From a virus: 29,891 nucleotides of DNA. Of this stretch, positions 1 through 29,891 are shown in pieces. The stretch is from positions 1-29,891 of the IMG/VR virus record IMGVR_UViG_3300006854_000308; one strand, 5' to 3'. Position 1 is the stretch's first letter. Every line of letters begins with the position of its first letter. The position numbers and the translations under genes are program-made. The notes below the pieces were generated by a model. That model was given only the letters and a program-made list of their open reading frames with translations. It was not told the DNA's origin and searched no databases.

Positions 1-515
1 GCCCGGATGCAAAACGATCCATCAACAAGCGTGTCCTGGGAGCCGTCACCGACGCCGTGAAAGTGGCGCATTTCCGCTGCAGTCAAGACGTGCGTTGCTT
101 CCCCGCCTTCAGCCGCCATAGCGTACATCGGATCGCTGCCGTCATAGCCAACGATCACGCGTTGGCGAAGATCCGGAACGTTGAAGGTGGTGGTTCCATT
201 CCCAGCACCGGCGCTGGTCCCGATGACGCTGAATAACGTTGCGAAGTCGGTACGGCTGACTTCTTGACCGTTACAGACTAACCAGCCTGCCGGCACGACC
301 GTGCTCAGGCGCGGGATGATCATGCCCGTCGGAATCGATTGCACCTCGTTCCTGAAATTGTCAGTGATCGTCCCGTCCTCGTTGAACATGAAGTTCACCC
401 ATTGGCAGAGCAGCGCTGGCAGCTTGAGGAATACCGCCAGCAACCTGTCGCACAGCGAGCTGGTCGCCGACGGGACGGTGGCGCAGAGATCAGATGGTCG
501 GAATGGAAGTGGCAT
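1..515 (-). CDS. Phage tail collar domain protein (3' end missing)
   Basis: The frame opens at ATG 515, three bases after the stop of the upstream gene, and runs off the left edge after 171 codons, so the C-terminus is missing. Residues about 61-120 show the tail-collar (microcystin-dependent/MDP-type) pattern: PTGMIIPR, then PAGWLVCNGQEVSRTDF, LFSVIGTSAGAGNGTTTFN, and VPDLRQRVIVGYD. The next segment, GGEATHVLTAAEMRHFHG, matches the GG...LT..E...H.H stretch that usually follows the collar. Collar-domain proteins are short tail-fibre or tail-tip components that contact the host surface. The first 60 residues are less typical and have two Cys pairs. The collar assignment is firm; the exact position in the virion is inferred. 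Confidence 0.88.
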   Translation of the reverse strand, partial: MPLPFRPSDLCATVPSATSSLCDRLLAVFLKLPALLCQWVNFMFNEDGTITDNFRNEVQSIPTGMIIPRLSTVVPAGWLVCNGQEVSRTDFATLFSVIGTSAGAGNGTTTFNVPDLRQRVIVGYDGSDPMYAMAAEGGEATHVLTAAEMRHFHGVGDGSQDTLVDGSFCIR

Positions 516-518
516 GGG

Positions 519-2162
519 TTATGGAAAAGTTCTACCTGCACCGCTGTTGTAATAGGAAGCCACTTCGGCTGCGGTGAACAGGCTGCCGATTCTGGCGGTG
601 AGTTCGTCCACCTTGAAGTCGGTCTGCGTGCCACCCCCGCCGGTCCCAAGTTCCCAGGTTGTGAGTTTGCCGCTTACGGACTGCGGGAACGAAATTGTGC
701 TGGCGCTCCTAGAGATCATTCCGCCATCCAATTGGATCCCGATTTTTGAATCGCTCGGGTCGTAGAAGACGCGCCAGGCGTGCCACGCGCCGATTGGCGG
801 GATGACCGGAAAATCCAGGGAGACGGAATCGCCGTTGTTGCTGCAGAATGCGCGGATGGCAAGGCCCCAAAGAAAGTCCAAGGACAGGCGTCCGAGCAGA
901 TTCTCTCCGATATCGAAGACGCGATAGTCAACGGGTATCGGTTGCATGTTCACAACCTCGACATCAATCTTCATCCAAAACATGAAGTCCATGCCTCCAC
1001 CAGAGTAGGCCAGCTCGGTGAACAGGCCTCCGCCAGTCGCCGCGGTAACCGCGTCCAACGCCGTCACCAAGCCAATGTTCGCATTGACGCTCGGCACAAA
1101 ACGGACGCCGTTTCCAACCTTGGCTGAAGACTGCTCTGTCAAAATAGAGCCGAACCCAGTAGGCCACATCGGTATCCCGTGCACGACATCGACCCTGGCG
1201 GCACTGGTTCCTTCCTCGAAAGGCCACCAGAATAACGTGTCGGTCTCGGAAAATGGTTCTGGTTCCGGAGCTGCCGCGCCTCCGGTGGCGCAAAATTCCC
1301 CAACATCCACCGGATACGGGTTGTCCGGATAAATCTGCACCAGCTCGGAAAGGTCCAAGCCTTCCACGCAAACCCTGGTCGCGCGCGGTTTCAGATCCTG
1401 TTCTTCGCGGAAGATGATGTCCCCGGCTTTCATCCGGTAATCCGCGTACAGCTTGTCGGCGGTGGCCTGGTCCTTGTCCACGCGACGGGCCAGTTCGCTT
1501 TCAACGTAGGTCGCCACGGCATCTTTCAGATCGTCGTCGTCCGGCACGTAATCGTTGTCCAGGTAGGATCTCCGGATGCCCCTCCAATGAACCCCAACCA
1601 CGTATCCGCATGGGAACCTCGGGAAAAGCCACAGCTTCTGGTTTGGACCGACAGCGAAGAACTTGTCCGAGAGTTTGAACGCGCAATCGTCCTCGGGCTG
1701 CGCAGCGAGGTAAGGGGGCTGGCAGCCGGTATTCCCGCCGACATAATCGCCGCAGTAGTACGGGTTCGCCGTGTAAAGCGATGGCGATGAAAACATCGAC
1801 TGCCCGCAGCAGCAGCTCCCGGTCTGATGACAGCGGCAGTGCTCGTAGAGGCAGGAGAGTTTTTCCAGTGAAGCAGAATCGTAGAAATGCCGCTGGCAAC
1901 GGCAGGACGGTTTGAAAGCGTACACCGCACCGATGCGCCCGCGGCAGGCCTGAAGGATCGAAAGACCGCAGTCATCCCAGCTCTGGTCCTTGTCGTAGAA
2001 GTTGACGTTAACCAGTTGATACGACTCGACAAATGTCTGAAGCTGTATCAGCGCGTTGACGATGAAGTTGCGGAACAACGGCACCCGCACCTCCGCCTGG
2101 CCGTCCGGAAACACCAGCGTGTTGATCGCTGTTCTGAACGCGCTGAAGGTGATCAGGGACAT
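519..2162 (-). CDS. Cys-rich adaptor-like virion protein with C-terminal LamG-like domain
   Basis: 547 aa, ATG start overlapping the upstream stop (TAATG), so probably translationally coupled. Three parts are visible. Residues 1-60 resemble a connector N-terminus. Residues 65-185 contain 14 cysteines, including CRC, HCRC and CCC clusters. Residues about 190-260 (VHWRGIRRSYLDND, then ATYVESELARRVDKD and LYADYRMKAGDII) look like the helical part of podophage head-tail adaptor proteins. Residues about 305-547 are beta-rich (FWWPFEEG, MDFMFWMKI, AWHAWRVFYD, FKVDELTARIGSLFTAAEVA), the usual form of a concanavalin/LamG-like lectin domain. It lies next to the collar gene, which fits a tail or neck component. 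The adaptor reading is an inference; the lectin fold is more secure. Confidence 0.6.
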   Translation of the reverse strand: MSLITFSAFRTAINTLVFPDGQAEVRVPLFRNFIVNALIQLQTFVESYQLVNVNFYDKDQSWDDCGLSILQACRGRIGAVYAFKPSCRCQRHFYDSASLEKLSCLYEHCRCHQTGSCCCGQSMFSSPSLYTANPYYCGDYVGGNTGCQPPYLAAQPEDDCAFKLSDKFFAVGPNQKLWLFPRFPCGYVVGVHWRGIRRSYLDNDYVPDDDDLKDAVATYVESELARRVDKDQATADKLYADYRMKAGDIIFREEQDLKPRATRVCVEGLDLSELVQIYPDNPYPVDVGEFCATGGAAAPEPEPFSETDTLFWWPFEEGTSAARVDVVHGIPMWPTGFGSILTEQSSAKVGNGVRFVPSVNANIGLVTALDAVTAATGGGLFTELAYSGGGMDFMFWMKIDVEVVNMQPIPVDYRVFDIGENLLGRLSLDFLWGLAIRAFCSNNGDSVSLDFPVIPPIGAWHAWRVFYDPSDSKIGIQLDGGMISRSASTISFPQSVSGKLTTWELGTGGGGTQTDFKVDELTARIGSLFTAAEVASYYNSGAGRTFP

Positions 2163-2701
2163 TATGGAGCGACAGGAGGATTGACTGGCTCAGGGACCCT
2201 GATGCCCGGAATCGGAGGAGCTGGAGGAGAGGATGCAGGCTCTTTCGGGATCTTGCCCACCTTCGGTTTGGAGAACTGGCTCGGAGTCGCCAGCGGTTCG
2301 ACCTTCTGTTGGCTGGCCTGCTGCTGCGCTCGGCCGGGACCAGCAACTACGGTTGGCTGGCCAGGAGCCATGCCGCTAACGACGGCGGCTGCGCCCGCAG
2401 CACGAATGCGCTGCAACTCCTGGAACGGGATCGGCCCCAGTACTTCCCGGTCCTTGGGCTGCGATGAGCTCGAAGATTGCTCCAAGGCTGCTTTTTTTTT
2501 CTGCCATTCCTCGAACTCCTCCGCGGTCAATGGAACGACGCCGCCGACGTGCATCTTCACGGCCTTGTCCAGTTCTTTGATGACGTATTCGTCGGCCGTC
2601 TGGATAAGCCCGTAATCTCCGCCAACGCTTTCGAACGGGGCCTTGGCGCCATTCGGAAGATACAGTGGGCGGCTGAGTTTTTCTTTGAGGAAGTATCGCA
2701 T
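2162..2701 (-). CDS. Hypothetical virion-associated protein with Pro-rich tail
   Basis: 179 aa, ATG start at 2701. The N-terminal 75 residues are ordered-looking (RPLYLPNGAKAPFESVGGDY, then VIKELDKAVKMHVGGVVPLT and a charged EEFEEWQKKK helix) and resemble small conserved phage proteins encoded close to capsid genes. Residues 75-179 are low complexity, rich in Ser, Gln, Ala and Pro, and end in PPAPPIPGIRVPEPVNPP, so they are probably disordered. Its stop overlaps the start of the Cys-rich/LamG gene (TAATG), suggesting the two are made together. I do not recognise a function; a neck or head-completion role is possible from position only. Confidence 0.6.
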   Translation of the reverse strand: MRYFLKEKLSRPLYLPNGAKAPFESVGGDYGLIQTADEYVIKELDKAVKMHVGGVVPLTAEEFEEWQKKKAALEQSSSSSQPKDREVLGPIPFQELQRIRAAGAAAVVSGMAPGQPTVVAGPGRAQQQASQQKVEPLATPSQFSKPKVGKIPKEPASSPPAPPIPGIRVPEPVNPPVAP

Positions 2702-2716
2702 GGGGCACTCTGCTAC

Positions 2717-3529
2717 TTATGGGGCTGGAGGGCAAGAGGGGAGTTGCTGTGGACCTGCGCAGATTTCCGCGGAGTAACGCGGGTGCTGCTCGCGGAACCA
2801 ATGCTTGCCGTTGTACCAGGATTTCTTGGAGGAATTTTCCTGCTGCCACAACGGCCTTAGATTTGAAAAGTGGAAACATTGTTTTGCCTGTTCTGGATCG
2901 AGCAGGTCGAATGAAGCGCATGGGCGAATATGATCGACGTTCCATTTTCCGATACCCTTCCCGTAGTTCTCCCAGGACATTCCAGGTTCCCATTGCTGTT
3001 CAAGGTGAGCTCTGAGCTCCGGCACCGAACAGCCGAGAAGTTCGATGGTGCCTTTCCGGTTGTTTCTTCGACCAAGCAATGCACTGACTCGGCCACAGAG
3101 AGCCCCGTAGAGCTTGTAATTCGGATCGGTTGCGCGTCGCTGGCTGTGCCAGTTTCTCGCGTATTCTTTCGCGTGCGGAGTTGCTTGATGTTTGCGCCTC
3201 GCTTTATTTTTAGCCGCTTTGAAGGCTGGATCATTTTTCTGTTTCTCCTGATAGCGTTTGCGCTGATAATCGGCCTGTTTCTTCAACGCCTCCTCGGTCG
3301 GATACGACCCGTACTTCTTCCGATTCTCCTTCCGCCAGGCGTTGTGATGCGCTCGAAACTTCGCCTTCCTCTCCGGATCGGCCATCAGCTTCTCGTAGTA
3401 CCTTTTTTTCTTTGCGCGCTTTTTCAGCCTTGCCTCTGAGCTTACCGTTCCTCCTGGCAGCTCGTTGTTTTTTGATGGACTTTGATTTCCCGCCGATTCG
3501 GCCTCCAAGCCGGCCAAGGGCAACTGCAT
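2717..3529 (-). CDS. HNH homing endonuclease
   Basis: The HNH module is clear near the C-terminus: ELRAHLEQQWEPGMSWENYG, then WNVDHIRPCASFD (catalytic D-H at about residues 199-200), EQAKQCFHFSNLRPLW and QQEN. This is the phage HNH form with H, N and N ligands. The N-terminal half is very basic with repeated Lys/Arg helices (YYEKLMADPERKAKF, YQRKRYQEKQKNDP), as in free-standing homing enzymes, and probably binds DNA. The longest frame begins inside the terminator at 3602-3633, so I moved the start to ATG 3529; a later start near 3385 (MADPERKAK) is also possible. It overlaps a Gly-Gly/basic ORF in another frame. It likely acts as a selfish gene that cuts phage genomes lacking it. Confidence 0.82.
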   Translation of the reverse strand: MQLPLAGLEAESAGNQSPSKNNELPGGTVSSEARLKKRAKKKRYYEKLMADPERKAKFRAHHNAWRKENRKKYGSYPTEEALKKQADYQRKRYQEKQKNDPAFKAAKNKARRKHQATPHAKEYARNWHSQRRATDPNYKLYGALCGRVSALLGRRNNRKGTIELLGCSVPELRAHLEQQWEPGMSWENYGKGIGKWNVDHIRPCASFDLLDPEQAKQCFHFSNLRPLWQQENSSKKSWYNGKHWFREQHPRYSAEICAGPQQLPSCPPAP

Positions 3530-3545
3530 GTGGATTTTTTCGCAT
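3231..3545 (-). CDS. Small Gly-Gly/basic protein overlapping the HNH gene
   Basis: ATG 3545; the frame begins MRKNPHAVALGRLGGRIGG and continues KSKSIKKQRAARRNGKLRGK. The same pattern (LGxxGGxxxSxKK followed by RKNG-L-GGRP) recurs in the ORF at 21892-22077, also directly beside an HNH gene, which is the main reason to believe it. The first 40-45 residues are the conserved part. The rest of the 104-codon frame is charged and is shared with the HNH gene in another frame, so only the 5' part may be under selection. The basic GK/GR-rich C-end recalls AT-hook-like DNA-binding peptides. No function is established. Alternatively it is the remnant of a gene invaded by the HNH gene. Confidence 0.5.
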   Translation of the reverse strand: MRKNPHAVALGRLGGRIGGKSKSIKKQRAARRNGKLRGKAEKARKEKKVLREADGRSGEEGEVSSASQRLAEGESEEVRVVSDRGGVEETGRLSAQTLSGETEK

Positions 3546-3601
3546 AATGACATGAGCCAAAGACTAAGCCAAAGCGGTATGGATGTCAAGCTGGATGTCA
3601 T

Positions 3602-3633
3602 AAAAAAGCCGCCCAACATACGCCGGGCGGCTT
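3602..3633 (-). terminator. Intrinsic terminator after the capsid gene
   Basis: A perfect 9-bp inverted repeat (AAGCCGCCC at 3606-3614 with GGGCGGCTT at 3625-3633) has a 10-base loop. On the minus strand it is followed by a run of six T, giving a classic rho-independent terminator 18 bases beyond the capsid stop codon. It separates the highly expressed capsid gene from the HNH and tail genes, which must be read through it or from another promoter. Confidence 0.9.
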
Positions 3634-3650
3634 GCGTAAGTTTTTGTTAC

Positions 3651-5357
3651 TCAATAAGTTGAGTACAAGTCATAGGGAATTGGGCCGGTGCGTCCAGTAC
3701 TCACTGGCTTAATCGATGCAAAGTTCTCGAGAATCAGGTTGTTCGCGGGACATTCAACAACCGCAGTCCAGGTCGTGCTGTTCAGCGTCACCGTGCTGGT
3801 CGGCCTCTCCATGACGCAGGCGAACGCCTCGTCGATGCGGGCCAGGTCGTTGAGCGCGCCGCTGGTGAACTGCTTGCGGTTCGATGCAACGATTCCGGGA
3901 TAGATTCCCGGCCAGTCGAGGATGAACATGAACCGGCCTGAACCCTCCATGCCGGCGGTGGTGGCGGCGGCGGCGAGGTCGTCGAAGTAGAAATGGCTGA
4001 TGACGTTCAGCGTCACGCCTTGCGGCCAGAGCAGCTTGTAGGAATTCCACTTCATTCCCAGCTCGGCCATTTCGCCCGGGGTCACGTTGACCTTGATGGT
4101 GTCGGAGCCGTACTGGCTCTTGTAATAATCGATCATCGCCAGCTCGAACAGGTAGGCCGTGGTCGAGTCGGTGAGGATGTCCACCGAATGCGTGTCCATC
4201 GCCGAGCCCATGTTGTCCCGGTTACGGATGAGCTGATAGATCTGGTCAAAGAACTCCAGGAGGTTGAGCACCTGACCCTGGAGGTCGTACACCCGATCGC
4301 ATTCGAGCAGCTGCTCGTAAACGCCGACCGCGTTGGCGCGGAACCCTACGCACCGGCCTTCGGACCCAGGCAAATAGAGATCGCCACTGGCGAAGGTGTC
4401 GATTTCGGGAAGAGAACGGTACAGCGAAAGCGTCTGGTTGGTGTTGAGGCGCGTGTTCCAGAAAAAGCTGTTGAGCCACTCGCGCTGCGCGATCTCGCCC
4501 AGCTGCCGGTTGCGTTCCGCCATCGGCACGTCGCCGAAGATCCTGAAATATTCGTTGTTCTTGATGAGGCGCGCAAAGGTCTCTTCATAGAGCTGGTCCG
4601 AGCAGAGTGTGTACCGGCTGGTCTGGATCCAGAACGGCACGCGCTTGTTCGGATTGAGCGCTGGCCGGTTATGGCACCACTGCTCAAAATCGTTGATATT
4701 GTTCGTTCCGCGGACGAGCACGCCCCGGGTGGGAACATTCGTCGTGTTGATCGTGTTGTATGAGGCCGAGCTTCGGCCAGTAGCAGTGACGGCAAGGACG
4801 CTTGTGCCAGCGAACGTGGATGCCACCGCCTGGGTGATCTGCCATGCTGTCCGCGCCGAGGAACCGCCGGCCGTGCGGGAGGCGATGTAGATATAGTTGT
4901 CGACCACGAACCATTGCGGGTCCAGCTCGATGGAGTTCCGGTTGATGACGTAGAACGTCGCCGATGTCGTGCTGCCTGTGGAGCCGATGACTTCCCAAAA
5001 CTCGGCGTTAATGATCGATTTCTGGCTGGCGAGAATGAATGGCTGGATCTCGTCGTAGCCGCCGCGGACGTTCTGCTTATTGATGAGCTTGCCCATCGGC
5101 TTGGCGTTTGCCATGAGCAAATCGTAGAGTCCGTTGACGCGGGCGCCGCACATCTTGAGTTCGAGCTGCGTCGTCAGCAGCGAACTCATGTCCCGAAAAT
5201 TTCCTGCACCGTCCGTGAAGATGCTGGCCAGGATGGCCGGGGTTGCTGTGACGATGGAACACTTGGTCAGCGTTCCGCAGGAGGAGAGAGACGTTCCAAT
5301 TGCCGGCAGGCAGCGGCCGTGGGAGCTTGTGGAAAAGATATTGGCGGCGATCGACAT
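3651..5357 (-). CDS. Major capsid protein (probable)
   Basis: 568 aa, ATG start. No simple sequence motif defines this family, so the call rests on context and composition. It follows portal, a 93-aa protein and a scaffold-like protein in the standard head-gene order, is the next gene downstream of the scaffold, and is closed by a strong terminator, as expected for the most abundant virion protein. The protein is soluble-looking with no signal peptide and has mixed alpha/beta composition rich in Asn, Thr and Ser. Notable segments are RVPFWIQTSRYTLCSDQLYE, GDVPMAERNRQLGEIAQREW and TPGEMAELGMKWNSYKLLW. It is longer than most HK97-fold capsid proteins (about 300-400 aa), so it may carry an insertion domain. 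A minor head protein is the main alternative. Confidence 0.7.
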   Translation of the reverse strand: MSIAANIFSTSSHGRCLPAIGTSLSSCGTLTKCSIVTATPAILASIFTDGAGNFRDMSSLLTTQLELKMCGARVNGLYDLLMANAKPMGKLINKQNVRGGYDEIQPFILASQKSIINAEFWEVIGSTGSTTSATFYVINRNSIELDPQWFVVDNYIYIASRTAGGSSARTAWQITQAVASTFAGTSVLAVTATGRSSASYNTINTTNVPTRGVLVRGTNNINDFEQWCHNRPALNPNKRVPFWIQTSRYTLCSDQLYEETFARLIKNNEYFRIFGDVPMAERNRQLGEIAQREWLNSFFWNTRLNTNQTLSLYRSLPEIDTFASGDLYLPGSEGRCVGFRANAVGVYEQLLECDRVYDLQGQVLNLLEFFDQIYQLIRNRDNMGSAMDTHSVDILTDSTTAYLFELAMIDYYKSQYGSDTIKVNVTPGEMAELGMKWNSYKLLWPQGVTLNVISHFYFDDLAAAATTAGMEGSGRFMFILDWPGIYPGIVASNRKQFTSGALNDLARIDEAFACVMERPTSTVTLNSTTWTAVVECPANNLILENFASIKPVSTGRTGPIPYDLYSTY

Positions 5358-5402
5358 AAGGTTTTCGGGAGCATGACGGGTTCATCCCGTCAAATTGCTC
5401 AC

Positions 5403-6986
5403 CTACGACCTTAAGCGGTGAAATAGACTTCCCAAAATAACATCTGCCTCGCCGGGTGCCGGCTTTCCATCATTGCCTGTTGGTGTCCTGAGGCTGGTTC
5501 TTGAAAGAGCTTCAGGCGATGACGCAGTTCCAGCTGTCTTAGCTGGTTGCGCCGACTTTGCCGCAGCGGGTTTTGGTGCTGGTTTTGCCCCGTCTATTTT
5601 CTTGTATCCGAGCTTTTCGGCTGTGGCGTTGAACTTTTCCACCTCTGCATCGCGGATTTTTTTGGCCTGAATCGCGTATTTCTGCGCGAGAAGGTACGCG
5701 ATGTCGTCCTGGTCCAGGAACCAGTAACCGGGCTTCTGATCCTGGGGCAGCCTGCCGAACGCCATGCGTCCGATGAACCGTTTGCCGTCCCGCATCTGAT
5801 CCGCTCTCGGCAGCCTTGAGATCCGTTCCTCCTGCCCGAGGATGAAATCTGCAAGCTCCTTGTGCGCCGGGTTCTGCGGATCGTAGTTCACCCCTCCGTT
5901 CGGATCATGCAGGCGGACAAGCTCAGCGGTGAGCGCGCTGACTGAGCCTGCCACATGGTTCAGTATCCCGGCAGTGATCGGATCCCGCTCGACTAATCCC
6001 TTCACGCCGTCGGGCTTTTTGATCTCGCCGGCTATCTCAGGATCAAATTCGTTGAGAAGCATCTCGACGCTTTGGAGGACTTTCTGCTGGATGACAGGTT
6101 CCAGGGTTGTCCTTGCCCGCTCCTGTTCCATCGCCGCAATCTTTTCATTCAGCGGCTTGATGGCCTGAGAGGCGATCTCCCTGGCCCCGATGGTTATTTC
6201 TGCCTTCTTCCAATCATCCTCGTCGACAACCGGCTCGATGCGCTCAAAGAACGCGTCGTGCTCCTCGGCATCTGGATCGAACGGCGTGCCTGGGTTTTCC
6301 TTCGCCCAGGTTTTGACGTACTCCTGAATCTCCGGGATGGACTTCAGATATTGCTCGGTGATGCCCTTGTACTGGGAAGGGTTCAGGACTTCCAGCTCCT
6401 GATAGACGATCAGCTGGTCGCGCTGCTTCTGCGTGAGACCGTCCTCGGGGCGCTTCGGAGCTGGCTTATCCTCCAGTTTCGGAGCCGGAGCCATCTTAGC
6501 CACGGCATTGGTTGCGGCTTCGGCAGCGGCAGCCGCGGCGCGTTCCGTGATCTCGGCTTCACTGGCTCGTTTTCTCCTTGCTTGGACTGGAGGTTTTTCG
6601 TCCTGCGGCTTCGGTTTTTCCTCCGGAGGTTTTTCCGGAGATTTTTCCGCCTTCGGCTTCTTCCTGAACAACTTCTCCGAAATGGTTTCTCCGGCCTTCT
6701 TCCATTCCTCCTCTTGGGTGGTTTTCTCAGCGGCCTCCCGCTTTGCCTTGTCATCGGGTTTTTCATCCGGCGGAGTCTCATCCTCTGACTTTGGCTCCGC
6801 CTTCGCCTTCGGCTTTGGATCCGGCCTGGTGATCGTATCGTTGCTCTCCGCGATGCTTGGGAGTTCCTTTGGCTTTATCAGTGGCGCGTCGCTCAGGTCC
6901 ATCTGGCTGGCCAGAGTTTCGAGCAGGGTAGGCGCTTTGCCGAGATCGCGGATTGGTGGGGGCGCGGTTTCTGTGGTTTCAGCCAT
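5403..6986 (-). CDS. Scaffold-like head assembly protein
   Basis: 527 aa from ATG 6986; the longer frame uses an unlikely TTG at 7007. The N-terminal 190 residues are highly charged and low complexity (Lys, Glu, Pro and Ala runs, including AAAAAAEAATNAVAKM). The middle is predicted helical and coiled-coil-like (EKIAAMEQERARTTLEPVIQ), and the tail is again Ala/Pro/Lys-rich. Acidic-basic helical proteins of this type between portal and capsid genes are scaffolding proteins, which guide procapsid assembly and leave before packaging. The start lies one base after the stop of the 93-aa gene (TAATATG). No protease motif was seen. The role is inferred from composition and position. Confidence 0.7.
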   Translation of the reverse strand: MAETTETAPPPIRDLGKAPTLLETLASQMDLSDAPLIKPKELPSIAESNDTITRPDPKPKAKAEPKSEDETPPDEKPDDKAKREAAEKTTQEEEWKKAGETISEKLFRKKPKAEKSPEKPPEEKPKPQDEKPPVQARRKRASEAEITERAAAAAAEAATNAVAKMAPAPKLEDKPAPKRPEDGLTQKQRDQLIVYQELEVLNPSQYKGITEQYLKSIPEIQEYVKTWAKENPGTPFDPDAEEHDAFFERIEPVVDEDDWKKAEITIGAREIASQAIKPLNEKIAAMEQERARTTLEPVIQQKVLQSVEMLLNEFDPEIAGEIKKPDGVKGLVERDPITAGILNHVAGSVSALTAELVRLHDPNGGVNYDPQNPAHKELADFILGQEERISRLPRADQMRDGKRFIGRMAFGRLPQDQKPGYWFLDQDDIAYLLAQKYAIQAKKIRDAEVEKFNATAEKLGYKKIDGAKPAPKPAAAKSAQPAKTAGTASSPEALSRTSLRTPTGNDGKPAPGEADVILGSLFHRLRS

Positions 6987-6987
6987 A

Positions 6988-7269
6988 TTACAACTCGATT
7001 CTCGCAATGAATGGCCCGTCTGGAAAGAAGGATTTCAGCACCTTGATGGCCGATTCGAACTCGGCGGCTTCACCGAGCTTTTCCTGAGCGGCGGCTATGT
7101 ACTGCGGATTGCCGTGGTCGGCCTTCGCTTTGGTGGACAGCTCTGCGAATTCAACCATCGCCTTCTTGGAGCAGTTTTCCAGGCATCCGATGAGTTCCTG
7201 AGCCTCTGGCTTCAGCCACCAGAGATTGAGCGAATGAGCCCTGGCTGGTTCAAGTTCTGTGATGTTCAT
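6988..7269 (-). CDS. Hypothetical protein between portal and scaffold
   Basis: 93 aa, ATG 7269 overlapping the portal stop (ATGA). It is mostly alpha-helical: WWLKPEAQELIGCLENCSKK, then AELSTKAKADHGNPQYIAAA and FESAIKVLKSFF, ending FIARIEL. No known domain or catalytic motif is evident. The tight coupling to portal and scaffold points to a head assembly or head-completion role. Its C-terminal FIARIEL could be a short docking peptide, but this is speculation. Confidence 0.65.
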   Translation of the reverse strand: MNITELEPARAHSLNLWWLKPEAQELIGCLENCSKKAMVEFAELSTKAKADHGNPQYIAAAQEKLGEAAEFESAIKVLKSFFPDGPFIARIEL

Positions 7270-9821
7270 GGCTGTGGTGGTCCGGGTGGTTGCAGGCCGG
7301 ACGGTCCTGGCGTTCCCGCGCCCGGAGGCATCGGCGGGGGCGACGGCCCACCGGCTTCAGGCGGCGGAGGCCCGCCCGGCGCTGCAAGTTCTGATGGCAG
7401 TGGCATTCCTGCGTGCGCGGCGACAAGTTGGAAAAGCTGGAGAAGTTTTTGGATGTCCGAATCCTGCTTGGCGTCCTTCTGCGCGATGGCGACGACGGCC
7501 TGTTTGGCCTGATCTGCGTTAGCTGCCACCTGCTGGTTCAGTGTTCCGACCGCCTGAGCGAGTTTTGGGACGGCCTGGGCGCTCACCTGCACCTGCTGTG
7601 TCAGCTGCTGGACTGCCTGCGCCAGCGGCTGAGTTGCCGCGCCGACCGTCTGCGCCATCTCTTTTTCCAGGACTTCCTTGAGCTGCGCGAGCATTCCGCT
7701 CACCTGCTCCTGGGCCTTCTGGTTTTGCTCCTCCGGACTCGCGCCTGGGATCGCCTCCAATTTGAATTCCTGGTAGAACCCGCTTATGGCGGCCACCTGG
7801 TTGATCAGCTTGACAGCCTGCGCCGGGCCGACTGCGGCAAAAATAAGCGGATTGGTGAACACGACCTGGAGCAGCTGGATCATCGCGTTAGCCAGCGCCA
7901 TGTTGTTGATCCGATCTTGAGAATCCCTGGTACTTGCGAACTCCTCGTAGGCCAGCGCGGTCTTGTTTCCTTTCACGCTGGTCTTGGTGTTCGTGTTCAT
8001 GTCGCCTTCCTCGTCGACCGTGAACCCGAGATCCTCAATAACCGTCTTTGTATTGCCGCCGTTGGTTGTCTCCACCTGGGCGTAAACTTCGTCGTCGCCG
8101 TAGGCCATGAGCGCGTCATAGAGCTGTTTCTTCCAGGCCAGGTCCGCGTCCTCATCGTAGGAAGCAGTAAAGTTTAAGCGCTGGCTTGTCGAGCTGGCGA
8201 TCACCCTGGTTTCCTCGGCGGTCTGCTCGTGCGCGGCGGCGGCCCCGATCTCCTGCGAGGACATCACCAGGATCCGCTCCATCATATCGAGCATGGAACG
8301 GATGCCGGCGAGGATTTGCGTTGTATCCAGGCGCGGGAAATTGACCGGGAAAAATGCTTCCTTGATTTCCTTCCCGGCGAACGCGGCCATGCGCTTGGAA
8401 AACGGGATGAAGTTGACTTCCATGTACCATTTCTTCCCAAGATTCTGGATGCGGTCGGAGATTCCCTTTCCGACGGCGTCCTCGTCGTAGAACACAGCCG
8501 CGAGGAGGTTTTGTTTGATCGTGAGCAGCTGCTGCGACAAAAGGTTCCCGATATGGTCTTGGAACGGGAGGCATTCGAGCATGATAGACGAGTTGATCTC
8601 CCGCTCCTCATGCGCGTCGTAACCGCGATAAACAACCGGAGAATAGGCCAGCGGCTCGGCATAGATCACGGTGGACTCGTTGGCGACTACGAACCGGAAC
8701 CAGACCGGATAGGGATATGTTCCCCAGCCGTACTGGTTCGGAACCAGCTTCATGAACAGCTGCGTGAACGTGATCGCCTTATCGGTTTCGTGGGCGGCGT
8801 AGTAGCCGGCTGCAGCTTCCCGGTCCATCGCTCCGGCTCCGGTCACCGGGGTTTGCGCGTTGCCGCTGGTGGTTGGATTGGTCGTCAGCCGGTTTGTCCG
8901 GTCGGTCGGGAACTTGCAGACGCAGGGATAAATGGTTGAGAAGAACGTGGGATTACTGGTCATCCAGTCGGTGCCGTAGGTCAGTTTGTCCAGGTTCCAG
9001 TAATCCGGGTTGTCCTTCACGTCACCGTACCGGTTCACCTGCCAGTAACCGCCGTAGGTGCAGCCGGTGTCGGTGTTGAAGGTGGACAGCCTGTAGTTCA
9101 GATCCCAAAATACCCGGCTCATGTGCGGCAGGTTGTAGCGCAGCCCTTCGCGCACGATCACTTCCTTGTCGTCCTTGTGGATCTGCGTTTCCCGGTGCCA
9201 CTTCTCGGCGGGGAACATGAGCGAAGTTCCATAGATGTTCTTGCTCAGGATCGCCTGTCTTGAAATCGCCGGATACCCGTACTGGCTGCTCATCTTCTGG
9301 ATGCGGTCGGTGATGATTTCGCAGCGCGCCTTGTTCTTTGCGGTCAGGGTTGCGGGCTCGTACTTGAAGAATGGATAGATGTTCCGCTGATTGAAGATGA
9401 CGGCCGTGCGGATGACGGTGTAGGCCTTGGCCACCGGAACCGTGACTTCGAAGAAAGCCGGGATATCGATGGTCTTGACGACATCCCCTTTGAGATTCCG
9501 CTCCTCTCGGATAAGGTGGGTCAATCCCCATTCCTTGGAAACGCGCGCCACACCTTCGGTATCCATCTTTCCGTTGAGCAGCCACTTGGTCAACGTGGGG
9601 GATATTGCATAGAAGGGGGCGTCGAATGCCTGGTCGAGCGCCCACCAGTGGCGGGATTCTCTGAGGGATTTTCGAATGCCCTCATCGATGCGGGAATGGA
9701 TCAGGTTGATGCAGTCTCGGGTCTTGTCGTCCGGATCCCTGTTCTCGGTGGCAGTCGTGAACTTCGATTTGAGCAGATCAACCGTCAGGCCATGCTTCTC
9801 CAGAATTTGAATGTCGACCAT
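7266..9821 (-). CDS. Portal protein (large)
   Basis: 851 aa from ATG 9821 (start MVDIQILEKHGLTVDLLKSK); the longer frame begins inside the preceding gene. The first 620 residues look like a podophage-type portal: an early DPDDKTRDCINLIHSRIDEG helix, a long region with FFEVTVPVAKAYTVIRTAVI, SRQAILSKNIYGTSLMFPAE, and the helical stem-like part ILAGIRSMLDMMERILVM followed by EIGAAAAHEQTAEETRV. Residues about 680-800 are a Gln-rich coiled coil (QPLAQAVQQLTQQVQVSAQA), and the end is Pro/Gly-rich (PGGPPPPEAGGPSPPPMPPG). The portal is the dodecameric DNA entry ring at one vertex, to which terminase and connector bind. The size is at the high end for portals because of the C-terminal extension. Gene order supports the call strongly. 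Confidence 0.75.
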   Translation of the reverse strand: MVDIQILEKHGLTVDLLKSKFTTATENRDPDDKTRDCINLIHSRIDEGIRKSLRESRHWWALDQAFDAPFYAISPTLTKWLLNGKMDTEGVARVSKEWGLTHLIREERNLKGDVVKTIDIPAFFEVTVPVAKAYTVIRTAVIFNQRNIYPFFKYEPATLTAKNKARCEIITDRIQKMSSQYGYPAISRQAILSKNIYGTSLMFPAEKWHRETQIHKDDKEVIVREGLRYNLPHMSRVFWDLNYRLSTFNTDTGCTYGGYWQVNRYGDVKDNPDYWNLDKLTYGTDWMTSNPTFFSTIYPCVCKFPTDRTNRLTTNPTTSGNAQTPVTGAGAMDREAAAGYYAAHETDKAITFTQLFMKLVPNQYGWGTYPYPVWFRFVVANESTVIYAEPLAYSPVVYRGYDAHEEREINSSIMLECLPFQDHIGNLLSQQLLTIKQNLLAAVFYDEDAVGKGISDRIQNLGKKWYMEVNFIPFSKRMAAFAGKEIKEAFFPVNFPRLDTTQILAGIRSMLDMMERILVMSSQEIGAAAAHEQTAEETRVIASSTSQRLNFTASYDEDADLAWKKQLYDALMAYGDDEVYAQVETTNGGNTKTVIEDLGFTVDEEGDMNTNTKTSVKGNKTALAYEEFASTRDSQDRINNMALANAMIQLLQVVFTNPLIFAAVGPAQAVKLINQVAAISGFYQEFKLEAIPGASPEEQNQKAQEQVSGMLAQLKEVLEKEMAQTVGAATQPLAQAVQQLTQQVQVSAQAVPKLAQAVGTLNQQVAANADQAKQAVVAIAQKDAKQDSDIQKLLQLFQLVAAHAGMPLPSELAAPGGPPPPEAGGPSPPPMPPGAGTPGPSGLQPPGPPQP

Positions 9822-9823
9822 AG

Positions 9824-10131
9824 TCAGAGTCCGTTCTGGTTCCAGTCCGGCCGACCGGCAAGAAGCTTTTGATAGCGCCTTCGTTCGCGCTGCCGTTCCA
9901 GCTGTTTTTGGGGGACTCGCGTATACACTTTCAAAACAATTTTGAGCTGCCGCTCCACTCCATCGCAATCGACGACCGCCGGGACGGTTCTGTCAAAGTC
10001 ACAGAGGCTGTACACCGACCCGTTGGCGCTGCTCTTGAGCCTCAGACTCCTTGCGCCGATCAGCAGGCGGTAGGTGTTTCCTCCCTTCCACTTATCGAGC
10101 TTGAAAAAAAAAGTGGAGTTGGACGAGGCAT
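9824..10131 (-). CDS. Small head-module protein with a frame break at a T9 tract
   Basis: An ATG at 10131 follows the previous stop directly (TAAATG) and opens MPRPTPLFF, but this frame ends after a few codons. A one-base backward shift (or one extra T) at the nine-T run (plus-strand A9 at 10104-10112) joins it to an open frame reading FKLDKWKGGNTYRLLIGARS, then SLCDFDRTVPAVVDCDGVER and a basic end RQRERRRYQKLLAGRPDWNQ. The composite is about 102 aa, reads as a natural protein, and ends two bases before the portal start. Taken alone, the 3' part could only start at GTG 10015. Explanations are a homopolymer sequencing error, transcriptional slippage or programmed -1 frameshifting. Function unknown; position suggests a head accessory protein. 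Confidence 0.6.
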
Positions 10132-10524
10132 TTACGCGTAGGTCATCGCCGGGGTTTTCGAAGCGGCTGGTCCGGATGGAGCTGCCTCCGCTTCCGCGCC
10201 GCCTCCGGGAGCTTCCTCGTATTCAGATTCGACATTGTCCAGGCTGAACGTGGTTGAATTCGGGGTGACATTGGTAGCCGTGACTTCGAGGGTGTACTTG
10301 TCGCCGACCTTGCATTCGTGGCCGAGCAAATCCTTGAACGCATTATGGGCGTCTCCAGTCAGCTCAAATTCTCCAGTTCCGCCGGCCTCTTCGCCCAGCG
10401 CGGGGGCCTCTTCCGCCGGGGCGGCTTCGGAAAGCCTGAGCGCGGCGGGTGGTTTATTACCGTTTGGCATATAGCGGACATTCCGCCTACTGTCCTTCAT
10501 GGTCAACAACAAGTTTTTTGACAT
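10132..10524 (-). CDS. Hypothetical 130-aa protein, first gene of the head operon
   Basis: ATG 10524 lies three bases from the divergent terminase start. Alternative in-frame starts are ATG 10500 and ATG 10470 (MPNGNKPPAALRLSE); the last has AGGCGG 12 bases upstream and would leave a 57-bp divergent spacer. The body has an acidic Ala/Glu/Pro stretch, a compact region (FELTGDAHNAFKDLLGHECK, VGDKYTLEVTATNVTPNSTT) that looks like a small beta domain, and an Ala/Gly/Pro tail ending TYA. I do not recognise it. It opens the minus-strand head operon, so a minor head or regulatory protein is possible. Confidence 0.6.
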   Translation of the reverse strand: MSKNLLLTMKDSRRNVRYMPNGNKPPAALRLSEAAPAEEAPALGEEAGGTGEFELTGDAHNAFKDLLGHECKVGDKYTLEVTATNVTPNSTTFSLDNVESEYEEAPGGGAEAEAAPSGPAASKTPAMTYA

Positions 10525-10527
10525 CCG

Positions 10528-12030
10528 ATGACCGATGCTGAAGGCAGATGGTCTCCGGACCTGGCGCCGAAGCAGGCGCGCCTGTTCAACTGCTACAAGA
10601 AATTCGTCCTTTGCAGCGGACCTGTCAGGAGCACCAAAACCATTGGTTGCCTGCACCGGCTGCTCCGGCACGCATGGGAAACACCACAGGCGCGCGTCTC
10701 CATTTTCGCCAAAACTGTCAAATCGGCCTTCGCCGGCGGCGTATGGTCGGACCTGGTGGAGATCGTGTTGCCGCTCTGGCTGCGTGCGAACATGGGGATG
10801 CGGATAACCTACGGGCCCAAGGTCGAGGGATCCACGCGTCTTCACAGCCTCGGCCTTTCAAACATGTACGGCGGCGAGTCGGAGATCCAGCTGCGATCCT
10901 TGGACTATGACTTCGACATCGAGGCTTCGATCAAATCCGGGCGCTTCTCCATGTTTTATTTCTCGGAACTGTCGAACTTCAAGAACAGGATTGTCTTTGA
11001 CGCAACCACCGAACGGCTCCGGATGCCGCATCTGCGGGATGACCAGCACCTGTGGTTGGCCGACACCAACCCCGACGATGACGGTGACCAGTCCTGGATC
11101 TACAAGCTGTTCTACGTCGAACGCACTGCTGAGGACCACCCGTTCCCCGATGTCCAGGCCAAGTATGAGCTGATCGAGTTCACGCTGGAAGATAACATCT
11201 GGATGACCCAGGCCGAACGCAACGAGATCTTCGCCCGTTACGCCCACGACGCTGACAGGCGCGACCGGTACTGCTTTGGCAAATGGACCCGGAGCACGGA
11301 GGCCGGGCTGTTCAGCGAGGTGTTCCTGGCCGACACGCATGTCCTGGGCAACAGGAGCACCTACGACGAAGACGATTGGGAGATCATCCTTCCGAGTGAG
11401 ACATGCTCGAAGATGGTCACAGGTTGGGACATTGGAACGTCGAAGAACCATTCGGCGCACATCCTGGAGCGCATCGGGACAGACGGGTTCCAAGGCAGCA
11501 TCTTTCACGTCCTCGACGAAATTGTGTCGGTCGGGACCATGCTGACCATTGAGGATTTCACGACGCTGGTGGACGAGAGGATTGTGTTTTGGGAGAAATA
11601 CATCCGCGATCACTGCCACACGCAGCCGGTGGAATGGCGGCATTGGTCGGATGCTTCGGCCTTCGATACGTTCCGGGCTGCGCTGGGATGCTTCGATCAC
11701 ATGATCGTGGCGGTGGCATCCGAAGGGCGGATCATGCTGCAGGCGTGCCCGAAGGGGAAGGGATCGATCTTCAAGCGCGTGGATCTGCTGAGAAAACTCC
11801 TCTTCCAGAACCGCATCTACATCTCGGCGCGCTGCGTCAAGACCGTGGAGATGCTGGGTAGCCTGAAGAAAGGGAAAACGAAGATGGAACCGGTGCAGAG
11901 CAATGAGATGACCCACGTCTTCGACTCGCTCACCTACGCGCTGGCCCCTGAACTGATCAACGAACTGGCCGATTCGTGGAGCCCGCACATCGGGGCGTCC
12001 ACAAGCCGGATAACATCGCTCAAACTTTAG
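10528..12030 (+). CDS. terL: Terminase large subunit
   Basis: 500 aa, ATG 10528. The ATPase domain shows Walker A GPVRSTKT (residues 31-38), Walker B SMFYFSEL with E147, and the motif LADTNPDD near 177-184. The C-terminal RNase H-like nuclease has Asp residues in TGWDIGTSK (D301), HWSDASAF (D375) and THVFDSLTYAL (D466). TerL pumps DNA through the portal and cuts concatemers. Length and motif order match the family. It stands alone on the plus strand between two minus-strand structural blocks, and no small terminase subunit is obvious next to it. Its start nearly abuts the divergent gene, so its promoter and leader must overlap that gene. No good Shine-Dalgarno is seen. Confidence 0.93.
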   Translation: MTDAEGRWSPDLAPKQARLFNCYKKFVLCSGPVRSTKTIGCLHRLLRHAWETPQARVSIFAKTVKSAFAGGVWSDLVEIVLPLWLRANMGMRITYGPKVEGSTRLHSLGLSNMYGGESEIQLRSLDYDFDIEASIKSGRFSMFYFSELSNFKNRIVFDATTERLRMPHLRDDQHLWLADTNPDDDGDQSWIYKLFYVERTAEDHPFPDVQAKYELIEFTLEDNIWMTQAERNEIFARYAHDADRRDRYCFGKWTRSTEAGLFSEVFLADTHVLGNRSTYDEDDWEIILPSETCSKMVTGWDIGTSKNHSAHILERIGTDGFQGSIFHVLDEIVSVGTMLTIEDFTTLVDERIVFWEKYIRDHCHTQPVEWRHWSDASAFDTFRAALGCFDHMIVAVASEGRIMLQACPKGKGSIFKRVDLLRKLLFQNRIYISARCVKTVEMLGSLKKGKTKMEPVQSNEMTHVFDSLTYALAPELINELADSWSPHIGASTSRITSLKL

Positions 12031-12086
12031 GGCACTTCCAAAACCACGGCGGGCGATGCTTGACGGTTTGCCGATGTCTTGAGAGT

Positions 12087-12153
12087 ATCGCAGCGACGTT
12101 CGACCGTTACGCCGAACGCCGCCGCTGAACAAAACAGTGAATCGACCACCGTT
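12087..12153 (+). ncRNA. Structured leader of HNH gene, copy A
   Basis: The 67 bases before the HNH start carry an outer helix CAGCG (12091-12095)/CGCTG (12123-12127) and an inner helix CGTTCG (12097-12102)/CGAACG (12113-12118). The flanks ATCGCAGC and GCCGCTGAACA are identical in the leader of the paralogous gene at 18483, where the inner helix has different bases but still pairs. Such compensatory change supports an RNA element. Its role is unknown. Confidence 0.5.
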
Positions 12154-12855
12154 ATGCCTGCCAAAATAAATCTCATCGGTCGGACTTTTGGAAGAGGATT
12201 CGTCTTCGCTGAAGCGCCACCGTGTATCCGCCCTGATGGTCAAACCAGAGGCAAGAGTTGGGTTCGGTGCGTCTGCGGAACCGAGTTCATTGCCTTCAAT
12301 GAAAATCTGAAGCGTGGTCATACAACGTCGTGTGGATGCTACCGAGACGAACGGCGCATTGAGTCTCACACAATACATGGTCACGCTAAGAAAGGAGCAA
12401 ACACCAGAACGTATAAATCATGGTGCAACATGATTGACCGATGTGAGAGACCGGAGAATCAAGCTTACCATAGATATGGCGGACGCGGAATTAAAGTCTG
12501 TCAGGAATGGCGTCAATCTTACGAAAGTTTCCTTGCATACAATGGCGAGTGCCCGCCAAGAATGCAGATAGATCGTTGGCCGAATAAAAACGGAGACTAC
12601 GAACCCGGAAATACGCGGTGGGCAACGCCAAAACAACAAAATCGGAATAGAAACAGCAACAAGATTCTTACCGTTCGTGGAATAACCGGATGTCTCGCAG
12701 AACTGTGCGAGCACTTCAACGTCCCGTATAGGCGAACGTCGCTAAGATTGTTTAAGAAATGGTCTGTGGAAGAGGCGTTTTTCGTTCCGCAAGCCACCAA
12801 TCAATTCACACGGAAACCGATCACGGAATATCAAGAGCAACGCCTGGGTCTTTGA
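12154..12855 (+). CDS. HNH-type homing endonuclease (YGGRG family), paralogue A
   Basis: 233 aa from ATG 12154 (MPAKINLIGRTFGRGF); the longer frame would start at TTG 12079 and cross the structured leader. Early Cys residues (RCVCGTEF, SCGCYRDE) may form a metal-binding finger. The core is TYKSWCNMIDRCERP, YHRYGGRGIKVCQEW, MQIDRWPNKNGDYEPGNTRW and ATPKQQNRNR, the well-known free-standing HNH/AP2-like phage endonuclease pattern. The C-terminus (KILTVRGITGCLAELCEHFN, VPYRR) is a helix-turn-helix-like DNA-binding module. It is 40-45% similar by eye to the enzyme at 18483. It lies just after terL, and its 3' end overlaps the convergent gene by 35 bases. It probably spreads by homing into nearby genomes. 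Confidence 0.85.
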   Translation: MPAKINLIGRTFGRGFVFAEAPPCIRPDGQTRGKSWVRCVCGTEFIAFNENLKRGHTTSCGCYRDERRIESHTIHGHAKKGANTRTYKSWCNMIDRCERPENQAYHRYGGRGIKVCQEWRQSYESFLAYNGECPPRMQIDRWPNKNGDYEPGNTRWATPKQQNRNRNSNKILTVRGITGCLAELCEHFNVPYRRTSLRLFKKWSVEEAFFVPQATNQFTRKPITEYQEQRLGL

Positions 12856-13501
12856 CCAATCTCACCGACTCGACCACCATTGAGCCACGGCCAACCGTTC
12901 CGAGCGCCACGTAATTTCCAGTTTGCGCCGATCCGGCGCTGGTGATTCGGGCTTGAACTGAAACGCGATGAGCGCCAACCGGAACGTCAATTCCGACGAA
13001 CGAAAAACTGTTCGCGTTCATGCTGTCGATGGCAAGTTTCACGCTCTCTGGTTGAACGCAATTCCAATCTACAACGATTGACAATGAGCCATCCAAATTT
13101 GTGGCTATAGTTTGGCACCCTGCAAGCTGGCCCTCCAAAACGGTCGTCAATGTCTGAGTTCTTCGAGAGAACACCACAGGCCCAGGCTGGGCCGCTTTTC
13201 CATCAATAAGAAGCTGGACCTCTATCATGGCGCTGGCCTCCGATGTGTCCGGGACTCCGTGTTTCGTGGACGATAGGGTTTGCGTGAAAAGTCCGCATTC
13301 CAAACTGACGGTTGCGAAAATGTCCTTATTATTGGCCAGTTTGATCGTATTTTCCAAAACCGTGGTCCACCGACCTGTTCCGGTTGTTTTCGGCAAGAGC
13401 GTGGTCGCGGCGGTCTTTGCGGTCACTTTGCTGCTGGCCTGTTGCTGCGCCTGCGCGGACAAAGCCAGCGCAAGCAGTACTGCTGAAAATAGTGTTTTCA
13501 T
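12821..13501 (-). CDS. Secreted beta-rich protein of unknown function
   Basis: 226 aa from ATG 13501 (the TTG/GTG-extended frame is ignored). The start MKTLFSAVLLALALSAQAQQ is a textbook Sec signal peptide with likely cleavage after AQA. The mature part is rich in Val, Thr and Ser and beta-strand-like (AMIEVQLLIDGKAAQPGPVV, GVDVP-type turns such as FVGIDVPVGAHRVSVQARI, GRGSMVVESVRLV) with three Cys, two of which could form a disulfide. Exported phage proteins usually act in lysis, superinfection exclusion or host-surface change; nothing here decides which. It lies last in the minus-strand block behind an intrinsic terminator, so it may have its own promoter. Confidence 0.7.
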   Translation of the reverse strand: MKTLFSAVLLALALSAQAQQQASSKVTAKTAATTLLPKTTGTGRWTTVLENTIKLANNKDIFATVSLECGLFTQTLSSTKHGVPDTSEASAMIEVQLLIDGKAAQPGPVVFSRRTQTLTTVLEGQLAGCQTIATNLDGSLSIVVDWNCVQPESVKLAIDSMNANSFSFVGIDVPVGAHRVSVQARITSAGSAQTGNYVALGTVGRGSMVVESVRLVKDPGVALDIP

Positions 13502-13507
13502 GGTTAG

Positions 13508-13535
13508 AAAAGCCCGCCACGACCCCGCGGCGGGC
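13508..13535 (-). terminator. Intrinsic terminator within the tail/lysis block
   Basis: GCCCGCC (13512-13518) pairs perfectly with GGCGGGC (13529-13535) over a 10-base loop. On the minus strand the hairpin is followed by TTTT. It follows the stop of the 96-aa coiled-coil gene by 16 bases and precedes the secreted-protein gene, so the block likely ends here except for read-through. Confidence 0.75.
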
Positions 13536-13551
13536 ATTAACGGAGCGGAGG

Positions 13552-13842
13552 TTAGACCGGAGGAGCTTCCTCAGTGGCGGCGTCGAGAGCCGCGAGTGCG
13601 TCCTTCACACCAGACACGCGCACTGCAAGGGCGTTGACGGCGGTTTCGGACCTGTCAAGGAGCGCCTGATCTTCGGGCGTCACGGTTCCAGCACTTGCCT
13701 GGAGTTGCGCGATGAGATCCTTCAGGCGCTGAACGTCGCCGGACACGCCGGAAACGCTGGTGACGATTGAATCCACACTTGCACCGATTTCGGTAAAGGC
13801 GGCATCAACTTTGGCCGCGTAAGTTTCAATTGCACTTGGCAT
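13552..13842 (-). CDS. Small coiled-coil protein
   Basis: 96 aa from ATG 13842 (MPSAIETYAAKVDAAFTEIG). It is almost entirely heptad-like helix: ASVDSIVTSVSGVSGDVQRL, KDLIAQLQASAG, then ALLDRSETAVNALAVRVSGV and ending in an acidic Pro tail EEAPPV. There is no membrane segment or Cys. Such small helical proteins are common near phage tail and lysis genes and often form trimers or pentamers, but no function is assigned. It is followed directly by an intrinsic terminator. Confidence 0.7.
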   Translation of the reverse strand: MPSAIETYAAKVDAAFTEIGASVDSIVTSVSGVSGDVQRLKDLIAQLQASAGTVTPEDQALLDRSETAVNALAVRVSGVKDALAALDAATEEAPPV

Positions 13843-13859
13843 ACATTTCACTTTCTGGT

Positions 13860-14078
13860 TTAGGTTTTGGCGTCCAATGCTGCCAGTGCTCTGGCTACCC
13901 GCGCAAGGCGCGAATTCAGCCGGTTCAGCCTGCCGAGAATATCGACCCTCTCCCGAATCGCTTCGATGAGTTCGACGTGTCTCTGAGCATTCTGGCGTTC
14001 GGTTGCCAACAGGGCATCCTGGACGCCGATTATCAGCCGTTCGAGACGGCTTTCATCTGGCACGGTAGGTTTCGCCAT
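13860..14078 (-). CDS. Small coiled-coil protein
   Basis: 72 aa, ATG 14078. A short N-terminal segment (MAKPTVPDESRLERLIIGVQ) leads into one long amphipathic helix (ALLATERQNAQRHVELIEAI, then RERVDILGRLNRLNSRLARV) ending ARALAALDAKT. There is no signal peptide or membrane segment. It lies 17 bases upstream of the next coiled-coil gene, and the two could interact. Function unknown; it may belong to the tail or lysis set encoded around it. Confidence 0.65.
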   Translation of the reverse strand: MAKPTVPDESRLERLIIGVQDALLATERQNAQRHVELIEAIRERVDILGRLNRLNSRLARVARALAALDAKT

Positions 14079-14113
14079 TCGACAAGGTAGGCGTTTACCC
14101 GATGATTCACAAT

Positions 14114-14127
14114 GGGGTCTTTACCCC
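14114..14127 (-). other. Short hairpin after the 110-aa secreted gene
   Basis: GGGGT (14114-14118) and ACCCC (14123-14127) form a perfect 5-bp hairpin with a four-base loop, 16 bases beyond the stop codon at 14144. There is no T run after it on the minus strand, so it is at best a weak terminator or mRNA-stabilising hairpin. Confidence 0.3.
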
Positions 14128-14143
14128 GAAGAATTGAGTTGCT

Positions 14144-14476
14144 TTACGGACTCGCGCCGAGATCAACAATGCGCGGCCAAAGGCCTTGACCGGGATTCGG
14201 AATGTTGAACGACTCGTAAACATCATTCGCATTGCCCTTCGTGTTGACTTGGAACGCATCGAAAAACGTCACACCATCCCGCGTATATTGGAATTGGTAA
14301 ACATGGTCCTTCTCCAACTCGAAGCTCAGATACAACCCCAGCCTGCCCGTCTGCGGGTTCTTGTAATACACGATATTCTCCACGCGGGAGTACTTCGGCG
14401 GGACGGACTGCGCCATGACGAGAACGGCGACGGAGGTTAGCAGGACGGCGAGGATTGCGAATCGGATTTTTTTCAT
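14144..14476 (-). CDS. Small secreted protein
   Basis: 110 aa, ATG 14476. The first 22 residues (MKKIRFAILAVLLTSVAVLV plus MA) are a clear Sec signal peptide, with likely cleavage after VMA. The mature 88 residues are aromatic and polar, e.g. YSRVENIVYYKNPQTGRLGL, YLSFELEKDHVYQFQYTRDG and FNIPNPGQGLWPRIVDLG, and look like a single small beta domain. There are no Cys. It is the second exported protein near the lysis-like cluster. Possible jobs are periplasmic lysis control or receptor masking; the sequence does not decide. Confidence 0.7.
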   Translation of the reverse strand: MKKIRFAILAVLLTSVAVLVMAQSVPPKYSRVENIVYYKNPQTGRLGLYLSFELEKDHVYQFQYTRDGVTFFDAFQVNTKGNANDVYESFNIPNPGQGLWPRIVDLGASP

Positions 14477-14531
14477 GTTGCTTTGTGTTTAGGTTTAACC
14501 CCTCACCATGCGCGAACATGATGCCCGAATT

Positions 14532-14789
14532 TTACTTGGCGACTGGTGATGGCTTCATTATATCATGCGCAGGCCCGCGCCACTGATAAAGGCCCATCGG
14601 AGATGACAACCATCCGCCTTCAGCATTGTCACCGCCGAGCGGTATCCACCACATGCCGCGTCCCCATGCTCGATATTCTGTTTTGCCACTCCATCGACCG
14701 TCTCGCGCCCGGCATTCATACCAGCCGCGTCGTCGAGGTCTCTGATAGCTGCTTCGCCATCGGAGTTTGGTCTTTTGCTTGGTTGCCAT
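14532..14789 (-). CDS. Small basic Trp-rich protein
   Basis: 85 aa from ATG 14789, overlapping the lipoprotein stop (TAATG). It is very basic at the start (MATKQKTKLRWRSSYQRPRR) and Trp/Gly-rich after (RGWYECRARDGRWSG, WGRGMWWIPLGGDNAEGGWL, LYQWRGPA). The regular W-x-G spacing suggests a small folded beta domain. I recall similar short proteins in other phages without a known role. The longer frame upstream of this ATG is antisense-like filler and is not claimed. Confidence 0.6.
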   Translation of the reverse strand: MATKQKTKLRWRSSYQRPRRRGWYECRARDGRWSGKTEYRAWGRGMWWIPLGGDNAEGGWLSSPMGLYQWRGPAHDIMKPSPVAK

Positions 14790-15127
14790 TATTTCGCGCT
14801 GGCTGCCGCGATTGTAGCGATCAGTTCCAGCACCCGGACGAAGTTGGTCGAGCTGGCGTTCTCGGTCAAGCCTGCAAGGCTCATGCCTTGAGTTTTGTCC
14901 GTAGTGCTGGCCCGCAGCTTGGTCAGGTCCGAATGCGCGTCGAAGACCGTGAGCACATAGATGTGAGTTGTTCTTTTCGTGCCATCGGTGCCCAGCTCGA
15001 TCTGCTCCGAGTGAAAGCGCGCGCAGCCTGAGCACAGCAGCACCATCAGCCAGAACGCCGTGGCGAAGGCGAGCGCGTAAGTGGTCCGCTCAAGCGTGAT
15101 GGCAAATCGTTGACGGGCGGTTTTCAA
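14789..15127 (-). CDS. Predicted lipoprotein (outer spanin-like?)
   Basis: 112 aa with a TTG start at 15127 that overlaps the holin-like gene's stop (TTGA). A hydrophobic segment (TTYALAFATAFWLMVLLC) ends in a lipobox-like CSGC, with Cys near residue 35 as the likely lipid-modified residue. The mature part is small and polar (HSEQIELGTDGTKRTTHIYV, then DLTKLRASTTDKTQ) and ends in an Ala-rich helix. A short lipoprotein directly after a holin-like gene suits an outer-membrane spanin-type lysis protein, though o-spanins are usually Pro-rich and this is not. The -3 residue of the lipobox is Cys rather than Leu, so lipidation is likely but not certain. Confidence 0.6.
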   Translation of the reverse strand: MKTARQRFAITLERTTYALAFATAFWLMVLLCSGCARFHSEQIELGTDGTKRTTHIYVLTVFDAHSDLTKLRASTTDKTQGMSLAGLTENASSTNFVRVLELIATIAAASAK

Positions 15128-15423
15128 TCTGCCTTTGCTACGGACTTCTTCACCTGATCGACAACCTCTCGCACGAACACGCCGATCATTCCCAGTGAAA
15201 CTCCGTCGATCCACGACAGGTGGCTGCCGATCAAGGCGTTCATTCCAAAGCCGGCCAGAAGCCCGACAAACGGCGCGATGCAAGGCAGAGCCACTTTCGG
15301 CACGGTTGGCACGAGCTTCTTTATGCCTGCTATCACAAGCGGGGTGAGCACAGAGATGCCGTAGGCCCAAAGCTGCGCCTTGCTCTGCAGCTCAGGCGAG
15401 ATGACTGATAAGATTGCGTTCAT
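15124..15423 (-). CDS. Holin-like membrane protein
   Basis: 99 aa, ATG 15423 overlapping the previous stop (ATGA). Two or three hydrophobic segments are visible: AYGISVLTPLVIAGIKKLV, VALPCIAPFVGLLAGFGMNA and a weaker GVSLGMIGVFVREVV. A charged C-terminus follows (QVKKSVAKAD). Size and topology fit a phage holin, which makes inner-membrane holes at lysis. The neighbours (coiled-coil/TM protein upstream, lipoprotein downstream, all overlapping) make a lysis cassette likely, although no endolysin is recognised in the window. Confidence 0.65.
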   Translation of the reverse strand: MNAILSVISPELQSKAQLWAYGISVLTPLVIAGIKKLVPTVPKVALPCIAPFVGLLAGFGMNALIGSHLSWIDGVSLGMIGVFVREVVDQVKKSVAKAD

Positions 15424-15893
15424 GGTTTCGTACTGTGACGCAGGAATTCAATGGCGGCAATAACAATTGGCGTGATGAGCGTAACGAGCACAGCCACAAC
15501 CGCTATTATTTGGCCGATTGACCAATTGGCTTGCTGTCGAAGCTCCACCCGCTCCTCCTTGCGCCCGACACCGGCCATTTGTGCCTCGCGCAACGCGGCG
15601 ATGGCTTGTTTGCAATCCTCGATCTTTTCGTCGTAGGCAGCGAACTTAGAGAGCGCCTCCTCCCGTGCCATGAGCCGCTTGGCCTGGTCATCGAGTTGCC
15701 CGCGGAATTCATTGCTGCGTTCGTTGTAGGCGGTTTGCGCGGCTTCGGCCTTGGAAATCGCCTCCTTGATGGCCCCGAACCGTTCCCGGTTCAGTTCCTC
15801 CATGTTAAGAAGCCAGCGTTCGAAGTAGGCGTGCTGGCTCGCGATTGTGAACCCCCCGCAGTCGGCGGGGCGGCTGCTGTGCCCTTTATCCAT
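15420..15893 (-). CDS. Coiled-coil protein with C-terminal membrane anchor
   Basis: 157 aa from ATG 15893; ATG 15803 (MEELNRERFGAIKEAISKAE) is a possible later start. The protein is a long coiled coil (ALSKFAAYDEKIEDCKQAIA) with the motif AYNERSNEFRGQLDDQAKRL, typical of a widespread phage family placed near holins, and ends in one membrane helix (IIAVVAVLVTLITPIVIAAI). The N-terminal residues before it are weakly conserved-looking. It is the first gene of the overlapping trio with the holin-like protein and lipoprotein. A holin partner or membrane-tethered spanin-like role is inferred. Confidence 0.65.
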   Translation of the reverse strand: MDKGHSSRPADCGGFTIASQHAYFERWLLNMEELNRERFGAIKEAISKAEAAQTAYNERSNEFRGQLDDQAKRLMAREEALSKFAAYDEKIEDCKQAIAALREAQMAGVGRKEERVELRQQANWSIGQIIAVVAVLVTLITPIVIAAIEFLRHSTKP

Positions 15894-15936
15894 TCGCAAA
15901 TTTCGCCGCTAAACCGCATCGGCGCAAGGCTGGAAT

Positions 15937-16959
15937 TCAGGGAGTAACGATCACTGTATTTGAATAAGGACTGGTGCCAGAGGCGCTTTTTGACCGGACT
16001 CGAAAGGTGTATTCCCGTCGCTTGTCGAGCTGGACCGTGAGATGCAGCGTGCCCGGAGGAACCGTGCCGATGTTGACGAACGGCTGCGCCTTGATGCTCT
16101 GCTCGATTTCTGTGGATGCGCTAAGGTCTGACAGCCATTGGAGGTCGTAACGCCGGCCTGTTACTTGAACGGCCCGGAGATTTGTCGGGGCGGCTGGCGG
16201 AATAGGCACCGGAGCCGAGACGCGCCAAATAGTGATCCGGTCAAGCTGCGCACCCGCCTCGCGCCCGCGAAAAATCAGCGCATGCGAACCGGCGTTCAGG
16301 ACGTACTGATGATCCGCTGTGTCTGACCGGTAGCGCACCGTGCGGGTCTGCAGGCCGGTCGTTATCGGCACGTCCCAAACCAGATCCTCGCCCGGATCGC
16401 TGTCGATGCCAACGTAGAAACTGTTCGCCCCGTCATCCGGCGCATTCAGCATTGCGCTTACCGAGTAGCTGCCTGCGTTGGTGGTTGCGAACTGGTAAAA
16501 CGCTCTGCCGCCGTTAGTCGCTCCGGTCTGAGAATCCTGCTGCACCAGGCCGTTCGACACGTAGAATGGCGCCGTCACCGTTCCGGCTTCCGCCTCGAAG
16601 CTCAGGCCCAGTACCGGGATTGAGGCTGGAAAGTTTGTCACCGTGTTGCTTGGCTGAGCCGGCACGCCGAGATTGTTCAAGGCGATTACATAAAATCGAG
16701 TAGTGTTCGCGTTGTCCGCCGTCACGGTCATCGTCAGTCCGTTGGTCTTGTCCGTGTCCGTTGTGGTGAAGTTGCCCATTCCGACGCTGTGCCATACCTG
16801 GTAAACCGTCACGTTTGCGCTCGCGCTTGGGTTCCAGGCCAGAGTTATCGGCACGTCGTTTCCGCGCAAACACGCCAGGCTCAACCATAGCGACAAGAGG
16901 CACGAACCTGCCGTACTCAGTCGCGATGCGGATTGGGATAAGCAATTGTGTGCCGCCAC
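15937..16959 (-). CDS. Exported FN3 / CBM6-like / FN3 protein
   Basis: 340 aa if started at GTG 16959; the start is uncertain because no ATG lies in frame close by. A short hydrophobic stretch (GSCLLSLWLSLACLRGND) looks like a signal peptide. Domains: FN3 about 37-115 (ITLAWNPSASANVTVYQVWH, FYVIALNNLG), a CBM6/35-like beta-sandwich about 125-255 (LSFEAEAGTVTAPFYVSNG, NSFYVGIDSDPGEDLVW, ALIFRGREAGAQLDRITIW), and a second FN3 about 260-340. Carbohydrate-binding and FN3 modules together suggest host glycan binding as a tail/receptor or secreted protein. The N-terminus overlaps another frame (16514-17092). Confidence 0.7.
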   Translation of the reverse strand: MAAHNCLSQSASRLSTAGSCLLSLWLSLACLRGNDVPITLAWNPSASANVTVYQVWHSVGMGNFTTTDTDKTNGLTMTVTADNANTTRFYVIALNNLGVPAQPSNTVTNFPASIPVLGLSFEAEAGTVTAPFYVSNGLVQQDSQTGATNGGRAFYQFATTNAGSYSVSAMLNAPDDGANSFYVGIDSDPGEDLVWDVPITTGLQTRTVRYRSDTADHQYVLNAGSHALIFRGREAGAQLDRITIWRVSAPVPIPPAAPTNLRAVQVTGRRYDLQWLSDLSASTEIEQSIKAQPFVNIGTVPPGTLHLTVQLDKRREYTFRVRSKSASGTSPYSNTVIVTP

Positions 16960-17092
16960 CGTGAAGGTGCGCCGTGCCGTGCATACTGAAAAATCTCGCC
17001 CGGTTGCCCGACCCGTTATTTTGCACAATCGCATAGGCTGTGTCTCCGGTATAATTCGCCACGAACAGATATGCACCTTCAGGCAGGCTCAT
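16514..17092 (-). CDS. Short protein whose frame overlaps the FN3 gene
   Basis: ATG 17092 opens 193 codons, but only the first 60-65 look like real protein (MSLPEGAYLFVANYTGDTAY, AIVQNNGSGNRARFFS, LIPIRIATEYGRF). From about 16890 leftward the frame is Arg/Gly/His-rich and lies opposite the FN3 codon pattern in another frame, so it is probably not under selection. The start is 15 bases after the stop of the 300-aa gene. A natural stop may have been lost by an indel, or the two genes may truly overlap. The sensible part is probably a small virion protein. Confidence 0.4.
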   Translation of the reverse strand: MSLPEGAYLFVANYTGDTAYAIVQNNGSGNRARFFSMHGTAHLHGGGTQLLIPIRIATEYGRFVPLVAMVEPGVFARKRRADNSGLEPKRERKRDGLPGMAQRRNGQLHHNGHGQDQRTDDDRDGGQREHYSILCNRLEQSRRAGSAKQHGDKLSSLNPGTGPELRGGSRNGDGAILRVERPGAAGFSDRSD

Positions 17093-17107
17093 TTGGTTTT
17101 CCGCTCA

Positions 17108-18010
17108 TCATACGTTCCTGGTCAGCGCCGTTTGGAAAGCCTGGATGATGGTGTAGAGAGTGAGGGCTTCGCCTGCGGTTAAGGACAAGCCGACATGGTA
17201 GCAGGCCAGCACGGAACTTGTGGCCGCGGCTGGCCACGGCGCTCCGTCCAGGCTCGCGTTGTGCACGAGGATCTCTCCATGCGGCCTCGCGCCTCCCGGC
17301 GTCAGGTTTGCGGCGATCGAGGCTCCGTTTTTGAACAGCCGCAGCGTTCCGTTGCGGGTGGCGACGTAGTGGCCGATCTGTCCCACGTCGGTCACCGGCC
17401 CGATGTCGTTCGAGCCCGGGGCTACAAACATTGCCGTGTACACCCCGCTCGCGTCCCATATCAGATACGCCGTTCCAACAGCGGTTATCGCCGCGCCCAT
17501 CGCTATGTTGCGGTTGCCCAGCGTCGATTTGTACACTCCGATGTGATAATCCTCGAGCGGCAGAGAAACGTTATCCGCAAAAATGCCGGTGTTCGAAACG
17601 TCGCTGCCGGTGGACTGCAACCCTCCGTTGACGCCGGTCTCGTTATAGACCCAAGTGCCCGAGGTGAGCGCGGCCGTAAAAACGTCGGTCGTCCCGCCGA
17701 TGTCCTTGATGAATGGCGCAGCGCACGCGGCCTTCGTGTTTCCCGCGTATATGCCGAAGCGCAGAATTTTGGAACGCAGCCCGTTGGCCTTGAAATCGCG
17801 CATCATCACGTTCGCGGCGTTCAGCGTGCTCACTGACACCGAGCTGCCCAAACCGATGACGCGCGCTTCCCAATCCGATACCTCGGCGTCGATACCGCTG
17901 ACGCCACCCCCAAACGCGTTGCCGATCTGCCCGATCCAAGGCTTCCATCTCACCGGCCTCTTATGAGGCGTTGAGAGGATCCGAGTCTGAGTTGGGAACT
18001 GGGAGATCAA
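17108..18010 (-). CDS. Virion protein with lectin-like fold (tail/receptor)
   Basis: 300 aa with TTG start at 18010, four bases after the previous stop; no ATG gives a sensible start. After a basic N-terminal segment (PTQTRILSTPHKRPVRWKPW), the body is Gly/Ser/Thr/Ala-rich beta sheet: GGVSGIDAEVSDWEARVIGL, LRFGIYAGNTKAACAAPFIK, YHIGVYKSTLGNRNIAMGAA. It ends with LTAGEALTLYTIIQAFQTAL, the usual ending of phage/bacterial concanavalin-like domains. It is probably a tail fibre or receptor-binding protein, adjacent to other tail-type genes; no enzyme motif is seen. Confidence 0.65.
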   Translation of the reverse strand: MISQFPTQTRILSTPHKRPVRWKPWIGQIGNAFGGGVSGIDAEVSDWEARVIGLGSSVSVSTLNAANVMMRDFKANGLRSKILRFGIYAGNTKAACAAPFIKDIGGTTDVFTAALTSGTWVYNETGVNGGLQSTGSDVSNTGIFADNVSLPLEDYHIGVYKSTLGNRNIAMGAAITAVGTAYLIWDASGVYTAMFVAPGSNDIGPVTDVGQIGHYVATRNGTLRLFKNGASIAANLTPGGARPHGEILVHNASLDGAPWPAAATSSVLACYHVGLSLTAGEALTLYTIIQAFQTALTRNV

Positions 18011-18013
18011 AGG

Positions 18014-18376
18014 TTAAGATTCCATCTCGATCACAGACACGCGAGGAGCGCCGGTCGAGGCGATAATGCTGACGATGCCGCGATAGCTCGCGTCGAAATA
18101 AGAGCCCCCCTTGCCATCGTCGGCGGTGGTGCAGGCCTGCAAGGCCACGTTGAAATCGCTGGTGGTGGCTCCCGCCCCGAGTTTCACCAGCACAGGCGCG
18201 TCGTCCAGGTTGATGATGGCGAACCAGGCCCGGCGCTCGTTGGCCGGCAGCACGGTGCCGTTGAGAATACGGATGGCGCTGTAGCTGCCGAGCTGAGCGG
18301 CCTCAGCTTCCTCGGACCCGGTGCGATCGGAGCCAAGCAGAAAGAGGAATGTACCGGTGTTGTTTATCAGTTGCAT
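18014..18376 (-). CDS. Hypothetical virion protein
   Basis: 120 aa, ATG 18376. Beta-rich and rather hydrophobic at the start (MQLINNTGTFLFLLGSDRTG), with IRILNGTVLPANERRAWFAI, LDDAPVLVKLGAGATTSDFN and a closing RGIVSIIASTGAPRVSVIEM. The features suit a small tail-fibre-base or decoration-type beta protein and recall short phage proteins of unknown function encoded upstream of lectin-like tail genes. Its stop lies four bases from the start of the 300-aa gene. Confidence 0.6.
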   Translation of the reverse strand: MQLINNTGTFLFLLGSDRTGSEEAEAAQLGSYSAIRILNGTVLPANERRAWFAIINLDDAPVLVKLGAGATTSDFNVALQACTTADDGKGGSYFDASYRGIVSIIASTGAPRVSVIEMES

Positions 18377-18415
18377 GGTTTTACTTACTTGATTTGGCGT
18401 CTCCTTTCAATCAGA

Positions 18416-18482
18416 ATCGCAGCAGACGCCTGGTTGTCGCCAGTGCGCCTGCCGCTGAACACAACGTTGAGAAAGCAACGCT
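18416..18482 (+). ncRNA. Structured leader of HNH gene, copy B
   Basis: The outer helix is CAGC (18420-18423)/GCTG (18454-18457). The inner helix is CGC-CTGG (18427-18433) paired with CCAG-T-GCG (18440-18447) around the loop TTGTCG. Flanks ATCGCAGC and GCCGCTGAACA match copy A exactly, with nearly equal spacing (35 versus 34 bases). A further TGATT/AATCA helix lies just upstream. Structure is kept while inner sequence changes. Confidence 0.5.
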
Positions 18483-19127
18483 ATGCGCATTCGCAAGCTT
18501 ATCCCGCCAGGAACTCAATTTGCAAGATGGACCGTGCTCGGACCAGGACCGGATGGAACAAATCATCTCGGTCGCCCGATTCCAACAAGCCATGTTCGCT
18601 GTATCGATGGCAATGAGGCGGTTGTTCCAAATGGCCAGCTCCGAAGCGGCCACAGCCGATCGTGCGGCTGTTTGAGGCACGATCTAGCAATCATCCTGAA
18701 TACGACACACGGACACGCAGGCGCCAATCGGCACAGCAGGATTTATTCAGTGTGGGCTGGCATGATTCAAAGAACAACTGACCGCGCTTACAATCAATTC
18801 CAGGACTACGGCGGTCGTGGTGTCTCAGTCTGCGAGCGCTGGAGAACTTTCGACAATTTTCTTGAAGATATGGGGCCAGGCAAAATCGGATGGACGATTG
18901 AACGCTTCAACAATGATGGAAATTACGAGCTTGCCAACTGCCTTTGGGCAACGCGCGCCCACCAGGGAAGAAATAAACGCACCAATCGGATTCTCACAGT
19001 TCGCGGAATCACAGCCTGTCTGGTGGATTTGTGTGAGCGGTTCGGTGTTCCGTATTCGCGCATCAAGTACAGGCTCGACAAGGATTGGTCTCCAGAACGA
19101 GCGTTCTTCACTCCGTGTTTACGGTAA
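18483..19127 (+). CDS. HNH-type homing endonuclease (YGGRG family), paralogue B
   Basis: 214 aa, ATG 18483. Motifs parallel paralogue A: SRSCGCLRHD, RIYSVWAGMIQRTTDRAY, YGGRGVSVCERWRTFDNFLE, DGNYELANCLWATRAHQGRN, and C-terminal RILTVRGITACLVDLCERFG with VPYSRIKYRLDKDWSPE, a helix-turn-helix-like module. The catalytic-region Asp of paralogue A (QIDRW) is Glu here (WTIERFNND), a possible loss of activity. It runs against the flanking minus-strand tail genes, and its 3' end overlaps the convergent 167-aa gene by 20 bases, just as paralogue A overlaps its neighbour. Probably a mobile selfish gene. Confidence 0.85.
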   Translation: MRIRKLIPPGTQFARWTVLGPGPDGTNHLGRPIPTSHVRCIDGNEAVVPNGQLRSGHSRSCGCLRHDLAIILNTTHGHAGANRHSRIYSVWAGMIQRTTDRAYNQFQDYGGRGVSVCERWRTFDNFLEDMGPGKIGWTIERFNNDGNYELANCLWATRAHQGRNKRTNRILTVRGITACLVDLCERFGVPYSRIKYRLDKDWSPERAFFTPCLR

Positions 19128-19611
19128 CAGATTTATTGTCTGTCGTTGGCGTTGCAGATTGCACCACATTGATCTGAATAGGACTGATCTGCGCGCCGGG
19201 CAGAAAAGGTTTCCCCTGCGGAATATGCGGATTTGAACTCCGCGTCTCAGCGACCTTGTTGAGCTCAAGCTGCAGGGCGACGTTCTCGTCGATTGCCTTG
19301 ATGAAACGCAGTTGAAGATCCAGATAACCCTGGCGCACTTCGTCGCTGATACCGTCCCTGTTGGCCTGAGTCGCGCAGGCATTCGCGGCCTCATAGATCA
19401 TCTGCGAAGATCCGAGCAGGCGCCCATTCCCGTACCTGAGCAGGCCGACCTGATCCAGAAATTGTCCGATGGTGGCGATGTTGTGCAGCCCGCGCGATGA
19501 GATGTTGAGCAGGTTCAACTCACGCGCGGCTTTGTTAAGTCTGCCGTTCGAAATCCGTTTTACCCTGCCGGAAGGTTCTCGGACGGCAATCGTTGTGGTA
19601 GCCTCAGGCAT
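19108..19611 (-). CDS. Hypothetical protein (small-terminase-like size)
   Basis: 167 aa, ATG 19611. N-terminus REPSGRVKRISNGRLNKAAR is basic and could be a DNA-binding helix. The middle is helical (SSRGLHNIATIGQFLDQVGL, DEVRQGYLDLQLRFIKAIDE, NVALQLELNKVA) and the tail is polar and disordered (SATPTTDNKSVTVNTE). Size and the basic-helical-tail layout would fit a small terminase subunit, which is otherwise missing, but this is only a guess. Its start codon shares bases with the divergent plus-strand gene at 19610 (CATG), so control regions must overlap coding sequence. Confidence 0.6.
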   Translation of the reverse strand: MPEATTTIAVREPSGRVKRISNGRLNKAARELNLLNISSRGLHNIATIGQFLDQVGLLRYGNGRLLGSSQMIYEAANACATQANRDGISDEVRQGYLDLQLRFIKAIDENVALQLELNKVAETRSSNPHIPQGKPFLPGAQISPIQINVVQSATPTTDNKSVTVNTE

Positions 19612-19963
19612 GATGATCTTCAGGCTTCACCCTCCGCGATTCGCGCAGTGGAGGCAAGTTTTATTGCTGGAGCGAAAATCCCTGAGGAGCGCGCTGCCGC
19701 ACATTCTATGGACGCTGATCACCGGCATCGCCCACGCCCGCGGGCGCAGGGAGCGATGGCGACGGAGAATGAGAACCTGCTATCGCTGCCCGATCTTCAA
19801 CCGGAAACTTCGCCAATGCCGTCCGGAGCCTCCGCCGGGAGCGGACCCGGAACCGTTTCGGAAGATTGGCTGCGGGTGCTGGACTCCGGCGATTGCGTAC
19901 TTTTATCCTCCAGGGAAACCCTGCTGGGGACGTTCCCGTTCCTGGGACTTCGGATGGGACTGA
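19610..19963 (+). CDS. Cys-rich protein (C-x2-C ... GCGC ... CW family)
   Basis: 117 aa from ATG 19610 (ATG 19613 is also possible). A basic N-terminal half (FRLHPPRFAQWRQVLLLERK, HARGRRERWRRRMRT) precedes six to seven Cys: TCYRCPIFNRKLRQCRP, KIGCGCWTPAIAYFY and GKPCWGRS. This C-x2-C-x10-C, then GCGC, then CW pattern is a small phage protein family I recall, probably a metal-binding fold of unknown role. Its last 167 bases lie opposite the end of the 419-aa minus-strand gene, and its start overlaps the divergent gene's start. Confidence 0.65.
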   Translation: MMIFRLHPPRFAQWRQVLLLERKSLRSALPHILWTLITGIAHARGRRERWRRRMRTCYRCPIFNRKLRQCRPEPPPGADPEPFRKIGCGCWTPAIAYFYPPGKPCWGRSRSWDFGWD

Positions 19964-21056
19964 ATTCTATCATCGCAGTGTGCCGTATCTTATGCAGGGG
20001 TTCCGGGTACTGGAGCTTGCTGTAGTCCGCGCGCCATTCCTTAAACGCGTCGTCAGGAGTAAGAGCGACCGCATCACAAAGCCCGCGGCCTGGACGGATC
20101 AATCCTTTCGGCACAGCTGGAACAAGCACGACCGAGCCGGGTGTGAGTCCATTCCCGATATCAGCCGGAGGATGGAATACCTTGGCCGAATACCACTTCA
20201 TGATCTCCAGAACGGCCGGGAGACAACCGGCCAGCTCACCGAGGATCCTGGTCGCGTAATTGGCTGCGCATAATTTCTCTTTCCTGGCCAGCTCGTGCTC
20301 CTCCATCCGCCGGTCAAGTTCAGGCGAAGGGATCATTTCAAGCGTCCACCGGACGAAAGTTTCCTGCCGGTCCAACGCCAGGAGTTTCGGGCTGGCAAGC
20401 GCGCCGTAGAATCCGGAGACCGTTAATGTCTCATGCCGTTCCTCTGGCGGCTTTCCGAACATCGACATGAGGCTCGAGAACCGGACGGCCAACGCTTCCT
20501 TCCAGTTTTGACGGTACGGCATCGGAATTATTTTTGCGAAGCCAAGGTCCAGCGTTCTGTGATCGGCGAGTCTGCGTATGGCGGCCGCCCTGATAGCAAG
20601 CCAGAACACCTTGAGCGCGTCCCATCCGATTTCCGGGATGGCATAGTGAAGATCTTTCAGGAACGACAGCTCGCAGCTGGAGAATCCTGGCTCCGGCGGA
20701 GGATCGATGTGGTCGGGCGATATTTTTTTCGGTTCCAGCCCAGGCCAGACGATGTAATAGTCAAAGGTGATCCCGGGAGCTTTTTTTGCGAACCGTTTCA
20801 GGTCCGAGTCGCGGAACCACCAGCCGCGTTTGTCGGGGCTGTAGTTCCACGCGTTGAGAATCGGCGTGAGGACGTTGTACTGAACCGGGGCTATGGTCAT
20901 TTCCCGGCGCACGAACCAGATCACCGCTCCGTCCTGTTCGATTTTGAATGGCGCAGCCTTAATCGGGAGCGTGAACGCGAAACCGTCATCGAGCCGGTCG
21001 CTGACGGTCCACAGTTCGAAGTCACCGCAAGGTGTGACGCTGATTGTGTTCGACAT
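19797..21056 (-). CDS. Hypothetical 419-aa protein
   Basis: ATG 21056 (MSNTISVTPCGDFELWTVSD); the longer frame begins opposite the glycosyltransferase gene and is not used. The body is Trp/Tyr/Pro-rich and mixed alpha/beta: FKIEQDGAVIWFVRREMTIA, LNAWNYSPDKRGWWFRDSDL, FDYYIVWPGLEPKKISPDHI, RRMEEHELARKEKLCAANYA. The last 60 residues are Ser/Pro-rich and disordered-looking and lie opposite the Cys-rich gene. No recognised domain, catalytic motif or signal peptide. It may be a virion or host-interaction protein. The body looks real; the C-terminal end may be longer than in its ancestor. Confidence 0.65.
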   Translation of the reverse strand: MSNTISVTPCGDFELWTVSDRLDDGFAFTLPIKAAPFKIEQDGAVIWFVRREMTIAPVQYNVLTPILNAWNYSPDKRGWWFRDSDLKRFAKKAPGITFDYYIVWPGLEPKKISPDHIDPPPEPGFSSCELSFLKDLHYAIPEIGWDALKVFWLAIRAAAIRRLADHRTLDLGFAKIIPMPYRQNWKEALAVRFSSLMSMFGKPPEERHETLTVSGFYGALASPKLLALDRQETFVRWTLEMIPSPELDRRMEEHELARKEKLCAANYATRILGELAGCLPAVLEIMKWYSAKVFHPPADIGNGLTPGSVVLVPAVPKGLIRPGRGLCDAVALTPDDAFKEWRADYSKLQYPEPLHKIRHTAMIEFSPIRSPRNGNVPSRVSLEDKSTQSPESSTRSQSSETVPGPLPAEAPDGIGEVSG

Positions 21057-21095
21057 TGCTCCGGTGAAGATACACTGTGACGCAAAATTGATCTC

Positions 21096-21863
21096 TTGAA
21101 ATTCGCAGCCACCATAGGAGCCTACCAATTGGCCGATTTTGTTCAGCTGAACATACTCGCGCTCCGCCGGGTGTTCGGAGACGACCTCCCGATCTTGGTT
21201 TCCGATGATTTGAACCAGTATTCCGCTGACATTCGGGACGTTGCCGCTCGGTTTGACGTCTTCCACTACTGTAGCAGCACCCACAGAGGGCATTTTGCCG
21301 GTGATGTGAACCAAGCGTGCAACGCTCTGGCTTTCGCCAAGGCTCAGGGGGCCGACATTGCCCTAAAAGTCAGCCAACGCTTCATCATGTGCGACCCGGT
21401 TTGCAGGGAAATCCTCGAACGGTACTTCTCTGATCCAGAAGTTTGGATCGCTTTCCCTGGAAAGATCCACCCCGGCTCAATTAAGCGGGCCGAGTCTCGC
21501 TTTTTCTCCAATTTCAGCACGGTCACTGATTTTTTTGCCGTCAGGACGGACAAATTAAGCTCCGAGACAGTCAAAAACCTGTACGAGACGCGGGTGAAAG
21601 AGCAAAAAAACCGTTTCGACACACTCGCGGAGCCTCTGTGGGGATACATCGGCGACGTAACCTTGGCCGGGCACGCCATCCGTATGCCAGAATTCAGTTC
21701 CCACTACCCGGGCAGACCGCCGATCTACCTCAGGAAATGCCAGCAGGAGCCCGGCGATTACCAGGTATTCGCCCGGGAGAACGGGATGGAGGAATTCCTG
21801 CCGCTCCTGGTTGAATGGCGCCAGATGAGTACTACGTATCGTCCAGTGCCCCAATTCATTTGA
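21096..21863 (+). CDS. Glycosyltransferase-like protein (GT-A fold)
   Basis: 255 aa with TTG start at 21096; an in-frame stop at 21078 leaves no ATG option upstream. The N-terminus (MKFAATIGAYQLADFVQLNI, RRVFGDDLPILVSDDLNQYS) fits a GT-A nucleotide-sugar fold. SDD at residues 36-38 is near where such enzymes place acidic sugar-nucleotide ligands, and GDVNQACNALAFAKAQGADI followed by ALKVSQR matches the central helix-strand of GT2-like enzymes. It likely transfers a sugar. Possible substrates are host surface glycans (superinfection exclusion), phage DNA, or virion proteins. It stands alone on the plus strand next to the HNH pair, as an acquired cargo gene would. Confidence 0.6.
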   Translation: MKFAATIGAYQLADFVQLNILALRRVFGDDLPILVSDDLNQYSADIRDVAARFDVFHYCSSTHRGHFAGDVNQACNALAFAKAQGADIALKVSQRFIMCDPVCREILERYFSDPEVWIAFPGKIHPGSIKRAESRFFSNFSTVTDFFAVRTDKLSSETVKNLYETRVKEQKNRFDTLAEPLWGYIGDVTLAGHAIRMPEFSSHYPGRPPIYLRKCQQEPGDYQVFARENGMEEFLPLLVEWRQMSTTYRPVPQFI

Positions 21864-21891
21864 CAAACCCAAGCGCACAGGATTACAGTCA

Positions 21892-22077
21892 ATGAATGAC
21901 ACGAAAACAGGCTCCGATCAACTACATTCGGCTGCGAGACTCCTCGGAAAGATTGGTGGTTCAGTCAGGAGCAAGAAGAAGGCTTTGGCGAGTCGAAAGA
22001 ATGGAAGACTTGGAGGTCGCCCCAGACGCAAAAGGCGTCCCGCCGTTAAGCCGGGAGCAGATAATCCAGAAGTTTGA
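21892..22077 (+). CDS. Small Gly-Gly/AT-hook-like protein beside an HNH gene
   Basis: 61 aa, ATG 21892. The core LLGKIGGSVRSKKKALASRK then NGRLGGRPRRKRRP parallels the ORF at 3231-3545 (LGRLGGRIGGKSKSIKKQRA, ARRNGKLRGK). GGRPRRKRRP resembles an AT-hook (a GRP core in basic sequence), so minor-groove DNA binding is plausible. The HNH gene begins within it in another frame. Association with an HNH gene in two places suggests linkage, perhaps as a DNA-binding partner, but no function is known. Confidence 0.6.
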   Translation: MNDTKTGSDQLHSAARLLGKIGGSVRSKKKALASRKNGRLGGRPRRKRRPAVKPGADNPEV

Positions 22078-22519
22078 GACATTTTTCGAGAAGCCAGCCG
22101 AAGGCTGCTGGGTATGGACTGGCGGGAAAAACGAACATGGGTACGGAAAATTCAATGTCAACTGCGGGACAGACAAGGCGCATCGGATCTCTTGGATCAT
22201 CTATGTCGGGCCGATTCCACGCGGCCAGCATGTGCTCCATCGCTGCGACAATCCTCCGTGCGTTCGACCGGATCACCTATTCATCGGCACTGCTCGGGAC
22301 AACAGAATTGACTGCAAGCAGAAAGGCCGCGATTTTTCTCCTCCACACTACCGTGGGGAAGAAAACAGCAAAGCAAAACTGTACGAGCGTGACGTCATGG
22401 AAATTCGAGAACTCATAGCCAGAGGGTTTGTGCAGGCTGAGATCGCTAGGCGATTCAACGTGACACCTCAAAATATCCGCTCGATCCGCCTTCGAATAAC
22501 CTGGAGACACATACCATGA
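22001..22519 (+). CDS. HNH homing endonuclease (HNH_3-type) with C-terminal HTH
   Basis: 172 aa from ATG 22001. The frame extends upstream to 21896, but that part runs under the Gly-Gly ORF and looks non-protein. HNH_3-type motif: FEKPAEGCWVWTGGKNEHGY, then AHRISWIIYVGPIPRGQHVL, HRCDNPPCVRPDHLFIGTAR with Cys-Cys-His zinc/metal pattern. The C-terminal segment (GEENSKAKLYERDVMEIREL, AEIARRFNVTPQNIRSIR) is a resolvase-like helix-turn-helix that reads DNA. Layout matches many phage HNH enzymes. Its stop overlaps the next gene (ATGA). Confidence 0.87.
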   Translation: MEDLEVAPDAKGVPPLSREQIIQKFETFFEKPAEGCWVWTGGKNEHGYGKFNVNCGTDKAHRISWIIYVGPIPRGQHVLHRCDNPPCVRPDHLFIGTARDNRIDCKQKGRDFSPPHYRGEENSKAKLYERDVMEIRELIARGFVQAEIARRFNVTPQNIRSIRLRITWRHIP

Positions 22520-22704
22520 ACACTCAACCTACCGAAGCCGAGGTCCGCGCGCTACGCGATCGAGTGTATTGCATCCCGATCACCGACAACGAGTGGGAGA
22601 AGGCCCGCTCGCACTGGATGAGCCGCGAGGGGATATCGTTCCTGCGGGCCCATGATTTTCCGATCTCCGAGACTCTCAGGCGGCGCGAGGCTCAACCGAA
22701 GTAG
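22516..22704 (+). CDS. Small hypothetical protein
   Basis: 62 aa, ATG 22516, overlapping the HNH stop (ATGA), with GGAG ten bases upstream. The sequence (TEAEVRALRDRVYCIPITDN, EWEKARSHWMSREGISFLRA, HDFPISETLRRREAQPK) reads as a small helical protein with no signal peptide or known motif. It ends immediately before a structured element starting at 22705. Role unknown, perhaps in replication since it precedes the initiator. Confidence 0.6.
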   Translation: MNTQPTEAEVRALRDRVYCIPITDNEWEKARSHWMSREGISFLRAHDFPISETLRRREAQPK

Positions 22705-22967
22705 TTTCTGCGGCGAGTGGAACGCGTGGGAGATCCCGCGGCCGGTTCGATGGTTCTGACCGCATGTATCACGCCGCAGAAAATTTTTGTTGCCTTCGCC
22801 GCGGGGATTTTGCAGAATCGTGACGCTCTGACAAAGCACGTTCGCTGCGCCAGAGCTTGCATTTACGGTTTACCTATGCATTCTTAATTTGCGCTCGGTC
22901 CTGGGTTTCGGCTCAGGCCCTTGCAGCAACCCTCTTTTGCTCGAAGGGCGAACGAGGCCGAGCGCAA
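22705..22967 (+). ncRNA. Structured intergenic leader of the replication gene
   Basis: This 263-base gap is packed with helices. An 11-bp perfect helix TTTCTGCGGCG (22705-22715)/CGCCGCAGAAA (22772-22782) closes about 56 bases with two inner hairpins and is followed by ATTTTTG, like a terminator or junction. GCTCTG (22825-22830)/CAGAGC (22851-22856) follows. Then a 10-bp perfect helix TTGCGCTCGG (22889-22898)/CCGAGCGCAA (22958-22967) ends 16 bases before the initiator ATG. It is not a tRNA. It could regulate the initiator or act in replication. Confidence 0.55.
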
Positions 22968-22983
22968 TTCATTTCTTTGGTGC

Positions 22984-23769
22984 ATGAAGCGGGGCACTCC
23001 AGAGCATCCGAAGATGAAGAAATTGGCAAGGACCCTTGGAATATCCAGATATTCAGCTGTAGGACTCATGGAGTGCCTTTGGCATTGGGCTGGTCGATTT
23101 GCGCCCCAAGGTGACATTGGAAAATACGAGGACGCTGACATATCAGACGGCTGCTTTTGGGACGGAGAACCTGTGAAATTGATCGATGGTCTGCTCAAGA
23201 GCGGCTGGATTGAGCGAGACGATGCCAGGAGGCTCCTCATCCACGATTGGCACCAGCATGCCGATGAAGCCGTTCGGAAGGCTCTTAACAGAGCGAATCT
23301 TCCATTTCTGACTGTGTCGAGACACTGTCGAGACACTGTCGAGACACTGTCTGCCGAATGCCGCCAAGGTGAGGCTCTGGCTCTGGCTCTGGTACCTGTA
23401 CGGAAAGGGGGTACGGGGGAAAACCAAGAAATGACATTCGAGGAAGCGATGGAGCGCGTCGACGTCCAGCTACGAGCACTCGTAAAACCGGATTTTGCAC
23501 GCTTGGTATTCGATTCATGGGACGGACGCGGAGGCAAGGATGGCGCAGGCGTGACTGTGAGATTTGAGAAACATCTCAGGAAACGGTGGAACCGTGAAGG
23601 TGAACAATGGATCAACGGATGTCATTCAGCGCAGAAGGGTAAAGTAATCCTCGCCGCATCGCGGGACTTGACCCCGGAGGAAGAGGCCAAAATTCAGGAG
23701 ATCAAGGACATTCCATTCCAAAAAGAGCGCGAACGCTCCAAAAAACTCCAGGAAAGGCTGCGCAAATGA
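22984..23769 (+). CDS. Replication initiator-like protein (winged helix)
   Basis: 261 aa from ATG 22984; the longer frame begins at TTG inside a 10-bp helix. Residues 1-110 match a common phage replication N-domain: KRGTPEHPKMKKLARTLGIS, AVGLMECLWHWAGRFAPQGD, IGKYEDADISDG, LIDGLLKSGWIERDDARRLL, IHDWHQHADEAVRKALNRAN. This winged-helix fold binds the origin. Residues 110-150 are encoded by tandem repeats. The C-terminal half is charged (MERVDVQLRALVKPDFARLV, KERERSKKLQERLRK) and may contact the helicase. The stop overlaps the primase-helicase ATG (ATGA), as in many initiator/loader pairs. Confidence 0.75.
   Translation: MKRGTPEHPKMKKLARTLGISRYSAVGLMECLWHWAGRFAPQGDIGKYEDADISDGCFWDGEPVKLIDGLLKSGWIERDDARRLLIHDWHQHADEAVRKALNRANLPFLTVSRHCRDTVETLSAECRQGEALALALVPVRKGGTGENQEMTFEEAMERVDVQLRALVKPDFARLVFDSWDGRGGKDGAGVTVRFEKHLRKRWNREGEQWINGCHSAQKGKVILAASRDLTPEEEAKIQEIKDIPFQKERERSKKLQERLRK
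23319..23351 (+). repeat. Three tandem 11-bp iteron-like repeats
   Basis: GAGACACTGTC is repeated three times without gap (23319-23329, 23330-23340, 23341-23351). The sequence also holds a quasi-palindrome GTGTC-GA-GACAC. Eleven bases is about one helical turn and shifts frame, so the repeat is not selected as peptide. It sits between the two domains of the replication initiator, like the lambda iterons in gene O. Confidence 0.85.
23373..23390 (+). repeat. Three tandem 6-bp repeats (GGCTCT)
   Basis: GGCTCT occurs three times in a row, 22 bases after the 11-bp repeats, encoding the alternating Ala-Leu stretch EALALALVPVR. Being a multiple of three it preserves the frame. It may be part of an origin or a simple slippage repeat. 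Confidence 0.8.
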
Positions 23770-25604
23770 TCGTCACCGCCAGGGAAATCTCCAACCAGCT
23801 CTCAGTACAGGCGGAGGCGTACGCAAAGTGGCTCCTGCCAAACGGCCGCAAGGAATCCGCGGAATGGTGCGTCGGATCTGTGAACGGCGAGGCTGGTCAT
23901 TCGTGCAAGGTCAGGATCAACGGCGCCAGGGCCGGCGTGTTTATGGATTTTGCCGGCGAAGAGAAGGGTGATCTGCTCACGCTGACTTCCCTGGTAAGGC
24001 GCGTCACATTGGGAGAAGCCATCCGCGTAGCCAAGGAATGGCTCGGAATCCACGAACCGGCGTATATTCCGGCGCGGAAATCGTTCAGCAAGCCGAGGGC
24101 GGTTCTTGCCAAAACCGACTCGGACCTCGTGATCAGCTATCTTTATCAGGAGCGTGGATTGGACTGCTTCACGCAGGCGGCATTCAACGTCTCCGAATTG
24201 TCTGATCCGAAACTTGGCGCGGTGATCGTTTTCCCGGCATTTTCTCCCGACGGAGAACTCCTGAACAACAAGTTCATCGCCATCAAGCGGAATGACAAAG
24301 GAAAGAAAATCGTCTGGTCTGAGACCGGCTGCGCGCCATGTCTGTTCGGCTGGCAGGCTCTTCCAAGAGATACCCGCGAGGTGGTTCTCACCGAGGGCCA
24401 GATCGATTGCATGACCTGGCATCAAGCCGGGTTTCCGGCGCTATCTGTTCCAGACGGCGCGACCAACGATGCCTGGATTGATTTCAACTGGGACAGCCTG
24501 CAGCAATTCGAGCGAATCTACCTGAACTACGACGATGACGATGAAGGTCGAAAAGCGATTCCGAAGATTTCCGCTAGGTTGGGGCTCGCGCGCTGTTTCA
24601 TCGTTCGCCTGCCTGGATTCAAGGATGCCAACGAAGCGCTGCATGGCGGATTCACAAATAACCAGTTCGCAGCCGCCATCGCCGCCAGCAGGCCGTTATC
24701 GCCGCGCCAGATAAAGACGCCGAACGAATTGACGTCAAAGGTTGTCGAGGAATTCTTTCCTCCAGACGGTGTCCGGCCAGGATTCTTCCCTTCGATATTT
24801 CGCGGAAAACTCGGCCTGCGCCCGGGCGAAGTGACCGTCTGGACAGGCATAAGCGGGCACGGCAAAACCATCCTGCTCAATCAGGTAATCCTTGAAGCGA
24901 TCCTGGATGGGCACCTGGCGGCGATCGCCAGCATGGAGATGCCAGTGCACAAGATTCTGCGCTGGATGCTTCGGCAATCCGATCCGCTAATCGAATTCAC
25001 ACGAGAACAAATCACCGAGATACTCGAGTGGATGACCGGCAGGCTATGGATTTACGACCTGCTTGGAAACGTGCAGTCAAAGCTCGTCCTAGAACTAATG
25101 GAATACAGCTTTGCCAGGCATGGCGTCACGCTGTTCGTCATCGATTCTCTGATGAAATGCGCCATCGATTCGGATGATTATAACGCCCAGCGCATGTTCC
25201 TTAACGACTTGTGCTCGTTTAGCATGGATACCGGCGCGCACGTCAACCTTGTGGCTCACGCTCGCAAGGGGTCCAACGAGCTGGACGCTCCAGGAAAACT
25301 CGATGTCCGCGGCTCGGCAGACATCATCAACCAGCCGGCCAACGTGCTGACGGTATGGAGAAACAAAGAGAAAGAGGTTAAATCCCGCAATAACGGCGCG
25401 ACCGACAACCGCGAGCCGGACACCATAGTCTATTGCAACAAACAGCGCGAGACAGGCGTGGAATTCGCTGAGAAGTTCCTGTTCAATAAGCTGCGGTTCA
25501 CGCCACTCGGTTCAGAGGCGATCAATTTGAGTGTCCTGGATCGTCTGCACCCGCATCCGGAAGAACAGGAATTCCCAAACATGGAACAACCCATAACCAC
25601 ATGA
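23766..25604 (+). CDS. DNA primase/helicase (TOPRIM + DnaB-type ATPase)
   Basis: 612 aa, ATG 23766. Residues 1-95 replace the usual zinc finger with a domain bearing WCVGSVNGEAGHSCKVRING and FMDFAGEEKGDLLTL. The TOPRIM primase core has E210 in EVVLTEGQIDCM, the Asp pair in LNYDDDDEG (about 256-258) and KDANEAL (286-292). The RecA-like helicase has Walker A GISGHGKT (361-368), catalytic E391 in SMEMP, Walker B LFVIDS (456-461) and NLVAHARK near 494-501. It unwinds and primes at the phage fork, like T7 gp4. Length and motif order match. It is coupled to the initiator upstream. Confidence 0.92.
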   Translation: MIVTAREISNQLSVQAEAYAKWLLPNGRKESAEWCVGSVNGEAGHSCKVRINGARAGVFMDFAGEEKGDLLTLTSLVRRVTLGEAIRVAKEWLGIHEPAYIPARKSFSKPRAVLAKTDSDLVISYLYQERGLDCFTQAAFNVSELSDPKLGAVIVFPAFSPDGELLNNKFIAIKRNDKGKKIVWSETGCAPCLFGWQALPRDTREVVLTEGQIDCMTWHQAGFPALSVPDGATNDAWIDFNWDSLQQFERIYLNYDDDDEGRKAIPKISARLGLARCFIVRLPGFKDANEALHGGFTNNQFAAAIAASRPLSPRQIKTPNELTSKVVEEFFPPDGVRPGFFPSIFRGKLGLRPGEVTVWTGISGHGKTILLNQVILEAILDGHLAAIASMEMPVHKILRWMLRQSDPLIEFTREQITEILEWMTGRLWIYDLLGNVQSKLVLELMEYSFARHGVTLFVIDSLMKCAIDSDDYNAQRMFLNDLCSFSMDTGAHVNLVAHARKGSNELDAPGKLDVRGSADIINQPANVLTVWRNKEKEVKSRNNGATDNREPDTIVYCNKQRETGVEFAEKFLFNKLRFTPLGSEAINLSVLDRLHPHPEEQEFPNMEQPITT

Positions 25605-25948
25605 ATACAAAACAAATAACCGATATCCCACTCAAAAACGCGATGCTGCTTTGGAATCCAGGATCATCCGGCGAGATCAAGGTTGTGCGGCACTTGGTTG
25701 AAGATGACTCCGATTTCCGATGTTCAACAGGCGCTTGCTGGGCCGCTTGGCAGGATGGTGACGATGATTACAGGCGGCACAAGCTCCTGATTGAAGTGTG
25801 GCACATCGTTGTTCGTGATGGGTTGAAGCCCATCAGCGTTCATGCTGCGCTCCAGGTGATTCCGGAATATCGAGAGATGTTCGACGGCGATGAGGTCGGC
25901 TGGTTGAACGAGCCGTTTGTTGCGCCTGGACGGTCCATGTACTCATGA
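25601..25948 (+). CDS. Hypothetical acidic protein
   Basis: 115 aa, ATG overlapping the helicase stop (ATGA). Trp- and acid-rich: AMLLWNPGSSGEIKVVRHLV, FRCSTGACWAAWQDGDDDYR, EVWHIVVRDGLKPISVHAAL, YREMFDGDEVGWLNEPF. No known motif. Tight coupling to the helicase suggests an accessory role in replication. The Cys pair (RCSTGAC) is too isolated to call a finger. Confidence 0.65.
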   Translation: MNTKQITDIPLKNAMLLWNPGSSGEIKVVRHLVEDDSDFRCSTGACWAAWQDGDDDYRRHKLLIEVWHIVVRDGLKPISVHAALQVIPEYREMFDGDEVGWLNEPFVAPGRSMYS

Positions 25949-26163
25949 AAGAGAAGCCTCTCGTTCACCTCCTCAAACCCGGCGAATACCGCGTTTACTG
26001 CCGTCTCCCTGACTTCGTCCCTGGCAATCTCACGTGCACAACTCTCCCCAGCAAGGCTACCTGCGCGAATTGCCTCACCGCTTTCAGGACCGCCACCAAC
26101 GGTTCCTACAGGGAATTCCGCGTGAGCCATATCCCGGAAAGATTGCCGGAGGAGGAGTCATGA
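25945..26163 (+). CDS. Small Cys-containing protein (possible zinc ribbon)
   Basis: 72 aa, ATG 25945 overlapping the previous stop (ATGA). Contains VYCRL, NLTCTTLPSKATCANCLTAF, i.e. C-x2-C plus two further Cys, which could bind zinc. The rest is basic and polar (MKEKPLVHLLKPGEYRVYCR). The chain of overlaps continues to the next gene. Function unknown. Confidence 0.6.
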   Translation: MKEKPLVHLLKPGEYRVYCRLPDFVPGNLTCTTLPSKATCANCLTAFRTATNGSYREFRVSHIPERLPEEES

Positions 26164-26390
26164 GCAAACGCGGATTGCGGAAAGGTTACACGAATCGCCG
26201 CGATCTGTGCTATTTCGTAGGCAAACGCGCCCTGACACTGACGCCGCTTCAAATGACTTACGCGTGGGATCTGCTGGCCAGGCAACTCCATCATCGGCTT
26301 GGGGAGATGGATATTCCAAAGTTCGTAAACCTGATCTCGCTCATCAGGACAGCCACGATCAAAGCTAAAAGCGTTGGATTCAATAAATAA
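26160..26390 (+). CDS. Small hypothetical protein
   Basis: 76 aa, ATG 26160 overlapping the previous stop (ATGA), with a strong GGAGGAG ribosome site just upstream, so the start is secure. Basic N-terminus (MSKRGLRKGYTNRRDLCYFV) and helical body (PLQMTYAWDLLARQLHHRLG, MDIPKFVNLISLIRTATIKA). No recognised domain. Possibly a DNA-associated accessory protein. Confidence 0.65.
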   Translation: MSKRGLRKGYTNRRDLCYFVGKRALTLTPLQMTYAWDLLARQLHHRLGEMDIPKFVNLISLIRTATIKAKSVGFNK

Positions 26391-26400
26391 ACCCCCGCCA

Positions 26401-26631
26401 ATGCTCAGCCAGAAAGACTGGGAGTTCGCCGTCGGCACGGTCTATGATTGGAAACTTGGCGACGGACGCGGTTACAGCACCAACGTCGAGACGCGCATGT
26501 GCCTCGCTCGAAACGCTCAGCAGTTCATCGACGGCCACGATTACTTTCAGACCCTCGCAAACTACGATTACGAACACGACCAGCAATCATGCATACCGAT
26601 GATAAGAAAAACGACCTCCTCGCCCTCGTAA
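26401..26631 (+). CDS. Small hypothetical protein
   Basis: 76 aa from ATG 26401 (MLSQKDWEFAVGTVYDWKLG). Segments DGRGYSTNVETRMCLARNAQ and FIDGHDYFQTLANYDYEHDQ look natural; the last 15 residues overlap the next gene in another frame. No known motif. It starts ten bases after the previous stop. Confidence 0.55.
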   Translation: MLSQKDWEFAVGTVYDWKLGDGRGYSTNVETRMCLARNAQQFIDGHDYFQTLANYDYEHDQQSCIPMIRKTTSSPS

Positions 26632-26819
26632 CGCAACTTTCTTCCCTGGTAAAAAAATGGAGAATCCAGGCTGATGCTCTGCAGGACCTGAAGAAAGATA
26701 AAGAGATCCAGACCATGATCTTACGCAACAGGCAAAACGCGGATGAGGTGGAGATTTTGGTCGGAAAAGTGGTGGGTGGACAACGCGCACTTGACGAACG
26801 CGAAGATGTGTGCGAATAG
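26589..26819 (+). CDS. Small coiled-coil protein
   Basis: 76 aa from ATG 26589. Strongly helical and charged: DDKKNDLLALVTQLSSLVKK, WRIQADALQDLKKDKEIQTM, ILRNRQNADEVEILVGKVVG. Likely a coiled coil. It overlaps the previous gene by 43 bases. It is the last gene before the structured region, ending six bases before the first helix at 26826. Confidence 0.55.
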   Translation: MHTDDKKNDLLALVTQLSSLVKKWRIQADALQDLKKDKEIQTMILRNRQNADEVEILVGKVVGGQRALDEREDVCE

Positions 26820-26825
26820 AAAATC

Positions 26826-28605
26826 ATGTTTGGTGCCATGACAGCTTTAACGCCGGGTGCCCAATCCTGTATGGCCAGGACGGCAACTTCACTTCCTGAA
26901 GACCAAACATCCCGGCGCCAGTTTCTGCGGGCCGAAGATCAAGGGTTATCTTTCAAACATCCCCTAGGTCACTCCTTGTCCGCAGTCCATTTCCATGCCT
27001 CAAGGATTTAAGCGCACTCTCTGGAAACCTCGCGCGCAGCCGCCGCTTACTTCGAGGCAACGCGCCCGCAAGAAAGCTTGGACTGCCTCGATCGCTTTCA
27101 ACGCCAAGCCGGGCAATTCTCACTTCATCATTTTCCCTGCCAGCAGAAATTCACACCAGGCAGGCGAGTCACATCGGGATGAGCGCACAGTAGCTCATGC
27201 AACGCCGTCCGAAAGCCAGCTCCGAGCAGGTCTGGCCGATGCCTCGTTAAAACGACACCCAGCACGACCAACATCGGAGAACAGTAAGGGAGTAGCATCC
27301 ACATCCGACGCCTCGCGCTGCACTGGAGCGGAATGGCTTAATCAGTCCTCGCCGCTTAATTGTCCGGCATGTGCCGGAGAACCGCGTCCCTGATACCTGA
27401 AGCTCTGCACAGGTGTCCCGGGTGGCCAAAGGTCGCCAGCGCCCGGTAAACGCGAATCACTCGCCCCGGGTGAACTCCGCCCGTGAAGCTCCTTGCACTT
27501 CCTCGCTCGCTTCATCAGATCTCCATTTTACATGGACCGATTGAACCTTGTCCAGAAGATTACCAGAGGAAGACTTGATGTGAAAATGAGGATGAGTCGC
27601 GCAAACACACCCCTATCCCGCGCAGCCATGAGCCTGGGGCACCCCGCTCCCCCGGCGGTGGTCAAATCCTGTTCCAGCGGTTTGCGCCATGTCAGAAAGC
27701 AAGGCCAGCGTGCAAAAGTCGTTCGCGCCGACTGGTTTGCACTGATATTGGAGGAAGGTTCCTCCCGCGTGATTGCGACTCCCAACACCAGCACTTTCTG
27801 TGGCGGTATCTAAGATTGGCAAGGCCGACGCGAGACTAAGCCGGAGTGAGGCGAACCCTCATCCGACAATCAGCCGCACCGATGGCGGCAGCGCACCTTC
27901 AGCCGTGGTGGAAACACGGCAGGCGACTCCCGAAGTAGCGACGGAGTTCTGTGGCTTACAGGTCACAGGGAAAAGCTGGCAGGCAGCGGGCACGTCATTG
28001 CCATTCGCTGGCATTGGCTGATTGAACGATGAGGCAGTAGCTGAACGAGTAGTTGCGGTGGGAACCGATAATCCCCGATAGTTGCGCGTGGTGCCTTGGG
28101 GCATCATGGAGCAACCGACCCCACCGCGAACAAGCCAGATTCAGGTCTGGAAGCTGGACACCCGCAAGCCTACGGAATGCCCGTAGATCACTTGCGGGAG
28201 GAATGCCCGGTGGAGAATGCCTCCCTTGTTTGACGCCTACGAACGGAGGGAACACACCATGAAGGTCCAGCGGTTGAGCCGTTGGGCGGACACCTAGCGG
28301 GTGTCGGGTGTGGGAAGCAGTCTCAAGGTGCTCAACACCTTCTTCGGCGGTAACAATAAGGCGGTACGTCCACGCCCTGTGTGTGGCGCGAATCCAGCGG
28401 ATGAGTCTTTCTCACTGAACTAACGCACGAACCAACCGGAGCACGAAGTAAAACAAACAGAGTCAATGGTGGCCAGTACGTGTGGCCATTACTCAATTCG
28501 CTTCTTGATTACTTGGAAGCAATTTCCTGGCGGAAGGTCCACGCCCAGTGCGCGGCCCGGCTTACCAGGTCACACTGGTTTAGTAGCTTCAGGGAGTTCC
28601 CAGTG
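26826..28605 (+). ncRNA. Candidate giant structured non-coding RNA region
   Basis: No convincing gene lies in this 1.8-kb stretch, but perfect helices are dense. It opens with a three-way junction: ATGTTTGGT (26826-26834)/ACCAAACAT (26902-26910), GCCAT/ATGGC and CAGGA/TCCTG. CTGCGG (26925-26930)/CCGCAG (26980-26985) follows. Others are ATGAGC/GCTCAT (27179-27198), TCCGGC-ATGT-GCCGGA (27363-27378), CCGGG/CCCGG (27418-27446), GGAGGA-AGGT-TCCTCC (27750-27765), GCCGTG/CACGGC (27902-27920), GCGGTGGG/CCCACCGC (28055-28127) enclosing two more helices, CCCGCAAG/CTTGCGGG enclosing CTACGG/CCGTAG (28161-28198), CCAGCGG/CCGTTGG (28267-28285), GACACC/GGTGTC (28289-28305), AAGGTG/CACCTT (28325-28341) and CACTGG/CCAGTG (28573-28605). 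It may be one RNA or two. GOLLD- or ROOL-like giant phage RNAs are the nearest known type, but no family signature was matched. The weak promoter-like TTGACG at 26791 is not claimed. Strand is assumed from the flanking genes. Confidence 0.55.
28361..28377 (+). repeat. 17-bp direct repeat, copy 1
   Basis: The 17-mer GCGGTACGTCCACGCCC occurs here inside the structured region and again at 28668-28684 inside the next gene. A 10-base subset (GTCCACGCCC) is also found at 28537-28546. Confidence 0.8.
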
Positions 28606-28615
28606 AATCGCGGGC

Positions 28616-29344
28616 ATGTCCCGCAATAACGTCCCAAAGCTCCAAGTTATGAAGAAGAACGAACAAAGCGGTACGTCCACGCCCACAGCTCAACCTGCAA
28701 AGGAAACTGCTGCCGTCGTGTACGAGTTCCCACGTGTCCAGGATGTTACACCGGAAGCTCCGGTGATGTTCGGGGACAGGAAGGAATCGTTGCAAGTGTC
28801 CGGCAATGAAAAGGTGGAAATTGATGCGTATTTCTTCGCGTCGAAAACCAACCTCAAGCTGAAGAACATCAAGACGGCTCTGAACGGTCTCAAGAAACAG
28901 GGGGTAAAACTCCCTGATGGGAAGGAGATCGGCCAGAAATGGTTCAATGATAACGTCCGCGACCCGTTTCACAAGGTGTTACGGTACGCAGCGCGTCATT
29001 CACTGAGCCACGGGGCGCCTGTGTCCCTGGCATTCACCAAGCGGTTGAACAAGGACACTGGTGTCATCACCACTACGGCAAAGCATGGTTTCGAGTTCAA
29101 GACGGCACCGACGAAACCGGAAGCGGTTGAAGCGGTGGCGGACAAAGCGGCTGACAAGGCTGCGAAGAAGGAATTGTCCCAGTCCAAGACACGGGCAAAG
29201 CGGCAGCAAGGGAAGAAAAACCTTCAGCCGGTGATTACCCCGGAAGCGGCGAATCGAATCGACGCCATGATTGCCGAAACGGAAGCGGCGAAAGCGGCTG
29301 CGGCTGCGGCTGCGGTGCCTGCGACGAACGGCGAAGCGAAGTAA
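28616..29344 (+). CDS. Basic Ala/Lys-rich hypothetical protein
   Basis: 242 aa from ATG 28616, the first start after an in-frame stop at 28604; ATG 28649 (MKKNEQSGTSTP) is a possible alternative. The middle (YEFPRVQDVTPEAPVMFGDR, VEIDAYFFASKTNLKLKNIK, WFNDNVRDPFHKVLRYAARH) is folded-looking. The C-terminal 80 residues are low complexity (EAVADKAADKAAKKELSQSK, AAAAAAAVPATNG) and highly basic, suggesting nucleic-acid binding. ATG 28616 lies inside a hairpin GCGGG/CCCGC (28610-28624), which may limit translation. An intrinsic terminator follows. Function unknown. Confidence 0.7.
   Translation: MSRNNVPKLQVMKKNEQSGTSTPTAQPAKETAAVVYEFPRVQDVTPEAPVMFGDRKESLQVSGNEKVEIDAYFFASKTNLKLKNIKTALNGLKKQGVKLPDGKEIGQKWFNDNVRDPFHKVLRYAARHSLSHGAPVSLAFTKRLNKDTGVITTTAKHGFEFKTAPTKPEAVEAVADKAADKAAKKELSQSKTRAKRQQGKKNLQPVITPEAANRIDAMIAETEAAKAAAAAAAVPATNGEAK
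28668..28684 (+). repeat. 17-bp direct repeat, copy 2
   Basis: Exact second copy of the 17-mer, 307 bases downstream, within codons 18-23 of the 28616 gene. It may be a protein-binding site, an RNA pairing element or a duplication scar. Confidence 0.8.
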
Positions 29345-29364
29345 TCCGAAGCGAAAACGAAAGG

Positions 29365-29395
29365 CCTCTGCTCCTAACGGGGCAGGGGTTTTTTT
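29365..29395 (+). terminator. Intrinsic terminator
   Basis: CCTCTGC (29365-29371) pairs with GCAGGGG (29382-29388, one G-U) and is followed by seven T. It lies 20 bases after the stop of the basic Ala/Lys-rich gene and ends that transcription unit. Confidence 0.9.
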
Positions 29396-29403
29396 GTTTC
29401 CCG

Positions 29404-29607
29404 CCAGCGACTTGAAACAACCTGGTCGTTGGCTGGATACAAACTTCAACTGCGGAAAGGAATCTGATTGACTAACGGTGTTAATCCACTAACCTTCGCG
29501 CATGGCTTTGAACGGCCAAGCAAGCGCGACCTCCTACAGTTACCGCCGTGGGCTTTGCCTGATTGCTCCCTGCAATCCGGTGCTTGCGCCCAGTTCAACG
29601 GCGGTAA
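29404..29607 (+). ncRNA. Structured leader of the last HNH gene
   Basis: Three hairpins fill the gap. H1 is CCAGCGAC (29404-29411)/GTCGTTGG (29425-29432). H2 is CGCGC-a-TGGC paired with GCCA-agcaa-GCGCG (29497-29528). H3 is TTACCGCCGT (29540-29549)/ACGGCGGTAA (29598-29607) enclosing GGGC/GCCC and GATTGC-tccct-GCAATC. H3 ends 15 bases before the HNH start, with the ribosome site AGGTGG between them. Confidence 0.5.
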
Positions 29608-29622
29608 TTGCAGGTGGTTAAA

Positions 29623-29891
29623 GTGGATCTACTCACCAAACTATTCAGCCGGGTTGACTGTTTCTCTAACCCGAATGGCTGCTGGCTGTGGACTGGCGGC
29701 ACTAATCACGATGGATACGGAGTCATGAGATTCGACGGAAGAAATGAGAGGGTTCATGTCGTTGCCTATGAATCTCTCCGTGGCGTAGTCCCAATCGGGC
29801 TTTGCGTTCTTCATGATTGCGACAGACCTAATTGCGTAAATCCAAATCACCTATTCATAGGAACCAGAGACGACAACAACAAGGACAGAGC
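29623..29891 (+). CDS. HNH homing endonuclease (HNH_3-type), 3' end missing
   Basis: GTG 29623 is preceded at five bases by AGGTGG, which makes this start much better than TTG 29608 or GTG 29614 in the same frame. The first 89 residues show the HNH_3 pattern: NPNGCWLWTGGTNHDGYG, RFDGRNERVHVVAYESLRGV, CVLHDCDRPNCVNPNHLFIG and TRDDNNKDR, with the catalytic His and the Cys-x4-Cys metal pair. It is close to the enzyme at 22001 (GCWVWTGGKNEHGYG; CDNPPCVRPDHLFIGTARDN). The right edge cuts off the expected C-terminal HTH. Confidence 0.85.
   Translation, partial: MDLLTKLFSRVDCFSNPNGCWLWTGGTNHDGYGVMRFDGRNERVHVVAYESLRGVVPIGLCVLHDCDRPNCVNPNHLFIGTRDDNNKDR

Follow-up and report, generated by a model that had tools for sequence, protein, structure and literature searches.

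The window analyzed here, a stretch of 29,891 bases, is a fragment of an uncultured tailed phage that encodes a large terminase, a primase-helicase and a replication-initiation gene. Its capsid protein has no match among 50,697 annotated phages, and its terminase gives weak matches to three Streptococcus phages in the annotated phages searched. A sequence-only reading had pointed to a gene-free gap between two clusters of coding sequence and proposed that dense helices across 26826-28605 form a structured RNA of up to 1.8 kb. The gap holds up, and no long ORF lies in it. Of the proposed RNA, ~0.8 kb (27857-28648) is supported, including the dense helices in the 3′ part, but the remaining 1.0 kb (26826-27856) carries no structure signal and no helix excess over shuffled sequences. 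The features of the locus are collected in Table 1.

Table 1. Features of the structured element and its surroundings (window coordinates; L001 and L033 are the corresponding loci in two related phages)
Feature	Coordinates	Strand	Evidence or remarks
Structured RNA, supported core, ~0.8 kb	27857..28648	+	Covariation among window, L001 and L033
Possible 5′ extension	27520..27856	+	Conserved blocks 27543-27562, 27593-27661, 27727-27845; no structure excess
Part of originally proposed region without structure support	26826..27519	+	One block (26916-26995) common to L033
Long-range helix (27857-27863/28028-28034) enclosing branched domain	27857..28034	+	CCTCATC/GATGAGG, changed to CGTGTGT/ACACACG in L001
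Hairpins inside that domain	27947-27956/27961-27970; 27999-28003/28009-28013	+	
Core stem-loop P1-P2-P3 (8-bp P1, 5-bp P2, P3 with UUGG loop)	28053..28129	+	R1 match; 0/500 shuffles
P7-closed junction	28253..28312	+	P7 28253-28258/28307-28312; P8 28266-28272/28280-28286; P9 28290-28295/28299-28304
Hairpin with inner stem P10 (28370-28375/28381-28386)	28363..28394	+	CCACGC/GTGTGG, CCATGC/GCGTGG, ACTGGC/GCCAGT
Hairpin P11	28460..28494	+	AATGG/CCATT; ACTGG/CCAGT in L033
Closing helix P12	28504..28654	+	28512-28517/28641-28646 plus outer CTTC/GAAG 28504-28507/28651-28654; flanks gene X start codon
P13, P14, enclosed by P12	28573-28578/28600-28605; 28610-28614/28620-28624	+	
Gene X, 231-aa orphan protein	28649..29344	+	Directly 3′ of the RNA in all three phages
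Intrinsic terminator 3′ of gene X	29365..29395	+	Terminator-like sites at matching positions in L001 (6746) and L033 (3663)

Two relatives carry the element. One (G002, 74 kb; locus L001) is close, with ~80% DNA identity to the window in shared structural genes; the other (G008, 77 kb; locus L033) is more distant and was found via its major capsid protein, which is 81% identical. DNA-pattern scans of viral contigs returned L001, an identical duplicate fragment of it (L004, left out of all counts) and a site in an enterobacterial-type phage (L013), which was rejected as a chance match in coding sequence. The element has no match by BLAST in annotated phages and plasmids, and none was found in scans of genome contigs or in other capsid-protein relatives, all of which are fragments. 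The comparisons below thus draw on three independent sequences, two of them ~80% identical over much of the phage genome.

Elsewhere in the window, stand-alone genes are repeated at 12079-12855, 18483-19127 and 29608-29889. The first two are similar in sequence, and in each of the two relatives both have their match at a single locus; the last encodes an HNH endonuclease (Pfam). Separately from the RNA, a stretch around the start of the replication-initiation gene (22851-22970) is 73% conserved with L001 536-655.

The protein encoded by gene X is 84-85% identical to its L001 counterpart and 35% identical to that of L033. No Pfam, PHROG or PDB family was found for it, and a structure model (pLDDT 42) was too poor for a structure search. 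The genes upstream of the element differ: those of the window are a helicase and small genes of its own, those of L001 an unrelated helicase and different small genes, and in L033 two small ORFs separate the element from a homologue of window gene 21096-21863 just before it. Since the RNA and gene X occur together in all three phages despite these differing upstream genes, they behave as one module. None of the three phages showed a terminator between the RNA and gene X. A 17-base direct repeat, GCGGTACGTCCACGCCC, is present in the window at 28361-28377 (in the RNA) and 28668-28684 (in the 5′ coding end of gene X), with a variant at 28530-28546. It occurs likewise in the RNA and gene X of L001, at 5776 and 6050, and its core, ACGTCCACGCC, is found in L033 in gene X only.

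To assess structure, we folded single sequences and compared their energies with those of shuffled controls. An excess was seen only at ~28000-28300 (z −1.9 to −3.5). Folding energy was also low at 28700-29600, within and after gene X (z down to −3.9), with no excess covariation, and probably reflects composition or repeats. Consensus folding of the window with L001, relative to shuffled columns, gave stronger signals: z was −5.9 at 27945-28145 and −7.3 at 28045-28245, the latter with 14 compensatory pairs versus 5.4 in shuffles, a value reached by 0/100. In windows further along, z was −3.3 and −3.0, and at 28433-28625 it was −3.4, with six compensatory pairs versus 1.1 (0/100 shuffles). The coding sequence of gene X, taken as a control, showed low energies and compensatory pairs without excess. 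A structure-aware aligner of the Sankoff type, written for this analysis, agreed: z lay between −1.8 and 1.3 in the windows before 27897 and was 2.4, 6.7, 2.9 and 1.4 in those from 27897 onward, all approximate as the null sets comprised 16-24 shuffles. Its alignment of 27840-28651 with L001 contains 180 pairs, 57 of which are changed on both sides.

The more distant phage extends these results. A covariance model of 28053-28135 (R1), built from the window and L001 only, finds L033 2357-2430 with an E value of 3.7e-7. This is the sole match in the 77-kb genome, and it falls at the syntenic site before gene X. In a three-way alignment of P1-P3, pairing is kept in 95.7% of cells, and both partners differ in 11 of the 23 pairs; 0/500 shuffles reached this, and the signal is lost when the partners are slid. 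One caveat here is that the structure itself was used to fit this alignment, to the advantage of its counts. The P7/P9 junction was scored on a plain MAFFT alignment of the three phages, and 7/12 of its pairs are changed on both sides (0/500 shuffles). Aligned separately with the window and with L001, L033 recovers P1, P2, P3, P7, P8, P10, P11, P12 and P13, with z values of 4.3 and 3.4 for the core and 2.4 and 1.7 for the 3′ part (16 shuffles each). Covariation among homologous phage regions, which the sequence-only reading had named as the check on its proposal, is thus present among the three phages.

Individual helices illustrate the pattern. The 8-bp helix described earlier as nested over two others is P1 of the core, GCGGTGGG/CCCACCGC (28055-28062/28122-28129), which becomes CCCGTGAA/TTCACGGG in L001 and CGGTTGG/CTAACCG in L033. 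In the long-range helix that opens the element, 5/7 pairs differ on both sides between the window and L001. P7 reads CACACC/GGTGTG, CAAGCC/GGCTTG and CAAGTC/GACTTG in the window, L001 and L033, respectively, and P13 reads CACTGG/CCAGTG, CGCTGG/CCAGCG and GGGTTG/CAACCC. For P12, ACTTGGA/TCCAAGT is shared by the window and L001, with CTGACTT/AAGTCAG in L033. P11 lies in the most conserved 50 bases of the element (96% identity to L001). A possible pseudoknot, 27598-27604/28082-28088, fits all three sequences but competes with P2, and we make no claim for it.

Homologues might instead have shared a reading frame, the outcome that the sequence-only reading had set against an RNA. Over 27850-28648, stops interrupt all six frames in each of the three phages, and 57/61 alignment gaps are not multiples of three and hence break the frame. 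Paired columns are less conserved than unpaired ones (65% versus 72%); greater conservation of unpaired bases is the usual sign of a constrained fold. Judged from these sequence features, 27857-28648 is not coding. Strand comparisons bear on a further explanation, namely that the element is structured DNA, a site of replication, packaging or recombination conserved through DNA strand folding or protein binding. The element does adjoin replication genes in the window, and the last 300 bases show no plus-strand preference, folding at least as well on the minus strand (z 1.5 plus versus 2.9 minus). The core, however, favours the plus strand (z 7.7 versus 2.3, aligner relative to shuffled controls) and retains G-U pairs, 20 on the plus strand compared to 5 on the other. 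In addition, origin repeats or cruciforms would not show the long-range, multi-branched helices that are numerous here, and the element of G008 is not beside a homologue of the window primase-helicase. A DNA site is, we believe, a very unlikely explanation.

The 5′ 1.0 kb presents a different picture. Neither folding nor either alignment method detected structure in 26826-27856, and the signal starts at ~27850; accordingly, the helix excess over shuffled sequence that was at issue holds for the 3′ part and fails upstream of this point. Single-sequence folding energies at 26800-28000 (z +0.8 to −1.5) are the same as those of the surrounding coding DNA, and two-sequence consensus folding gave no signal in windows starting at 27480-27867. 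A view of the helices as chance pairings in a decaying, gene-poor stretch is correct for 26826-27856, where helix excess is absent. For 27857-28648 it is already refuted by covariation that 0/100 and 0/500 shuffles reached, and its probability as an account of the element is negligible.

Sequence conservation in the 5′ region is confined to blocks. Those within 27520-27856 are 72-95% identical to L001, and one (27593-27661) is also present in L033; other blocks are shared with L033 by the window (26916-26995) and by L001 (4538-4721). These blocks mark the region as old and mosaic, and folding does not follow from them. One possibility is that the RNA itself extends into this region as a variable 5′ part; another is a promoter plus gene remnants. 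The block at 26916-26995 is 79% identical to L033 1045-1124 and keeps a reading frame (R-FLRAED-GLS...VHF), so a small gene or a noncoding site is possible there. A 182-aa ORF that covers the 5′ part in L001 is unmatched in the other phages, and the ORF spanning the block in common with L033 is frame-shifted in that phage; we therefore do not take the 5′ part to be a single conserved gene. A weak match to the nematode sRNA ceN72 at 26923-26986 (E 0.026) was rejected, as its hairpin fits but does not covary with L033. On the minus strand, a promoter-like site (TGGACA, 18 bases, TAAAAT or TACGAT) occurs at the same place in the window (27554-27525) and L001 (4879-4850), directed away from the RNA. 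No conserved plus-strand promoter for the RNA was found.

The boundaries of the element can be revised in light of these data. Its right-hand end had been put about ten bases before the next start codon, a placement that needs correction. The ATG at 28616 sits in the loop of a covarying hairpin (GCGGG/CCCGC changing to GGGAG/CTCCC), and the start of gene X on which the alignment of all three phages agrees is 28649, within AGTTATGAA. P12 pairs bases flanking this AUG in each of the three phages. The 5′ end is uncertain, with a start perhaps near 27520. We conclude with high confidence that a conserved structured RNA is encoded at 27857-28648 and that it falls outside the described families.

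How might such an RNA work? Because the only terminator follows gene X and P12 spans the AUG, the RNA is probably the first part of the gene X transcript, which would run through the gene to the terminator. On balance, we favour a reading in which this plus-strand RNA of ~0.8 kb acts as a large folded RNA, with the co-transcribed gene X protein as its probable partner. By analogy with the large ornate phage RNAs, the RNA would most likely have a function in its own right, and the protein made from the same transcript would serve it as OapA serves OLE. With the last helix, P12, reaching just to the start codon of gene X, RNA folding and gene X translation are probably coupled.

That same helix invites a second interpretation, that of a very long 5′ leader controlling only gene X translation in cis, whose terminal helix hides the start codon until refolding or binding. 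The pairing that flanks the AUG in each of the phages, constant synteny and the lack of a terminator between RNA and gene are all consistent with a leader. Its size argues otherwise, as ~0.8 kb of branched structure far exceeds that of the cis-regulators known to us, and covariation is strongest 500 bases upstream of the start codon. We consider the leader possible but doubtful; given the size, the branching and the distance of the strongest covariation from the start codon, an RNA with its own role is preferred. A bolder version of that preferred reading would posit a new class of RNP, made of an RNA and the protein from its own transcript's 3′ end, with RNA folding gating translation and a full RNA of ~1.8 kb, longer than known ornate RNAs, whose 5′ half evolves fast. 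This we regard as unlikely.

Might the element belong to a family already described? No Rfam 15 model, including those of group I/II introns and HEARO, matched any of the three phages at gathering score, and permissive searches (E 5 and E 2; window and G008 element) returned chance-level matches only. The models of GOLLD (RF02032), ROOL (RF03087) and OLE (RF01071) gave nothing at E 10, an uncalibrated negative as the control genomes held no true members. No tRNA genes were found in the window or in the whole records of both relatives. A divergent member of a known large family (GOLLD, ROOL, OLE, group I/II intron or HEARO) could still have been missed by these models, and the similar size and phage setting would suit it, as would the fact that GOLLD likewise has a conserved 3′ part and a variable 5′ part (PMC12286853). 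However, against the absence of gathering-score matches in three phages, and with empty GOLLD, ROOL and OLE searches whose controls were uninformative, we judge this highly improbable. The kinship with GOLLD or ROOL suggested by the sequence-only reading is not borne out, as far as Rfam models tell; its other suggestion, an RNA class unlike known families, agrees with the Rfam 15 negatives and the three-phage covariation. Within the known kind of large structured phage RNA, the element is best placed as a new family, separate from GOLLD, ROOL and OLE.

To our knowledge, very few large structured RNAs of bacteria or phages have been described, and GOLLD, ROOL and OLE are without a settled biochemical function. 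An unrelated phage class, the fourth, whose protein-coding neighbour is constant, would supply a candidate protein partner, a handle missing for the cage-forming phage RNAs. The source lineage is uncultured, and the annotated phages searched include no close relative of it, which suggests that more such RNAs have gone unseen.

Comparison with known systems places the element apart from each. GOLLD, which forms an RNA-only multimeric cage, bears a general resemblance to it only: both are phage-encoded and ~0.8 kb, with a conserved 3′ part and a variable 5′ part. ROOL is likewise a large branched phage RNA, and we know of no protein partner for it. GOLLD and ROOL are usually found near tRNAs (PMC12286853). 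For GOLLD that setting in tRNA islands is frequent, though not universal; the element described here, in contrast, has no tRNA island around it and is tied to a protein gene instead. Structured 5′ leaders, such as riboswitches and phage regulatory leaders, share with it a helix at the start codon of the downstream gene, but the phage RNA is several times longer, and no known leader family matches. OLE resides in Bacillota chromosomes rather than phages, and its neighbour is a membrane protein, whereas gene X has no Pfam family and is a candidate partner only. Nonetheless, the OLE RNA gene directly adjoins the gene of its partner protein OapA (PMC11332333), and here, too, a large branched RNA lies directly beside a protein gene.
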